NCBI RefSeq assembly: GCF_025751495.1
Contig: NZ_JAOWKZ010000002.1
Location: forward strand, 124,001 to 188,000
From: Albidovulum litorale
GTDB taxonomy: Bacteria > Pseudomonadota > Alphaproteobacteria > Rhodobacterales > Rhodobacteraceae
Direction: 5' to 3'
DNA: 64,000 bases
Shown here: piece after piece, positions 1-64,000 of the stretch
How positions within the stretch are numbered: the stretch's first letter is position 1
Layout: every line of letters begins with the position of its first letter
Position numbers and translations under genes: made by a program
Notes under the pieces: generated by a model
The model's input: only the letters and a program-made list of their open reading frames with translations
What the model was told of the DNA's origin: nothing
Database searches by the model: none

Positions 1-1
1 C

Positions 2-1843
2 GATGGCTTCAAGAACGAAGTTCTGGTGATCTGCACGGTTCTTTCCCACGACCTCGTCAACGATCCCGACATCGTCGCGATGATCGCGGCCTCGGCGGCG
101 CTGACCATCTCGGGCGTGCCCTTCATGGGCCCGATCGGCGCTGCGCGCGTCGGCTTCTCGAACGGCGAATATGTGCTGAACCCCGAAGTCAGCGACATGG
201 ACCAGTTGCGCATGAACCCCGAGCAACGGCTCGACCTCGTCGTCGCGGGCACCAAGGACGCGGTGATGATGGTGGAATCGGAGGCCTATGAGCTTTCCGA
301 GGCCGAGATGCTGGGCGCCGTGAAGTTCGGCCATGAGGCGATGCAGCCGGTGATCGACCTGATCATCGCCTTCGCCGAGGCTTCGGCCAAGGAACCCTTC
401 GACTTCACTCCGCCGGACTATTCCGAGCTTTACGGCAAGGTGAAATCGGCGGGAGAGACGCAGATGCGCGCGGCCTTCGCGATCCTCGACAAGCAGGAGC
501 GCACCAACGCCATCGCCGCCGCCCGCGACGCCGTTAAGGCGACGCTCACGGAAGAGGAACTGGACGACGCCAATCTCGGCTCGGCCTTCAAGAAGCTGGA
601 ATCGTCGATCCTGCGCGGCGATGTCGTTGCCAACGGCAAGCGCATCGACGGCCGCGACACCAAGACGGTTCGCCCGATCGTGTCGGAAGTCGGCATCCTG
701 CCGCGCACGCATGGTTCGGCGCTCTTCACCCGCGGCGAGACCCAGGGCCTCGTGATCACCACGCTCGGCACCGGCGAGGATGAGCAGATCATCGACGCGC
801 TGCACGGCAATTTCCGCTCGAACTTCCTTCTGCACTACAACTTCCCGCCCTATTCGGTCGGCGAGGTTGGCCGTTTCGGTCCTCCGGGCCGTCGTGAGAT
901 CGGCCACGGGAAACTCGCGTGGCGCGCGCTTCAGGCGGTTCTGCCGGCGCCGACCGACTTCCCCTACACGATCCGCGTCGTGTCGGAGATCACGGAATCG
1001 AACGGCTCGTCGTCCATGGCCACGGTCTGCGGCTCGTCGCTGTCGATGATGGATGCGGGCGTACCCCTGAAGGCGCCGGTCGCCGGTGTCGCCATGGGCC
1101 TGATCCTGGAAGATGACGGCAAATACGCGGTCCTGACCGACATTCTTGGCGACGAGGATCACCTCGGCGACATGGACTTCAAGGTCGCGGGTACGGAAAA
1201 CGGCATCACCTCGCTCCAGATGGACATCAAGGTAGCGGGCATCACGCCCGCGATCATGGAACAGGCGCTGGCGCAGGCGAAAGACGGTCGGATGCACATC
1301 CTCGGCGAGATGGCCAAGGCGCTGACCGAAGGCCGGAGCGAGTTCTCCGCCCATGCCCCGCGCATCGAGACGATGACCGTGCCCACCGACAAGATCCGCG
1401 AAGTGATCGGCTCGGGCGGTAAGGTCATCCGCGAGATCGTCGAAGTGTCGGGCGCCAAGGTCGATATCAACGACGACGGCGTGATCAAGATCGCGTCGGC
1501 CAATGCCGAGTCGATCAAGAAGGCCTACGACATGATCTACTCGATCGTGGCCGAGCCGGAAGAGGGCAAGATCTATACCGGCAAGGTCGTGAAGCTGGTC
1601 GATTTCGGCGCTTTCGTGAACTTCTTCGGCAAGCGCGACGGTCTGGTCCATGTGTCCCAGATCGCAAACAAGCGCCTGCAGCACCCGAACGAGGTGCTGA
1701 AAGAAGGTCAGGAAGTGAAGGTCAAGCTTCTCGGATTCGACGACCGCGGCAAGGTGCGCCTTGGCATGAAGATGGTCGATCAGGAAACCGGCGAAGAAAT
1801 CGCGCCGGAGAAAAAGGAAAAGGCCGACGCGGATCAGGAGTGA
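2..1843 (+). CDS. pnp: Polyribonucleotide nucleotidyltransferase (PNPase), 5' end outside the window
   Basis: This is the C-terminal 613 residues of polynucleotide phosphorylase, the phosphorolytic 3'-5' exoribonuclease of the RNA degradosome. The reading frame is open from the first complete codon of the window (position 2), so the true start lies upstream. The visible part contains the end of the first RNase PH-like domain, the alpha-helical linker, the second RNase PH-like domain ([21 protein letters not shown]-type region and the [17 protein letters not shown] active-site loop), then a KH domain ([12 protein letters not shown]) and an S1 domain ([15 protein letters not shown]). The acidic C-terminal tail is normal for alphaproteobacteria. 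Upstream is usually rpsO, which is not visible here. Identification is secure. Confidence 0.98.
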
Positions 1844-1863
1844 TCCCGTCCGAAAAAAATTGA

Positions 1864-1886
1864 GGGCCCGGAAACACTCCGGGCCC
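1864..1886. terminator. Hairpin after pnp
   Basis: A perfect 8-bp inverted repeat, GGGCCCGG - AAACACT - CCGGGCCC, begins 21 bases after the pnp stop. No T-run follows it on the plus strand, but the run of seven A just before it would give a U-tract for transcripts on the minus strand. It may terminate in both directions, or act on the plus strand as a 3' end-stabilising hairpin. Confidence 0.6.
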
Positions 1887-1968
1887 CTGCATTCGCGATG
1901 TGAGCACCCGTTCCATACCGAACTGAATTGCACTTCTTTGCGACGCACAGAACTTTAGGAATCGCGCC

Positions 1969-2697
1969 ATGAAGGCCTTCAGACGCCGCGCTTATCTTTT
2001 CTTCCGCAAACTTCTGGGCCGAAATACGGAGGTGTTTGCACCCCACGGCGTCAATGTGCGCATTCCCGACGGAATTGACCCTGTTTTCAGCTACAAGCTG
2101 GCCCGGGGCCGCCCGTATGAGCAAAGCGAGGCCGACATGGTCCGGCGCTTTCTGGCCACAGACACCAATGTCATCGAACTCGGCGGCTGCATGGGAATTG
2201 TGTCGGCACTGATCCGCAGTGTGATCGGTCCAAAGGCGGTTCATATCGTGGTGGAGGCGGACCCGAAACTGCGTCCGATCTGCGAAGCCAATGCGAAGCA
2301 GGGAGCGGATGCTGGGAAAACCTGTATGGTTGGGGCAGCCATAGATTATTCCGGCGCGAATACTGTCATGTTTGCACCCGGCGAAAACGCCCACAATGGC
2401 CGCGTCGGTGCAGCGGCAGGTGGCATTGAGGTGCCGACTGCGCGGCTTTCCGATCTTGTAAAGGACCTGCCCGAAGGTCCGTTCGCACTGGTCTGCGACA
2501 TAGAGGGCGCTGAACTGGCACTCATCGACTCGGAGCACGATCTCCTGTCACGTATGTCCTTGATTATCCTCGAAACCCATCCGCATGCGTATCCGAACGG
2601 AGATAAGGACCTCGATCGGATGTTCGCGTCGATCCGATCTTCGGGTATGGAAGTGGTGTCGAAAGAGCAAGACGTAGTGTGTTTCCGGCGCGTGTAA
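1969..2697 (+). CDS. FkbM family SAM-dependent methyltransferase
   Basis: The 242-residue product has the FkbM methyltransferase pattern: a glycine-rich SAM-binding strand-loop (VIELGGCMGIVSALI, about residues 64-78), an acidic residue ending the second strand (VVEADPKL), and the DIEGAE motif near residue 175. FkbM-family enzymes usually O-methylate sugars or secondary metabolites, but the substrate cannot be read from the sequence. The N-terminus is basic (MKAFRRRAYLFFRKLLGR), and could associate with membrane. The gene stands alone between pnp and the convergent argF. Class assignment is good; the substrate is unknown. Confidence 0.8.
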   Translation: MKAFRRRAYLFFRKLLGRNTEVFAPHGVNVRIPDGIDPVFSYKLARGRPYEQSEADMVRRFLATDTNVIELGGCMGIVSALIRSVIGPKAVHIVVEADPKLRPICEANAKQGADAGKTCMVGAAIDYSGANTVMFAPGENAHNGRVGAAAGGIEVPTARLSDLVKDLPEGPFALVCDIEGAELALIDSEHDLLSRMSLIILETHPHAYPNGDKDLDRMFASIRSSGMEVVSKEQDVVCFRRV

Positions 2698-2818
2698 AAA
2701 CAGGCGCGCTTTAACGCCGTATACAACGATGTGCGGTGCCGGAACTCACTGTCGCGACCTGTCCACCGGTTGCAATGCCGGTTCCGTGCATTCTGATCAT
2801 TGCCCGCAGGTTCGGGAT

Positions 2819-2836
2819 AGGGTGTCACGCCACCCT
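2819..2836 (-). terminator. Possible terminator hairpin of the argDF operon
   Basis: The 6-bp inverted repeat AGGGTG - TCACGC - CACCCT lies 17 bases downstream of the argF stop on the minus strand. No U-tract follows, so it is only a weak candidate. The rest of the 155-base gap to the FkbM gene shows nothing recognisable. Confidence 0.35.
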
Positions 2837-2852
2837 CGGCTGCACCGCCGTT

Positions 2853-3779
2853 TCAAACGCCGAGACAGTAGCGCAGGATCGCCTTTTGCGCATGAAGCCG
2901 GTTTTCGCTTTCGTCGAAGATCACCGAATGCGGGCCATCCATGACCTCGTTGGTGGCTTCTTCGTTCCGGTGCGCGGGCAGGCAGTGCATGAAGAGCGAA
3001 TCCGGTTTCGCCTGTCCCATCATGTCGGCATTGACCTGATAGGGGCGCAGCTGGTTGTGCCGCCGTTCGCGCGCGCTTTCGGGGTCGTGCATCGAGACCC
3101 AGGTATCGGTGACGATGGCGTCGGCACCCTTCGCGGCTTCCAGCGGGTCGCGCACGATCTCCACCTTCGAACCGCGCTCGCGGGCGAAGGCCACGGCGCG
3201 GGGATCGGGGTCGAGCGTTTCGGGGCCGGTGAAGGTCAGGTCGAAGCCGAACTGGCCAGCCGCATGCAGCCAGCTTGAGCAGACATTGTTGCCGTCGCCC
3301 GACCAGACGAACTTGCGCCCGGCGATGGGGCCGCGATGTTCCTCATAGGTCACGATATCGGCCATGATCTGGCAGGGATGACTGGCATCCGTCAGCCCGT
3401 TGATCACCGGCACGGTCGCATGTTCGGCCATCTCCAGAAGCGTCGCCTCCTCAAAGGTGCGCAGCATGATCAGGTCGACGAAGCGTGAGAGGACGCGGGC
3501 AGTGTCGGCGATACTCTCGCCATGGCCGAGCTGCATTTCCTTGCCCGACAGCACCATCGTCTCTGCCCCCATCTGGCGGGCGCCGACATCGAAGGAAACG
3601 CGGGTCCGGGTCGAGGGCTTTTCGAAGATGAGCGCGATGAGCCGCCCGGAAAGCGGGGTTTCATCGTCGCGCATCCCCTTGGGGCGGTTGTTGCGGGCAT
3701 CCTTCATCGCGCGGGCCTGGTCGATCATCGCCCGGAGGTCGGATTGCGTGGTCTTGTGGATATCGAGGAAATGGTTCAT
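2853..3779 (-). CDS. argF: Ornithine carbamoyltransferase
   Basis: The 308-residue protein catalyses carbamoyl phosphate + L-ornithine to citrulline in arginine biosynthesis, in the cytoplasm. The carbamoyl phosphate-binding STRTR motif is at residues 56-60, HPCQ at 134-137 and the ornithine-loop HCLP at 265-268. All hallmark residues are intact and the length is normal for an anabolic enzyme. It lies downstream of argD on the same strand with a 62-base spacer carrying a GC-rich hairpin, so the two are probably co-transcribed as argDF, an arrangement common in alphaproteobacteria. Confidence 0.97.
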
Positions 3780-3803
3780 CGGCGTCGTCCTTTATACCGG
3801 GCA

Positions 3804-3824
3804 CCGGGGGCTTCCTGCCCCCGG
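3804..3824. repeat. GC-rich hairpin between argD and argF (REP-like)
   Basis: The perfect inverted repeat CCGGGGGC - TTCCT - GCCCCCGG is followed on the plus strand by ACCCCCGGGAGGTATTTT. From memory, very similar hairpin-plus-tail elements recur between Rhodobacteraceae genes, so this is probably a dispersed REP-like element. Its position inside the argDF spacer suggests a role in mRNA stability or attenuation, which is inference. Confidence 0.55.
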
Positions 3825-3841
3825 ACCCCCGGGAGGTATTT

Positions 3842-5026
3842 TCAAACAGAAGAAGGTGCGGTTTCGAGTGCGGTCGCAGCGGCATCGAGGCGGCTGACGG
3901 CCTCGGCGATCTCTTCATCAGTGATGGTGAGCGGCGGCAGCAGGCGGAGCGCATTGTCGGCGGCCGGCACCGTCAGGATATGCTGGGCATAGCCCGCCTT
4001 GACGATATCGGCAGGTGCCGCCTTGCATTTAAGTCCGAGCATGAGGCCTTGGCCCCGGACGCCTTCGAAGATGTCGGGATGGGCTGAAACCAGCCCTTCG
4101 AGCTTCTGTCGCAGGAGGCCCGCCTTACGGTTGACCTCGGCGAGGAAAGCGGGGTCGGTGACGATCTCCATCACTTTCGCGCCCACGGCACAGGCCAGGG
4201 GGTTGCCGCCATAGGTGGACCCATGGGTGCCTGCGATCATGCCGGAGGCGGCGTTCTCGGTGGCCAGCACCGCGCCCAGCGGGAAGCCGCCGCCGATGCC
4301 CTTGGCGACCATCATGATATCGGGCGTGACGCCCGCCCATTCATGCGCGAAGAGCCGACCGGTGCGGGCGACACCGCATTGCACCTCGTCAAAGATCAGA
4401 AGCGCGCCGGTCTGATCGCAAAGCGCGCGCAGGAATTTCAGATCGGCGTCGGCCATCGGCCGGATGCCGCCCTCGCCCTGAATGGGCTCTACCATCACCG
4501 CGCAGGTCTTGTCGCTGATCGCCGCCTTCAGGGCGTCCATGTCGCCCCAGGGGAGTTGCCGGAAGCCGGGCATCAGGGGCCCGTAGCCCTTGACCATTTT
4601 CTCCGATCCGGCCGCCGCGATCGCGCCGGTCGAGCGGCCGTGGAACGCGCCTTCGAAGGCAAGGATCTCTTCGCGCGGCGCCCCCTTCTCATACCAGTAT
4701 TTCCGCGCCATCTTGATCGCAAGCTCCGCCGCCTCGGTCCCGGAATTGGTGAAGAAGGCGGTATCTGCGAAGGTATTCTCGACCAGAAGGTCGGCGAGCC
4801 TCTGCTGTTCGGGGATCTGGTAGAGGTTCGAGACGTGCCAGAGCTTGCCCGCCTGTTCGGTGAGCGCCGCCACCAGATCGGGATTGGCATGGCCGAGCGC
4901 ATTGACCGCGATCCCGGCGCCGAGGTCGAGATATCGCGACCCGTCGGCCTCGATCAGCCATGAGCCTTCGCCCTTCACGAAAGAAAGGGGAGCGCGGTTA
5001 TAGGTGGGCAGGATCGACGGGATCAT
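3842..5026 (-). CDS. argD: Acetylornithine aminotransferase
   Basis: The 394-residue class III PLP-dependent aminotransferase interconverts N-acetylglutamate 5-semialdehyde and N2-acetylornithine in arginine biosynthesis. The PLP lysine is K242 in VAKGIGGGFPLGA. The cofactor-contacting DEVQCG is at residues 213-218 and the phosphate-binding NSGTEA at 94-99. Length and motifs match ArgD. Some family members also act on succinyldiaminopimelate. The co-oriented argF downstream supports the arginine assignment. A 260-base gap holding the divergent promoters separates it from the nitrilase gene. Confidence 0.95.
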   Translation of the reverse strand: MIPSILPTYNRAPLSFVKGEGSWLIEADGSRYLDLGAGIAVNALGHANPDLVAALTEQAGKLWHVSNLYQIPEQQRLADLLVENTFADTAFFTNSGTEAAELAIKMARKYWYEKGAPREEILAFEGAFHGRSTGAIAAAGSEKMVKGYGPLMPGFRQLPWGDMDALKAAISDKTCAVMVEPIQGEGGIRPMADADLKFLRALCDQTGALLIFDEVQCGVARTGRLFAHEWAGVTPDIMMVAKGIGGGFPLGAVLATENAASGMIAGTHGSTYGGNPLACAVGAKVMEIVTDPAFLAEVNRKAGLLRQKLEGLVSAHPDIFEGVRGQGLMLGLKCKAAPADIVKAGYAQHILTVPAADNALRLLPPLTITDEEIAEAVSRLDAAATALETAPSSV

Positions 5027-5286
5027 GGGTGAACTCCGTAAGGGAAGGCCAATGGGTGCCTCAGGGCGCGGGCCAAGTCAACGATATGGGGGATGTGGCG
5101 GGGCCACGGGAAGACGGACGTCAGGCGCGGATGCGGCGGCGTCGGGGACGGGCGAAAGGGCGGGTCCGGTGCGTCATGACGTGGCCAATAGCCGCGAATC
5201 CGGCCGATGTCCATTGCAACTTGGCCACGGGGGGCCAATCGGCGCGGTTTATGTTACGGTCCGGACAACAAGGGGAGGGGAAGTTC

Positions 5287-6240
5287 ATGAAAGTCAGTCT
5301 GGTACAGGAACCGCCGGTCTATCTCGATCTGGAGCGCTCGATGGAGCGCGCCGTCGCTTTGATGGCGCAGGCAGCCAGTGAGGGATGCGAGATGATCGTC
5401 TTTCCCGAGGTCTGGTTCCCCGGCTACCCGACCTTTGTCTGGCGGCTCCTGCCGGGGCGCGGCATGGGTGTGACGGACGAGCTGTTCCGCCTGTCGCAGG
5501 CAAACTCGGTCGACCTGTCGCGCGACGGCCTGCGCCCGATCCGTGAGGCCGCGCGCGAACACGGCATGGTGGCGGTGGTCGGCCATCAGGAGATCGACGG
5601 GCGCTTTAGCGGCAGCACGCTTTTCAACAGCTGTGCCATCATCGACGCCGATGGCGAGATCCTCAACAACCACCGCAAGCTGATGCCAACCAATCCCGAG
5701 CGCATGGTCTGGGGCACCGGCGACGGCCAGGGGTTGCGCGTGGTCGAAACTGCGGTTGGACGGGTCGGCACGCTGATCTGCTGGGAGAACTACATGCCGC
5801 TCGCGCGGTTCGCGCTCTATGCCCAGAACATCGACATCTACGTCGCGCCGACATGGGACAGCGGGCCGACCTGGCTTGCCACCATGCAGCACATCGCGCG
5901 GGAAGGCGGTGTCTGGGTGCTGGGCTGCGCCACCGCACTTGAGGCGTCCGATATCCCCGACACCCTGCCCCACCGGGATGCGGTCTTTCCCGATCCGAAG
6001 GAATGGATCAATCCGGGGGACGCCGTGGTCTACCAGCCGTTCGGTGGCGTCGCAGCGGGCCCGATGCATGCCGAGAAGGGGCTTTTGTCGGTTGACATCG
6101 ACGTCGCGGCTGCAAAGGCGTCGCGAAGGAAATTTGACGTCGCCGGCCACTATGCCCGCCCTGACATCTTCAACCTGTCGGTCAACCGCGCGCCGCAACC
6201 GCCTGCGACCTTCAGCCCGGACGAGACAGCACGGGCTTGA
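5287..6240 (+). CDS. Nitrilase (carbon-nitrogen hydrolase superfamily, aliphatic/aromatic nitrilase branch)
   Basis: The 317-residue protein has the full Glu-Lys-Cys triad of the nitrilase superfamily: E41 in FPEVWFPGYP, K131 in NHRKLMP, and C165 in LICWENYMPLAR. The CWEN-YMPLARFALY context is typical of true nitrilases (branch 1), which hydrolyse nitriles to carboxylic acids and ammonia, rather than of amidases. The start at 5287 is chosen because the superfamily fold begins there (MKVSLVQ) and an AGGGGAGGGG ribosome site precedes it. The reading frame stays open upstream to 4960 without homology. It is a single gene between argD (divergent) and gcrA. The substrate cannot be deduced. Confidence 0.88.
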   Translation: MKVSLVQEPPVYLDLERSMERAVALMAQAASEGCEMIVFPEVWFPGYPTFVWRLLPGRGMGVTDELFRLSQANSVDLSRDGLRPIREAAREHGMVAVVGHQEIDGRFSGSTLFNSCAIIDADGEILNNHRKLMPTNPERMVWGTGDGQGLRVVETAVGRVGTLICWENYMPLARFALYAQNIDIYVAPTWDSGPTWLATMQHIAREGGVWVLGCATALEASDIPDTLPHRDAVFPDPKEWINPGDAVVYQPFGGVAAGPMHAEKGLLSVDIDVAAAKASRRKFDVAGHYARPDIFNLSVNRAPQPPATFSPDETARA

Positions 6241-6353
6241 TTCTCGCGCCCCTCGCTTGTATCTCGGCACGTCCCGACTAAAATGGGACGAGTGCCATTC
6301 ACGACCCGCCCGGCCACTGCCGCCAATGGGGGTCACCAAGCCGAGGATCGAAT

Positions 6354-6938
6354 ATGTCCTGGACCGACGAACGCGTCGAGACCCTGAAGAAGATGTGGAC
6401 CGAGGGCCAGTCGGCCAGCCAGATCGCCAAGGAACTGGGCGGCGTGACCCGCAATGCGGTGATCGGCAAGGTGCACCGCCTCGGCCTGTCGAACCGTGCA
6501 GGTGGAGCGCCGGAACCGGCAAAGGCCAAGGCGGCAGACCCGGCGCCCAAGGCCGAACCGCGCGCAGCGGCCCCGAAGCCAGCGCCTGCCAAGGCCGAGG
6601 CAAAACCCGCGCCGCGTCCCGAACCGGCCCAGACCGCCCCGTCGTCCACGCCCGCGCGCAAGCCGATCATCCCGGCCGGTCAGCCGCTGCCGCCGCAACC
6701 CTCGGCCGGCGAGATCAGCCCCGAGGCGCTGGCCTCTGTCCGCGAGGTAGAGAAGAAGGCGCGCAAAATTTCCCTCATGGAACTCACCGAGCGGACCTGC
6801 AAATGGCCGATCGGCGACCCGGCGACCGAGGATTTTTGGTTCTGCGGCCTCGCCTCGCAGCCCGGCAAACCCTATTGCGAGGCCCATGTCGGCGTCGCCT
6901 TTCAGCCGATGAGCGCCCGTCGCGACCGCCGGCGGTGA
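6354..6938 (+). CDS. gcrA: GcrA cell cycle regulator
   Basis: GcrA is an alphaproteobacterial transcription factor that works with sigma-70 RNA polymerase at promoters carrying methylated GANTC sites, driving S-phase genes. The 194-residue product has the diagnostic N-terminal helix-turn-helix (MSWTDERVETLKKMW... GVTRNAVIGKVHRLGL, residues 1-45). A long Ala/Pro/Lys linker covers about residues 50-125, and the C-terminal RNA polymerase-binding region contains RTCKWPIGDP...FWFCG...YCEAH. It starts at the conserved MSW. The 113-base gap upstream has no other gene. Confidence 0.96.
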   Translation: MSWTDERVETLKKMWTEGQSASQIAKELGGVTRNAVIGKVHRLGLSNRAGGAPEPAKAKAADPAPKAEPRAAAPKPAPAKAEAKPAPRPEPAQTAPSSTPARKPIIPAGQPLPPQPSAGEISPEALASVREVEKKARKISLMELTERTCKWPIGDPATEDFWFCGLASQPGKPYCEAHVGVAFQPMSARRDRRR

Positions 6939-7018
6939 ACCTGTCGGGAGGCGGCAGGATGCCGCTTCCCTTCCTGCCCGTCCGCGCATAGCCTCGCCTC
7001 CGCGAAGAGGAGGCCCCC

Positions 7019-7948
7019 ATGCAGCCGATCATCGAGGTCCGCGACCTTTCCAAGACCTATGCCAGCGGCACGGTCGCGCTGACGGATGTCACGCTCGACA
7101 TCCATCAGGGTGAGATCCTTGCCCTTCTGGGGCCGAACGGCGCGGGCAAGACCACCTTCATCTCGATCACCTGCGGGCTGGTGACGCCCACGGGCGGGAC
7201 CGTCCGGGTCGGCGGCCATGACGTGGTGCGCGATTACAGGGCGGCGCGGTCGCTGATCGGGCTCGTGCCGCAGGAAATCTCCGTCGAGATGTTCGAGACG
7301 GTGATCAACACCGTCCGCTTCAGCCGCGGCCTTTACGGCAAGGCGCCGGATGATGCCTATCTGGAAGGCGTGCTGAAATCGCTGGCGCTTTATGACAAGC
7401 GGGACGCCAAACTGATGGAACTGTCGGGCGGCATGAAGCGGCGGGTGCTGATCGCCAAGGCCCTGTCGCACGGGCCGAAGGTTCTGTTCCTCGATGAACC
7501 GACCGCCGGTGTCGATGTGAACCTGCGCCGCGAGATGTGGGGCGTCGTCCGGCGTCTGCGCGAGGAAGGCGTGACGGTGATCCTGACCACCCATTATCTG
7601 GAAGAGGCCGAGGAGATGGCCGACCGGGTCGGAGTCATTGACAGGGGGCGGCTGATGCTCGTGCGGGATAAGGCCGAACTGATGCATGAGTTTGGCCGCA
7701 AGCGACTGACGGTTGAGCTGACCGAGGCGATGGCGGCCCTGCCCGCTGATTTGGCGGGCGACGGGGTGACGTTGTCGGCGGACGGGATGCATGTGAGCTA
7801 TGACTACGACGCCCGCGCCGACCGGTCGGGCATTGCCCGGCTTCTGGCGGGGTTCGCCGCCGAGGGGATCGCGGTGCGTGACCTCTCGACCGAGCAATCC
7901 TCGCTTGAGGATGTGTTCCTGCGGCTGGTGGAGGAGGAACGGGCATGA
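7019..7948 (+). CDS. ABC exporter ATP-binding protein (YadG-like)
   Basis: The 309-residue nucleotide-binding subunit carries Walker [10 protein letters not shown] (residues 38-46), the LSGGM signature (135-139), Walker B LFLDEP (156-161) and the switch histidine in [14 protein letters not shown]. The long ATPase domain followed by a C-terminal extension of about 90 residues, together with the partner gene, resembles E. coli YadG (308 residues). It overlaps the permease gene by 4 bases (ATGA), so the two are translationally coupled. The exported substrate is unknown. Confidence 0.9.
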
Positions 7949-8706
7949 ACTGGCAGGCGATACGCACGATCTTCAACCATGAAATGGCGCGGTTCTGGCG
8001 GACGCCTTGGGAATCGCTCGCGTCGCCGGTCGTTTCGACAGTGCTTTACTTCGTCGTCTTTGGCGCGGCGATTGGGGGGCGCATCCAGTCGGTCGAGGGG
8101 ATCAGCTACGGCGCCTTCATCGTGCCGGGGCTGATCATGCTGACGGTGTTGCAGCAGTCGATCTCCAATGCCTCGTCCGGCATCTTCTTTCCGAAGTTTA
8201 TCGGGACCATGTACGAAATTCTTGCCGCGCCGGTATCCTTCTTCGAGATCGTGCTGGGCTATGTCGGGGCCGCCGCACTGAAATCGACGATTATCGCTGC
8301 GGTCATCTATCTGACGGCCCTCTTCTTCGTCGACCTGCCTATGCTGCATCCGTTCTGGGCTCTCGGTTTCCTGATCCTGACCGCCTTCAGCTTCTCGCTC
8401 TTCGGGTTCCTTATTGGCATCTGGGCGAAGGACTGGCAGCAATTGCAATTCATCCCGCTGATGGTGATCACGCCTTTGGTGTTCCTTGGCGGCGCGTTCT
8501 ATTCAGCCTCGATGCTGCCGCCCTTCTGGGAAGGCGTCGCGAAACTGAACCCGGTCCTCTACCTCGTCTCGGGCTTCCGCTGGTCGTTCTTCGGGCAGGC
8601 CGACGTGCCGGTCGCCGCGTCGCTCATCGCGGTGGCGATTTTCCTTTGCCTCGGGCTTGGTGCGGTGTGGTTCATCTTCCGCACCGGCTGGCGGTTGCGC
8701 AGCTAG
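7945..8706 (+). CDS. ABC-2 type transporter permease (YadH-like)
   Basis: The 253-residue integral membrane protein has about six hydrophobic segments and the ABC-2 permease conserved region near its C-terminus ([18 protein letters not shown]...[12 protein letters not shown]). It is the membrane partner of the preceding ATPase, with a 4-base overlap. Length and pairing match E. coli YadH (256 residues). The gene ends 15 bases before the convergent RDD gene. Confidence 0.9.
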
Positions 8707-8721
8707 GCAGGCTGACGCGAA

Positions 8722-9603
8722 TTACCGGGAGGGCTTTGCGGCCCCCGCTGCCTTGGCCTTTTCGTGGAACTTGTCTTCGCGCGCATCCCCGAAGAGTTGT
8801 CGGCTTTCCAGATACTGACGTTGCTGACGGTAGAAATCCGACAGGAATTCCCAATCATCGTGGTTTGCCACCGTCTCGTCGAACCCGATCTTGCGGCGGA
8901 TCGTGCGCGCGACTTCCGCCACACGGGACCTTGCCTCGGCCGTTCTAGGCTTCTCGCGCAGGATCTCTTCCAGAACCTGCAACTCGAACCGGCCGTAAAT
9001 TTCCAATTGCGCGGTATCGAGGATAAATCCCGTCTCATTCACGCGGGTCTGGACCGCAAGATCGGGCATCAGAACGGAACGCGGTTGATCCACAACCAGC
9101 GTGCCCGCGATCATGTCGCCAAGCCGCTGTCGGCGCTTGTTGAACACCGGCACCGCGAGGACCAGCATGACCCAGGCGAACATCGCAAGCCCGACCCAGC
9201 CGTCTTCGATCGTTCCGGACATCAGCGTGGTCAGGGGCATGAACACCTCGACCTCTTTCATCAGGTTGCGGGCGACGATCTGATGCGGTGTGAGCCGCCC
9301 GCCATCACCGCTTATGACCCGTATCCCGACGATCCTTTTGCCCAAGGTCCGCCCGTTCCAGACGAGTTCCGAGAAGATGTAATAGGGAATCCGGATGAAG
9401 AAGATGACCAGCAGGAACAGGGTGGCGATGATGGACCAGTCAAAGACGCCGACCCAGATGAGCGCGAAGAAAAGCGCCAGCAACCCGCCGAAGGTGATCA
9501 CGATATCCAGCAATTGCGCACCGAAGCGCGCGCCGCCGGATGAAATAAGGAAGGTGATCGGCACACCTTCCGGCGGCAGGATATCGGCGGTCCTGTCTTT
9601 CAT
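8722..9603 (-). CDS. RDD family membrane protein
   Basis: The 293-residue protein opens with a cytoplasmic stretch, then has an RDD domain: two hydrophobic helices around residues 35-85 and a third after the conserved NGRTLGKRIVGIRV motif (about 103-116). The C-terminal 110 residues are soluble and charged. RDD proteins are of poorly defined function; some are exchangers. It is the last gene of a seven-gene overlapping minus-strand operon built around a MoxR ATPase and overlaps the SpoIIM-like gene by 4 bases. Confidence 0.88.
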   Translation of the reverse strand: MKDRTADILPPEGVPITFLISSGGARFGAQLLDIVITFGGLLALFFALIWVGVFDWSIIATLFLLVIFFIRIPYYIFSELVWNGRTLGKRIVGIRVISGDGGRLTPHQIVARNLMKEVEVFMPLTTLMSGTIEDGWVGLAMFAWVMLVLAVPVFNKRRQRLGDMIAGTLVVDQPRSVLMPDLAVQTRVNETGFILDTAQLEIYGRFELQVLEEILREKPRTAEARSRVAEVARTIRRKIGFDETVANHDDWEFLSDFYRQQRQYLESRQLFGDAREDKFHEKAKAAGAAKPSR

Positions 9604-10652
9604 CGAAGGTCCGCCTCTGGTTCTTGCGCCGATGTCGAGCTAGGTTCGCGCCCGGCAAGGGCCAGCCACGCCAGCCATGCCAGACCCAGCCCCCATCCGA
9701 TCAGCAGACGTGGGCCGATGCCCTGAACAAGCTGGCGCAGGAACCCTTCAACAAAGGCCGCAACGATCAGCATGAGGCCGGCCAGAATGATCAGCTTCAC
9801 CGCGTCGTGCCCCGCCTCGCGCAAAGCGGCGCCGCGCGTCCGGTTGCCCGGCAAGAGCACCGCCAGCCCAAGCTGCGCACCGCCCGCGCAGGCGACACAG
9901 ATCGCCGACAACTCGGTCACGCCATGGATCGACAGCCACGCGAAGAGGTCAAGCGCCAGCCCCGCCTCGGCGAACATCGCAAAAAACGCCCCGAGGAGAA
10001 GGCCGTTGTAGAACGTCAGCACGAAACTCGGCAGCGTGGCAAAGACCCCGAGCGCGAAGATGAAGATCGCGATGCCGGTGTTGTGCGAAAACAGGAACGA
10101 GGCGAATACGCCAAGTGATTCACCATCCCGGCCGCCGGTTTCATAAAGCGTTTCCCGCAGATAACTGACGGACGCGCCCGGCACCCTGCCATCGGACATC
10201 TCCGGCGGGACGAAGGTAAAGAACCAGCCGGGGTCCTGAAAATAAAGCAGGTATCCGACGACAGCGCCAAGGAACATTGCGATGAAACCTACGGCGAGCG
10301 GCAGGGCCGAACGCCGAACGGCGCGGGGAATGCCGTGTGAAAACAGCCGGGCCACTGCCCCACGGATGCTTTCCTGCGGTGCGTAGACGACCAGATAGGC
10401 GCGCGCGCAAAGCGCTTCGAGATAGGCCAGAAGCGCCTTGTCCATCGAGATCGACCGCGCCACGCTGAGTGAGTTCATCGCCTGCCGGTAGAGGCTGGCA
10501 AGGCTCTGCGCCTCTTCGTAACTCAGCGCGACAGTGCCCGACTTTTCGGTGCGGGTGATCAGCCGGTCAAGCTCGACCCAGCCCGCCTCGCGCTCGGCGC
10601 GGAAGCGGGACGACCGGATGAGGTCAACCTGATCTGCGACCCTGCCCGTCAT
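9600..10652 (-). CDS. Stage II sporulation protein M-like (DUF95) membrane protein
   Basis: The 350-residue protein has a soluble N-terminal helical region (about residues 1-110) and then several transmembrane helices with the SpoIIM/DUF95 pattern (GYLLYFQDPGWF, FLFSHNTGIAIFIFALGVF, HGVTELSAICVACAGG). Family members in non-sporulating bacteria occur in MoxR-DUF58-RDD operons, as here. It overlaps both neighbours by 4 bases. The biochemical role is not established; envelope protein assembly or stress tolerance is the usual suggestion. Confidence 0.88.
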   Translation of the reverse strand: MTGRVADQVDLIRSSRFRAEREAGWVELDRLITRTEKSGTVALSYEEAQSLASLYRQAMNSLSVARSISMDKALLAYLEALCARAYLVVYAPQESIRGAVARLFSHGIPRAVRRSALPLAVGFIAMFLGAVVGYLLYFQDPGWFFTFVPPEMSDGRVPGASVSYLRETLYETGGRDGESLGVFASFLFSHNTGIAIFIFALGVFATLPSFVLTFYNGLLLGAFFAMFAEAGLALDLFAWLSIHGVTELSAICVACAGGAQLGLAVLLPGNRTRGAALREAGHDAVKLIILAGLMLIVAAFVEGFLRQLVQGIGPRLLIGWGLGLAWLAWLALAGREPSSTSAQEPEADLR

Positions 10653-11965
10653 ATGAGTTCCTGCGATTTGATGTCGATGTAGCGCGAGATAAGACCGGCG
10701 GTCAGCTTGTCGGGCGTCGTGTCAAGACACAGGACCCCGAGACGGCGCAGCCGGTCGAGAACGTGGCGACGTTCGAACAGCATCTGCCGGGCCGAAATCG
10801 CATTGGCCACCGCGGTCATCGCTACATCATCGGGTTGGGCGAAGGCCTCAAGCTCCGGGTCCTGAAGCGCAACATAGAGGATCAGGTGGTGGCGCGTCAT
10901 CACCGCGAGGTTCTCGATCAGCAATTCCGCCGTCACGCTGTCGACGAAATCCGAAAAGATGACGACGAGCGAGCGGCGGTCGAGATGGCTGTTCAACTGG
11001 GTCAGGCCCAGCGTGTGGTTGGTTTCGGCGCTTTCCTGTTTCAGGGCGGCGCTGTGCTTCTGAATCTGACCGAAGGCGCGGCGTCCGGGGCGGGGCGGCA
11101 GGAAGCTCTGCGGACAGCTGGCGAAGCTGAAGAAGCCGACATTGTCGCCGCCAAGTCCGCCCGCCCAAGTCAGCGCCAGCGCCGCATTGATCGCATGGTC
11201 GAGCTTGGAGAGCTTGCCGATCCGTTCGCCCATGAGATGGCCGCAATCCAGTCCGATGACGATCTGATGGTTGCGCTCGGCCCGTGTTTCGCGGGCGACG
11301 AGGCCGCGCAGCCGCGCCGAGCGTTTCCAGTCGATATTGCGCGGGTCCATGCCTTGCTGGAAATCCCGCAACTGGTGAAACTCGGACCCTTCGCCGCGCA
11401 GGTTCATGTCCTTCAAACCATCCAGCAGCGGCAGCATCCGGGTCTGGATCTCGCCACTATGTACGGGGGCCACGTCAGGAACGATGTCGACCTTAAGGGC
11501 CAGCGGCCAGCGCGGCAGAATGTCGAAAAGGCCGAAGCGGGACGCAAAGCGCATCGAAAGCCGATGCAACGCCGCCTCGCCCCGTTCCACGAGGTCAAGT
11601 GGAACCTTTACCCCAACAGCCCGGCTGTCCGCCTCCGGCTCGACCGCAAACACCGCTTCGCCGGTCGCGATACCGGGGTCATGCGTGAGCCGCAGATCGA
11701 AGCGTTGCGGCAAGGTCCCGCGCCGGGAGGCGATATCGAGCGAGAGTGCGGCCGTCTTGCCGACAAAACCTGTTTCCGCCAGATCGGCCTCGACGGCGAA
11801 GCCTTTCGCGGACGGCGACAAAGCCAGATCGGCAAGCGCCAGAAGGACCGCCGCGCCCCAGAGGATGGATGCAGCGATGCCACCATCCTGACGGATAAGC
11901 CCGATCAGAACGGTCAGCGCGGCCAGTATCAGGACCAGCGCGACAAGGCGGCGGGACGGTCGCAT
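10649..11965 (-). CDS. DUF58 domain protein, VWA-like partner of MoxR
   Basis: The 438-residue protein has two N-terminal transmembrane helices (about residues 7-50), a beta-rich middle, and the DUF58 signature (GSEFHQLRDFQQGMDPRNIDWKRSARL, positions about 195-222, only partly quoted as consecutive residues in parts). A von Willebrand A-like fold follows, with VIGLDCGHLM and VVIFSDFVD in the places of metal-site loops. DUF58 proteins are thought to work with MoxR AAA+ ATPases as substrate adaptors at the membrane. The gene directly abuts moxR. Confidence 0.88.
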   Translation of the reverse strand: MRPSRRLVALVLILAALTVLIGLIRQDGGIAASILWGAAVLLALADLALSPSAKGFAVEADLAETGFVGKTAALSLDIASRRGTLPQRFDLRLTHDPGIATGEAVFAVEPEADSRAVGVKVPLDLVERGEAALHRLSMRFASRFGLFDILPRWPLALKVDIVPDVAPVHSGEIQTRMLPLLDGLKDMNLRGEGSEFHQLRDFQQGMDPRNIDWKRSARLRGLVARETRAERNHQIVIGLDCGHLMGERIGKLSKLDHAINAALALTWAGGLGGDNVGFFSFASCPQSFLPPRPGRRAFGQIQKHSAALKQESAETNHTLGLTQLNSHLDRRSLVVIFSDFVDSVTAELLIENLAVMTRHHLILYVALQDPELEAFAQPDDVAMTAVANAISARQMLFERRHVLDRLRRLGVLCLDTTPDKLTAGLISRYIDIKSQELI

Positions 11966-12922
11966 CTAGCGCGGCGCGTCGGTGCGGCTGAGGATCGTGG
12001 TCAGCACGTCGTCCGAGGTCCGGCCCTCGATCTCGGCCGTCGGGCCAAGCACCAGACGATGCCGAAGCGCCGGGATCAGCAAAGCCTGCACGTCGTCCGG
12101 GATCGCATAATCCCGCCCGTCAAGCGCGGCCTTGGCCCGCACCGCCCCGGCAATCGCGTTGGCCGCCCGGGTGGAGGCGCCGTGCTGGATCTCGCCATCC
12201 TGCCGCGTCGCGCGGACCAGATCGACGATGTAACTCAGGATGGTTTCGTCGAGGCGGATCGAATCGACCAGCGCATGGCCCGCGCGCAATTTAGCCCGCG
12301 TCATGACCTTGCGCAGTTCCTTGCGGCCGCTGTCGGCATCCAGCGGCAGACCCGCGCTGCGCTTCAGGATGTCGATCTCCGCCTGCCGGTCGGAAAAATC
12401 CACCAGGAGTTTGAACAGGAACCGGTCGAGCTGCGCCTCGGGCAGCGGATAGGTGCCGTGCTGTTCGATCGGGTTTTGCGTCGCGATCACGAAGAAATCG
12501 GCGCCAAGCGGATGGGTGGTGCCGTCGATCGTCACCTCACGTTCGTTCATCGCCTGCAAAAGTGCCGCCTGCGTTTTCGGCGGGGCGCGGTTGATTTCGT
12601 CGGCCAGAAGGATGTCGGTAAAGACCGGACCCTTGGTCAGGCGAAACTCATTGGTTTCGAAATTGAAGAGGTTCACCCCCAGCACATCGCCGGGCATCAG
12701 GTCGGGCGTGAACTGCACGCGCCCGAAATCGAGGTCGACAACCTGAGCAAGGCACCGCGCCAGAAGCGTCTTGGCGGTCCCCGGCGGTCCTTCCAGCAGG
12801 CAGTGGCCACGGGCGAAGACCGAAACAAGCAGCATGTCGATCAGCGGTCTCTGGCCCTGAACGACACTGCCGATTTCGCCGCGTATGTCGTCGGCGAGCG
12901 ATTGGAATTCAGACAGGTCCAT
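11966..12922 (-). CDS. MoxR family AAA+ ATPase
   Basis: The 318-residue AAA+ chaperone-like ATPase has Walker A GPPGTAKT at residues 45-52 and Walker B LLADEINRAPP at about 105-115. Sensor 1 lies in FVIATQNP, followed by the C-terminal lid domain. MoxR ATPases remodel or activate protein complexes, often with VWA-domain proteins such as the DUF58 partner next door. It starts inside the end of the DUF4350 gene (14-base overlap) and abuts DUF58, consistent with a coupled operon. Confidence 0.93.
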   Translation of the reverse strand: MDLSEFQSLADDIRGEIGSVVQGQRPLIDMLLVSVFARGHCLLEGPPGTAKTLLARCLAQVVDLDFGRVQFTPDLMPGDVLGVNLFNFETNEFRLTKGPVFTDILLADEINRAPPKTQAALLQAMNEREVTIDGTTHPLGADFFVIATQNPIEQHGTYPLPEAQLDRFLFKLLVDFSDRQAEIDILKRSAGLPLDADSGRKELRKVMTRAKLRAGHALVDSIRLDETILSYIVDLVRATRQDGEIQHGASTRAANAIAGAVRAKAALDGRDYAIPDDVQALLIPALRHRLVLGPTAEIEGRTSDDVLTTILSRTDAPR

Positions 12923-14240
12923 GGATGGTCACCACTCTTTTCAGAAGGGAATGATAATGGGCGAGATTTCGGTGTAGCTGCGCCTCGGGCATTGAGGCCG
13001 CGTTTTGTATCAGATCATCCGCCAATGCGCCGAAGTCGCGCGCGAGATCGGGGTCGCGCCGGGCGATAAAGGTCAGGAAGCGGCGTTCGACATCCTGCAT
13101 TGGCTGACCGCCAAAACTGCGCATCGCAAGGTCGTTCAACTGGGTGCGGACAAAATCCGCCACCATGCGCCCATCGCTGCCCGACAACCGCAAGAGGCGC
13201 GCCTTGGCGGTGATCGCGGCACGTTTCGATCGTTCGACCGCGAAGCGTTCGCCGGTATCCAGTGGACCGAACCGCACCGCTCCGCGCCAGAAGAGAACTG
13301 CCAGCACCATCAGCAACGCCGCCCAGAAGACGGTGAACGGATAGTCGAAGAATCGCGCGAATTCCTCATAGCCGCGGGAATAATCCTGCCGCTCTTCTTC
13401 GCGTTCGATTGTGGTCAGAAGGTCCGGGCTGTTGTCGATGTAGACCGGCAGGTCTCCGCTCCCGCGAAGCCGGTCGAGCAAGGCCGGCACGAAAGCGGCG
13501 TTATCGGCGACCCCCAGCCCGTGATTGTTCATCAGATCCGGGTCGGCGACGAAATAGACCGGAAACCCGACCTCGTCCTGATCGCAGGCCATGACCAGCA
13601 CTCCGCCCGCGAAAGCCAGTTCCGAGCGGCAATGGTCTGGCAGGATGCTGGCAACGAAGGTCTGCGCGTGGAACAGGGCAATGGTCTGGCCCGGTTCCAC
13701 TTCGACTTCGGCGAACTCTGGACCGCCACGATGCAGACCCGCGCGTTCCAGCCCGATCTGATTCTTGAGCTTGTAGAGGTCGCCAAGTGGGATCAGGGAC
13801 TGGTCGTGGGCAATACCGGTCTCGACCATCGCACCGCGCCATTTCGGCAAAAGGACGACCGTCGGTATCTCAGTGATCTTGGTCGTGAAATTGTCCAGAT
13901 CGATGTCACGCAGCGTTGTGCTGTTCATTCGGTCTTCGAGTGTCTCAGGCGGACCTTCCTCATATCCAAGATCGATGTCGAAAAGCGGCAGGACGCGAAG
14001 ACCGAGATCCTCGACCCGGGGGTGCAGTCGTGGGTGGGACACGCGTGCTGGCAATTCCGCCTGTCGCAGCCAGGGACCGATTGCCCTGAGCCCGATCGGA
14101 GACCGGTCAAGCGCCCGGTCGGCGACACCGGAACCGAACAACGTCAACAAAGCGACACCAGCGATCAGAAGACCGATCACGAAGATGACCGTGGCGCGCG
14201 ACTCCTTGTCCCGGCCAACATATCGCGACGGATCAGACAT
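12909..14240 (-). CDS. DUF4350 domain membrane protein of the MoxR operon
   Basis: The 443-residue protein has an N-terminal transmembrane helix (FVIGLLIAGVALLTLFGSG), a periplasmic domain of about 240 residues with the DUF4350-type alpha/beta pattern, and a second helix near residue 305 (FTVFWAALLMVLAVLFWRGAVRFGPL). A helical cytoplasmic tail follows. This matches the DUF4350 protein that usually accompanies MoxR, DUF58 and DUF4129 genes. The molecular function is unknown. It overlaps DUF4129 by 8 bases and MoxR by 14. Confidence 0.8.
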   Translation of the reverse strand: MSDPSRYVGRDKESRATVIFVIGLLIAGVALLTLFGSGVADRALDRSPIGLRAIGPWLRQAELPARVSHPRLHPRVEDLGLRVLPLFDIDLGYEEGPPETLEDRMNSTTLRDIDLDNFTTKITEIPTVVLLPKWRGAMVETGIAHDQSLIPLGDLYKLKNQIGLERAGLHRGGPEFAEVEVEPGQTIALFHAQTFVASILPDHCRSELAFAGGVLVMACDQDEVGFPVYFVADPDLMNNHGLGVADNAAFVPALLDRLRGSGDLPVYIDNSPDLLTTIEREEERQDYSRGYEEFARFFDYPFTVFWAALLMVLAVLFWRGAVRFGPLDTGERFAVERSKRAAITAKARLLRLSGSDGRMVADFVRTQLNDLAMRSFGGQPMQDVERRFLTFIARRDPDLARDFGALADDLIQNAASMPEAQLHRNLAHYHSLLKRVVTIHGPV

Positions 14241-15012
14241 GGCTCGCGGCCCTCACCTTTCCGGCATCTAGAATGGCACGCCCGGCCGACAGGGCATTCT
14301 GAAACGCATCCTCCGCAACCGGACGTCCACCGTAATGTGCCAACTCGGTTCGACGCAGAATTGTCTCAAGTCCGCCATGGTGCGACCAGTGGTCTGGCAG
14401 CCTGCGAAAGGCGCGCCGCTCGGTATCGGAACGCGCAAACCGGGTGCCGGTGGCCGTAGCCGCCGCCAGCAGGCAATGACGCAGCAGAAAAACGAGCGCA
14501 GCACCCCGGTCCGGCATCGCGGCCAGTCGGTCGAGAAGATCCTGAGTGGTACCCAGATTGTCACGCGGTCCGATATTCCAGCTCTCCGGGGCTTCCTGAC
14601 GCCGTGCATCTTCAGAAGGCGCTCGGTCCAGCAACACGCCGGAACCGCCGAACTTGAGCCAGAGCAGAAGTGCAGTCGCCAAAACGACGACCACAAGGAA
14701 CACACCGAACCCGCCGAGATTCAGATCGATAGTTCCGGGACCGACCGGCACCCGACTGGTCCTCGCCTTTCCGGTCGCCAGTCGGCCGACCAGCTTGCTG
14801 ACATAATCGGCCGTGCTCTGCGCGCCATTCCGCGCCGCGGTTTCGCTGTATGCGGGCCAATTCTCGCCGCGCGGAGCGGCGACGCGTTCGACGACAGAAT
14901 AGTCGGGACCCTGAACCTGAGCAGTGACGGCGCTGGCCGACATGACCAGCGCCACCAGAATGCTCAATAGCCTGATGCAGCGCAACAGTCGGTCAGGCGA
15001 AGACTTCCGCAC
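14233..15012 (-). CDS. DUF4129 domain protein
   Basis: The 259-residue protein starts at GTG. It has a likely signal peptide (LLRCIRLLSILVALVMSASAVTAQ), a periplasmic segment, one transmembrane helix (GVFLVVVVLATALLLWLKF, about residues 102-120) and a C-terminal domain with the DUF4129 pattern (LVFLLRHCLLAA...RRLP...LRRTELAHYGGRPV). This domain resembles those fused to transglutaminases in other operons and is a standard member of MoxR clusters. It overlaps the DUF805 gene upstream by 20 bases. Confidence 0.8.
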   Translation of the reverse strand: MRKSSPDRLLRCIRLLSILVALVMSASAVTAQVQGPDYSVVERVAAPRGENWPAYSETAARNGAQSTADYVSKLVGRLATGKARTSRVPVGPGTIDLNLGGFGVFLVVVVLATALLLWLKFGGSGVLLDRAPSEDARRQEAPESWNIGPRDNLGTTQDLLDRLAAMPDRGAALVFLLRHCLLAAATATGTRFARSDTERRAFRRLPDHWSHHGGLETILRRTELAHYGGRPVAEDAFQNALSAGRAILDAGKVRAASHV

Positions 15013-15442
15013 CGTTCTGAACCCTCAGCGGGTCAGGCCCGAACCGGTTGTCGCCATCGGTACCTTTCAGCACCGTTATGACCAGGCTGGCGATGCTGAC
15101 CAGAAAGCCGACATAGGGAATGTTGCTCAGGATGAACACCGCCAGAACCCACCAGCCGGACAGGTTCCGGTCGTGGAACCGACGGACCATGACGGCGATG
15201 GACGGGATGTAAAGGCCGATGAACACGATCAGCGCGATACCACCGACAATGTAGTTCATCGTCGTGAATTCGAGCGTTTCGACTGCATCAAATCCGCCGA
15301 GGCCAAAGAACGCCGCAGCCAGCACCATCCACACGAGGAACATGAACAGCGTGTAGTACCAATATTCGGACCGCGACGCGCGGCCTTTGAAAGTAAAGTA
15401 TTTTTCCCGCAGGCAGGTCCGAATTGCTTCCGTAAATCCCAT
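14993..15442 (-). CDS. DUF805 family membrane protein
   Basis: The 149-residue inner-membrane protein has the DUF805 features: an N-terminal FKGRASRSEYWYYTLFMF motif, four hydrophobic helices, and VMVRRFHDRNLSGWW between helices (residues about 94-109). Function is unknown for the family. It is the first gene of the seven-gene minus-strand operon (15442 to 8722), whose promoter should lie in the 230-base gap towards the tRNA gene. A GGAGTCATC-type ribosome site precedes the ATG. Confidence 0.85.
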   Translation of the reverse strand: MGFTEAIRTCLREKYFTFKGRASRSEYWYYTLFMFLVWMVLAAAFFGLGGFDAVETLEFTTMNYIVGGIALIVFIGLYIPSIAVMVRRFHDRNLSGWWVLAVFILSNIPYVGFLVSIASLVITVLKGTDGDNRFGPDPLRVQNGAEVFA

Positions 15443-15673
15443 AATGATGACTCCTTCCGTTCAATCTTTCGTTGCATCTAGGCAAAGAGATTCTGGCCAT
15501 TCCATGGCATTCAGTTCACTGGTCGAAGTGGCGATCAGTTTGTTGCAAGAATATCCTACCGACCACCGGTGCACTTGCCGGATCACGGGAACTGCGCTGG
15601 ATCCGCAAGGACCAATGCGGCGGCGGACCATAACGTCGACGCTCGGCAATCGGATTTTGTTCATGGGAGGAAA

Positions 15674-15750
15674 TGGCGCACCCGAAGAGATTCGAACTCC
15701 TGACCCCCAGATTCGTAGTCTGGTGCTCTATCCAGCTGAGCTACGGGTGC
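15674..15750 (-). tRNA. tRNA-Arg (anticodon ACG)
   Basis: Read on the minus strand, the 77-base element has acceptor arms GCACCCG and CGGGTGC, a D-arm with AGCTCAGCTGGATAGAGC, an anticodon arm CCAGA-CTACGAA-TCTGG giving anticodon ACG, the T-loop GTTCGAATC, and a genome-encoded CCA. The wobble A is expected to be deaminated to inosine to read CGU, CGC and CGA. Confidence 0.97.
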
Positions 15751-15807
15751 GTGCGGTGGCATTTAGCGACCCCGGCGGGGCATTGCAAGGGCAAAACCGG
15801 CGAAGGG

Positions 15808-17241
15808 TCACGCTTCCGTCGCTGCGACTATCCGGGTGGCGGGCGCCGCGAGGCCGAGCACTAGGTCTCGCGGCAGATGGATGACGAATTCTGTTCCCTC
15901 CGCGTCGGATCTTAGGAGTTCCAGCCGCCCGCCATGGCCGCGGATGAGTTCGGCCGAAATGGCAAGGCCAAGTCCCGTCCCGCCCTTGCGGAATCCTCCC
16001 TGAAACGGCTGAAACAGGTGTTCCCGCGCCCGTTCCGGCAGGCCGGGGCCCGTATCGCCGACCCGCAGCCACCAGCCTTCTTCCTCTTCGCCGGCGCTGA
16101 TCTCAATCGTTCCCGGCGCGCGTGTCGCCTCGATTGCCTGACGGGCATTGCGCACGAGATTGGTCAGCACGCGGTAAAGCTGTTCGTGATCGGCCCGAAC
16201 CGCGAGGGTTTGCGGAACGTCAGTCACGAACTCGACGTCGTTCTCACCGGCTGCAAGCTTTTCGCTTTCAACCACATCGCGGATAAGTGTCGACACCATG
16301 AAGCGCGTGAGCGTGGGCGCCGGCTCCTCGGCCTTGCCAAAGGCGAGGGTGGATTCGCAGAGCCCGACGGCCCGGCTGATCGAATTCACCAGTTTCGGCG
16401 CGGCGCGCTTGACCATCGGGTCGTCGCTCGTCTCCATCCGGTCGGCGAAGAGTTGGGCAGAGGTCAGGATGTTGCGCAGGTCGTGACTGACCTTGGCCAC
16501 GGCGCCGCCAAGCTGGGCCAGCCTGTCCTTCTGCCTGAGCGCCCCGGTCAACTGGTGCTGCATGCTTTGCAGGGCCTCTTCGGCCTCGCGCAGTTCAACC
16601 ACCTTAGACTGCGGCTCGATCACCCGGCGGGCGTCCTCAGGCGCCTCGGCATAGACCGACATGTGATTAACCACGCGCCGGATCGGCGTGACCAGCAACC
16701 GCCGCACCGCGAGAAACAAGAGCGCCGCTGTCACCGCCGAGATCAGCGCCGAGAGGCCGAGAATGCGCAAACCGTAATCGATCATGGCAGACCGCAGCGG
16801 CCCGGTGTCCATCGTTGCCTCGATCAGGAGGCCCGCCTGCCGCACCGGCGCACCGATTACCCGGATCACCCGGTTCTGCGGGTCCGCAAGGCAGGCCACC
16901 GCATCGCGGATCAGTTCCCATGCCGGGGCGTCGCGCAGATCGAAACTCTGCTCGATCGGCGCGGGAATCGGCGATGAGAGGACAAGCTGGCGCACTTCGT
17001 CCCGGCGCAGGACAACGTTGAAGACCTCGGCATTTGCCAGAAGTTCCTGTTCGAGATTCTGGTCGATCATGCCATCGGTAGCCAGAAGCGCCAGCGAGGC
17101 GATCTGCGCCCGCTCCAGCCGCGACATGATGTAGTCTTCACGGAACCGCGCGACAGACGGAACGAAGATAAGGATCTCGGCCAGCATTACGAACGCAGCC
17201 GTCAAGAGCAGGAAGCGACCGGACAGCGTATTGAACAGCAT
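15808..17241 (-). CDS. Membrane sensor histidine kinase
   Basis: The 477-residue kinase has an N-terminal transmembrane helix (residues 9-28), a periplasmic sensor region of about 135 residues and a second helix (about 165-190). A HAMP-like linker follows, then the dimerisation/phosphoacceptor motif VSHDLRNILTSAQ (H near residue 253), N-box NLVRNARQAIEA, G1 GDTGPGLP and G2 GGTGLGLAI. No response regulator is adjacent, so the partner must be elsewhere. The signal is not deducible. Its coding end lies 57 bases from the tRNA-Arg gene; upstream a 286-base gap separates it from the divergent rpmH. Confidence 0.93.
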   Translation of the reverse strand: MLFNTLSGRFLLLTAAFVMLAEILIFVPSVARFREDYIMSRLERAQIASLALLATDGMIDQNLEQELLANAEVFNVVLRRDEVRQLVLSSPIPAPIEQSFDLRDAPAWELIRDAVACLADPQNRVIRVIGAPVRQAGLLIEATMDTGPLRSAMIDYGLRILGLSALISAVTAALLFLAVRRLLVTPIRRVVNHMSVYAEAPEDARRVIEPQSKVVELREAEEALQSMQHQLTGALRQKDRLAQLGGAVAKVSHDLRNILTSAQLFADRMETSDDPMVKRAAPKLVNSISRAVGLCESTLAFGKAEEPAPTLTRFMVSTLIRDVVESEKLAAGENDVEFVTDVPQTLAVRADHEQLYRVLTNLVRNARQAIEATRAPGTIEISAGEEEEGWWLRVGDTGPGLPERAREHLFQPFQGGFRKGGTGLGLAISAELIRGHGGRLELLRSDAEGTEFVIHLPRDLVLGLAAPATRIVAATEA

Positions 17242-17527
17242 GGCTGGTTTCGTTCCCCTGATCTGCCGAACTGGGCCGTGCCCTGATTGAAATCCACTTG
17301 AGGCTTGCGGTCCCTACAAGAATAGGCATTCGTTGCAGAGGATTAAACCTCTGTCACTTCGGAACTTGGTCCGGGCCACTGAAACGGCCTGCCAAGGTGC
17401 CGCGCAGGCAAAAAAACCTTCCGTGCGAGTTGACTTGCCACCATCGCCCGTCTAATAGCCGGGCTTCGAATGATACCGGCCTTCGAATCCCGTCCGGGCT
17501 TTGGGCCACCGTACCGGAGTTGCAGCG

Positions 17528-17662
17528 ATGAAGCGCACATTTCAACCGTCGAACCTCGTCCGCGCCCGTCGGCACGGTTTCCGTGCGCGCATGGCCACCA
17601 AGGGCGGCCGCAGGGTGCTGAACGCCCGCCGCGCGAAGGGCCGCAAGGTTCTCTCGGCCTGA
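17528..17662 (+). CDS. rpmH: 50S ribosomal protein L34
   Basis: The 44-residue, very basic protein reads [18 protein letters not shown]..., the invariant L34 N-terminus, and ends GRKVLSA. It is too short for most ORF filters but unmistakable. It starts the classic rpmH-rnpA-yidD cluster. The gap upstream back to 17241 should contain its promoter, but no clear consensus boxes were recognised. Confidence 0.98.
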
Positions 17663-17684
17663 GGCCAGACGGAAAGTCAAAGAC

Positions 17685-18107
17685 ATGACACCGCCGGAGG
17701 CACCCGTGCAAGGCCAGATGGGCCGGGGCACGGAGACGCCACCGGCGGTTTCCGTTTCTCTGGCGGTCCTGTCGAAACGTTCCGATTTCCTGAAAGCCGC
17801 CCAAGCCCGGCGGCGCGGCACGCCCGGTTTCCTCTTGCAGGCGCGTGAACGCAATGCCGACGAGGTGGACGCGGGGCTTATCCGCATCGGCTTTACCTGT
17901 TCCAAGAAAGTTGGCAACGCCGTCGCCCGCAACCGCGCCAAGCGGCGCCTGCGCGAGATCGCCCGGCTGATCCTGCCCACTGGGGGTCGTCCCGGCTGGG
18001 ACTATGTTCTGATCGGCAGGCCCGAAGTGACCGCCACCCGCGATTTCGCCGAGATGCACCGCGATCTGAAACGCGCTCTTGCGCATATTCACGGGTCGGC
18101 GGAGTGA
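17685..18107 (+). CDS. rnpA: Ribonuclease P protein component
   Basis: The 140-residue protein is the basic subunit of RNase P, which matures tRNA 5' ends. The signature [10 protein letters not shown] follows [12 protein letters not shown], and the N-terminal [12 protein letters not shown] helix is present. The first 25 residues before the conserved region are an extension ([13 protein letters not shown]...), so a later start such as the ATG at 17718 is possible. It follows rpmH by 22 bases and overlaps yidD by 4. Confidence 0.96.
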
Positions 18108-18346
18108 GTCCCCTCGCCCACCTCTTCGCGCTCCCGGTGCGCGCCTATCGGCTGGTCTTCAGCCCCTGGGTCGGGCATTCCTGCAGATATCAGCCGACCT
18201 GTTCCGTCTACGCACTGGACGCGCTGGAGCAGCACGGCGCGCTTAAGGGCGGCTGGCTTGCCGCCCGCCGCATCGCCCGTTGCCATCCCTGGGGTGGATC
18301 GGGATACGATCCCGTGCCCGGTACTGATGGTCATGGAACAGAATGA
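18104..18346 (+). CDS. yidD: Membrane protein insertion efficiency factor YidD
   Basis: The 80-residue protein has the YidD pattern: amphipathic N-terminus ([27 protein letters not shown], quoted here as its components RLVFSPW and CRYQPTCS) and a C-terminal [14 protein letters not shown]. It assists YidC-dependent membrane insertion. The start is GTG at 18104, overlapping the rnpA stop (GTGA). yidC itself, often next in this cluster, is not here; a PLP enzyme gene follows instead. Confidence 0.94.
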
Positions 18347-18363
18347 CAGGTGGAGACGAGACA

Positions 18364-19413
18364 ATGCGCGGATGGGTAAGTGAGGCGATCACCCGGATCG
18401 AGGCGGATTTCCAGCGCTCGGCCGATACGCATCTCTTCCGCCTCGACGTTCCCGGGATCATCGGCGTCGACATCTACCTCAAGGATGAAAGCACCCATCC
18501 GACCGGCAGCCTGAAACACCGGCTGGCGCGGTCGCTATTTCTCTACGCGCTCTGTAATGGCAAGCTGCAGGAGGGACGGCCGGTGATCGAGGCCTCATCC
18601 GGCAGCACCGCCGTGTCGGAAGCGTATTTTGCCCGCATGCTCGGCCTGCCCTTCATCGCGGTGATGCCGAAAAGCACGGCGCGCAGCAAGATCGAGCTGA
18701 TCGAGTTTTATGGCGGCCAGTGCCATTTCGTCGGCTCTGCACCTGAAATGCATGACGCGGCGGTCGCGCTGGCCAAGACGACCGGCGGCTATTTCATGGA
18801 TCAGTTCATGTATGCCGAACGCGCCACCGACTGGCGCGGAAACAACAATATCGCCGACAGCATTTTCACCCAGATGGCGCGTGAACCGCATCCGATCCCC
18901 GCCGCCATCGTGATGAGCGCGGGCACCGGCGGCACCTCGGCCACGCTGGGCCGCTATGTGCGTTATCGCGGCTACGACACGGAACTCGTGGTGGTCGATC
19001 CCGAAAACTCCGTCTTTTTCGACAGCTATCAAAGCGGCGACAAGACCCTGACCCGCGCCTGTTCCAGCCGGATCGAGGGGATTGGCCGGCCAAAGGTGGA
19101 ACCGTCGTTCCAGCACGACGTGATCGACCGGATGATCCAAGTGCCCGATACGGCAAGCGTCGCCACGATCCTTTGGCTTGAAACCCTGATCGGCCGCAAG
19201 GCGGGCGCCTCGACCGGCACCAATATCTGGGGGGCGCTTCAGGTCGCGCGCGAGATGATGGCAGCGGGGCGCGAAGGGTCCATCGTCACCCTGATGTGCG
19301 ACAGTGGGCGGCGCTATCTGGATACCTACTACAACCCGGACTGGGTGGCCGAGCGGATCGGCGACATCCGCCCGCATCTTGAAGTACTTGCGGATTTTAC
19401 CCCAACCCGCTGA
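18364..19413 (+). CDS. Cysteine synthase-fold PLP enzyme, resembling L-cysteine desulfhydrase Cds1
   Basis: The 349-residue fold-type II PLP enzyme has its cofactor lysine at K51 in THPTGSLKHRLARSLF, a substrate loop ASSGSTAVSEA, and the phosphate-binding SAGTGGTSATLG. The HPTGSLKHRLA context differs from CysK (NPGGSVKDR) and, from memory, resembles the mycobacterial Cds1-type cysteine desulfhydrase, which releases hydrogen sulfide from cysteine. The start at 18364 is preferred because GGTGGAG lies 7 bases upstream. An in-frame ATG at 18343 overlaps the yidD stop and would add 7 residues. The precise reaction is inferred. Confidence 0.75.
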   Translation: MRGWVSEAITRIEADFQRSADTHLFRLDVPGIIGVDIYLKDESTHPTGSLKHRLARSLFLYALCNGKLQEGRPVIEASSGSTAVSEAYFARMLGLPFIAVMPKSTARSKIELIEFYGGQCHFVGSAPEMHDAAVALAKTTGGYFMDQFMYAERATDWRGNNNIADSIFTQMAREPHPIPAAIVMSAGTGGTSATLGRYVRYRGYDTELVVVDPENSVFFDSYQSGDKTLTRACSSRIEGIGRPKVEPSFQHDVIDRMIQVPDTASVATILWLETLIGRKAGASTGTNIWGALQVAREMMAAGREGSIVTLMCDSGRRYLDTYYNPDWVAERIGDIRPHLEVLADFTPTR

Positions 19414-19444
19414 AGGGTCGAACGCCGACAAGACCCGTTCTTGA

Positions 19445-20401
19445 TCACCCGGGCGGTGCCTGCAGCGCTAGATTGCCCTTGTCCGTGACCCCGCGTGTCG
19501 GAAACTCGTTCCGGTCCAGCCCACCGCTGATCGTGTAGAAGACGTCCTGCATCAAAACCGCATCGTCGAAAAACCAAGCATGGGAATGCTGCGCGTCCAC
19601 GGGCAATGCGGGATAGGTCTTCTTGAAATACTCGCCACAATAGACATTGGCGGCTTTCTCCACCGGCGGCTTGTCGAGCCCCACCCTGCCCGCCCGCCGG
19701 GCGACACCGATCCGCTTGACGGCCGAGACCGAAAGCACTTCATCCCGCGGATTGTAGTAGTTCGTCAGCCGGACACAGTGGCGGTAGAGCGAGGAAGACT
19801 TAGAATTGTCCGCATCCAGCGAATGAACAGAGACATCCGCCGCCATCAGCATGACCTGACTGACCGACCAGCTTTGTGAGGCGACTGACATCCGGTCATC
19901 GGCATCGTCAAAGGCCTCACGGACGACATAGCTGCCCATCGAATGGGCGAGGATATGCATATCGACCCGGCAATCGGGTTCCTGCAGCCTTGCGAAAAGC
20001 GCGATCCCCTCGGTGACGAGCTGATGTGCCGCCGCCTTGGCCTTGTCACGGTCCTCAAGATAGTTGAGGGCGACATCCCCGCTCGGCCAGTCAAAGCTGA
20101 CAACGACACCTTTGAAGCCATGCGCGGCCAACCCCTTCTTGATCTTGCGGTGCCGCTCCAGAACCGTCTTCTGTGAATTGTTGAAGCCGTGAACATAGAA
20201 AACAATATCGCCCGTGGTCATCGGATTGGGCGTACCACCCTGCGCCTCATCCATGACCGCCTTGCGCCATTCGTTCTTGGTGATCTTGTGCTTGAAAAGG
20301 ATGTTGCTGGCATTACCCGGCACCGCGACGAAGTGGCTGGTCGCCGGATCATCGCCGAACCCATCCCCCTTCTTGCTACGCGCGACGAAAATATAGTCCA
20401 T
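19445..20401 (-). CDS. Alpha/beta hydrolase of the DUF900 type
   Basis: The 318-residue protein has a hydrolase core: the HG oxyanion region in VFYVHGFNNS (about residues 67-76), the strand VVVSFDWPS, and the nucleophile elbow AHSMGSY near residue 152. The FVHGFNNSFE-like motif and SFDWPS are typical of DUF900 serine hydrolases of unknown substrate. There is no signal peptide, so it should be cytoplasmic. The gene stands alone, convergent with the PLP enzyme gene and 152 bases from the next minus-strand gene. Confidence 0.75.
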   Translation of the reverse strand: MDYIFVARSKKGDGFGDDPATSHFVAVPGNASNILFKHKITKNEWRKAVMDEAQGGTPNPMTTGDIVFYVHGFNNSQKTVLERHRKIKKGLAAHGFKGVVVSFDWPSGDVALNYLEDRDKAKAAAHQLVTEGIALFARLQEPDCRVDMHILAHSMGSYVVREAFDDADDRMSVASQSWSVSQVMLMAADVSVHSLDADNSKSSSLYRHCVRLTNYYNPRDEVLSVSAVKRIGVARRAGRVGLDKPPVEKAANVYCGEYFKKTYPALPVDAQHSHAWFFDDAVLMQDVFYTISGGLDRNEFPTRGVTDKGNLALQAPPG

Positions 20402-20553
20402 GACCGTCTCCGAAAAATCTCTGGTTCAATCCGGTCAGGATGCCACCAAACCGTCAATTCTCAAAGCCAAGCCTTTGAAACTGCCATTCTTGGTCTCGTA
20501 CGATCATCGCGTGGACTAGTCCCGACGCAACGCCATCGCTGTCAGTCGGATTG

Positions 20554-22125
20554 CTATCGTTCCGGGAATCCCAGTGTGACCAGTGCATCAGATAACTCCT
20601 GCCGCCTGGCTTCGTCTCTGAACGGGAATGCAGTAAAGAAAGCCTCAACTGAAACGTCCTTGCGACGCGCCTTCGCCTCCTGCGTCCAGTATTGCGCCTG
20701 ATCGTGGCGACCGGCAGCTTCGTTTATCACGGCGGCAAATGCGTTGATCAGATAATGCGCGCCCGGCGTCCGCGCGCCCTGATCTGCCCAGCGCGCGGCC
20801 TCGTCCATCTCGTCCAATTGAAAATGCGCCATGCCCTTTGCCGCAAGCATCGCATAGCGGAACGGGTCAAGCGGGCTGAGGCTGATTGATTTTTCAAGGT
20901 TCTCAAGGGCGACTTGCCCATCGCCCGCCATCAGATCGGCCCAGCCATGCGCGTAGTAACCCTGCGCGAAACTGGGGCTCAGACTGCACGACCGTTCCAG
21001 CCAGGACTGCCCCGCCGCCGGGTCACCCCGGAGCCAATGGGCGCGGCCGAAGTTGAAATTCGCGAACGGGTCCATGGGATCAAGCTCCACGGCCCGCTCC
21101 GCATGGCGCCTGGCATCGTCGATGGCGCCCGCATGATCCGTCGAATAGCGCAGAAACGCCGCCTGGAAGCTGACGAAGGACTGGGCCGCATGGGCGCGGG
21201 CAAAGAGCGGATCGAGTTCGGTCGCACGCTGGAAAAAGTCGGCGGCACGGGCATTGTCCCCCCGGTTGAAGCGGAAGGCATGCTGAAGGCCGATGTGATA
21301 AAGCGACCAGGCATCAAGACCTGCTGGCGCACGCAAACGCGCAAGCTGCGCTTCGTGTTGCGGGATGTGCAGTTCCATCGCCGAAATGATCAGGGCAACG
21401 ATCTGTTCGCGCATGTCGTGCACATCGTCGATCTTGCCCGAGAGCCGGTCACCCCAGACGACCTGCGAGGTCCGCGCATCGACAAGCTCGATCGCGATTC
21501 CAAGCGCGGGACCGAGGATCTCAACCTCTCCTGACAAAATATAGGTCACGCCAAGCGCCGAGCGGATCGCCTCGAAATCCTGCACCGGCGGACGAAACCG
21601 AAAGCTCGACCCCCGCGCCACGACCTTGAGCCAGCGCAGCCTTGAAAGGATGGAGATCAGCTCTCCCGGGATCGCGTCGGCAATGGCGGAATAGACCTCG
21701 GAACTGCCGATCAGCGTGAAAGGCAGAACCGCAATTGAGGGCTTTTGCTCCGCCGGAACCGTCTCGACAGGTTGTGCATCTTCTTGCGGTCGCGGCTCGG
21801 TCACGGCTGCAGGCGCCACGATCCGAACATCCGCGACGAAGCGAAACCCGCGCCCGTGAACCGTGCGGATATAACGCTGCTGTTTACCATCGTCCCCAAG
21901 GGCGCGGCGCAGCGACTTGATCACCGTCGAAACCGCCGCGTCCGAGATGAAGCGCCCGTCCCAGACCTTTTCGACCAGTTCGTCCTTTGCAACCAGACGT
22001 TCGGAATTCTGCACCAGATGGCTCAGCACGGCGTAGGCCATGGGTTCGACCGGCAGCACATCATCGCCGCGGCGCAGGTCGCCTCGGTTCAGATCAAGTG
22101 CGAAACCGTCGAATGCGTAATGCAA
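20554..22125 (-). CDS. Winged-helix (OmpR/CadC-type) transcriptional regulator with TPR-like C-terminal half
   Basis: The 523-residue protein has an N-terminal OmpR/PhoB-type winged helix (residues 1-100; FDGFALDLNRGDLRRGD...AVSTVIKSLRRALGDDGKQQRYIRTVHGRGFRF, quoted in parts). Next is a domain beginning KPSIAVLPF that is typical of this class, then TPR-like helical repeats (about residues 280-500, with the AxELDPxxPFANFNxGxA pattern). No receiver domain is present. The TTG at 22125 is chosen because the winged helix begins there and GGGGAAGGC precedes it. The frame stays open to 22263, with an ATG at 22218. It faces the OsmC/CysK gene series and is its likely regulator. Confidence 0.8.
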   Translation of the reverse strand: MHYAFDGFALDLNRGDLRRGDDVLPVEPMAYAVLSHLVQNSERLVAKDELVEKVWDGRFISDAAVSTVIKSLRRALGDDGKQQRYIRTVHGRGFRFVADVRIVAPAAVTEPRPQEDAQPVETVPAEQKPSIAVLPFTLIGSSEVYSAIADAIPGELISILSRLRWLKVVARGSSFRFRPPVQDFEAIRSALGVTYILSGEVEILGPALGIAIELVDARTSQVVWGDRLSGKIDDVHDMREQIVALIISAMELHIPQHEAQLARLRAPAGLDAWSLYHIGLQHAFRFNRGDNARAADFFQRATELDPLFARAHAAQSFVSFQAAFLRYSTDHAGAIDDARRHAERAVELDPMDPFANFNFGRAHWLRGDPAAGQSWLERSCSLSPSFAQGYYAHGWADLMAGDGQVALENLEKSISLSPLDPFRYAMLAAKGMAHFQLDEMDEAARWADQGARTPGAHYLINAFAAVINEAAGRHDQAQYWTQEAKARRKDVSVEAFFTAFPFRDEARRQELSDALVTLGFPER

Positions 22126-22255
22126 AAAGCCTTCCCCACCGAAACTCAGACTTTCCCCATAAATTACCCACCCCCTGCTCAAGACCACAAGCAAAAGCTG
22201 CCTGTATTGCTTTCCCATCAGCCCGGAAGGGCCAGGAACGAAGAAGGAAAGCAAA

Positions 22256-22408
22256 ATGGACAACTTGATGAAGAAAGACCGCAGGCCCGGCTATGGCAGC
22301 GGCTTTGACGGGCTTTCGGGGCTGATCCCGAGCGACACTTCCCGCAGCTGGTACGCAGAACGGAGCCCGTTCTTTGCCAAGCCCCGACTGGGCGGACTGC
22401 ACCACTGA
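22256..22408 (+). CDS. Small 50-residue ORF at the head of the OsmC/CysK series
   Basis: An ATG at 22256 preceded by GAAGGAAAGC opens a 50-codon frame ending at TGA 22408. The peptide is polar, without a membrane segment or cysteines, and has aromatic and glycine-rich stretches (GYGSGFDGLSGL, SWYAERSPFF). I do not recognise the family. It lies between the divergent regulator and the first OsmC gene, with a 98-base gap to the latter. It could be a real small protein or a leader ORF; the good ribosome site is the main support. Confidence 0.45.
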   Translation: MDNLMKKDRRPGYGSGFDGLSGLIPSDTSRSWYAERSPFFAKPRLGGLHH

Positions 22409-22506
22409 ATGCGCCGGGCCCAAAGGCCCGCCATCCCGGACCGGAATAGCCGGCCATCCCCTCAAACCTCGAAGATCAGACACAAAAACTCTTGAAAGGA
22501 ACGAAC

Positions 22507-23073
22507 ATGCAAACCTCCACGATGACCAAGCCCGTATCAAACGGCGTCAACACCGAAGCCCTGATCGGTGCGCGCGGCGCGTTCGAGCAAATGCCCGAGG
22601 CCGCCGCCTTCACCTTCCGCAGCACCTGCGACTGGAAAGACGGCACCCACAGCACCAATGCGATCAATGGTTACTTCGGCCTCGGCCAGAACCACGAGCG
22701 CAAGGAAACCTTCCGCATCGACAGCGACCACCCGGAAGTCTTTGCCGCTGCCGACCGCGCACCGACCCCGCCGGAAATCGTTCTGGCCGCGCTTGCCAGC
22801 TGCCTTTCTGGCGGTGTCGCGGCCGTCGCCCAGCACCGCGGCATCCAGTTGCACCATATGCGGGCAATGGTCGAAGGCGACATCGACGTGCGCGGTATCC
22901 TCGGCATGGACCCGGACATCCGCAACGGTTTCTCGGCCATCCGCGTCAATTTCGAAATCGAAGCCGATGCCACCGCTGATGAAGTCCGCGCGCTGGTGGC
23001 CCAGTCGCAGAAGCGCTCTGCCGTCTTCGACATTCTCACCAACCCGACGTCCGTCAACGTGACGGTCGCCTGA
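22507..23073 (+). CDS. OsmC family protein (first copy)
   Basis: The 188-residue protein has the OsmC/Ohr fold pattern: a beta-rich N-terminal half, then the central helix PPEIVLAALASCLSGGVAAVAQHRGI with the conserved cysteine (near residue 100), and a C-terminal EIEADATADEVRALVAQSQKRSAVFDIL. OsmC/Ohr proteins reduce organic hydroperoxides through a cysteine pair. Here the central cysteine is clear; the second is less obvious (a Cys lies in RSTCDW). The ATG at 22507 is preferred over the upstream TTG because AAAGGAACG precedes it. A flavoprotein gene follows 28 bases later. Confidence 0.85.
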   Translation: MQTSTMTKPVSNGVNTEALIGARGAFEQMPEAAAFTFRSTCDWKDGTHSTNAINGYFGLGQNHERKETFRIDSDHPEVFAAADRAPTPPEIVLAALASCLSGGVAAVAQHRGIQLHHMRAMVEGDIDVRGILGMDPDIRNGFSAIRVNFEIEADATADEVRALVAQSQKRSAVFDILTNPTSVNVTVA

Positions 23074-23101
23074 CCCCGCCGGTCCGACAGGAGCAAGACC
23101 C

Positions 23102-24337
23102 ATGAAACACATTGGAACCCTCGTCATCGGCGCCGGTCAGGCTGGCCTCGCGATGAGCCGCTGCCTGTCGGACCGCAACATCCCCCATGTCGTTTTGGAG
23201 CGCGGAGGGATCGCAAATTCCTGGCGGCATGAGCGGTGGGACAGCCTTCGGCTGCTCACCCCCAACTGGCAAAGCCGCCTGCCCGGCTTCGCCTATAAGG
23301 GCGAAGATCCCGACGGTTTCATGTCGATGCCCGAGGTCACTCACTTCCTGAACGATTACGCCGCCGCGAGCCGGGCACCGGTCGAAGACCGCACCCGTGT
23401 GCTGTTGGTCACCGCCCGGGGCAACGGCTACCTTGTTGCGACCGACCGGGGCGACTGGAGTTGCGAGACGCTCATATTGGCCACCGGGTCTTGCAATATG
23501 GCCTCGGTACCCGGATTTGCGGCGGATATTCCGGAGAAGGTCGATCAGATAACGGCCCTCGACTACCGCAACCCCGACCAACTTGCGCCGGGTGGCGTTC
23601 TGGTGGTCGGCGCTTCGGCAACCGGTGTCCAGCTTGCCGCCGAAATCCGCGCCGCCGGACATGAGGTCATTCTTTCAGCCGGCGAGCATATCCGCATGCC
23701 GCGCCACTATCGCGGTCGGGACATCCAGTGGTGGATGGACCGGGCAGGCATTCAAACCGCGCGGGTCGACGAGGTCGATGACATTGACCGGGCCCGCCGG
23801 GTGCCATCGCTGCAACTCATTGGCTCTTACGAGCAGCGCTTTTGCGATCTGAGCAGCCTCGCCGCACAAGGGGTCGAGATCGTCGGCCGTCTCAGCGCCG
23901 TCCGCGATGGCACCGCGCTTTTCTCGGGTGCGCTGCACAATCACTGCGCGCTGTCCGACCTGAAGATGAACCGGCTGCTCGATACGCTCGATGCCTGGGC
24001 CGAGGACACGGGTATCGGCGGCATCGGCCCGGTCGAACGCTTTGCCGCGACACCCTGCCCCGCCTCGTCCCGCCTTTCGCTCTATCTGGGCAGTGGCCAC
24101 ATCAGGACCATCCTTTGGGCGACCGGATTCCGGCCCGATTACAGCTGGCTGAACCTGCCGGTCTTCGACCGTAAGGGCGGCCTCATCAACCAGGAAGGGT
24201 TGGTTGCGCCGGGACTATACGTCCTCGGCCTGCCGTTCATGCGACAGCGTAACTCTGCCCTCATCGATGGCGTCGGCGCCGATGCCGCCGCCCTTGCCGA
24301 CCACATTCTTTGCACACGCGGCCGTTCGGCCGCCTGA
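23102..24337 (+). CDS. FAD/NAD(P)-binding flavoprotein monooxygenase (CzcO-like)
   Basis: The 411-residue flavoprotein has an N-terminal FAD-binding Rossmann motif (VIGAGQAGLAMSRCL, from residue 8) and the SWRHERWDSLRLLTPNWQS region typical of CzcO/group B-like monooxygenases. A second nucleotide-binding Rossmann motif, VVGASATGVQLAAEI, begins near residue 167, and the C-terminus carries ILWATGFRPDYSWL. Such enzymes oxygenate sulfur, nitrogen or carbonyl centres using NADPH. The position between two OsmC genes, upstream of the CysK-like gene, suggests a small sulfur or nitrogen metabolite, which is inference. It abuts the next gene. Confidence 0.85.
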   Translation: MKHIGTLVIGAGQAGLAMSRCLSDRNIPHVVLERGGIANSWRHERWDSLRLLTPNWQSRLPGFAYKGEDPDGFMSMPEVTHFLNDYAAASRAPVEDRTRVLLVTARGNGYLVATDRGDWSCETLILATGSCNMASVPGFAADIPEKVDQITALDYRNPDQLAPGGVLVVGASATGVQLAAEIRAAGHEVILSAGEHIRMPRHYRGRDIQWWMDRAGIQTARVDEVDDIDRARRVPSLQLIGSYEQRFCDLSSLAAQGVEIVGRLSAVRDGTALFSGALHNHCALSDLKMNRLLDTLDAWAEDTGIGGIGPVERFAATPCPASSRLSLYLGSGHIRTILWATGFRPDYSWLNLPVFDRKGGLINQEGLVAPGLYVLGLPFMRQRNSALIDGVGADAAALADHILCTRGRSAA

Positions 24338-24349
24338 ATGGAGATACCA

Positions 24350-24904
24350 ATGACCATGATGAACCCCGATAACGATGCGAAACCGGTCCCCGCGCGAGAC
24401 GAAGTCATTCGGCAGGCGCAGACCGCCGTGATCGAGCGGATGCGGCAAGACCTTGATGCCGCTTGCAATACGATCGTGACAACCGGACGGGTCGAAGAGG
24501 GCCTGATCTGCCACGCCGCGCAGGGTAAGTATCATGCGACTATGGATATGGGGCCCGGCATGGGTGGCGACGCGGCCGGGCCAAGCCCGGGATTTTTCGC
24601 CCGCGCCGCTATCGTTGGATGCGTCGGCATCGGTGTAAAGATGATGGCCGCGCGTGAAGGGCTCGTCTTCCGCTCGGTCGATGTCACGATCGAATGCGAT
24701 TTCGACGATGCCGCGCTGATGGGGCTAAGCCCACGCACGGCCGCCCCGCTGGAAACCCGGATCCGTATCGAAATCGACACGGACGAGGACCGCGCCACGG
24801 TCCAGAGCCTCGTCGACCGCGCCTTGTCGAAGGACCCCTGGTACCTCGCGCTCCGCGACGCCCAGGTCGTCCAGCACAAGGTTCACATGACAACGGCCAC
24901 CTGA
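24350..24904 (+). CDS. OsmC-like protein (second copy)
   Basis: The 184-residue protein resembles the OsmC fold: a central helix GPSPGFFARAAIVGCVGIGVKMMAAREGL, the strand FRSVDVTIECDFD, and a C-terminal ETRIRIEIDTDEDRATVQSLVDRALSKDPW, which follows the OsmC layout. The conserved cysteine lies in VGCVG. The start at 24350 is chosen because GGAG is 6 bases upstream; an ATG at 24338 directly after the flavoprotein stop would add four residues. Two divergent OsmC-type proteins in one gene series is unusual. Confidence in the family is moderate. Confidence 0.7.
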   Translation: MTMMNPDNDAKPVPARDEVIRQAQTAVIERMRQDLDAACNTIVTTGRVEEGLICHAAQGKYHATMDMGPGMGGDAAGPSPGFFARAAIVGCVGIGVKMMAAREGLVFRSVDVTIECDFDDAALMGLSPRTAAPLETRIRIEIDTDEDRATVQSLVDRALSKDPWYLALRDAQVVQHKVHMTTAT

Positions 24905-24934
24905 CCGATCATACCTATGAAAAGGATAAGCGAG

Positions 24935-26437
24935 ATGCACATGAAACCTGTCCCCCAGACCGCCCCGGCGCTTCACGGCTCCATCCTCGACACGATCGGC
25001 AATACGCCCCTCGTCCGCATCAACCGGCTCGCGCCCGAAGGTGTCGAACTCTACGTCAAGGTCGAGGCTTTCAACCCCGGCGGTTCGGTCAAGGACCGCT
25101 TCGCTTTGGCTGCAATCGAGGCGGCAGAGGCATCGGGCGCCCTGAAACCCGGCCAGACCGTGGTCGAAGCGACGTCGGGCAATACCGGCATTGGCCTTGC
25201 GCTCGTTTGCGCCGCCAAGGGCTACCCGCTGGTCGTGACCATGGCAGAAAGCTTCAGCGTCGAGCGGCGCAAGCTGATGCGGTTTCTTGGCGCGAAGGTG
25301 GTGCTGACGCCCGCCGCACAGAAGGGGACGGGCATGCTCGCCAAGGCCGAAGAACTGGCCCGCGAACACGGCTGGTTCCTTGCAAGGCAATTCGAGAACG
25401 AGGCCAATGCCGACATGCATTCCCGCACCACCGCGCGGGAAATCGTCGATGCCTTTGGCGAACAAGGCCCGGACTACTGGGTCACCGGCTTCGGAACCGG
25501 CGGCACGTTGAAGGGCGTCTCTCGGGTCCTGCGCGCCGAATGCCCCAAGACGCGGATCGTCGTGGCAGAGCCGGACAACGTCCCGCTGATGCAAAGCGGA
25601 ATCGCGCAGGAGCGGGATGCAGACGGCCACCCGGCCAGCCACCCGATGTTCCGTCCCCACCTGATGCAGGGCTGGTCGCCGGACTTCATCGCGAGACTCG
25701 CCGAAGATGCCGTCAGCGCGGGCGCAATCGACGCGTTCCAACCCGTCGCCGGCAATGCCGCTCTGCAAGCGGCGCGCGACCTTGCGGCGCAGGAGGGCAT
25801 CTTCTGCGGCATCAGCGCCGGTGCAACCTTCGCTGCCGCACTGGAAGTGGCGAAGACCGCCCCCAAAGGGTCGCGCATCGTTGCGATGCTGCCCGACACC
25901 GGCGAACGCTACATGTCCACGGTCCTATTCGATGGCATCGAGGAGGAAATGAGCGACGACGAGATTGCGCTGTCACGGTCCACACCCGGCGCGCGCTTCG
26001 ACAGCGCGGGCCCATCACCAGCGGCCCCTGCGGCCGCACCGACCTGCAAGCCCGAGGCCGCAAAGATGGTCGAAGAGATCGTCGCGCAGCATCCCGTTGT
26101 GATGTTCGTCCTTGAATGGTGTGAATTCAGCTGGTCTGTACGCAAGCTCTTTGCCGCGGCGGGCGTGCCTTATCACGCGGTGGAGCTCGATGCGGCCGCG
26201 ATGCAGAAGGACAATCTCGGCGGCGATCTTCGGGCCGCGCTGGGTGTCAAGGCCGGCGTGCCAACCATTCCGCAGATCTTCGTGGGCGGGACGCATGTTG
26301 GCGGGGCGACGGAAACTTTCGAGGCGTTCAAGGATGGCTCAATGGCAGAGCGGCTCGCCGCTTTGGGCCTCAGCTTCGACGCGAGCAAGACGGCCAATCC
26401 CTTTGGGTTCCTGCCCGGATGGATGCATCCACGGTAG
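24935..26437 (+). CDS. Cysteine synthase-like PLP enzyme fused to a C-terminal glutaredoxin-like domain
   Basis: The first 340 residues are a CysK-type beta-substituting PLP enzyme: cofactor lysine in FNPGGSVKDRFA (near residue 49), substrate loop SGNTGIG, and phosphate-binding GTGGT. CysK makes cysteine from O-acetylserine and sulfide; relatives use other nucleophiles. A Pro/Ala linker (about residues 345-370) leads to a glutaredoxin-like domain of about 110 residues, with VMFVLEWCEFSWSVRK (C396) and the cis-proline/glutathione region GVPTIPQIFVGG. The CxxC is reduced to CEFS, a monothiol form. ATG 24935 is preferred because AAGGA lies 8 bases upstream; ATG 24917 is in frame. The decarboxylase gene follows by 13 bases. 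Confidence 0.88.
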   Translation: MHMKPVPQTAPALHGSILDTIGNTPLVRINRLAPEGVELYVKVEAFNPGGSVKDRFALAAIEAAEASGALKPGQTVVEATSGNTGIGLALVCAAKGYPLVVTMAESFSVERRKLMRFLGAKVVLTPAAQKGTGMLAKAEELAREHGWFLARQFENEANADMHSRTTAREIVDAFGEQGPDYWVTGFGTGGTLKGVSRVLRAECPKTRIVVAEPDNVPLMQSGIAQERDADGHPASHPMFRPHLMQGWSPDFIARLAEDAVSAGAIDAFQPVAGNAALQAARDLAAQEGIFCGISAGATFAAALEVAKTAPKGSRIVAMLPDTGERYMSTVLFDGIEEEMSDDEIALSRSTPGARFDSAGPSPAAPAAAPTCKPEAAKMVEEIVAQHPVVMFVLEWCEFSWSVRKLFAAAGVPYHAVELDAAAMQKDNLGGDLRAALGVKAGVPTIPQIFVGGTHVGGATETFEAFKDGSMAERLAALGLSFDASKTANPFGFLPGWMHPR

Positions 26438-26450
26438 ATCGGAGTTCGAC

Positions 26451-27914
26451 ATGGCACAGACCCTTGCGCATCTTACCCCTTCCGATGTTCTGACCCGCGC
26501 GGCCAGCTACGCGCGGGGCTATCGGAGCAGCAAGCACCCGATCAGTCCTTCCGCCTCAGCCGCCGCGCTGAGAGAGCGGTTCTGTCTTCCGCTGACCAAT
26601 GACGGATTTCCCGGCGGGCGCGTGATCGATGAGTTGATCGCGGCAGCCGAACCGGGACTTGTCGGTAATACCGATCCGAACTTCTACGCCTGGGTCATGG
26701 GCGCGTCCGACCCCGTCGGTGTCGCGGCCGACTGGCTCACCTCCGCCTGGGGCCAGAACGCGGCGATCTACCAGTCCTCGCCCGCCGCTGCGACGGCCGA
26801 AGAGGCGGTCGAGGCCTGGCTTCTCGAACTGCTCGACCTGCCGCGCGATAGCTCGGTGGGTTTCGTCAGCGGCGCGACGATGGCGGCCTTCGTCAGTCTG
26901 GCCGCAGCGCGTGGAGAAGTACTGAGACGCTACGGGTACGATATCGATGCAGAAGGCCTTCAGGGCGCGCCGAAGGTACATGTCTTTCTCAGCGACGATG
27001 CCCATGTCACGAACTACGCGGCGTTACGCCAATTAGGCTTCGGCGAGGCCAATTTCCACAGATTGCCGTCGGACGAGGCCGGGCTTATGCGTCCGAAAGA
27101 TCTGGCCGCTTCCATGATCCGCGCCGAGGGGCCAAAAATCATCGTGGCTCAGGCCGGACACATCAATTCGGGCGGCTTCGAGCCCTTGGCCGAGATTGCA
27201 GAACTTGCGCGGTCGCATCATGCATGGATGCATGTCGACGGTGCATTCGGGCTCTGGGCGCGGGCCTCGGTCACGCGTAAGGATCTGGCAACGGGGGCGG
27301 AGCTTGCCGACAGCTGGTCGGTCGACGGTCATAAGTGGCTGCAACTGCCCTACGAATCCGGTTTTGCTATCGTCCGGAACAGGAAAGCCCATCAGCGTGC
27401 CATGCAGAAAACCGCAGGTTATCTCAACACGGACGAGGAAGACGGTCGTAACCCGTCTGCATACACCCCTGGCCTGTCTCGACGAGCCCAAGGTTTCGCC
27501 GCCTGGGCGGTTCTGCGCCGCCTCGGCCGCAACGGCGTTGCCGGTTTGGTCGACCGCCATTGCGGGGCGGCGACCGTCCTGGCAGAACGCCTTGGTCGGA
27601 TCGGCGGGCTTTCGGTGCTGAACCGCGTTGATCTCAACCAGATCATCGTCGGCTGCCACGACCGGAACAACGAGCACTGGAAAATCGCGGCACTGGCCGA
27701 CGGGTTGAACGCCGAACAACATTTCTTTGTGCGAACGGCATCGTGGCAAGGGCGTACCGTCCTCCGCCTGTCGATTATTTCGCAGGATGTCGATTTCAAT
27801 CATGCGGAAATGCTCGCTGAAGCAATTGAGGAGCTTTGGCCTGCAATTGACGCGGCGGACGAGCGGGCAGCGGCATCGCCGAGCGATCTATGGAGGCTAC
27901 AGTCGATCTCGTAG
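26451..27914 (+). CDS. Group II PLP-dependent amino acid decarboxylase family protein
   Basis: The 487-residue fold-type I PLP enzyme resembles the aromatic-L-amino-acid/glutamate decarboxylase group. The cofactor lysine is K295 in SVDGHKWLQLPY, HVDGAFGLW carries the PLP-pyridine aspartate, and the N-terminal third has the NFYAWVMGASDPVGVAADWL substrate-side region. The substrate is unknown. Its place after a CysK-like enzyme suggests it could decarboxylate a beta-substituted alanine to an ethylamine, which is inference. The start at 26451 has GGAG 7 bases upstream; the frame is open much further up without homology. It is the last gene of the series. Confidence 0.82.
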   Translation: MAQTLAHLTPSDVLTRAASYARGYRSSKHPISPSASAAALRERFCLPLTNDGFPGGRVIDELIAAAEPGLVGNTDPNFYAWVMGASDPVGVAADWLTSAWGQNAAIYQSSPAAATAEEAVEAWLLELLDLPRDSSVGFVSGATMAAFVSLAAARGEVLRRYGYDIDAEGLQGAPKVHVFLSDDAHVTNYAALRQLGFGEANFHRLPSDEAGLMRPKDLAASMIRAEGPKIIVAQAGHINSGGFEPLAEIAELARSHHAWMHVDGAFGLWARASVTRKDLATGAELADSWSVDGHKWLQLPYESGFAIVRNRKAHQRAMQKTAGYLNTDEEDGRNPSAYTPGLSRRAQGFAAWAVLRRLGRNGVAGLVDRHCGAATVLAERLGRIGGLSVLNRVDLNQIIVGCHDRNNEHWKIAALADGLNAEQHFFVRTASWQGRTVLRLSIISQDVDFNHAEMLAEAIEELWPAIDAADERAAASPSDLWRLQSIS

Positions 27915-28151
27915 CCGGCGTGTCACGCCAATCGTTGGGTTACGAACAACGGGCGGAACCATCGGTTCACGCTCACGATCGAGCAGACGTTTTGTATGAT
28001 GCTGTGAGACGACGCTGTCCGGCGATTCAGACAATACTGTCCAACCCGATCATTCGAAGCTACAACATGGTTGCAACGGTATGTATGCGAATACGGTCTT
28101 CTAGCGACACCGGATGACGATGCCGTTTAGCTGTAAGTCAATGGACTTGGA

Positions 28152-29045
28152 ATGGCATTCACCCTCAGACAGCTTCAGTTCTTCGTTGCTGCGGCCGAAC
28201 ATGGCAGCGTGTCCGGGGCCGCCAAAGCTCTGGCCATATCGCAGTCCTCGGTCACCGAGGCGATCAAGGCATTGGAAGCCGATCTCGGGATCACGCTTTT
28301 TGAACGCCGCGCACGCGGGATCGCCATCACCAATGCCGGCCACCAGTTTTTGCGTCACGCCCGGAAGATCCGGGACGACGTGTCGGACGCCCGCCGCGCC
28401 TTCCAGATCGAGGTGGCCGAGCGTACGGGGGAGTTGAGGCTCGGGGTTACCTCGCTCGTTGCAGGCTATGGGCTGGCCGAGACCCTGTCGCGGTTCCGTC
28501 GGACCTTTCCGGCAGTGCACATAACCGCCATCGAGGATTCCGGTGAGTATCTCGAACACCTGCTGATCGGCGGCGAGATAGACGTGGCCTTCCTTCTGGT
28601 CTCGAACCTGCACAACCGTCACGCCTTTCAGGTCGAAAGCATCGCGGCTTCGGCCATGCGGCTCTGGCTACCGCTTGGCCATCCACTGGCTGCAAAGGAA
28701 GCCATTGAACTTGACGAGGTCGCCCGCGAACCGCTGATCATGCTGTCGCTGGAGGAGATCGAGGAAAGCACCGAACGGCTCATGGCCTCGCTCGGGGCCC
28801 GGCCAGAGGTTGCGTTCCGCACCCGGTCGGTGGAAGCCGTGCGCAGCCTTGTCGCGACCGGCGTCGGGCTCGCCATTCTGCCCGACCTCATCTACCGGCC
28901 ATGGTCGCTGGAAGGCGACCGGATCGAGATCAGGGATGTCTCGGGCGATCTGCCCACGGTGCAGGTCGGCATGGCCTGGCGGCGCGGTGCCCCCCTGTCG
29001 GAAATTACCCGCGATTTCGTACGGCTGGCGCAAAGCTCGTTCTGA
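28152..29045 (+). CDS. LysR family transcriptional regulator
   Basis: The 297-residue regulator has the LysR N-terminal helix-turn-helix (MAFTLRQLQFFVAAAEHGSVSGAAKALAISQSSVTEAIKALE, residues 1-42, quoted as its parts) and a typical periplasmic-binding-like effector domain. It lies 149 bases upstream of the ydcSTUV-patD-like operon on the same strand, and so probably controls it, although LysR genes are more often divergent from their targets. The decarboxylase gene upstream ends 237 bases earlier, in a gap with no gene. Confidence 0.9.
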   Translation: MAFTLRQLQFFVAAAEHGSVSGAAKALAISQSSVTEAIKALEADLGITLFERRARGIAITNAGHQFLRHARKIRDDVSDARRAFQIEVAERTGELRLGVTSLVAGYGLAETLSRFRRTFPAVHITAIEDSGEYLEHLLIGGEIDVAFLLVSNLHNRHAFQVESIAASAMRLWLPLGHPLAAKEAIELDEVAREPLIMLSLEEIEESTERLMASLGARPEVAFRTRSVEAVRSLVATGVGLAILPDLIYRPWSLEGDRIEIRDVSGDLPTVQVGMAWRRGAPLSEITRDFVRLAQSSF

Positions 29046-29066
29046 CCTAGGCCACTGCGCCAAAGA

Positions 29067-29083
29067 TATCGGTAAAACCGATA
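29067..29083. promoter_or_regulatory. Perfect inverted repeat before the ydcS-like gene
   Basis: TATCGGT - AAA - ACCGATA is a perfect 7-bp inverted repeat, 21 bases after the LysR stop and about 110 bases before the binding-protein gene. It may be an operator for the LysR protein or another regulator, or a short hairpin ending the lysR transcript. Confidence 0.4.
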
Positions 29084-29194
29084 ACACTCTTCTGAATTTT
29101 GAGTTTGCGAAAATCGCGTAGGAGGGCAGACTTCGCCCAATCCGCGAAGACGGAAAATCCGCGCGCGTTAACACAGCAATCAGGGAGAAATGGG

Positions 29195-30355
29195 ATGTCC
29201 GCACGCTTTCTTGTGACCGCGAGTGCTGCTGCGCTGATCGCGGCGCAGCCTGTTCTGGCGCAGATGGCGACCGAGATCGGCGCCGGCGAGGGTCAGGTCG
29301 ATATCGTCGCTTGGCCGGGCTACATCGAGCGCGGCGAAACCGACGCCGCCTTCGACTGGGTCACGAAGTTCGAGGAAGCCTCGGGCTGCAAGGTCAACGT
29401 CAAGACCGCCAACACCTCGGACGAGATGGTGGCGCTGATGAACGAGGGCGGCTTCGACCTCGTCACCGCCTCGGGCGACGCCTCCCTGCGCCTGATCGCC
29501 GGCAAGCGGGTACAGCCGGTCAACGTGGATCTGATCCCCTCCTGGGCCTCGGTCGACGACCGGCTGAAAGACGCGCCGTGGCACACGGTCGATGGCACCC
29601 ATTACGGCACGCCCTACATGTGGGGTCCGAACGTGCTGATGTACAACAAGGACGCCTTCGGCGACACACCGCCAACATCATGGAACGTCGTCTTCGAGGA
29701 AATGACCCTGCCCGACGGCCAGTCGAACAAGGGCCGGGTGCAGGCCTATGACGGGCCGATCCACATTGCCGACGCGGCGCAATACCTGATGGCGCACAAG
29801 CCCGAGCTTGGCATCACCTCGCCCTACGAGCTGAACGAGGACCAGTACAAGGCGGCGCTCGACCTTCTACGCGGGCAGCGGGAACTGGTGAACCGTTACT
29901 GGCATGACGCCTTCATCCAGATGGACGATTTCAAGAACGAGGGTGTCGTGGCCTCCGGCTCCTGGCCGTTCCAGGTCAATATCCTGCAAAGCGAAGGTCA
30001 ACCCATCGCCTCGGTCGTACCCGAGGAAGGGGCCACCGGCTGGGCCGACACGACGATGATGCATGTCGATGCCGCCCATCCGAACTGCTCTTACATGTGG
30101 ATGGAACATTCGCTGGCCTCGAACCTGCAATCCGACCTTTCGGTCTGGTTCGGTGCGGTGCCCTCCGTGCCCGCCGCCTGCTCCGACGGTCGCGGCATGC
30201 AGAACCAGGAAGGCTGCGACGCCAATGGTCTCGCCGATTTCGAAAAGATCCGCTTCTGGACCACGCCGGTGTCGAACTGCTCGCAGGGCGAAGGGGCCTG
30301 TGTGCCCTATTACCGCTGGGTCTCTGACTATATCGGCGTGATCGGCGGACGCTGA
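29195..30355 (+). CDS. ydcS: ABC transporter periplasmic binding protein, spermidine/putrescine type (YdcS-like)
   Basis: The 386-residue secreted protein has a signal peptide ending near LIAAQPVLAQ (residue 23) and the polyamine/iron-type (PotD/PotF fold) binding domain: GQVDIVAWPGYIE, FDLVTASGDASLRLI, YMWGPNVLMYNKDAF. Together with the next four genes it repeats the E. coli ydcSTUV-patD order, and YdcS is of similar length (381). The probable ligand is putrescine or a related amine, by analogy. The start at 29195 follows CAGGGAGAAATGGG and gives the signal peptide. Confidence 0.85.
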   Translation: MSARFLVTASAAALIAAQPVLAQMATEIGAGEGQVDIVAWPGYIERGETDAAFDWVTKFEEASGCKVNVKTANTSDEMVALMNEGGFDLVTASGDASLRLIAGKRVQPVNVDLIPSWASVDDRLKDAPWHTVDGTHYGTPYMWGPNVLMYNKDAFGDTPPTSWNVVFEEMTLPDGQSNKGRVQAYDGPIHIADAAQYLMAHKPELGITSPYELNEDQYKAALDLLRGQRELVNRYWHDAFIQMDDFKNEGVVASGSWPFQVNILQSEGQPIASVVPEEGATGWADTTMMHVDAAHPNCSYMWMEHSLASNLQSDLSVWFGAVPSVPAACSDGRGMQNQEGCDANGLADFEKIRFWTTPVSNCSQGEGACVPYYRWVSDYIGVIGGR

Positions 30356-30363
30356 ACCCTGAC

Positions 30364-30381
30364 CGGGGCCTAGCGGCCCCG
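30364..30381 (+). terminator. Hairpin after the ydcS-like gene
   Basis: CGGGGCC - TAGC - GGCCCCG forms a 7-bp hairpin 8 bases after the stop codon, with no U-tract. Hairpins like this behind binding-protein genes commonly protect the upstream mRNA and reduce read-through, giving more binding protein than membrane components. Confidence 0.5.
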
Positions 30382-30450
30382 ACCTCCACACGGCGAGGGG
30401 AAGTGTGGCACGGAACGCCACCACTCAACCCGCATTTACCCTTCGCGTCT

Positions 30451-30473
30451 CCCTCCCCCGCTACGGGGGAGGG
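30451..30473. repeat. Second, 10-bp hairpin in the ydcS-ydcT spacer
   Basis: CCCTCCCCCG - CTA - CGGGGGAGGG is a perfect 10-bp inverted repeat, 40 bases before the ATPase gene. It looks like a dispersed GC-rich palindromic element and, like the preceding hairpin, may modulate expression within the operon. Confidence 0.5.
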
Positions 30474-30513
30474 GCGCGGTGGAGAACGTCGCCCCTGCAT
30501 CCCGGAATAGCCA

Positions 30514-31506
30514 ATGTCCTACGCCGTAGAATTCGACCACGTCTCGCGCCATTTCGGCACGGTTCGCGCCGTGGACGATGTCTCCATCGCTATCGAGGAA
30601 GGCGGGTTCTTCGCCATGCTCGGCCCGTCCGGCTCTGGCAAAACCACCTGCCTGCGGCTGATTTCGGGCTTTGAGCGACCCACGGCGGGCCATGTCCGGA
30701 TCTTCGGCGAAACCTCGGAAGACCTGCCCCCGAACCGCCGCCCGGTGAACACGGTTTTTCAGGACTACGCGCTTTTTCCGCATCTGAGCGTGCGCGACAA
30801 CGTGGCCTACGGGCTGATGGTTCAGGGCATCGACAAACGAACGCGCCACGCCCGCGCGGAAGAGATGCTCGCACTCGTCAAGCTTGACAGCTACGGAGAC
30901 CGCAAGCCTGCGCAGCTTTCGGGCGGGCAACGCCAGCGGGTGGCGCTCGCCCGCGCGCTGGTGAACCATCCGCGCGTCCTTCTGCTCGACGAACCTCTCG
31001 GCGCGCTCGATCTGAAACTGCGCGAGGCGATGCAGGACGAGCTGAAGGCGCTGCAACGGCAGCTCGGCATCACCTTTGTTTTCGTCACCCATGATCAGGG
31101 CGAAGCCCTGTCGATGGCTGACCGCGTCGCCGTCTTCAACGATGGCCGCATCGTGCAGGAAGGCAGCCCCGAAGACATCTACCAGCGCCCCCGCACCCGA
31201 TTTGTCGCGGATTTCGTGGGCTCGGCCAATGTCCTCTCGCCCGCGCTCAGCCGCCGGGCAGGCGGAATTGAATCGTGGCATAGTCTCAGAGCCGAGGCGA
31301 TGGAAACCGTTGCCACGGACTCGGGCCGGATTTCGGGAACCGTCATCACAGTGCGCTACCTCGGGGCCGTCAAGCGGGTCACAGTGGATGTGGGTGGCGA
31401 CGAACTCACCGTGGCCATTCCCGCCGGTCAGGATGCCCCTGCCGAAGGCGCGGCCGTGGGACTGAACTGGACCGCCACCGCCATGCACCGGATGGAGGAG
31501 GAGTGA
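30514..31506 (+). CDS. ydcT: ABC transporter ATP-binding protein (PotA/YdcT-like)
   Basis: The 330-residue ATPase has Walker A GPSGSGKTT (residues 37-45), the signature LSGGQ (135-139) and Walker B LLLDEPLGALD. A C-terminal TOBE-like extension of about 90 residues is seen in PotA and other importers of the spermidine/putrescine class. It energises the two permeases that follow. The stop codon overlaps the permease start (TGATG). Confidence 0.92.
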   Translation: MSYAVEFDHVSRHFGTVRAVDDVSIAIEEGGFFAMLGPSGSGKTTCLRLISGFERPTAGHVRIFGETSEDLPPNRRPVNTVFQDYALFPHLSVRDNVAYGLMVQGIDKRTRHARAEEMLALVKLDSYGDRKPAQLSGGQRQRVALARALVNHPRVLLLDEPLGALDLKLREAMQDELKALQRQLGITFVFVTHDQGEALSMADRVAVFNDGRIVQEGSPEDIYQRPRTRFVADFVGSANVLSPALSRRAGGIESWHSLRAEAMETVATDSGRISGTVITVRYLGAVKRVTVDVGGDELTVAIPAGQDAPAEGAAVGLNWTATAMHRMEEE

Positions 31507-32432
31507 TGGAGGCGGTCCGTCCCGGCATCGCGCAGGGCCTGTCGGACCTCTTCTGGAGGCGGCCAAAGGTCCTGCTTGCGGTCCTTCTGATCCCGCCGCT
31601 TCTCTGGCTTGGCGTGATCTATATAGGCTCGCTCGCAGCACTTCTGGTCCAGAGCTTCTTTTCCATCGACGAGTTCTCGGGCCTCATCAATTACGAATTT
31701 ACGTTGAAGACCTATGCCGAACTGCTGCGGCCAGCGAATTTCGACATCATCCTGCGCACGACGCTGATGGCCGCCTCAGTCACCGTGGCCGCAGCGATCA
31801 TCGCTTTCCCCATCGCGTACTACGCCGCCCGCTTCGCCAAGGGGCATATGAAGGCGCTCTTCTACCTCGGCGTCATGCTGCCTCTGTGGTCGAGCTATCT
31901 GGTCAAGGTCTATGCCTGGAAACTGATCCTCGCCAAAGAGGGTATCCTGACCTGGGCCGTGGACGGGGTAGGCGCAAGCGCCGCTCTGAACGCCATCCTC
32001 GCCCTGCCGGTGATCGGTGGGGGTTCGCTTTCGGTCAGCTATATCGGCACGTTCCTCGTCTTCCTCTATGTCTGGCTGCCCTTCATGATCCTGCCGGTTC
32101 AGGCCGCACTGGAACGGGTGCCCGCGAACCTCCTTGAGGCGTCGAACGACCTTGGCGCGCGCCCGGGCCAGACCTTGCGGCATGTCATCCTGCCCCTTGC
32201 AATGCCGGGGATCATCGCGGGGTCGATCTTCACCTTCTCGCTGACCTTGGGCGACTACATCATTCCCCAGATCGTCGGCTCCTCACGTCTCTTCATCGGA
32301 CAGGCGGTCTATGCCCATCAGGGCACCGCCGGGAATATCCCGCTGGCGGCCGCCTTCGCGGTCGTGCCAATCGTGATCATGGGACTCTACCTCTGGATGG
32401 CCAAACGGCAGGGGGCGTTCGATGCACTCTGA
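31506..32432 (+). CDS. ydcU: ABC transporter permease (PotB/YdcU-like)
   Basis: The 308-residue integral membrane protein has six predicted helices and the EAA loop ([29 protein letters not shown], about residues 208-236, quoted in parts) that contacts the ATPase. The ATG at 31506 shares a base with the ydcT stop; a GTG one codon earlier is possible. The next permease gene overlaps by 11 bases, showing tight coupling. Confidence 0.9.
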
Positions 32433-33228
32433 CCGCGCGCCCATAGCACTGAAGATCGCCGCCTTCGCGGGCCTCGCCTTCCTGCATCTGCCGCTTCTTC
32501 TGATCTTCGTCTATGCCTTCACGACCGAGGACCGCTCCTACCAATGGCCGCCCCCCGGCCTGACGCTGAAGTGGTTCGCGGTTACCTGGAACCGGCCCGA
32601 TGTCTGGGCGGCGCTGGGACTGTCGCTGAAGGTCGCCGCGATTTCGACCCTTGTCGCGATGGTGCTCGGCACGCTCTGCGCCGCCGCCGTCAGCCGCGCG
32701 AAGTTCTTCGGGCGCGAGGCGGTGTCGCTTCTGGTGATCCTACCCATCGCGCTGCCCGGCATCATCACCGGTATCTCGCTCCGCTCCGCCTTCAGTCTCG
32801 GCGAGATTCCGTTCTCCACGCTCACAATCGTCCTCGGCCATGCCACTTTCTGCATCGTCGTCGTCTATAACAATGCCGTGGCGCGGTTCCGGCGGCTCTC
32901 GGGCTCGCTGATCGAGGCGTCGGCCGATCTCGGCGCGAACGGGTTTCAGACCTTCCGGCATGTGATCCTGCCGAATATCTCGACCGCGCTTCTGGCGGGC
33001 GGGATGCTGGCCTTCGCGCTTTCCTTCGACGAGGTGATCGTGACGACCTTCACCGCCGGTCAGCAGCAGACCCTGCCGATCTGGATGCTGGAGGAACTCG
33101 TCCGGCCCCGCCAGCGGCCCGTGACCAACGTCGTGGCGATGGTCGTCGTTCTTGTGACTTTCCTGCCCATTCTGGGCGCCTATTACCTGACCCGCGGCGG
33201 CACCGACACCGCCGGGGGCGGCAAATGA
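32422..33228 (+). CDS. ydcV: ABC transporter permease (PotC/YdcV-like)
   Basis: The 268-residue second permease has about six helices and an EAA loop ([22 protein letters not shown]). Its length is close to E. coli YdcV (264). With YdcS, T and U it forms the importer. The aldehyde dehydrogenase gene follows after 22 bases, linking uptake to catabolism. Confidence 0.9.
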
Positions 33229-33250
33229 TCCGACCTGCGAGGTAACTGAA

Positions 33251-34675
33251 ATGGACACTGAATTCCTGATCAACGGCACGTTCACCGGCGGCATGGGTAC
33301 CGCCGAGGCGATTTTGAACCCGCGCACGGGCGAGACGATCCTCGACCTGCCGGAAGCCTCCGCCGAACAGGTGGAGGCGGCAGTGGCAGCCGCGAACGAG
33401 GCCTTCGACGGCTGGTCACGCACCACGCCCGCCGAACGCTCTGCAGCGCTTCTCAGGATCGCCGACCGGATCGAGGCCGACGCCGAGGCCTTTGGCGCAC
33501 TGGAAGCGCTGAACTGCGGCAAGCCGATCAATGCCGCCATCGGCGACGAGGTTCCCGCCATCGTCGACACCTACCGCTACTTCGCAGGCGCAGTGCGCAA
33601 CATGCACGGGCCCCTGGCGGGCGAATACATGGAGGGCTTCACATCGATGATCCGCCGCGACCCGGTCGGCGTGATCGCCTCGGTCGCACCGTGGAACTAT
33701 CCGGCGATGATGATGGCGTGGAAGCTGGCACCGGCGCTGGCGGGTGGAAATACCGTGGTCTTCAAACCCTCCGAACAGACCCCGCTGACGGCGCTGAAAC
33801 TGGCGCGGATCCTCGCCGAGGAACTCCCGAAGGGCGTGGTCAACGTCATCACCGGGCGGGGCGAGACGGTGGGCAATGCGCTCGTGACACATCCCGGCAT
33901 CGACATGATCTCGCTGACGGGCGATGTGGCGACGGGCAAGAAGATGCTTCAGGCCGCGTCGAAGTCGGTCAAGCGCACGCATCTGGAACTCGGCGGCAAG
34001 GCCCCGGTCATCGTCTTCGACGATGCGGATATCGCCGAAGTGGTCGAGGGCATCCGCGCCTTCGGCTATTACAATGCGGGGCAGGACTGCACCGCCGCCT
34101 GCCGAATCTACGCATCCGAAAAGACCTATGAGAATCTCGTCGCCGATCTGACCTCCGCCGTCAGCGGCATCGCCTTCGCGCAGGACGACGACACCACGAA
34201 CGAGATCGGCCCCCTCATCTCGGCCCGCCAGCGCGACCGGGTGGCAAGTTTCGTCGAACGCGCCCGCGAACAGAAGCATATTGAAGTCACCACGGGCGGG
34301 CGGACGCATGGCGACAACGGCTTTTACTATACGCCGACGGTGATCGCAGGGGCGCGTCAGGAAGACGAGATTGTCCAGCGCGAGGTCTTCGGGCCGGTCG
34401 TTTCGGTCACGCCGTTCAAGGAGGTCGATCAGGCGGTGCAATGGGCCAATGACAGCGACTACGGCCTCGCCTCGTCGGTCTGGACCAAGGATATCGGCCG
34501 CGCCATGTCCACCGCTGCGCGGCTGCGCTACGGCTGCACCTGGGTGAACACGCATTTCATGCTGGTGAACGAGATGCCGCATGGCGGGCTCAAAAGCTCG
34601 GGCTACGGCAAGGATATGTCGATGTACGCTTTGGAAGACTACACGGCTGTCCGACACGTCATGGTCAGGCACTAG
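33251..34675 (+). CDS. patD: NAD-dependent aldehyde dehydrogenase, gamma-aminobutyraldehyde dehydrogenase-like
   Basis: The 474-residue aldehyde dehydrogenase has the catalytic cysteine C280 in [11 protein letters not shown], the general-base glutamate in LELGGKAP, and the cofactor loop [13 protein letters not shown]. Its length equals E. coli PatD (YdcW, 474), and it occupies the same place behind ydcSTUV. PatD oxidises 4-aminobutanal to GABA in putrescine breakdown. A betaine aldehyde or other amino-aldehyde substrate cannot be excluded. It ends the operon before a terminator hairpin. Confidence 0.85.
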
Positions 34676-34721
34676 GTTTCGCCGAAGAGCCGGTCACAGA
34701 GATCGAGCTTAATTCGAGGCA

Positions 34722-34743
34722 GGATGCGCCCGAGGGCGCATCC
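34722..34743. terminator. Bidirectional terminator between convergent aldehyde dehydrogenase genes
   Basis: GGATGCGCC - CGAG - GGCGCATCC is a perfect 9-bp hairpin in the 89-base gap between two convergent genes, where it could serve both. T-runs are weak on both sides. Confidence 0.65.
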
Positions 34744-34764
34744 CGTTCATGCTTGACGAAGACC

Positions 34765-36285
<1,521 letters not shown>

Positions 36286-36385
36286 GTTATCTCCTCCTTG
36301 AACCGGGTCCTCAGCCCGGATGGAGGAGGTATTGTGGATTGGCGTCGGTCTGTCAGTCGGGGAGCTTGAGCCGGCAACAACCTTC

Positions 36386-36403
36386 TGTCTCAGATCTGAG
36401 ACA
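36386..36403. promoter_or_regulatory. Perfect 18-bp palindrome upstream of the aldehyde dehydrogenase gene
   Basis: TGTCTCAGATCTGAGACA is identical to its reverse complement and lies about 100 bases upstream of the aldehyde dehydrogenase start, just after the end of the AcoR-like regulator gene. Size and symmetry fit a binding site for a dimer with a Fis-type helix-turn-helix. It is the strongest candidate operator in the window. Confidence 0.7.
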
Positions 36404-36413
36404 GGTTGTCGGG

Positions 36414-37340
36414 TCAATCCGCAATGCCAAGCCGTCTCATGCGACGATAAAGCGTCGCGCGACCGACGCCAAGCGCGCGCGCAGCCTCCGAGACATTGCC
36501 GTCGGCGCGCACGAGTGCGCGCATCACAGCGGCCCGTTCGGCCTTTTCGAAACCCGAGGGACCGTCGTCGCGGCCAAGGAGATCAGAGGCCGGGCGCGGC
36601 CGTAGTCGGCCTTGCGCTTCCAATCCAAATACGCGGCGTGCACCCCGTGTCGCGCCGATGACCAGATCGTCGCTGTCCAGCGCCAGCAAGACGGCAGCAT
36701 CACTATCCCCGCCGTCGGCAACCACGATCCGTGCCTTGGGGAATGACGCCCGGAAGTAGTCGGCTTCGATCGCGCGGGCGGTCTGGGTCACCATCGCGCC
36801 TATCAGGCGGTTGTAGGCCGCCGTCTGATCGGCGCGCGCCGACGAAACATCGAGTGCGGCCAAAAGCCTTCCGTCATCGCCAAAAATCGGCGCGTCCATG
36901 CAGCTCATCCCGATGTTCCGGGCAAGGAAATGTTCGTCCCGATGGATGGTGATCTGACGTTTCTCGGTCAGGCAGGTGCCAATCCCGTTCGTACCCTCGC
37001 TGGCTTCGCTCCAGTCGGCGCCAAGTGCAAGTCCCCAGTCGTCGAAGATCGAGGCATCCGCATTTGTGCAGCGCTGGTCCAGCACGATGCCGCTTTCGTC
37101 GGTGAGAAGCACAGCGCAGCCGGAATTGCCAACTAGGCCGAAAAGATGATCCAGCTTGGGCGCCGCAACCTGCAGGAACCGATCAAGCTGGCCGCGACGC
37201 TCCTCAAGTTCCTGCTCGTCGAGGCGATGAGCGGACTGCACGCGTGCAGGGTCCAGTTGATGATGCTCCATCGACCGACGCCAAGACGCTGCCAGCCCCG
37301 ACCGCGCCGCTGCTGAGCCGGACGTCACAGCGTTGACCAC
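36414..37340 (-). CDS. AcoR-like transcriptional regulator: GAF and Fis-type HTH without AAA+ domain
   Basis: The 308-residue protein resembles the ends of AcoR-type regulators. The N-terminal region has ASWRRS...LDP, then a GAF-like sensor ([12 protein letters not shown]-type segment, [37 protein letters not shown]). The C-terminus is a Fis-type helix-turn-helix ([25 protein letters not shown]). The central sigma-54-activating AAA+ domain (GAFTGA motif) of full AcoR is absent, so it cannot activate sigma-54 in the usual way. The GTG start at 37340 gives the full N-terminus. It probably controls the aldehyde dehydrogenase downstream. Confidence 0.85.
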
Positions 37341-37467
37341 GGCGTCTATATGCTGCCTTGTTTTCGAGATTTCAGGCCACCTCCAGCTTTACGGTAGCGC
37401 GTCAATGTTCATCTGGCAATTTCGGCGGATTGCAGGGGGAACCGAGCGTCTCGCTTCGCGTGAACTC

Positions 37468-38352
37468 CTAAAGGGTTTCCCACACATCGCGGCCTATCTT
37501 GTCGAGGCGTTCGGGCGAGCAGAAGAGCGACAGCGTCAGCGTGGCTTCCCAGCTTTCGCCGCCGACCCGCACGATCCGCCCTTCCGCCATCTCGTCGGCG
37601 ACAACGCTTTCCGGAAGCCAGGAAACGCCGCTGCCCGAAAGCGTCCGGCGCTTGATGGCCTCGGTAAGCGCATCCATGTAGCACAACGCAAGCGGCGGTT
37701 CGCGGCGTCCAATTGTCTGATCAACCACGGTACCTAGAAAGCTTGAGGGGTCATAGCCGAGATAAGGCATTGGCGGGACGTCCGCAGTGTCCAGGCTCCA
37801 ACCGTAACGGCGCGCGACCTCGGCTTGAGCCACGGGGAATATCTTTTCGGCCCCGATGTCTTTTCGCGTGAACTGGGTCCCGTCGAAAATCGGCTGAACG
37901 TCCTGATGACTATAGCACAGCAGGAAGTCGCAGGCGCCGTCCGACAGCATCTGGCAACAGGCGCGCAGGTTGTCCGAATAAACCCGGACACGCAGGTTCG
38001 GGATGTCGCGCTCCATCTGGCCGATGCGGCGGGAGAGGTAGTTGACCGAGATCGTGTGCAACACCGCAAAGCGCTGAAACGCGGTGACGCCCCGTTCCTG
38101 GGCCCTGATCGTCTGGCGGACATCGGTGATTTCCGCGATGGCGTTGCGGGCAACCGGCAGGAATTGCTGTCCGGCTTCCGAAAGCTGTACCGGATAGGTC
38201 GATCGCTTGATCAGCGGAACGCCGATCCAGTATTCGAGTGCCTTGATCCGGCGGCTGAAAGCGGGCTGGGTAATATTTCGCTCCTCGGCCGCGCGCGTGA
38301 AGTTCAGCGTCCGCGCGAGACAGACGAAATCCTGCAGCCAGTTCAGGTCCAT
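37468..38352 (-). CDS. LysR family transcriptional regulator, divergent from a TRAP operon
   Basis: The 294-residue LysR protein has an N-terminal helix-turn-helix (MDLNWLQDFVCLARTLNF, then AAEERNITQPAFSRRIKALE). The effector domain contains DFLLCYSHQDVQPIFD and FPVAQAEVARRYGW. The start at 38352 has GGGAGGTG 3 bases upstream; the frame extends six codons further. It is divergent from the TRAP transporter/hydrolase operon starting at 38546, the usual arrangement for a LysR regulator and its target. The 193-base gap contains GTCACGTGAC at 38366-38375, a 10-bp palindrome. Confidence 0.9.
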   Translation of the reverse strand: MDLNWLQDFVCLARTLNFTRAAEERNITQPAFSRRIKALEYWIGVPLIKRSTYPVQLSEAGQQFLPVARNAIAEITDVRQTIRAQERGVTAFQRFAVLHTISVNYLSRRIGQMERDIPNLRVRVYSDNLRACCQMLSDGACDFLLCYSHQDVQPIFDGTQFTRKDIGAEKIFPVAQAEVARRYGWSLDTADVPPMPYLGYDPSSFLGTVVDQTIGRREPPLALCYMDALTEAIKRRTLSGSGVSWLPESVVADEMAEGRIVRVGGESWEATLTLSLFCSPERLDKIGRDVWETL

Positions 38353-38545
38353 CGGCACCTCCCTAGTCACGTGACCCTACATCGCCACGGAGATTATGCA
38401 AATTCGGTATAGTTGGATGACATGTTTTAATTGGCACGGTTTGCCGCAGCCTGCGTAGACTTGCTGTCAGGCTGCGCCCGGCGCAGTCGGCAAGGGCCAT
38501 CGGTATCAACGATTGTCGAAAGGCCTGATAAAACAGGAGAGGACC

Positions 38546-39529
38546 ATGACACCGAAATTCATCAGTACAGCTGCGCTTGCCATCGCGACGATGGCCGCAT
38601 TGCCTGCCGCCGCCGAGACCACGGTACGTCTCAGCACTTACGTTAACGAAGCCGATATCCGCTACGAAGGCTTTGCGCATTTTGCCAATCTCGTCGCTGA
38701 GAAGACCGGGGGCAGTGTAAAGGTCGAGGTATTCCCGTCAGCGACGCTTCACGGCTGGTCCGAAGGGGTCGACTCGCTTCAGGGCGGTGTTTCCGACATT
38801 TCGTGGATCAACGCGGACAACCGCCTGCCATGTTACGCTGTGACGTCGCTTTACCCGGCGCTCATCGACCTGTCGGAACAGCCGAAGCTGGATGCGGACT
38901 ATGCCAACCTCATCCGCGATGAGGCTGCCAAGCAGGGCCTCGTGCCGCTCATCAACTCGAACTACTCCTACGACCAGGAATGGTGGTTTGAAGAGCCGAT
39001 GAGCGATATCGGCAAGCTCGATGGCAAGCTCGTGCGCTCGATCGGCCCGCTCGTCTCCATGATGATTGAAACCTGGGGCGGCGAGCCGGTGTTCGTGGCG
39101 CCGAAGGAAGTGTTCCAGTCCGCCGAACGCGGCGTCGTCGACGGCATTAATATGGGTGTCGCGACATATTCGTCCTGGAAGCTCTGGGATGTCATGCCGC
39201 ACATGGTCAATGCGAACCTGTTCTACGGCAACATCATCTACATGATGAACAAGGACAAGTTCGACGCCCTTACCCCCGAGGAGCAGACCGCGATGACTGA
39301 GGCCGCCGCCGAGACCGAGGTTTGGCTTCAGCCGAAATACGAGGGCTGGGTTGACGAGCAGGTTGCTGCTGCGGTTGCTGCAGGCGGCACGGAAGAGAAC
39401 CTGTCGGCCGAGACCAGCGCTGCCCTGATCGCCAGCGTCAAGGACACATGGGACGTCACTGTTGACGAAGCCTGCGGCGCCGATCTGGCCGGTGAAATCC
39501 GCACGCTTCTGGCAAGCCACGCTCCCTGA
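38546..39529 (+). CDS. TRAP transporter solute-binding protein (DctP family)
   Basis: The 327-residue periplasmic protein has a signal peptide (KFISTAALAIATMAALPAAAE) and a DctP-fold binding domain. This includes the conserved arginine segment DGKLVRSIGPLVSMMIETWGGEPV, in which DctP proteins usually bind a ligand carboxylate, and ERGVVDGINMGV. The start at 38546 follows AGGAGAGGACC. Ligands of TRAP systems are mostly carboxylates; the exact one is unknown. The hydrolase at the end of the operon hints at an ester, lactone or amide-related substrate. Confidence 0.88.
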   Translation: MTPKFISTAALAIATMAALPAAAETTVRLSTYVNEADIRYEGFAHFANLVAEKTGGSVKVEVFPSATLHGWSEGVDSLQGGVSDISWINADNRLPCYAVTSLYPALIDLSEQPKLDADYANLIRDEAAKQGLVPLINSNYSYDQEWWFEEPMSDIGKLDGKLVRSIGPLVSMMIETWGGEPVFVAPKEVFQSAERGVVDGINMGVATYSSWKLWDVMPHMVNANLFYGNIIYMMNKDKFDALTPEEQTAMTEAAAETEVWLQPKYEGWVDEQVAAAVAAGGTEENLSAETSAALIASVKDTWDVTVDEACGADLAGEIRTLLASHAP

Positions 39530-39543
39530 TTGGAGCATTTCCC

Positions 39544-39571
39544 GGCGGCTCCGGACCCCTCCGGGGCCGCC
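39544..39571 (+). terminator. Hairpin between the TRAP binding protein and DctQ genes
   Basis: GGCGGC...GCCGCC with an internal CCGG...CCGG forms a GC-rich hairpin in the 71-base spacer just after the binding-protein stop. It probably reduces read-through or protects the 3' end so that binding protein is made in excess. Confidence 0.5.
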
Positions 39572-39600
39572 TGTAATCACTCTGCCAAAAGAGGCTTATC

Positions 39601-40110
39601 ATGGATGAGCGTTTGGACCGCCTGATCCGTGGCGTCGAACGGTTCGTTGTCTGGGCAGCTGCTGCCGGTGGCATTATCGTGCTGATCCAGATGCTCTGGA
39701 TCTCCTACGGCGTCTTCACCCGCTATGGATTGGGCAAGCCCGACCGGCTGGTGACCGAAGCGACCGCGCTCCTTCTTTTCCCGGTTGCCTTTGCAGGCCT
39801 CGCCTTCGCGCTTCGCGAAGATGCTATGCCGAAGGTGACGATGCTGATTGACCGCTTTTCGCTGCGGGTCCAGCACATCTTCGCGATCATCAATCACATC
39901 ATCATGCTGGGGGTCGGCCTCTTCTTTGCCTATGCAGGTGTCAGCGCCACGATCCGGTCCTTCAACTCGGGCGTCGCATCGGAAATCCTGCACTGGCCAC
40001 GCTGGTGGTTCTGGGCGCCGGGCGCGGTCGCACTGGTGCTGTTTGCGATCTACGTCGCGCTCAGGCTCGCCCGCCTCTTCATGACCATCACCGCGGAAGG
40101 AGAGGTCTGA
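39601..40110 (+). CDS. TRAP transporter small permease (DctQ family)
   Basis: The 169-residue protein has four hydrophobic helices and the DctQ pattern (LIQMLWISYGVFTRYGLGKPDRLVTEATALLLF, quoted in parts, with a conserved W and the E of helix 2). It pairs with the large permease, whose ATG overlaps its stop (TGATG at 40108-40112). Confidence 0.9.
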   Translation: MDERLDRLIRGVERFVVWAAAAGGIIVLIQMLWISYGVFTRYGLGKPDRLVTEATALLLFPVAFAGLAFALREDAMPKVTMLIDRFSLRVQHIFAIINHIIMLGVGLFFAYAGVSATIRSFNSGVASEILHWPRWWFWAPGAVALVLFAIYVALRLARLFMTITAEGEV

Positions 40111-41411
40111 TGGAATGGTATACCGTTGGCCTCGGGCTGCTCATCCTTCTGATGTTTTTCATTGTCATCGGCCTGCCGATTCCCTTCGCGCTTGCCGCCG
40201 CATCGCTTCCCTTTCTGTGGGACATCCAGGGGTGGAGCACCTCGGTCGTCTCGTCCGAACTGAAACTCTGGGGGGTGTGGATTGACTATATCCTGCTCGC
40301 GGTTCCCTTGTTCGTCTTCCTAGGAGAACTCATAGGAAAATCGAATATCGGGCCGAACCTTTACCAGTTCCTGCATCAAGGTGTCCGGCTCAGGGGCTCT
40401 GCCGCCTACGGCTCGATCGGCGCGAGTGCCGGTTTCGGTGCGGTCTGCGGATCGTCGATGGTCGGCGCACTGACCATCGGCGGCGTCGCACTGCCCGAGA
40501 TGCTGCGCCTCGGCTATGGCAAGCGACTTTCCTCGGGCGTTCTCGCCGCCGGTGGCACGCTATCGGTTCTGATCCCGCCGAGCCTGATCCTGCTGTTTTA
40601 CGGCATCGTCACGGATCAAAGCATCGGAGATCTCTTCATCGCGGGCGTCATTCCGGGGATCATCCTTGTCAGCGGCTTCGTCATCGTGGTGCTGATCTGG
40701 GACAGGATGCGGCCCGAGGATATTCCGACAAGCGAAGACGCCGTGAAGATGCCGCTCATGATGATCCTGAACACCGTCGGACCCGTGGTCCTGATCGGTC
40801 TCGTCATCACGGTAGCCATCTATGCCGGGATCGCGACGCCGACCGAGGCGGCGGCCGTGGCAGCTCTTCTGACCGTAATCCTCGCCTTCGCCGTCGGAGG
40901 TCTGACCTGGCAGGCGTTCAAGGATGCGCTGTTTTCCACGATGCGGACCATGGGATATCTCGGTCTGCTCCTGTCGGCTGGCGTGCTCTTCGGCTTCGTC
41001 CTGACCTATTACCGGGTGCCGCAGCAATTCACCGAGCTGTTCCTGTCCTTCGATCTGTCGCCCTATACCGTACTGGCCATCGTGATCGTCTTCTACATCG
41101 TACTGGGCATGTTCCTTGAGCCGGTTTCGATGACCTTCATCACGCTGCCGACGATCTTCCCCCTTATGGCGGCAGCGGGGTTCGACCTGATCTGGTTCGG
41201 CGTCGTGTATACGATCACCATGGAAATCGCGGTGCTGACGCCGCCAGTGGGCCTGAACCTTTACGTCATTCAGGCAATCAGCCGGGACCAGGTGAGCATC
41301 GGCGATGTCATCATGGGCTGTCTGCCCTTCATCGGGGCGATGGTATTGCTGATCCTGATCCTGATCGTCGCACCGGACGTGGCGCTCTGGCTTCCGGAAC
41401 AGATGCGGTGA
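40110..41411 (+). CDS. TRAP transporter large permease (DctM family)
   Basis: The 433-residue protein has about 12 hydrophobic segments and DctM hallmarks: GSSMVGALTIGGVALPEMLRLGY, AAGGTLSVLIPPSLILLFYGIVTDQSIGDLFIAG (in parts), and LTPPVGLNLYVIQ near the C-terminus. It is the sodium-coupled transport subunit. The start overlaps the DctQ stop by one base and its own stop overlaps the hydrolase start. Confidence 0.92.
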   Translation: MEWYTVGLGLLILLMFFIVIGLPIPFALAAASLPFLWDIQGWSTSVVSSELKLWGVWIDYILLAVPLFVFLGELIGKSNIGPNLYQFLHQGVRLRGSAAYGSIGASAGFGAVCGSSMVGALTIGGVALPEMLRLGYGKRLSSGVLAAGGTLSVLIPPSLILLFYGIVTDQSIGDLFIAGVIPGIILVSGFVIVVLIWDRMRPEDIPTSEDAVKMPLMMILNTVGPVVLIGLVITVAIYAGIATPTEAAAVAALLTVILAFAVGGLTWQAFKDALFSTMRTMGYLGLLLSAGVLFGFVLTYYRVPQQFTELFLSFDLSPYTVLAIVIVFYIVLGMFLEPVSMTFITLPTIFPLMAAAGFDLIWFGVVYTITMEIAVLTPPVGLNLYVIQAISRDQVSIGDVIMGCLPFIGAMVLLILILIVAPDVALWLPEQMR

Positions 41412-42196
41412 TGACCGGTGTTCCCTATCTCCGTGCCGGCACCGGGCCATCACTTGTTCTGGTCCACGGCTATCTTGGTGGCGCGGAGCAGTGGCGTTGC
41501 GAGATGGATCACTTCTCCAACCGATATGACGTGATCGCGCCGAACCTGCCCGGTTTCGGAGCGGCGGCTGACCGTCAGGGGTGTGATACCGTCCCGGGAA
41601 TGGCAGAGGCCGTCTACGGTCTGCTCGACGAATTGGCGATCAAAGACTTCATCCTGCTTGGCCATTCCATGGGCGGCATGATTGTCCAGGAGATGGCGCG
41701 GATGCGACCGCAGAGCGTGTCGCGGCTCATTCTCTACGGGACAGGACCGCTTGGCTTGATGCCGGACCGGTTTGAACCGCTGGCCACATCGCGCGAACGC
41801 CTGCTGTCCGACGGGGTCTCGGCGACGATTGCCCGGATCGGCGCGACCTGGTTCAAAAGAGGTGCCGAAGCGGGAGGCTACCCCCTAGTCACCGAGATCG
41901 GTTCACGCGCAAATCGTCAGGCGGCCGAGGCTGCGCTTGGCGCGATGGCGGACTGGGACGGACGCGCGGCGTTGAAGCGTCTTACCATGCCGACGCTCGT
42001 CGTCTGGGGCGACGCCGACCGCTCCTATCGCTGGCCGCAGGTGGAGACACTCTGGACCAATCTGCCGGATGTGCGTCTGTCGGTCATCCCCGGCGCTGCA
42101 CATGCCGCACATCTTGAAAAGCCGGCACTTTTTCATTCACTGATTGAGGATTTTCTCTCTGAAACTGCGCCGGCGGAGCACTCGCGGCAAGGCTGA
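41411..42196 (+). CDS. Alpha/beta fold hydrolase at the end of the TRAP operon
   Basis: The 261-residue protein has the oxyanion HG (VLVHGYLGGAEQW), the nucleophile elbow GHSMGGM with its serine near residue 89, an acid residue region VVWGDADRSY, and the terminal histidine in IPGAAHAAHLEKP, so the Ser-Asp-His triad is intact. It is translationally coupled to dctM (ATGA-type overlap), suggesting that it acts on the imported compound or its derivative. Substrate unknown. Confidence 0.85.
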   Translation: MTGVPYLRAGTGPSLVLVHGYLGGAEQWRCEMDHFSNRYDVIAPNLPGFGAAADRQGCDTVPGMAEAVYGLLDELAIKDFILLGHSMGGMIVQEMARMRPQSVSRLILYGTGPLGLMPDRFEPLATSRERLLSDGVSATIARIGATWFKRGAEAGGYPLVTEIGSRANRQAAEAALGAMADWDGRAALKRLTMPTLVVWGDADRSYRWPQVETLWTNLPDVRLSVIPGAAHAAHLEKPALFHSLIEDFLSETAPAEHSRQG

Positions 42197-42329
42197 ACAC
42201 GATCGCGGCGGCGGCCTTGTCAACTACGGCCTCGGTGACGACGAAATCGGCTTCGGTCAGAGCAAGGCACGGTTAGGTATTGTCGGCAAAAATTGATGAC
42301 AAGAATCGCGTCGGTCGCCGGTATCGCCA

Positions 42330-42672
42330 CGACCGCTCGTCATGACATATGGCGAAGGCGCTCCGGTCGGCACCAAAGTCGGCCGCTCTTCACCGAGGGG
42401 ATCGTCGCGGTCTGCGCACCCGGTCATCTGCTGCGAAATTGGCCAGCTCCGCTCCGTATGCCTGGCCGATCCGCAGCTTCTGCCGATGTCGATCCGCGCC
42501 GCTACATTCGACAGCGACCGGCGCTTTGCCTCAACCGGGTTTGCGCCGAAGTCATCGCGGCAGCAACGGCAGCCCCGTTAACTTCATGGTCTATCAGCCC
42601 GCAATCCAGACCGGTCAGGGCATTGGTGTTGGTTGGCGGTACCTGATCGACGATCCGAGACTCAATTCCTAG
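42330..42672 (+). pseudogene. Remnant of a LysR (GcvA-type) regulator effector domain, frameshifted
   Basis: The 545-base gap 42197-42741 has no intact gene, but its three plus-strand frames carry pieces in the order of a GcvA-type LysR effector domain. YGEGAPVGTKVG starts in one frame near 42345. PLFTEGIVAVCAPGHLL lies in a second near 42385, LLPMSIRAATFDS back in the first near 42475, and NFMVYQPAIQTGQGIGVGW and RYLIDD in the third from about 42580. The latter matches the place of VALGWGHLVDQLL in the intact LysR gene at 53905. At least three frameshifts are needed, and the DNA-binding half is missing. The gap shows nothing else. Confidence 0.7.
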
Positions 42673-42741
42673 CGTGCCGACGCCAGAAATAACGGGCATC
42701 GATCGGAACCGAACAGTCCACGCATCTGGTTCGAACCAGAT

Positions 42742-44097
42742 CTATCGATAGACCAGTTCTGGCAGCCACGTTATGACTTCGGGAACCAGCATACAGACCA
42801 TCAACCCAACAACCTGAAGCAACAGGAACGGGATCGCAGAACGGAAGATATCCGACATCGGGATCGAGTCCGGGGCCACCCCGCGCAGATAGAACAGAGC
42901 ATAGCCGAAAGGCGGCGACAGGAAGCTCATCTGCATGTTGACGAGGTAGAGAACGCCGAACCACAGGACCAGATCGTCGGTGCTGTCAAAGCCGAAGGCC
43001 GCCGCGCCAAGCGATTTGATGATCGGCACGAAGATCGGTACGCAAAGGAGAAGGATGCCGACCCAATCGAGGAACATCCCGAGGATGATCAGGATGATCT
43101 GCATCACGATCAAGATACCCCAAGGTCCAAGGCCCGCACCTTGCATCGTCTCCTGCACGAACTGCTGGCCACCTTCGAGAACGTAGAGACCAACGAAGAT
43201 CGTCGCGCCAAACATGATCCAGATGACCATGGCGCTGGCTTTCAGTGTGGTGATTGAGGCTTCCCGGATCGTCGGCCAGTCGAGACGCCGGTGAATGGCC
43301 GCAACGATGAACGCACCGAACGTGCCGATTCCAGCCGCCTCGACCGGCGTTGCCACGCCCGAAAAGATCACACCCAGAACGACTGCGATCAGCATGATCG
43401 GGGCCGACATCTTTCCCAGAAGCTGGAACTTCTCTCGCGTGCTCACCCGCTCTTCCATCGGGATTGGAGGGCCAAGTTCGGGATTGATGTAGCAGCGGAT
43501 GGTCACGTAGAGGATATAGAGGCCTGAGAGCATCAGGCCCGGAATGACCGCACCGATGAACAGCTCACCCACTGACTGTTCGGCGACCACGGCGTAGATG
43601 ATCGCGAGGATCGAGGGCGGGATCAGGATCCCGAGCGTGCCGCCCGCCATGATCGACCCCATCGCGATCTTCGGATCGTAGCCGCGCTTCAGCATCGCCG
43701 GCAGGGCGATAATGCCCATGGTCACGACCGCCGCGCCGATCACGCCGACCATCGCTGCAAGGATCGTCGAGGCGATGATCGTGGCCGAGGCGAGCCCGCC
43801 TTTCACGCCACCGAGAACCTTGTAGATCACGTCGAACATGTCGTTGATTATGCCCGCCCTTTCCAGCATCGCCGCCATGAAGATGAATAGCGGGATCGCC
43901 GAGAGCTGATAGTTCGTCATCAGCGGGAAGATACGGCTCGGCACGATATTCAGCGCGCGCGCGTCACCCAGAAGGAACAGGAAGACACAGGCAAGACCGC
44001 CGGTCACGAAGGCCAGCGGAAGCCCCGCCATCAGGAGCGCCAGCAGCGATCCGAACATGATGAGCGTCAGAAGCTCAATGGAAATATCCAGACCCAT
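42742..44097 (-). CDS. TRAP transporter large permease (DctM family)
   Basis: The 451-residue protein has about 12 hydrophobic segments and DctM motifs (MVGVIGAAVVTMGIIALPAMLKRGYDPKIAMGSIMAGGTLGILIPPSILAI, quoted in parts, and LSPPFGYALFYLRGV). It is the last gene of the three-gene TRAP operon 45516-46616 / 44101-45426 / 42742-44097 and is separated from the DctQ fusion by 3 bases. The FGYALFYLRG end is typical of the large TRAP subfamily that accompanies TakP-like proteins. Confidence 0.92.
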   Translation of the reverse strand: MGLDISIELLTLIMFGSLLALLMAGLPLAFVTGGLACVFLFLLGDARALNIVPSRIFPLMTNYQLSAIPLFIFMAAMLERAGIINDMFDVIYKVLGGVKGGLASATIIASTILAAMVGVIGAAVVTMGIIALPAMLKRGYDPKIAMGSIMAGGTLGILIPPSILAIIYAVVAEQSVGELFIGAVIPGLMLSGLYILYVTIRCYINPELGPPIPMEERVSTREKFQLLGKMSAPIMLIAVVLGVIFSGVATPVEAAGIGTFGAFIVAAIHRRLDWPTIREASITTLKASAMVIWIMFGATIFVGLYVLEGGQQFVQETMQGAGLGPWGILIVMQIILIILGMFLDWVGILLLCVPIFVPIIKSLGAAAFGFDSTDDLVLWFGVLYLVNMQMSFLSPPFGYALFYLRGVAPDSIPMSDIFRSAIPFLLLQVVGLMVCMLVPEVITWLPELVYR

Positions 44098-44100
44098 GCC

Positions 44101-45426
44101 TCAGGCTCCTCTCGCGATCGCGCGAATGTCTTTTGAGATTTTCGACACGCCCTGCAGGACCAGCAGGACGCCGCCGACGAACATCATCCACTTCATTGGC
44201 CAGAGCGGAACTTCCCATTCGTTGAAACTGATTTCGCCCCAGCGGATCGCGGGATCGGTCCAGTCGCGCAATGACAGGCCGCCCAGCATTTCGCCGAAGC
44301 CGATCTGGCCGCGCGCCCAGTCGGAGACGACCGAGTTGCCCGACGGAACGGCGACGGCATCCATCGCGAAGATGTAGGAGGTCACGAGAAGCGTGCCAGC
44401 GAAGATGAAGAAGAAAACCGATGTCACAAGATCGGCCCAGGCCTTCTTCGGTCGGGTCAGCGGCGCGTAGAAGATATCGACCCGCACATGGCTTTCGGTC
44501 AGCATCGCGTAGGCACCGGCGATCAGGTACTGCATGCCGAACATCAGGTACATCGACTCGTGCGCCCAGTTGGTCGGCGAGTTGAAGACGTACCGGCTGA
44601 TGACCTCGTAGTAGTAGACAAAGACCGCGATCACTGCCCAGTAGCTGACGAATTCACCGGCATAGAGCGACAACCGGTCGATCCAGTTCTCGGCCCATTC
44701 ATGGTCCGCCTTGCGGGCGTCCGGGTCGATCTGCGCGGCTTTCTCGGCGATCTCCTCGTCGATAATACTTTCCTCGTCAGGTTCTTGCGCCGCAAGGGCA
44801 TTAGCCCTGCGGACAAGGCCGGGAACGAGAAGGGCATCGATCGCAAGCAGTGCGAGGATGGCATAGAACGCATAGCGCGCCGCATTGCCCCAGAAAGCCC
44901 GATCGGCCTGAGCGACCTCAGCTATGGGTTGCGCCTTGGCAAGATCGGCTTCGGCCGTCGCGATACGTTCGCGACCGACGACGATTCCATCCTCGGCACG
45001 CTTCAGGCGGCGCTCGGCGCTCTTCTTGGCGAAGGAGCCAGCTTCGGCCGCCTCAGCTTCAACACGGAACTTCTCGATATCGGCTTCGGCGGTCTCAAGA
45101 CGCGGCCGCTCGCGTTCCAGTGTGCGCTCGGCAACCTTGACGAGGTTCGTTGCATCCGACATCGCGGCACGGGCCTCGCGCTCCTCAGCGTTGCTCCAAA
45201 GAACGCAGAGGAAGATGGGAATATAGACGAATCCCAGAAGGCTTTTCAGATAGAACCGGTGAAGCCCAAGGATACCGCCCGTCACGAGGATCAGATAGGC
45301 AAGCGGGGCACTGTATCCCGGCCGATCCGGCCGGGCCCGTCGCGCCAGGATCATTCCGGCGACCGGGAAAAGGATCAGCCCGAGCCAGTAGGCCCAGTGC
45401 GGCAGCGTGAAGTCGATGTTTGGCAT
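44101..45426 (-). CDS. Extended TRAP small permease: TM2-like domain, coiled coil and DctQ domain
   Basis: At 441 residues this is far longer than a usual DctQ (about 160-200). Residues 9-28 form a helix. Residues 40-80 resemble a TM2 domain with GGILGLHRFYL. Residues about 81-175 are a charged, heptad-like coiled coil rich in Ala, Glu and Arg, and 183-203 is another helix. From about residue 255 onward the protein follows the DctQ pattern (VISRYVFNSPTNWAHESMYLMF, in parts). Such long small-permease subunits occur with TakP-type TRAP systems, but the role of the extension is not known. The gene sits between the binding protein and DctM genes. Confidence 0.85.
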   Translation of the reverse strand: MPNIDFTLPHWAYWLGLILFPVAGMILARRARPDRPGYSAPLAYLILVTGGILGLHRFYLKSLLGFVYIPIFLCVLWSNAEEREARAAMSDATNLVKVAERTLERERPRLETAEADIEKFRVEAEAAEAGSFAKKSAERRLKRAEDGIVVGRERIATAEADLAKAQPIAEVAQADRAFWGNAARYAFYAILALLAIDALLVPGLVRRANALAAQEPDEESIIDEEIAEKAAQIDPDARKADHEWAENWIDRLSLYAGEFVSYWAVIAVFVYYYEVISRYVFNSPTNWAHESMYLMFGMQYLIAGAYAMLTESHVRVDIFYAPLTRPKKAWADLVTSVFFFIFAGTLLVTSYIFAMDAVAVPSGNSVVSDWARGQIGFGEMLGGLSLRDWTDPAIRWGEISFNEWEVPLWPMKWMMFVGGVLLVLQGVSKISKDIRAIARGA

Positions 45427-45515
45427 TGCGGAGTCCCGGGGATTGGCCGCGCCTTTCGGCAGAGAGGGCCCGCGCGAAGCGTCCGCACGGGCCCGTCGTC
45501 AGGTCTGTGACTGGT

Positions 45516-46616
45516 TCACAGATCGAGCGTCAGACCTTCGACCTGTTCCGGCGTCACATAGCCCAGAGATCCGGACATCATGTAGTCGAGCTGGATCTTG
45601 AACACGCGCGCCGCATCCTTGTCGCGGTTGGCATAGTTGAACCAGATCGGCACGGCGACCTCGGTCAGAAGCTCCACGTCGTCCTGGCTGAGGCGCGTGA
45701 CCTCGGTGCCTTCGGCGGCGAACTTGCCCCAGGCTTCCTGGTCGGCCTTCTGGATCGCGGCATGGTGCATGTCGGAGTAGACATGTGTCTCCATCTCGAC
45801 GAACTGACGCATTTGCGGCGACAGTGCGTCCCAGGCGGTTTGAGAAACCGTGATGTCCATGAGGTCGACCGGCTGATAGACCGACATGAAGCCCGGAGGG
45901 CCCATTGAGATGTAGTTGGTCACCTGGCTGAAGCCGAGCGCATAGTTGACGGCCGGTCCGACATAGTCGGCGACGTCGATCGTGCCCTTCTCCAGCGCCG
46001 GGAAGATTTCCGATCCCGGAAGCACGGTCGTCTCGGCCCCGATTTCGGTGAAGACTTCGGCCACCATCCCGCCCGGCAGACGCATCTTGCGGCCGCGGAA
46101 ATCGTCGATCGAGTTGATCGGCACCTTGGAATGGATGATATTGGGTCCGTGGTGAACCGGGCCCACGTAATACATTCCCTGTGCCGCATAGAGCTCGCGG
46201 GCGATTTCAAGCCCGCCGAGGCCGTAGAAGAACACGTCGAATTCGTGCGGGTTGCGCAATGCCAGCGGATAGGATGTCAGGAATGTCGCCGCAGGAATGA
46301 TCCCTTGCGCATAGATCGTGAAGGGGTTCACGGCATCCAGAACGCCGTTCTTCACTGCGTCGTAGAGCTGGAAATCGCCGACGACGTCATTGGCGCCGAA
46401 CGGCTGGAAGGCCAGTTCCCCACCGGTTTTTTCGGCGATAGTAGCGCACCAATCCTTGAAGATCTGTAGACCCGCGCCGCCGGGCCACGACGTCTGGATC
46501 TTCCATGTTGTTCCGTTGGCCTGAGCAGATGCGATATGCGGAGCCGCAAGCGTCGAAGCCCCGGCTGCTGCAATAGTCCGCAGCGCCATACGGCGGCTGG
46601 TGAGTTGTTTGATCAT
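45516..46616 (-). CDS. TRAP transporter solute-binding protein, TakP-like, with Tat-type signal
   Basis: The 366-residue protein begins with a twin-arginine-type leader (SRRMALRTIAAAGASTLAAPHIASAQ), suggesting Tat export. The body resembles TakP of Rhodobacter sphaeroides, which binds 2-oxo acids through an arginine and a sodium ion: PVHHGPNIIHSKVPI, FRGRKMRLPGGMVAEVF, VADYVGPAVNYALGF. Lactate or other carboxylates are possible ligands. The first gene of its operon, it has an inverted repeat about 80 bases upstream. The 89-base spacer to the next gene has no marked hairpin with a T-run. Confidence 0.87.
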   Translation of the reverse strand: MIKQLTSRRMALRTIAAAGASTLAAPHIASAQANGTTWKIQTSWPGGAGLQIFKDWCATIAEKTGGELAFQPFGANDVVGDFQLYDAVKNGVLDAVNPFTIYAQGIIPAATFLTSYPLALRNPHEFDVFFYGLGGLEIARELYAAQGMYYVGPVHHGPNIIHSKVPINSIDDFRGRKMRLPGGMVAEVFTEIGAETTVLPGSEIFPALEKGTIDVADYVGPAVNYALGFSQVTNYISMGPPGFMSVYQPVDLMDITVSQTAWDALSPQMRQFVEMETHVYSDMHHAAIQKADQEAWGKFAAEGTEVTRLSQDDVELLTEVAVPIWFNYANRDKDAARVFKIQLDYMMSGSLGYVTPEQVEGLTLDL

Positions 46617-46998
46617 GTAAGTCTTCCCCCTAGTTGGTTGCGCACTCCCATTCCGGAGTTGGTGAGGTTAACCGAGTGTTGTCAAACGCAACAAGCATAT
46701 TTGGTAAACATTTCTCACCAAATGTACACAGTTTCTTGGAAAATATGCCTCGGCAAGGCGAAAAAAGTGCGCGAAGGCAATTTTGAGCGATCCTCGGACT
46801 CGGGAGGAATTTGACCAAACATTCAGATAATGGTTGAGGCGCAGATCAAAAGCCGAGCTTCAGAAGCCCCGCTGCGAGCAGACACACGTCTTGATGCTGT
46901 CTGAGGCCGAAAGCTTCAGTGCACATATTTAGATCAATTATTTTTTTTACTTGCAGAGGAGGAATGACGCGCGGCTTCGGACACGACGGCCACAGTGA
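46617..46998. other. 382-base gap without a gene
   Basis: This gap holds the promoter region of the TakP-type TRAP operon at its left end and the end of the tdm transcript at its right end. It is AT-richer than the flanking genes, with a T-run (ATTATTTTTTTTAC) near 46938, and contains the inverted repeat at 46699-46723. Open frames of 62-92 codons across it show no recognisable protein. No convincing hairpin was found after tdm. Confidence 0.6.
46699..46723. promoter_or_regulatory. Inverted repeat upstream of the TakP-type TRAP operon
   Basis: ATTTGGT - 11 bases - ACCAAAT is a perfect 7-bp inverted repeat centred about 95 bases upstream of the binding-protein start. It is a plausible operator for a dimeric regulator. 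No regulator gene is adjacent to this operon. Confidence 0.5.
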
Positions 46999-49365
46999 TC
47001 AGTAGTTCCCCTTAACCCGTTCCTTGGTCGGATCGAAATGCGGGAAGGGCACGACGCGAGCCTTGAGGCGTTTCTGGTCGCCGTCTAGGCGTCCCACCTC
47101 AACCTCGGTGCCGATCTCGGCATGGGTCACGCTCAGCCGAGCCAACGCGATAACCTTGCCCAGAACCGGCGATTTGACGGCAGACGTCACCACGCCGATC
47201 TGCGGCTTGCCGACATGGACGCAATCGCCAGCCGTGGGCACGATCCCGCCCAGAACCTCCAGACCGACCAGACGCTTTTGTGGGCTGGCCTTTCGCGCCT
47301 CCAGCGCCTCGCGGCCAATGAAGTCGTCGGTCTTGGATTTCAGCGGCACGGCAAAGCCGATCCCCGCTTCCATCGGGTCGGTCTCGTCATCGAACTCCGA
47401 CCCGGCAAAGATCAGGCCCGCCTCGATCCTGAGCATGTCGAGCGCCTTCAGACCCAGCGGCACCATGCCCATCGGTTCCCCGACCTTCCAAACGGCGTCA
47501 AAGACCGCTTCCGCGTCCTTCGGGTGGCAGAACACTTCATAGCCAAGTTCACCGGAATAGCCGGTGCGGCTGACGACGACGGCAGGTCCGTCGAACCCAT
47601 GCAAACGGCCGATGGTCAGGCGGAACCAGCCAAGTTCCTCGACGCTCGCCTGTGCGGGCGGCGTCCAGATCACCTCTTTCAATATGTCGCGCGACAGGGG
47701 CCCCTGCACGGCGATATTGCAGTGATGATCGGTCGAGGTGCGCACCCAGGCGTTCATCTGCCGCTCCTGCGCTTGTTTGCGCAGCCAGAGTCCGGATTGA
47801 TCATTGCCGCCGATCCAGCGGAAATTGGTATCGCCCAGACGGAACACCGTGCCGTCGTCGATCATCCCGCCATGGGGATAGCACATCGCGGTATAGACGA
47901 TGCCGCCCACCGGCAGTTTCTTGATATCACGGGTCACGCAGAGCTGCATCAACGCTTCGGCATCGGGGCCGGTCACTTCGTATTTGCGCAAGGGGCTGAG
48001 GTCCATCACCACGGCCTTTTCACGTGCCGCCCAGTATTCGGCGATAGCCCCGTGGTTGGTCATGTCCGCCGCCAACCAATAGCCGTTATATTCGACGAAA
48101 TTGCGCGTGTGGCGGGCAAAGCAGTCATGAAACCCGGTTTTCTTTGTCTCTTCCAAATCGGCCCCCGGAGTTTTGCGCCAGCCAATCGAGCGCTTGAAAT
48201 CTTCATTCTTGTCATAGACGCGCAGTTGGATATCGGTCGGATTCCAGCCGTTCGCCGGATCGATGTCGCAAGGGCAGGCGGTCGAGACGCACAAGAGGTC
48301 TGTCAGCGCACGCACCAGCACATAATCCCCCGGACGCGACCACGGGTCATCCATTCCGATCGCGTGGGTGTCGTCCAGAAGCGTGTTGAAGAAATAGTTG
48401 ATCGCCGGCCAACCGCCGCGCGGGCGAATACCCCATTTGGCCAGTTCGACATTGATGTTGTCGGAACAATTGATATGGCCGGGATAACCCAGATCCTCAT
48501 AGTAGCGTGCGGTGCACGACAGGCCGAACGTGTCGTGCCGCCCGACCGTGTCCTGAACGATCTCGATCAGCGGCTCATGGTCGACGGAGAAATATTTCGC
48601 GTGCAGCCCGGGCATCGGATAGAGCGACCCCATGAGCGAGCGGGTCGTCGTCGGATCAATCTCACGCTCCAGTCCTTTGTCGAGCGCCCGCAGCGAAAAG
48701 GCCTGAAAGTCGGAGCATTCGCGGCCCTGCACATCGAGAATCTGGATGTACTGTCCGGCCTTGACCTCATAGGCGACGGCCTGTCCGGGGCGGATATTGT
48801 CGTCGCGCAAGGGATCGGCGAGCGGATCGGGTGGCTGGTTGCCCGCCTTTGCCAGTGCCGGATTGGCACGCCGGACGTAAAGCACAACCTCGGTCGGCGC
48901 CCATTGCGCGTGCGGCTCCATCGGCTCACCGGCGGCGCAGACGATCAACAGCCCATCCTGCCCGGCGATGAACGCGGCAAAGTCGCCCGCCCGCGAACCC
49001 TCGGCAAAGACGAGGCTGCCATCGGCCTTGCCAAGATCGAACCCCGCGACCTCCAGTGCGCGGACCACCCGGCGGCCGGACGGATCACGGATAAGCGCCG
49101 CCTTCAGTCCCTTTGGGTCACGCCCCCCCTTTGCCCCGATCATCGCCGCGTCAGACCGGCCATCCGGGGCAAAAAAGACCATCTCGACCGGTTGCAGCCC
49201 CTCGCGGTCCTGGATGGTGATCTCGTCGCCCCTGTAGATCTCGACCGCGCGGCTGCCACCACCCGGTACCGGGTGACGCTCCACCCCTGGCGGTAGAACG
49301 GGCAGGCCCGGCGTCACAACACCAGAGCGCTCGAATGGCGTTTCGAAGACGCTCATGACATTCAT
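46999..49365 (-). CDS. tdm: Trimethylamine N-oxide demethylase (DUF1989-GcvT fusion)
   Basis: The 788-residue protein joins an N-terminal DUF1989-type region (about residues 190-400) to a C-terminal GcvT-like tetrahydrofolate-binding domain (about 415-788). This architecture and length match Tdm, which cleaves TMAO to dimethylamine and formaldehyde, the latter captured by tetrahydrofolate. Three cysteines expected to hold zinc are at C284 and C364/C366 (TACPCD), in agreement from memory with the three-cysteine site of the Methylocella enzyme. The ATG at 49365 is preferred: GGAG is 8 bases upstream and it overlaps the cupin stop. It is last in the tmoX-V-W-cupin-tdm operon. Confidence 0.9.
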   Translation of the reverse strand: MNVMSVFETPFERSGVVTPGLPVLPPGVERHPVPGGGSRAVEIYRGDEITIQDREGLQPVEMVFFAPDGRSDAAMIGAKGGRDPKGLKAALIRDPSGRRVVRALEVAGFDLGKADGSLVFAEGSRAGDFAAFIAGQDGLLIVCAAGEPMEPHAQWAPTEVVLYVRRANPALAKAGNQPPDPLADPLRDDNIRPGQAVAYEVKAGQYIQILDVQGRECSDFQAFSLRALDKGLEREIDPTTTRSLMGSLYPMPGLHAKYFSVDHEPLIEIVQDTVGRHDTFGLSCTARYYEDLGYPGHINCSDNINVELAKWGIRPRGGWPAINYFFNTLLDDTHAIGMDDPWSRPGDYVLVRALTDLLCVSTACPCDIDPANGWNPTDIQLRVYDKNEDFKRSIGWRKTPGADLEETKKTGFHDCFARHTRNFVEYNGYWLAADMTNHGAIAEYWAAREKAVVMDLSPLRKYEVTGPDAEALMQLCVTRDIKKLPVGGIVYTAMCYPHGGMIDDGTVFRLGDTNFRWIGGNDQSGLWLRKQAQERQMNAWVRTSTDHHCNIAVQGPLSRDILKEVIWTPPAQASVEELGWFRLTIGRLHGFDGPAVVVSRTGYSGELGYEVFCHPKDAEAVFDAVWKVGEPMGMVPLGLKALDMLRIEAGLIFAGSEFDDETDPMEAGIGFAVPLKSKTDDFIGREALEARKASPQKRLVGLEVLGGIVPTAGDCVHVGKPQIGVVTSAVKSPVLGKVIALARLSVTHAEIGTEVEVGRLDGDQKRLKARVVPFPHFDPTKERVKGNY

Positions 49366-49745
49366 GACAAGGGCTCCAATTTGTTGACGGCAACCGGCTC
49401 GGTCGGGCCCCAGGCTGTGACCAGAAGCTTGCATCCCGATGGGGAAAGCGAGGTATGGGCCGTGCCCGCCGCAAGGCTGACAAAATCGCCCGCGCGATAG
49501 ACCGTGCCGTCGAAATCAACGAGTTCGCCGTCAAGCACGAAAAACTCCTCGCGCCCGTCGTGGCGGTGCGGAACGCTCGACGCGCCGGGCTCCATGATCA
49601 GAAGGTAGCTGCCGGCCCCCTTGCACTCATCGAACGAGACATTGTGCCATTGCATCACGCCGTCCCTGTCGCCGAAAGCCGTCATAGGCTGGAAGGTGGC
49701 GTTGTCGAAGCGAACGACTGTGCGTCTGGCAGCATGCTGCGTCAT
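49362..49745 (-). CDS. Small cupin protein in the TMAO operon
   Basis: The 127-residue protein is a single cupin barrel. Motif 1 is present as PHRHDGREEFFVLDGELVDFDG (in parts: H, H and E ligand positions PHRHDGREEF), and motif 2 as GDFVSLAAGTAHTSLSPSG with its histidine, so the usual metal-binding set is intact. Its function is unknown. It lies between tmoW (3-base gap) and tdm (4-base overlap), so it is co-expressed with TMAO uptake and demethylation. A role in TMAO or formaldehyde handling, or in sensing, is only inference. Confidence 0.85.
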   Translation of the reverse strand: MTQHAARRTVVRFDNATFQPMTAFGDRDGVMQWHNVSFDECKGAGSYLLIMEPGASSVPHRHDGREEFFVLDGELVDFDGTVYRAGDFVSLAAGTAHTSLSPSGCKLLVTAWGPTEPVAVNKLEPLS

Positions 49746-49748
49746 GAC

Positions 49749-51722
49749 CTAGCCCAAACCGAGTGTCTTGCGACGGTCTTCGGACCAGCGCATCAGGATG
49801 TGATTGAAGGCAAGCGCCATCAGGGCGACGCACATGCCAAGGACGAAGTTCTTGCCAAGTTCGTTTCCGGCAAGGGTTTTTTGCAGTTCCTGCCCAAGGT
49901 CCTGCGTGCCGATAAAGGCTGCGATGATGACCATGAAGAAGGCGAACATGATCGCCTGATTGACGCCGATCACCATGGTCGGCAGCGCAAGCGGCAACTG
50001 GACCTTGAACAGCTTCTGCATCCGGGTCGCACCGGACATGTCCGCGGCTTCGGCGACCTCCTCGGGAACGGCGCGAATGCCTTCGATCGTGTAGCGCATC
50101 AGGGGAACCGTGGCGAAGATAAAGATCGCGAAGACCACCGACACGTCGCTGACGCCAAAAAGCATGATTGCGGGGATCAGGTAAACGAAGCTTGGAAAGG
50201 TCTGTGCTGTGTCGCAGGCGATGAGGATCGGATCCGACCAGCGCCGTTTCAGCGCCGCAAGCACCCCGAGCGGAAGACCGACCAGCGCCGCAACGCAAAC
50301 CGCCGAAATCACCGAATAGAGCGTAATCACCGCGCGGTCCCACCAGCCGGTTGCGGCGACTATAGCCAGAAAACCGGAAGCAAGAGCTGCAGACCGCCAG
50401 CCACCGACTGCGCAACCCGCCGCTGCACAAGCCAGCAGGATCGAGATGGTCGGCAGCCACAAAAGCGCGTTACGGAACGGGATCAGCACCGAGGTGACAA
50501 GGAACCCACGCAGCCAACCGGTCACACCGGTAACAACATCATTGGACAATATGGCCGTGATAACCGAGTCGATCTCGGAACCGATCGACAGGTCCTGGCC
50601 ACGCTTGATTTCGGCCAGTATCGGGAAAGCCTGTGCCAGAACGGTAATCCCGATGAATGCACCGACCGCCAGCAACGGATAGCGATGGCGTATCCACCAA
50701 GGGGTTCCGCGCTCGTAGTGGACCGGCTGTGTGACCACCCATGCTTTCGACATCCGGTCCATGGTGACGGCGATCAGCACGATCGTGACGCCGATTTCGA
50801 AACTGCGCCCAAGCTTGAGCGAGTTCATGAGTGACAGAAGCTTGGCGCCAAGCCCCGGCATCCCGATGAAGGCCGTCAGCACCACCATGGCCAGCGACAG
50901 CATAATGACCTGGTTCACGCCGACCAATATTTCGGTGCGCGCTGAGGGAATGTAGACATGGCGCAGCATCTGCCAGCGGGTCGAGCCGCTCATATGCCCG
51001 GCCTCGACGACCTCGGAACGTACTTTTTTCAGGCCGAGCGTCGACATCAGGACCATTGGCGGCATGGCGTACAGAATCGTGGCGACACATCCCGCGGTCG
51101 GACCGACCTTGAAGAAGATCACGGCGGGCAGAAGGTAGGTGAAGAAGGGCAAAGTCTGAAAGATCGCAAGCACCGGCGCAAGGAATGCTTCGAAGCGCGG
51201 GAATTTCCACGCGAAGATGCCAAGCACCAGGCCGACGAAGACGGCGACGGGTGCCGCGACCGCGATGACCGACATCGTCTGCATTGCGATTTCCCACTGT
51301 CCGACCAGCGCCACCCAGACAAAGGTCACCGCACCAAGCAGCGCCATCTTCCAGCCTTTCAGCGCATAGCCGATTATGGCCACGACAGCTGCGACCGCCG
51401 CCCATGGCATCGGACCGATATAGGGCCAGCGGTGCTTGCCGTAGAACAGGTTCGCGGTGATATCGAGCAGCCATTCAAGACCCGCGGAAATCGTGCGGGT
51501 GACGTAGATCAATCCAAGATCATCCTTGAGGAAGTCGAACAGCGACTGGAACCAGACGTCATAGGGCAAGACGGCCGCGTCCGGGAGGCGGACCGCGAAG
51601 GCCGGAAGGAAAGGCTTCAGGACAGCCAAAAACACCGCCAGCCCGAGAAGCATGGCGCTCAGACCCGGCCTGAACCCACGACCAGAGGTGGTCGTTGAGG
51701 AAAAATCGGCAACGGCCATCAA
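49749..51722 (-). CDS. tmoW: TMAO ABC transporter permease, tandem-domain (TmoW)
   Basis: The 657-residue permease contains two betaine-type permease domains in one chain, each with an EAA loop (SEVVEAGHMSGSTRWQMLRHVYIPSA near residue 215-240 and EEVAEAADMSGATRMQKLFKVQLPLA near 550-575, in parts). Most ProW/OpuAB permeases have one domain. The tandem form, together with the flanking genes, matches TmoW of the Roseobacter TMAO importer. The start overlaps the tmoV stop by 4 bases. Confidence 0.85.
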   Translation of the reverse strand: MMAVADFSSTTTSGRGFRPGLSAMLLGLAVFLAVLKPFLPAFAVRLPDAAVLPYDVWFQSLFDFLKDDLGLIYVTRTISAGLEWLLDITANLFYGKHRWPYIGPMPWAAVAAVVAIIGYALKGWKMALLGAVTFVWVALVGQWEIAMQTMSVIAVAAPVAVFVGLVLGIFAWKFPRFEAFLAPVLAIFQTLPFFTYLLPAVIFFKVGPTAGCVATILYAMPPMVLMSTLGLKKVRSEVVEAGHMSGSTRWQMLRHVYIPSARTEILVGVNQVIMLSLAMVVLTAFIGMPGLGAKLLSLMNSLKLGRSFEIGVTIVLIAVTMDRMSKAWVVTQPVHYERGTPWWIRHRYPLLAVGAFIGITVLAQAFPILAEIKRGQDLSIGSEIDSVITAILSNDVVTGVTGWLRGFLVTSVLIPFRNALLWLPTISILLACAAAGCAVGGWRSAALASGFLAIVAATGWWDRAVITLYSVISAVCVAALVGLPLGVLAALKRRWSDPILIACDTAQTFPSFVYLIPAIMLFGVSDVSVVFAIFIFATVPLMRYTIEGIRAVPEEVAEAADMSGATRMQKLFKVQLPLALPTMVIGVNQAIMFAFFMVIIAAFIGTQDLGQELQKTLAGNELGKNFVLGMCVALMALAFNHILMRWSEDRRKTLGLG

Positions 51723-52747
51723 ACCGGACCCAGAAGGATATCGAGAGCATCCTGCCGCTTCATCGCGCCCATGATCGCGCCATCCTTGCCCTGAACCGGC
51801 AGAACCTCGCGTGTGTCATTCACGAGTTGACGGGCAAGCTGAAGGATCGTGGCGCCGGCGTCCACGGGCGCGCCCTCCAACGCATATCCGTTTACCGGAA
51901 CCACCAGCCCGCCAGCGTGAACGACGCGGCTTTTTTCAACGTCTTCGGTGAATTTAGCGACGTAGGGTGTAGCCGGCTTCAGCACGATCTTGTCGGGCGT
52001 ATCGCACTGCTCGATCGCGCCGTCCTTCATGATCGCGATGCGGTCGGCCAGTCGCAGCGCCTCGTCAAAATCGTGGGTGATGAAGACAATCGTCTTGCCC
52101 AGCATCCCTCTCAGGCGCAGGAATTCATCCTGCATCTCGCGCCGGATCAACGGGTCGAGCGCAGAGAAGGGTTCGTCGAGGAACCAGATGTCGGGCTCAA
52201 TGGCCAAGGATCGCGCGATGCCGACACGCTGCTGCTGGCCACCCGAGAGTTCACGCGGATAATATTCTTCCCGCCCTTCCAACCCGACGAGCTTGATCAC
52301 CTCCAACGCCCGCTCGCGCCGGTCGTGACGGTCCTGACCGCGCATTTCGAGCGGGAAGGCAACGTTCTCCAGAACGGTGCGATGCGGCAGAAGTCCGAAG
52401 CTTTGGAACACCATCCCCATCTTGCGGCGGCGCAACTGGATCAGTTCGCGTTCGTCGAGCTTCATGATGTCGGTGCCATCCACCGCAATCTCGCCGCCAG
52501 TTATGTCGACGAGACGTGACATACAGCGCACCAAGGTCGACTTGCCGGACCCCGACAAGCCCATGATCACGAGCATCTCCCCCTTGCCGACATCGACCGA
52601 AACATCGCGAACAGCGGCAATATAGCCGTCCTGGCGAATCTCATCGAAGCTGCGGCCGCCCTTCGCCGTTTCGAGGTAATTCTTCGGCGAATGTCCGAAC
52701 AATTTCCAGACGTTGCGGCAACGGATGACGGGGTCTTGAGCGGGCAT
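51719..52747 (-). CDS. tmoV: TMAO ABC transporter ATP-binding protein (TmoV)
   Basis: The 342-residue ATPase belongs to the ProV/OpuAA group. Walker A GLSGSGKST is at residues 63-71, the signature LSGGQQQR follows, Walker B IWFLDEPFSALDPLIRREMQ is present, and a C-terminal CBS-like tail of about 80 residues follows. By gene order it energises TmoXW uptake of TMAO; a related quaternary amine cannot be excluded from sequence alone. Confidence 0.87.
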   Translation of the reverse strand: MPAQDPVIRCRNVWKLFGHSPKNYLETAKGGRSFDEIRQDGYIAAVRDVSVDVGKGEMLVIMGLSGSGKSTLVRCMSRLVDITGGEIAVDGTDIMKLDERELIQLRRRKMGMVFQSFGLLPHRTVLENVAFPLEMRGQDRHDRRERALEVIKLVGLEGREEYYPRELSGGQQQRVGIARSLAIEPDIWFLDEPFSALDPLIRREMQDEFLRLRGMLGKTIVFITHDFDEALRLADRIAIMKDGAIEQCDTPDKIVLKPATPYVAKFTEDVEKSRVVHAGGLVVPVNGYALEGAPVDAGATILQLARQLVNDTREVLPVQGKDGAIMGAMKRQDALDILLGPV

Positions 52748-52768
52748 TAGAGGCGTTCCTTTGACGGT

Positions 52769-52793
52769 CCGGGGGGCGACATGCGCCCCCCGG
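52769..52793. terminator. 10-bp hairpin between tmoX and tmoV
   Basis: CCGGGGGGCG - ACATG - CGCCCCCCGG is a perfect 10-bp hairpin in the 69-base spacer after tmoX (minus-strand transcription). There is no U-tract. It probably protects the tmoX mRNA and lowers expression of the downstream membrane genes. Confidence 0.6.
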
Positions 52794-52816
52794 GCTTCTC
52801 GTGCTGGTGTGAATGA

Positions 52817-54915
<2,099 letters not shown>

Positions 54916-54941
54916 CTCAGAGGTGAACCTGCTCACCATTC

Positions 54942-54968
54942 GGCAGAACTGCCATCCGTATCTGGCAG
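54942..54968. promoter_or_regulatory. Triple GGCAG half-site array upstream of the XRE-cupin gene
   Basis: GGCAG-AA-CTGCC is followed by an 8-base loop and TGGCAG, so the middle CTGCCA can pair with either side (CTGCCA - TCCGTATC - TGGCAG is a perfect 6-bp inverted repeat). It lies about 190 bases upstream of the XRE-cupin start and 27 bases after the LysR stop. It may be an operator for autoregulation, or a weak terminator hairpin for the LysR transcript. Confidence 0.4.
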
Positions 54969-55160
54969 ATTATAGGAATCAGGGAAAACCAAGACAGCAA
55001 CTGTCGTGGGTGATTGCGCTGGCGGCAACACAATATTACTCTCAGGAAACAAAGTGGGCCGGTCCCGACCAATACTGAGGGATCCCAACTCCAATGGAAC
55101 CCATTTCTTTTTTCGCCGAGATTCATTTACCGGCATCACAACGGGCTAAAGGAGCAGGCA

Positions 55161-55796
55161 ATGAGCGCCTCGATGCTGGAGCAGGATCCTCATAAACTCC
55201 GCGAAGAGCGCGAGAATGTGCTCGAAGTAGCAATCGGACGCGAGGTCAGGGCATTTCGTCATCAGGCCGGCATGACCGTGGCCGATCTATCCAAACGGAC
55301 CGGTCTCTCGATAGGGATGCTGTCGAAGATCGAGAACGGGAACATCTCGCCCTCCCTGTCGACGCTGCAAAGCCTGTCACATGCACTCAGTGTCCCGCTG
55401 ACAATGTTCTTTCGCAGGTTCGAGGACGTGCACGAGGCGGTGCATACGAAGAGCGGTGAAGGGGTCGAAATAGACCGTCGGGGTACCAGATCGGGTCATC
55501 AGTACAAGCTTTTGGGCCATATCGGGCAAAACGCGTCTGGCGTTCAGGTGGAGCCCTATCTGATCACGCTCACCTCTGAATCCGATGTGTTTCCGACCTT
55601 CCAGCACGAGGGGATCGAGACGATCTATATGCTGGAGGGCATCGTCGACTATCGCCATGGCCGCAATGTCTACCGGCTGGAACCCGGCGACACGCTGTTT
55701 TTCGACGCCGACGCGCCACACGGACCGGCAGAGATGCATCAACTGCCGGCCCGGTATCTGTCGATCATCGCCTATCCGCAGGGCAAACAGGTCTAG
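55161..55796 (+). CDS. XRE-family transcriptional regulator with C-terminal cupin domain
   Basis: The 211-residue protein joins an XRE helix-turn-helix (about residues 24-80: REVRAFRHQAGMTVADLSKRTGLSIGMLSKIENGNISPSLSTL, in parts) to a cupin sensor domain (FPTFQHEGIETIYMLEGIVDY and LEPGDTLFFDADAPHGP). Such regulators control amine, polyamine or amino acid catabolism. It is convergent with dmmC; the two stop codons share the palindrome CTAG at 55793-55796. ATG 55161 is chosen with AAAGGAGCAGGC upstream. It is a likely local regulator of the dimethylamine genes. Confidence 0.9.
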   Translation: MSASMLEQDPHKLREERENVLEVAIGREVRAFRHQAGMTVADLSKRTGLSIGMLSKIENGNISPSLSTLQSLSHALSVPLTMFFRRFEDVHEAVHTKSGEGVEIDRRGTRSGHQYKLLGHIGQNASGVQVEPYLITLTSESDVFPTFQHEGIETIYMLEGIVDYRHGRNVYRLEPGDTLFFDADAPHGPAEMHQLPARYLSIIAYPQGKQV

Positions 55797-56833
55797 TCGG
55801 GGAAGCAGCCCGGCGAGGTCGGCGCACCGTCGTCGAACTGCGAAAGGTACTCGACGATGACAGGCCGGTTGCGGATGAAACCCTTGTAGGTCGCGAGCTC
55901 CACCGGCAGGTCGCGAAGCACACGGTGCAGGCGGCGTCCCCATTTGGGCACCGTAACCAGATCTTCCAGCCGGATAAGATAGCAGCGGATCGGGAACAAA
56001 AGCGCGTTCGACCGCGGCAACCGCCAAAGCGTCTGCAACTCAACCCGCAGGTGCTGCTTCTCGCCCACATTTTCGGGCGTGATCGTTGTCTTTTCGGGGC
56101 CCCATTTGTGGTAGTTCTCGGGGCTCGTGTCGAGGTTCGGGTTGACCGTCATGGTCCAGTTCAGCCGCCGGACCGGCGCACCTTGCTGGAGGTTCAGAAG
56201 AAACTTCAGCGCTCGCTCGAAAACACCGAGTTGATGTGCAAGCGGCACCGGCGCGTGCCATTCCATGAAGTTCATACCGATGTCGAAATCGAGACTCCAG
56301 TCGGCCTGGGTCGTCACCATGCCCGCATCCATCCACAGGTTGTTCTCGCGGTGGTCGAGAATGGCAAAGTCGCCCTGTGTCTGCCGCAGGATGTATTCCA
56401 TCGGCCCGCAAGGCAGGGTCGAGGTGTCAAGAAAGGTGAAACTCTGGTCGATCGCCATCGGCTTGTTGACCCAGCGCCAACGGTTGCCGTCGCGGTGCAG
56501 TTCGAACAGATCAGGATAATCCTCGGCCTTCGAGGTCATTATCAATTCCAGCGTATCCCAGCCGGCGAGATCCATATGCGGCAAGGACTGGCAACGCAGC
56601 GGATCGTCGTTCAGAACCCGCGCCCGGTCTTTCATCTCGGACAGGTAATGCTCGTCCACATCGAAGCGATGTTCATAGGCCGATCCCTTCGGGCCCGGCT
56701 TGTGCGGCTCCAGATTGACCGAATACATGTAGCTGTCTTCGTGGAACGGAAAGGGAAACCGCCGGATCGCTTCCTTCGAGTTGCGGAAGGTGTAGTCGCC
56801 GGTAAAGGTTTCGTCGTTGAACTGAAGTGTCAT
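55793..56833 (-). CDS. dmmC: Dimethylamine monooxygenase subunit DmmC (DUF3445, heme-dependent N-demethylase family)
   Basis: The 346-residue protein is of the DUF3445/heme-dependent oxidative N-demethylase family, which forms the catalytic part of dimethylamine monooxygenase. Family features include RFPFPFHEDSYMYSVNLEPHKPG (in parts), QDLF-type DLFEL, and the C-terminal LRVELQTLWRLPRSNALLFPIRCYLIRLEDL (in parts). The enzyme oxidises dimethylamine to methylamine and formaldehyde using NADPH and oxygen. It is the last gene of dmmDABC and follows dmmB by 11 bases. Confidence 0.88.
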   Translation of the reverse strand: MTLQFNDETFTGDYTFRNSKEAIRRFPFPFHEDSYMYSVNLEPHKPGPKGSAYEHRFDVDEHYLSEMKDRARVLNDDPLRCQSLPHMDLAGWDTLELIMTSKAEDYPDLFELHRDGNRWRWVNKPMAIDQSFTFLDTSTLPCGPMEYILRQTQGDFAILDHRENNLWMDAGMVTTQADWSLDFDIGMNFMEWHAPVPLAHQLGVFERALKFLLNLQQGAPVRRLNWTMTVNPNLDTSPENYHKWGPEKTTITPENVGEKQHLRVELQTLWRLPRSNALLFPIRCYLIRLEDLVTVPKWGRRLHRVLRDLPVELATYKGFIRNRPVIVEYLSQFDDGAPTSPGCFPD

Positions 56834-56844
56834 GGGTGTCCCCC

Positions 56845-57810
56845 TCAGCGGTCTAGTACCAGACGCCGCCCTTCAAAGCGGCTGACGCAGGGCATGATCT
56901 TGTTGCATCCCGTGCGCTGGTCCTCCGTCAACCAGTGGTCATTGTGAATGAATTTGCCCTCATGGGCGATGACATCCGTCTCGCATTGGCCGCAGGCACC
57001 GCCACGGCAGAGATAAGGCGCGTCCACACCGGCGGCCTCGATCGCCTCCAGAAGGCTTTGATGCTCGCCGACAGTGATCGTCTTGCCGGATTTTGCCAGT
57101 TCCACCTCGAAAGGTTTGCCCGACTGGGGCGCCAGGAACTCTTCGTAATGCACGGCAGTCTCGGGCCAGCCATGATCAAGGGCCGTGTTGCGGACCCAGT
57201 CGATCATGCCTTTCGGGCCACAGACATAGATATGCGTGCCCAATGGCTGCCCGTCGAGCAGGGTTGCGAGGTCGATCGCCTGCTTCTTGTCATCATAGTA
57301 GATATGGACACGGTCGGGATGCGCCGTGGTCAGTTCATCGACGTAGGACCCGAGCGCAGCCGTGCGCACCGAATAGTGCAGTTCAAAGTTCCCACCGGCA
57401 TGGCTCAGTTGCTTGATCTGGGCAAGGAACGGCGTGATGCCGATACCACCCGCAAACATCAGGTGCTTGCGCGCCCTCAGGTCGAGCGAGAAAAGGTTGA
57501 CCGGGTAGGAGATCACCATCTCGTCGCCGGGCTTGACCTTGTTATGCATGAACAGGGATCCGCCCCGCCCTTCGTCGTCGCGCCGGACCGAGATTGTAAA
57601 GGCCGACCGGTCTCCCGGATCGGACATCAGCGAATAAGGGTTTAGTCGCGTTGTCGCGCCATCCCGCATCTCGACAACGGTATGGGCGCCGCCGGAAAAA
57701 GTGGGCATCTCACCACCGTCGCGGCGCACGAACTTGAAGCGCTTCACCAATTCATTGACGTCGACCACCTCGGCCACGCGGACTGCGATTTTTGCTGTTC
57801 CCGCGCTCAT
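56845..57810 (-). CDS. dmmB: Dimethylamine monooxygenase reductase subunit DmmB
   Basis: The 321-residue protein is a phthalate dioxygenase reductase-like electron carrier. It has an N-terminal flavin domain (RLNPYSLMSDP), a nucleotide domain (FAGGIGITPFLAQIK, YVCGPKGMIDWV) and a C-terminal plant-type 2Fe-2S domain with C268, C273 and C276 (CRGGACGQC) and a fourth cysteine at 302 or 308. It passes electrons from NAD(P)H to the heme subunit. The start at 57810 overlaps the dmmA stop (ATGA) and has GGAG 8 bases upstream; the longer open frame has no homology. Confidence 0.9.
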   Translation of the reverse strand: MSAGTAKIAVRVAEVVDVNELVKRFKFVRRDGGEMPTFSGGAHTVVEMRDGATTRLNPYSLMSDPGDRSAFTISVRRDDEGRGGSLFMHNKVKPGDEMVISYPVNLFSLDLRARKHLMFAGGIGITPFLAQIKQLSHAGGNFELHYSVRTAALGSYVDELTTAHPDRVHIYYDDKKQAIDLATLLDGQPLGTHIYVCGPKGMIDWVRNTALDHGWPETAVHYEEFLAPQSGKPFEVELAKSGKTITVGEHQSLLEAIEAAGVDAPYLCRGGACGQCETDVIAHEGKFIHNDHWLTEDQRTGCNKIMPCVSRFEGRRLVLDR

Positions 57811-58424
57811 GAATAAAGCTCCTTCTGCGGCGGGACCTCTCCGGGGTCCTCGGCATCGACGCAGACGCCCTGATAGGCGCCGATCCGGCGCGAGAAATGG
57901 TCGCGCACGAAAAGGTTCAAACCGCAATGGGCGCAGACGAAAGGATCGGTGGTCACATCTTCGGTGATGCCCTTGCAATGCACGCATTGCATCCGCCGCG
58001 CCACCGATCCGCGGTGTTCGGTCTGGATCGCGGCCAGCGGCAATCCGGCAGCCAGCGCGGCTGACATTGCCCGCCCCATCAGCCCTTCAGTGCCGGCCAG
58101 ATAGATTTGCAGCCCCATATGCGCGTCGGACAGAACCCGCTGGATGCGGCTTTCGGCGGCATCATAACTGGGGCCGACATAGATCGAGGCGGGCTTAAGT
58201 GCGGCCAGCGCATCGCTGTAGCGTTTGCCGGTATCCTTCGGCAGATAGATGAGATGGGCCATCGTTAGGAGTGCCGGGGCGGCATTCGCCAGATCGATTA
58301 GCGCCTCGGCACCTTCTGCATCGGCGATCATCAGGTGCGCCTTGCCCTTTCGCGGCTCCAGCGTACCCCAGATCGGGCGACTGGCGATGGAGGGTGGGAA
58401 ATTGAACTTGGTCATGTCTCGCAT
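57807..58424 (-). CDS. dmmA: Dimethylamine monooxygenase subunit DmmA
   Basis: The 205-residue protein matches DmmA by position and by its C-terminal zinc-ribbon-like cysteine pattern (CVHCKG and CAHCGL, near residues 145-170), after a Rossmann-like N-terminal part (KAHLMIADAEGAEALIDLA, LIYLPKD, IYLAGTEGLMGR). The exact role of DmmA in the monooxygenase is not clear to me from sequence; a binding or electron-transfer role is possible. The ATG at 58424 is used; the ATG at 58415 is an equally weak alternative. The next gene overlaps by 4 bases. Confidence 0.82.
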   Translation of the reverse strand: MRDMTKFNFPPSIASRPIWGTLEPRKGKAHLMIADAEGAEALIDLANAAPALLTMAHLIYLPKDTGKRYSDALAALKPASIYVGPSYDAAESRIQRVLSDAHMGLQIYLAGTEGLMGRAMSAALAAGLPLAAIQTEHRGSVARRMQCVHCKGITEDVTTDPFVCAHCGLNLFVRDHFSRRIGAYQGVCVDAEDPGEVPPQKELYS

Positions 58425-58488
58425 TCAGGCTTTCGGTGAAAAGGCTGGCAGGCAGGCCGCAGGGGACCTGCCTGCCTTAGGGGAGGAC

Positions 58489-59628
58489 CTATCCTTTTGC
58501 GGTCCGCCGTTCCTTTTTCTCGTCATAGAAGGGCAGCGCATGCGTCACCGCGCCGATCGCTCCGTGGGTCGCACAACGCACCTCAAGTTTGGTGCCATTA
58601 TTGGCGCAATCGACCGGCAGGCGGGCGATGGCCACATTGTGCTTGTTCAGCGGCGAATACATCGCCTGGGTGACGACGCCGACCTGCTTGCCGCCCCGGA
58701 AAACCGGCGCGCCGTTGCCCGGCACGTTGGTCCCGTCGAGCTTCAGACCCCAGATCTTGAAGCGTTCCTTGCCCTTCAGCCGGTAATGTTCCTCTGCACC
58801 CCGGAAGCCGGTTTTGCCCGGCGACACGGTGAAGTCGAGCCCGAGTTCCCAGAGCGTGTCGCCGGGGCCCTCGTTATCGAACGGATACATCTCGGAATTG
58901 TCGTAGGGGTAGAACAGAAGATAGCTCTCAACGCGCAGCATATCGAGCGTGGTGAACCGGCAGGGGATGATCCCCATGGAGGCCCCCTCCTCGAGGATAC
59001 GATCCCAGATCATGCCCGCATCCTGCCCGCGGCAGAAGATCTCATAGCCCCGCTCGCCGGTATAGCCTGTGCGGGTAATGGTCACCGGCACACCGAAAAG
59101 CGACGTATGCATGATGCCGAAATAGGCCAGATCGCGAATGCCGGCGACATGCTTTTCCAGGTACTCGACCGCTTTCGGCCCCTGCAGGGACAGATCGTGC
59201 AAGTTGTCGTCAAAGCGAACCGAGACGTCGCGCCCTGTCGCCGCCATGGTGATTTGTTCATGGCCCTGACCAGAGCCGTGAACCAAGAGGAAACTGTTCG
59301 GCCCATAACGGTAGATGATGCAGTCATCGACGAACTTGCCGGCATCGTTCAGCATGCAGGCATACATCGACCGACCCGGCATGATCTTTTCGACATTTCG
59401 AGTGGTCGCGCGATCTATGACGTGACTCGCCCCCGATCCGGTGATGTGAACCTTCTTCAGCCCCGACACATCCATGAGTCCGGCCTTGGTGCGGATCGCC
59501 ATGTATTCGGCATCAGGGTCACCCTTTGAATAGGACCAGGCCGTGCCCATGCCGCTCCAGTCCTCCAGATCGGACCCAAGCGCCCTGTGGCGGTCACCGA
59601 GCGCTGAAAATCTCCAAGACGACGTCAT
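58489..59628 (-). CDS. dmmD: GcvT-like aminomethyltransferase, DmmD
   Basis: The 379-residue protein is a GcvT (T-protein)-like, tetrahydrofolate-binding protein: LMDVSGLKKVHITGSGA, NDAGKFVDDCIIYRYG, TRTGYTGERGYEIFC, and a C-terminal beta-barrel tail. It is the first gene of dmmDABC, with AGGGAGAAAA before the ATG, and lies 64 bases upstream of dmmA. Its likely job is to capture the formaldehyde released by demethylation as methylene-tetrahydrofolate; the role in the known operon is accessory. It is shorter than Tdm and lacks the DUF1989 part. Confidence 0.87.
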   Translation of the reverse strand: MTSSWRFSALGDRHRALGSDLEDWSGMGTAWSYSKGDPDAEYMAIRTKAGLMDVSGLKKVHITGSGASHVIDRATTRNVEKIMPGRSMYACMLNDAGKFVDDCIIYRYGPNSFLLVHGSGQGHEQITMAATGRDVSVRFDDNLHDLSLQGPKAVEYLEKHVAGIRDLAYFGIMHTSLFGVPVTITRTGYTGERGYEIFCRGQDAGMIWDRILEEGASMGIIPCRFTTLDMLRVESYLLFYPYDNSEMYPFDNEGPGDTLWELGLDFTVSPGKTGFRGAEEHYRLKGKERFKIWGLKLDGTNVPGNGAPVFRGGKQVGVVTQAMYSPLNKHNVAIARLPVDCANNGTKLEVRCATHGAIGAVTHALPFYDEKKERRTAKG

Positions 59629-60252
59629 TTTTCTCTCCCTGTTCTGACTTCGGTGCCCGTCGCATTTCGACCCGTTTCCAGGGCTGATCGAGGCGTCGCG
59701 GCGAACCGACCTTCGTCAGGGCCATTATGGTCTGTCGGTCAGTCAGTTCAGCGTACAATCTCAACGGCCTTGGGCTCGAAAAACTCGAGGCTAACGTCTT
59801 CTCGAAAAAGGATGCGCGGCGCCAGACATGCCTGTCAAGAAAATATTTTTCTTAAAAAGAGAGAATTCGCTTGGCACACTACAGGGATAGCTTTCTCCAA
59901 GGAAGCGTCCTGTTCGGCCGCATATGTAAGCGATGAACCGATCCAGAACTCTCTTTGCTACAGGCGCATACGCATAGAGATTCGCATAAAGCGAAGTGGT
60001 GCTAATGTTCCGTTTCGCTCTCAATCTCATGGTCGGCACCCATACTCTCGCAATCATCGGTTCGAATGCGTTTTTCACACGTTTAGACCGCCGAATCTTC
60101 AGTGTGCGGGACCCGGCAACACCCGGCCCCGTTGTTTGTTCATTCTTTTCATATGTTTGCGCCACCACACGCCCATCAGGAAAAAAAGTTGACTGAAGAG
60201 AATGCTTGTACTCGTATTAACCGCAGGGAGTACGACGACAGGGAGACAAAAA
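59629..60252. promoter_or_regulatory. 624-base divergent regulatory region between dmmD and amtB
   Basis: No supported gene is present: the longest frame (59653-60192, plus strand) has atypical composition and no recognisable domain. The region is AT-richer than its surroundings in two stretches (near 59835-59870 and 60110-60200). It contains three direct CGCATA copies at 59965, 59971 and 59983 (spacing 6 and 12). Both the dmm and the amtB-mgs promoters should lie here. No clear sigma-54 or sigma-70 consensus was recognised. Confidence 0.6.
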
Positions 60253-61614
60253 GTGGATGGAAATCTAAACGCCCTCACGACGGTCTTTACCGAGTTCTAC
60301 TATTGGGTAACCGTTGTGTTCATGTTCCTCATTCATGTGGGATTCTGCATGTATGAGGTTGGCGCCAGCCGGCGCCGCAATCATATGCATACGCTGATGA
60401 AGAACGTGATGATCATTCCTTTGGTCACGGTCACGTTCTTCTTCTTTGGCTGGTGGATCTATTGGGCCTTCCCCAATGCATTCCCCGGCATGGGCGGTAT
60501 CGGCTGGGAAGCCGGCGCACCCTACGCACCCTGGTCCGAGAACATGGGCACCCATCTTGGCGACCGCATCACCGGCGTCTTCTGGGCGGCGTTCCTTTTG
60601 TTCTCATGGACAGCCGCCTCGATCGTGTCCGGTTCGGTCATCGAGCGAATCCGTTCTTCCGCGCTCTGGGTCCATGCGGTCATGATCGGATCGGTCTGGT
60701 GGATCATCGACGCCGCCTGGGGTTGGCACTGGGACGGCTGGATGGTCAAGGTTCTGGGCTATCATGACGCCTATGCCTCGGGCGTTATTCATGCCATCGC
60801 GGGCGGCTATGCTCTCGGTGTGATCATGGTGCTCGGGCCACGGATCGGCAAGTTCGCCGCCGACGGCACGCCGCGCGATATCCCGCCGCACAACCCGTGG
60901 ATGCTGACCATCGGTCTCTTCCTCATTTATACCGGGTTCTGGGGCTTCTACGCGGCATGCAACGTACCGGTCATAGCACCCGAGGTCATTGACGGTCAGA
61001 TCACCGGCACGACATGGACGGCGACCAACATCTATCTGGCACCGACGACCCTCTCGGCCATCACCTTCAACTTCCTGATGTCACTGTCGGGCGGGTTGAT
61101 GGCGGCCTATGTGGTGTCCAAGGGTGATGCGTTCTGGACCTTCTCAGGCGGTCTTGCCGGGGTCATCACGGCCTCGGCCGGGAACGACCTTTACCACCCG
61201 ATCCAGGCCATGTTGGTCGGCGCGGTCGGTGTCGTGATCGTCTACAAGCTGCACTACTGGGTCGAGCGCAAGTTCAAGCTCGACGATGCAGTGGGTGCTG
61301 TCGCGGTGCACGGTTATTCCGGCGTCATTGGCCTGATCATCGCGGGCTTCCTTCTGTGGGGCGCACCGTCGTCACCCTATGAGGGGTATGCGACGATCAA
61401 CCCGATCGGCAACACCATCGGCGCGGCGATCATGTTCGGCCTCCTGGGCTTCCTGCCCGCTTATGTGCTGGCCAGACTTCAGGCGGCCGCAGGTGTTCTG
61501 CGCATCCCGCGCGAGGTGGAGCTTCAGGGCCTCGATTACGCCGAGCATCACGCCTACGAGGATGCCGTTCACGCAATCACCGAAGCCGATCTGGCTGCAC
61601 TTACAACCAAGTGA
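60253..61614 (+). CDS. amtB: Ammonium transporter (Amt family)
   Basis: The 453-residue membrane protein has about 11 hydrophobic segments and Amt family motifs: IHVGFCMYEVG near the N-terminus, the paired pore histidines (in VIHAIAGGYALG and VHGYSGVIG), and LVGAVGVVIVYK. It conducts ammonium or ammonia. Situated between dmm and mgs genes, it may retain ammonium released from methylamines. The GTG at 60253, with GGGAGA 6 bases upstream, gives an N-terminus fitting the family; an ATG at 60202 is in frame but adds an odd leader. No glnK is adjacent. Confidence 0.9.
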   Translation: MDGNLNALTTVFTEFYYWVTVVFMFLIHVGFCMYEVGASRRRNHMHTLMKNVMIIPLVTVTFFFFGWWIYWAFPNAFPGMGGIGWEAGAPYAPWSENMGTHLGDRITGVFWAAFLLFSWTAASIVSGSVIERIRSSALWVHAVMIGSVWWIIDAAWGWHWDGWMVKVLGYHDAYASGVIHAIAGGYALGVIMVLGPRIGKFAADGTPRDIPPHNPWMLTIGLFLIYTGFWGFYAACNVPVIAPEVIDGQITGTTWTATNIYLAPTTLSAITFNFLMSLSGGLMAAYVVSKGDAFWTFSGGLAGVITASAGNDLYHPIQAMLVGAVGVVIVYKLHYWVERKFKLDDAVGAVAVHGYSGVIGLIIAGFLLWGAPSSPYEGYATINPIGNTIGAAIMFGLLGFLPAYVLARLQAAAGVLRIPREVELQGLDYAEHHAYEDAVHAITEADLAALTTK

Positions 61615-61626
61615 GGAGGATATCTC

Positions 61627-61842
61627 ATGTCTACGATTGGGTATGATAGTTGGGCTGTCGACCTTGCCGAAGTTGGCGCAGTCTATCCCTTGCAGGGCAC
61701 CGAATGGCTGATGGTCATCCTTGGCGTCGCCTTCTGGATCGGCTGGCACCGCATTCAGTTCGTCCGCGAGGGCGCGCACCTCGAAGAAGCCAAACACATG
61801 GGTGACGAGGAGAAGATCAAGGAGCTGCTCAAGAAATATTGA
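61627..61842 (+). CDS. Small membrane protein (71 residues) between amtB and mgsA
   Basis: The 71-residue protein has one hydrophobic helix (EWLMVILGVAFWIGWHRIQF, about residues 26-45), a short N-terminal periplasmic-like segment and a charged C-terminal helix (EGAHLEEAKHMGDEEKIKELL). A GGAGGATATCTC site 12 bases after the amtB stop supports translation and co-transcription. I do not recognise a named family. The fixed place beside AmtB suggests an AmtB-associated small protein, which is inference. Confidence 0.8.
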   Translation: MSTIGYDSWAVDLAEVGAVYPLQGTEWLMVILGVAFWIGWHRIQFVREGAHLEEAKHMGDEEKIKELLKKY

Positions 61843-61849
61843 GCGATCT

Positions 61850-61877
61850 GTCGGGCGGGGGGAAACCTCCGCCCGAC
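61850..61877 (+). terminator. Hairpin after the amtB small-protein gene
   Basis: GTCGGGCGG - 10 bases - CCGCCCGAC is a 9-bp hairpin 7 bases after the stop codon, with extra G-C pairing possible in the loop and a weak T-rich tail. It probably separates the amtB transcript from mgsABC. The AT-rich stretch 61885-61940 that follows is the likely mgs promoter region. Confidence 0.6.
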
Positions 61878-61975
61878 TTGCCTTACACGAATATTTGTTT
61901 CTTTTAAGTTGACTCTATTCGCTATAAAGCTAGTGTCGAAATAGGGAAGAATCGTACTGCCTAAGGAGGCATGAA

Positions 61976-62872
61976 ATGTGCGGAATTGTTGGTCTGTTCA
62001 TCAAGGACCCGGCGCTTGAGCCAAAGCTCGGCGAGCTTTTGACGGATATGCTGATCACCATGACGGATCGCGGCCCGGACAGCGCGGGGATCGCCATCTA
62101 TTCGCGGCCCGATGACGGCCTTGCCAAGATTACTGTCCAGTCGCCGAACCCGAACACAGATTTCGCGAACCTCGACAAGGACCTCAAGGAGGCGATCGGC
62201 AAGCCCATCGCGCTGAAGGTCAAAAGCACCCACGCTGTTATCGAATTGCCGATGGATCAGGTTGACGCCGCGCGCTCGGCGCTGACACATCTGCGTCCTG
62301 AGGTGCGCGTCATGAGCTCGGGCGACAGCCTTGAGATCTACAAGGAAGTTGGCCTGCCCAAAGACGTCGCGGCGCGGTTCGACCTCGCCAAGATGAAAGG
62401 CACCCATGGCATCGGCCATACCCGCATGGCGACGGAATCTGCCGTGACCACATTGGGCGCGCACCCGTTCTCCACCGGATCGGACCAGTGCCTCGTGCAT
62501 AACGGATCGCTCTCGAACCACAATTCTCTGCGCCGGATGCTGGCACATGAAGGGGTGCGGACCGAGACGCAGAACGACACCGAGGTCGGCGCCGCCTATC
62601 TGACCTGGAAGATGCGCGAAGGCGCGACGCTCGGCGAAGCGCTGGAATCTTCCATTGACGATATCGACGGTTTCTTCACCTTCGTCGTCGGCACCAAGGA
62701 CGGTTTCGGCGTCATCCGCGACCCGATTGCCTGCAAACCCGCCGTGATGGCCGAGACCGACCAGTACGTGGCCTTTGGCAGCGAATACCGGGCGCTGGTG
62801 AACCTGCCCGGCATCGACAATGCCCGCGTCTGGGAACCGGAGCCGTCCACCGTCTATTTCTGGAACCACTGA
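61976..62872 (+). CDS. mgsA: N-methylglutamate synthase subunit A (class II glutamine amidotransferase)
   Basis: The 298-residue protein begins MCGIVGLF, with the class II glutamine amidotransferase nucleophile Cys2 after Met removal. Later motifs are TRMATESAVTTLGAHPF, VHNGSLSNHNSLRR and QNDTEVGAAYL. This is the GlxB/MgsA-type glutamate synthase-like subunit. With MgsB and MgsC it makes N-methylglutamate from gamma-glutamylmethylamide or methylamine and glutamate-family donors. The dimethylamine genes next door favour mgs over glx. GGAGG precedes the ATG. Confidence 0.88.
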   Translation: MCGIVGLFIKDPALEPKLGELLTDMLITMTDRGPDSAGIAIYSRPDDGLAKITVQSPNPNTDFANLDKDLKEAIGKPIALKVKSTHAVIELPMDQVDAARSALTHLRPEVRVMSSGDSLEIYKEVGLPKDVAARFDLAKMKGTHGIGHTRMATESAVTTLGAHPFSTGSDQCLVHNGSLSNHNSLRRMLAHEGVRTETQNDTEVGAAYLTWKMREGATLGEALESSIDDIDGFFTFVVGTKDGFGVIRDPIACKPAVMAETDQYVAFGSEYRALVNLPGIDNARVWEPEPSTVYFWNH

Positions 62873-62891
62873 GATTGGGAACGCGGATACA

Positions 62892-63587
62892 ATGAGCAAA
62901 CAGACTTTCGATCTTGCGGCCCAGAGCCTGAGAGAGCTGAACTCGGCCCTTCACGCGCTCAACGGCCAGACCAACCAGACGGCCTGGGACGTCGTCAATC
63001 CGAAAGGGTCGCATGCTATTGCGGCGGGCCTGGACGCGCCGCTCGACGTGACCGTCCATGGATCAACGGGATATTACTGCGCCGGGATGAACAAGCATGC
63101 CACCGTCCGCATCAAAGGATCGGCCGGGCCCGGCGTGGCACAGAACATGATGTCGGGCGCCGTGATCGTCGATGGTGATGCCTCGCAATATGCAGGCGCC
63201 ACCGGTCGTGGCGGGCTTCTGGTGATCAAGGGAAATGCCTCGTCGCGCTGCGGGATTTCGATGAAGGGTATCGACATCGTCGTGCATGGCAATATCGGCC
63301 ATATGTCGGCCTTCATGGCGCAGTCGGGCAACCTCGTGGTTCTGGGCGATGCGGGTGATGCGCTCGGGGACTCGCTCTACGAAGCCCGGATGTTCGTACG
63401 CGGCAAGGTGAAGAGCCTTGGAGCCGACTGCATCGAAAAGGAGATGCGGCCCGAGCATTACGATCTTCTAGAAGACCTTCTCCGCCGTGGCGAGGCCGAC
63501 GCCAAGGCCAAACCGGAGGAATTCCGGCGCTACGGCTCTGCCCGCAAGCTCTACAACTTCAACATCGACAACGCGGACGCATACTGA
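62892..63587 (+). CDS. mgsB: N-methylglutamate synthase subunit B (GltB C-terminal-like)
   Basis: The 231-residue protein resembles the C-terminal beta-helix (GXGXG) domain of glutamate synthase: repeated turns such as GSTGYYCAGMNKHATVRIKGSAGPGVAQNMMSGAVIVDGDASQYAGATGRGGLLVIKG (in parts). It is the GlxC/MgsB-type subunit. The ATG at 62892 is 20 bases after the mgsA stop; the frame is open upstream without homology. MgsC follows by 9 bases. Confidence 0.87.
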   Translation: MSKQTFDLAAQSLRELNSALHALNGQTNQTAWDVVNPKGSHAIAAGLDAPLDVTVHGSTGYYCAGMNKHATVRIKGSAGPGVAQNMMSGAVIVDGDASQYAGATGRGGLLVIKGNASSRCGISMKGIDIVVHGNIGHMSAFMAQSGNLVVLGDAGDALGDSLYEARMFVRGKVKSLGADCIEKEMRPEHYDLLEDLLRRGEADAKAKPEEFRRYGSARKLYNFNIDNADAY

Positions 63588-63596
63588 GGAACGATC

Positions 63597-64000
63597 ATGA
63601 CCAGCGAATTTCCCCATACCCCTCCGCGCAAGAGCTATACCTTCAGCGATGCGGCGAATGCCGAAATCCGCCGGGCCGCCGCTTCCGGCATCTATGACAT
63701 CCGCGGCGGTGGCACCAAGCGTTACCTTCCGCATTTCGACGATCTTCTGTTCCTCGGCGCCTCGATCAGCCGCTACCCGCTGGAAGGCTATCGCGAGAAA
63801 TGTTCGACCGATGTCTGGCTTGGCACCCGCTTTGCCAAGAACCCGATTCACCTCGATATCCCGGTAACGATCGCGGGCATGTCCTTCGGTGCGTTGTCCG
63901 GCCCCGCAAAAGAGGCCCTCGGCCGTGGCGCATCTGCGGCCGGAACGTCGACGACCACGGGCGACGGTGGCATGACGGAAGAAGAGCGCGGCCATTCCAA
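63597..64000 (+). CDS. mgsC: N-methylglutamate synthase subunit C, 3' end outside the window
   Basis: The first 134 codons are visible. They encode the start of a glutamate synthase-like FMN-binding domain (FDDLLFLGASISRYPLEGYREKCSTDVWLG, then VTIAGMSFGALSGPAKEALGRGASAAGTSTTTGDGGM, in parts), matching GlxD/MgsC. This subunit carries FMN and probably iron-sulfur-dependent synthase activity. TGAGGAACG precedes the ATG, and the gene follows mgsB by 9 bases. It is cut by the window end; gmaS and mgdABCD would be expected nearby in related genomes. Confidence 0.9.
   Translation, partial: MTSEFPHTPPRKSYTFSDAANAEIRRAAASGIYDIRGGGTKRYLPHFDDLLFLGASISRYPLEGYREKCSTDVWLGTRFAKNPIHLDIPVTIAGMSFGALSGPAKEALGRGASAAGTSTTTGDGGMTEEERGHS

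Follow-up and report, generated by a model that had tools for sequence, protein, structure and literature searches.

Why genes for two OsmC proteins, a flavoprotein, a CysK-glutaredoxin fusion, and a PLP decarboxylase should follow one another opposite a single regulator, and what they might do together, is the question raised by this locus of Albidovulum litorale, which lies in a 64,000-nucleotide stretch of DNA analysed as a whole (the window). Open reading frames and Pfam assignments bear out the gene order given in the original prediction: the regulator on the reverse strand (20554-22125; Trans_reg_C and TPR) and, on the forward strand, a 50-codon ORF (22256-22408), OsmC1 (22507-23073; OsmC), an FAD flavoprotein, abbreviated MO (23102-24337; Pyr_redox_3), OsmC2 (24350-24904; OsmC), a CysK-like PALP enzyme with a C-terminally fused glutaredoxin (24935-26437; PALP and Glutaredoxin), and a group II PLP decarboxylase (26451-27914; Pyridoxal_deC). 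With starts at 22507, 23102, 24350, 24935, and 26451, picked by eye from ribosome-binding sites, the predicted spacers of 28, 12, 30, and 13 bases are reproduced. The LysR gene downstream has no counterpart adjoining the series in the other loci compared; ABC genes come after it, and neither is counted in the series. A literature search by titles and abstract openings found no published description of this gene series.

The regulator combines an N-terminal winged helix (PF00486) with C-terminal TPR repeats. Its start is most likely the TTG at 22125, giving 523 aa, rather than the far end of the ORF at 22263, because a GTG or TTG codon is kept, on inspection by eye, at the same place in seven aligned loci. 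The protein falls below the cut-off of the HilA/EilA-type NCBIfam model NF009037 (122.9 bits versus 589). Of the 394 family genomes, 37 contain a match at E 1e-100 or better, the source genome included, and the others are 41-75% identical. Among the 39 regulator copies in the family genomes, 23 face CysK (with or without the decarboxylase), OsmC1-flavoprotein, or both (CysK then decarboxylase, 14; CysK alone, 1; OsmC1-MO, 5; both, 3), and the remaining 16 lie opposite other genes or have no identified target; for some of them (L172 and L173) a link to sulfur is not obvious.

Between the regulator and its divergent targets, at a distance from the regulator start that hardly varies, lie four direct repeats of the form CYCA-N7 with an 11-bp period (CTCA, CCCA, CCCA, CTCA; 22145-22188, forward strand), newly predicted here as the operator. 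The pattern was derived by eye from ten loci, and a fair test comes from other loci: in 39 upstream regions outside pattern discovery, CTCA is paired 11, 6, and 3 times at spacings of 11, 22, and 33 bp; every other spacing in the 4-40 bp range yields 0-1 pairs. A search of 2,096,568 bp on both strands gave 10 matches to the strict four-repeat pattern, every one of them within the divergent region of the regulator and together representing 8 distinct loci; other gap lengths give 0-3 matches. A broader pattern was composed after inspecting the test sequences. PhoB/OmpR-type winged-helix activators, which bind the pho box, share PF00486 with the regulator, and the 11-bp direct repeats expected for PhoB-like binding, as in the pho box, are present in the divergent region as a sequence pattern; however, the regulator has a TPR C-terminus, with no receiver domain found, and its four repeats have another core sequence. 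The regulator would bind these repeats in the manner of PhoB-like winged-helix proteins and would activate the operon, since the fourth repeat occupies the place of a -35 element. A possible -10 element, TATTGC (22205-22210, forward strand), placed by eye in a seven-locus alignment, lies 16 bp past the fourth repeat, and the transcript would run from near 22215 through the decarboxylase. The 50-codon ORF, located inside the divergent region, is probably the first gene of this transcript. It matches no Pfam family, but a ribosome-binding site and in-frame dN/dS values of 0.10-0.29 among the window, L042, and L043 indicate that it is probably translated.

The conserved neighbourhood was sought across genomes, as the original prediction had proposed, and the grouping proved real: among the best 80 of 263 matches, the complete order is found in 7 loci (the window, L042, L043, L045, L046, L049, and L052). 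These 80 matches (79 loci) served as the related loci, so that counts made on them lean toward the window, and several loci are closely related rather than independent. Beyond the window, genes were taken from plain ORF calls or tblastn matches, some loci are cut by contig ends, and the annotated collections searched were plasmids. The genes nevertheless part company in relatives. All 18 other genomes reached via the flavoprotein have OsmC1 next to it, but the full CysK-glutaredoxin fusion is missing from 22 of 27 genomes with the OsmC1-MO pair (in the other 5 it lies about 4 kb or less from the pair), and no decarboxylase was seen in the stretch around the pair in 25 of the 27. Conversely, among the best 80 of 263 matches, the DNA examined shows no close decarboxylase and no OsmC1-MO in 31 of the 49 loci with the fusion. 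The full fusion is present in 2 of 195 genomes of the order and OsmC2, patchy within the family, in 15 of 248 genomes, the source genome included in both counts. The window thus brings together two modules that are otherwise served separately by related regulators, and the gene order, operator, and module structure can be regarded as very probably correct. It had been anticipated that scattering of the genes in relatives would mark the series as a chance grouping, and the outcome is half-way: the grouping is conserved, but as two modules rather than one indivisible set. A chance association of unrelated genes would be in keeping with the separate occurrence of the modules and their patchy presence in the family; it is contradicted by the order kept in seven loci, the constant OsmC1-MO pairing, and the shared regulator and operator, and was rejected as highly improbable.

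The first module consists of the CysK-glutaredoxin fusion and the decarboxylase. PALP-fold CysK enzymes carry the motifs TSGNTG and GTGGT, and the translation contains ATSGNTG and GFGTGGT (PALP, 237 bits). The fusion protein is nearer to CysK than to CysM by score (337 versus 228 bits), and its CysK part is classed as CysK-like because it does not reach the cut-off of the NCBIfam equivalog TIGR01139 (337.4 versus 350.95 bits); a second CysK is encoded in the same genome. The glutaredoxin domain (PF00462, 46.7 bits) has an active site of the CxxC/CxxS type, which reads CEFC in 41, CEFS in 10, and CEFT in 2 of 53 rows; the window has CEFS, its clade having lost the second Cys. Group II PLP decarboxylases use a Schiff-base Lys and a ring-stacking His, and in the decarboxylase (PF00282, 137 bits) K295 and H185 are kept in 16 of 16 rows. 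Its pocket residues, compared by eye with those of aromatic decarboxylases, pointed to no one substrate. In 14 loci, CysK followed by a group II decarboxylase lies opposite a regulator of this family, the rest of the series being absent, with two decarboxylase subgroups that are 47-49% and 28-33% identical to the one in the window. A close decarboxylase occurs in 12 genomes of the class, the source genome included; in the stretch around the gene, CysK adjoins it in 3 and is not nearby in 9, as also in S. meliloti (locus L123). Among the best 80 of 263 matches, unfused CysK loci have a decarboxylase nearby in 4 of 30 cases (L094, L096, L114, and L115), each divergent. Among solved structures, the CysK part scores best against O-ureido-L-serine synthase (PDB 3x43), likewise a PALP enzyme near CysK; here, however, a glutaredoxin domain is added and no D-cycloserine-type partners are among the genes identified. 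A D-cycloserine link was dropped, its one basis being this best PDB match. In the S-sulfocysteine route of E. coli, thioredoxin and glutaredoxin are reported to reduce S-sulfocysteine (PMC3528435), and an O-acetylserine enzyme and glutaredoxin chemistry are common to both systems; the difference here is a single fused CysK-glutaredoxin protein beside decarboxylase and OsmC genes. In PMC2705460, the glutaredoxin is reported as fused to a PAPS reductase.

The second module comprises OsmC1, the flavoprotein, and OsmC2. In OsmC1, whose only PDB match at threshold is 2opl, Cys99 and Glu90 are conserved. OsmC/Ohr hydroperoxide reductases have two reactive cysteines, and OsmC1 lacks this pair, with Ser171 in 42 of 42 rows at the usual position of the second Cys. 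OsmC2 has Cys54 and Cys91 in 18 of 18 rows, a candidate counterpart of the usual pair. The flavoprotein is kin to ArsO and to the MSMEG_0569 family of flavin-dependent oxidoreductases (TIGR04046), below both cut-offs; it matches the latter over almost its full length at 331 bits but misses the cut-off of 498, and its constant partner here is OsmC1. Because of this low score, a Nit1C-like link to cyanide through the MSMEG_0569 family was dropped. A locus on a Novosphingobium plasmid adjoins ars genes, and an arsenic link was given no weight. Class B flavin monooxygenases (FMO) carry the motif FxGxxxHxxx; at the nearest column to its His, in a loosely aligned loop, the flavoproteins have Q, T, S, M, or R and never H in 43 rows, with H elsewhere in the loop in 12.

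Genes beside a few relatives suggest a connection with sulfur compounds, although each is confined to few loci. A DsrE-like gene lies about 3 kb or less from the CysK-glutaredoxin-decarboxylase pair in L039, L047, L048, and L050 (no DsrE match was found in L036, L056, and L085, which also carry fusion and decarboxylase), and L050 has a NifS-like cysteine desulfurase. In L194, a same-family regulator with the same repeats faces MddA, a methanethiol S-methyltransferase that scores over the curated cut-off; this locus differs from the window in its target enzyme, and its regulator is only 41% identical. The best explanation of the series as a whole, to which somewhat less than an even chance is given, is that two modules have been combined in one regulated transcription unit; the sulfur reading taken separately is tentative. 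CysK would join a sulfur nucleophile, most likely sulfide or thiosulfate, to O-acetylserine, a resulting mixed disulfide or S-sulfo compound would be reduced by the glutaredoxin domain, and the decarboxylase would strip the carboxyl group from the product or a near relative to give a cysteamine-type amine. OsmC1, the flavoprotein, and OsmC2 would be a thiol/flavin redox set responding to the same signal, and the most likely purpose would be that excess reduced sulfur or thiols are captured and neutralised. A decarboxylated product is considered unlikely, an estimate lowered slightly because decarboxylases occur without CysK. Weighing against the explanation are the fusion loci with neither partner, the close decarboxylases seen apart from CysK, the rarity of a decarboxylase near unfused CysK, the regulator copies with other targets, the small number of loci with sulfur genes, the CEFS motif, and the second CysK of the genome.

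Two other explanations draw on the same observations. The pathway originally proposed was that of a small natural product or osmolyte, in which CysK makes a beta-substituted alanine that is decarboxylated to an ethylamine and oxygenated by the flavoprotein (e.g., cysteamine to hypotaurine and taurine). Its first half is partly sustained, since CysK and decarboxylase recur side by side behind the regulator in the 14 loci, with two decarboxylase subgroups, and Lys295 and His185 are retained in 16 of 16 decarboxylase rows, but CysK adjoins the close decarboxylase in just 3 of 12 genomes and is not seen in the stretch around it in 9. The oxygenation step finds no support: most OsmC1-MO genomes have neither the full fusion (missing in 22 of 27) nor a visible decarboxylase (25 of 27), and the His of the FMO motif is absent from its column in the loosely aligned loop, with H elsewhere in 12 of the 43 rows. 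A literature search on bacterial cysteate synthase and decarboxylase gave nothing for taurine, and the pathway in its original form appears improbable. It is similarly hard to favor an operon against oxidant stress, in which the OsmC proteins would reduce organic hydroperoxides with electrons from the flavoprotein, the CysK-glutaredoxin protein would supply cysteine and mend mixed disulfides, and the decarboxylase would be incidental or make a scavenging amine. The OsmC domains, the conserved Cys99 and Glu90 of OsmC1, the glutaredoxin domain, and the truncated globin and cyclase that adjoin several OsmC1-MO pairs are consistent with such a role, but the invariant Ser171 at the position expected for the second Cys is not, and 14 regulator copies have CysK-decarboxylase opposite them with no OsmC, and 5 have OsmC1-MO with no CysK; this explanation, too, seems unlikely.

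In its broadest form, the reduced-sulfur capture proposal can be offered as a conjecture that is itself doubtful: an undescribed one-component winged-helix TPR family in the Rhodobacteraceae may sense thiols or reduced sulfur and use sets of three to four 11-bp repeats to drive interchangeable sulfur-disposal modules (CysK-decarboxylase, OsmC-flavoprotein, and MddA), two of them joined in the window, where sulfide or thiosulfate would be turned into a decarboxylated sulfur amine and a small conserved protein would come first. With the predicted operator, targets can be picked out in genome sequences, and the natural separation of the modules in relatives offers ready-made experimental controls. 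If the proposal is true, a common and unnamed regulator family would gain a predicted binding site and a target gene set, and the CysK-decarboxylase pair would give marine and soil bacteria a route to sulfur amines that can be tested directly.

On the plus strand of the window, the series runs from a 50-codon ORF (22256-22408) through OsmC1 (22507-23073), the FAD flavoprotein MO (23102-24337), OsmC2 (24350-24904) and the CysK-glutaredoxin fusion CysK-Grx (24935-26437) to a group II PLP decarboxylase (26451-27914), with a winged-helix TPR regulator divergent from it on the minus strand. The spacers between the five genes from OsmC1 to the decarboxylase (28, 12, 30, and 13 bases) agree with the original prediction. 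The decarboxylase C-terminus past residue 464 (27843-27914) falls outside the matches to relatives. Searching named genomes for the fusion protein gave 263 matches, of which the best 80, representing 79 loci, were followed (L numbers denote loci from other genomes or records, G numbers genomes); 49 of these (L042-L089 and L097), some cut or frameshifted, reach the glutaredoxin part. The closest named relatives among these best matches are Defluviimonas species (CysK-Grx 95% identical in D. salinarum and 94% in D. aestuarii). The predicted conservation of a five-gene neighbourhood holds in part: the complete order regulator-OsmC1-MO-OsmC2-CysK-Grx-decarboxylase recurs in six other loci among these matches (L042, L043, L045, L046, L049, and L052), with its right-hand part visible in L044, but 31 of the 49 fusion loci contain neither the decarboxylase nor OsmC1-MO in the stretch examined, which argues that the fusion also serves other settings. 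The decarboxylase (at least 51% identity) directly follows the fusion in 12 of the 49, and OsmC1 and MO lie in the sequenced stretch around it in 13, L044 adding the MO end only. Across 195 genomes of the Rhodobacterales, the fusion is present in two, one being that of A. litorale itself.

Close relatives of the decarboxylase occur in 12 of 324 alphaproteobacterial genomes, and a CysK adjoins them in three: A. litorale, G002 (unfused), and G309 (fused; its contig appears to be that of L056). No CysK match was found beside the decarboxylase in the other nine within the stretches examined, some of them short, nor beside the relative from S. meliloti (48%, L123). Conversely, a decarboxylase match lies near four of the 30 unfused CysK loci among the best 80 of 263 matches (L094, L096, L114, and L115), and is divergent in each. 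The decarboxylase thus has uses without CysK, and in the sequences compared the link between the two enzymes is strong mainly behind the regulator and in the Rhodobacteraceae fusion group.

Among 394 Rhodobacteraceae genomes, 39 copies of the regulator were found in 37, including the window's own, the others being 41-75% identical to it. The divergent side was inspected for all 39 copies as far as the stretches reach (1.5 kb only for L174). Fourteen copies (L159, L167, L175, L177, L178, L180, L182-L186, and L191-L193) face CysK and, further along that strand, a decarboxylase, the two being separated by one or two small genes in some loci; one (L179) faces CysK without a decarboxylase match, five (L141, L142, L145, L166, and L168) face OsmC1-MO, three face both in a window-like manner, and 16 face other genes or nothing identified. 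Identity to the window in L159 and L167 is 56-57% for the regulator, 61% for CysK, and 47-49% for the decarboxylase, which is more distant (28-33%) in the other 12 CysK-decarboxylase loci. Among the 16 copies outside these groups, the second gene opposite the regulator is a SAM methyltransferase in L176, and the genes faced in L172 and L173 have no clear sulfur role. Two CysK-decarboxylase loci also encode proteins of 185 aa (L159:9544-10101) and 200 aa (L177:3011-3613) with signal-like N-termini, as judged by eye, and no Pfam family.

The intergenic DNA of the seven series loci shares a block in which CYCA-N7 is directly repeated four times, once every 11 bp (window 22145-22188), a predicted operator; three repeats are still in register in L045 and L046. 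Over the 2,096,568 bp of locus sequence collected up to that point, both strands, four repeats of [CG]YCA-N7 gave ten matches, all in the regulator's divergent region and from eight distinct loci, and other gaps from 3 to 13 gave 0-3. In the eight intergenic regions having them, four repeats arose in at most 0.025% of first-order Markov resamples, a calculation made after the fact. A fair test is offered by 39 upstream regions independent of motif discovery, in which CTCA pairs occur 11, 6, and 3 times at 11, 22, and 33 bp and no more than once at any of the remaining distances between 4 and 40; looser [CG]YCA pairs are noisier (20, 16, and 6 versus 0-7). A broader pattern written after viewing these regions, CA-N8-YCA-N8-YCAAG, is present in 22 of the 31 regions whose regulator is at least 40% identical (nine lack it), in four of eight below 40%, and in all 11 regions of the initial set; nine other spacings gave none in the 31 and one in the initial set. 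Its position is 51-54 bases into the extracted region in 20 of the 22, a fixed separation from the start of the regulator, and the 31 full loci (595,616 bp with both strands counted) contain 27 matches. Within the A. litorale genome the core pattern ACCCA-N7-CTCAAG-N4-CAAG occurs without mismatch only at the window site, and with two mismatches at two further places, as in the backward control. In PhoB-type activation the last repeat lies at -35; since a candidate -10 (TATTGC, 22205-22210) follows the last repeat by 16 bp, that repeat would fall at -35 in PhoB-like fashion.

MO (at least 49% identity) was found in 14 genomes besides A. litorale among 337 of the class, and in four further genomes among 398 of the phylum. 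OsmC1 adjoins it on the same strand in all 18, with a 78-aa ORF called in the gap in L138; the class search also gave six weaker MO matches (37-40%). The pair also occurs in an actinobacterial record (L121), and in nine more genomes reached through OsmC2, and a plasmid-borne MO relative at 39% (L124) has no OsmC1 in its locus. Partners of the pair vary, including OsmC2, a SAM methyltransferase, a second FAD enzyme, CysK-Grx, and a truncated globin with a cyclase, sometimes with a kinase and response regulator. Five of the 27 genomes reached through MO or OsmC2 carry the full fusion (three found via MO; G540 and G634 via OsmC2), and in each of the five no more than about 4 kb separates it from the pair. 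Genes for a truncated globin, a PAS-cyclase, a hybrid kinase, and a response regulator form a conserved set near OsmC1-MO in L036, L052, L057, L071, L078, L085, and L143, and may constitute a heme-based sensor cassette. Three gammaproteobacterial loci (L051:6917-9927, L062:5320-8841, and L154:10951-13853) have OsmC1-MO and the fusion on either side of an SCO4226-like protein and a large activator of BTAD type (identified by Pfam for L051 and by similarity for the others), the activator representing another regulator type for these genes.

The 50-codon ORF compared in frame among the window, L042, and L043 gives dS (0.27-0.44) above dN (0.04-0.08), and shifting the frame brings dS close to dN or lower, with 1.3 times dN as the maximum; comparison with L052 is weaker (in-frame dN/dS 0.37-0.73). 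In L142 the DNA shortly upstream of OsmC1 encodes a weak relative (E 0.002), and no match was found at the equivalent position in L045, L046, or L049. Small ORFs opposite regulators of the same family (L189:1841-2152 and L195:1896-2153) have LPFF..GFGR-like ends that faintly resemble the RSPFF end of the window's ORF. Invariant residues include decarboxylase Lys295 and His185 (16 aligned rows), OsmC1 Cys99 and Ser171 (42 rows), the latter at the usual position of a second Cys, and OsmC2 Cys54 and Cys91 (18 rows). The MO column nearest the FMO motif has no His in 43 rows, 12 of which have His elsewhere in the loop. The glutaredoxin motif over 53 distinct rows (L150 representing the window and L139 representing L049) is CEFC in 41, CEFS in ten, and CEFT in two; the series loci have CEFS. 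The best-scoring solved relatives are O-ureido-L-serine synthase for CysK and DOPA decarboxylase for the decarboxylase. Flanking the series, a PLP enzyme closely resembling L-cysteine desulfhydrase Cds1 (18343-19413; 561.7 bits versus a cut-off of 600) lies 1.1 kb past the regulator, and the CysK query, which matches it at 26%, picked up none near the series in other loci. On the other side are a LysR regulator and then a YdcS-type ABC transporter (28152-32432), with no match to the LysR adjoining the series in the other loci compared.

Each series protein belongs to a known family, and the literature searched, with most subscription journals outside it, yielded no description of the arrangement, the regulator-operator pair, or a repeated CysK-decarboxylase coupling. 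Sulfur chemistry is favoured by DsrE-like genes close to four sister loci that have fusion and decarboxylase (L039, L047, L048, and L050, whose regulators are of similar build to the window's and more distant), by a NifS-like desulfurase in L050, and by the methanethiol S-methyltransferase MddA opposite the regulator copy of L194, one of the 16 outside the main groups (285.8 bits, over the curated cut-off of 270); no DsrE match was found in L036, L056, or L085, which also carry fusion and decarboxylase. Most simply, module A (CysK-Grx and the decarboxylase) would join O-acetylserine to a sulfur nucleophile via CysK-Grx and then decarboxylate; purpose, inducer, and product are inferred. Because the regulator type is common to both, module B (OsmC1, MO, and OsmC2) probably responds to the same signal as module A.
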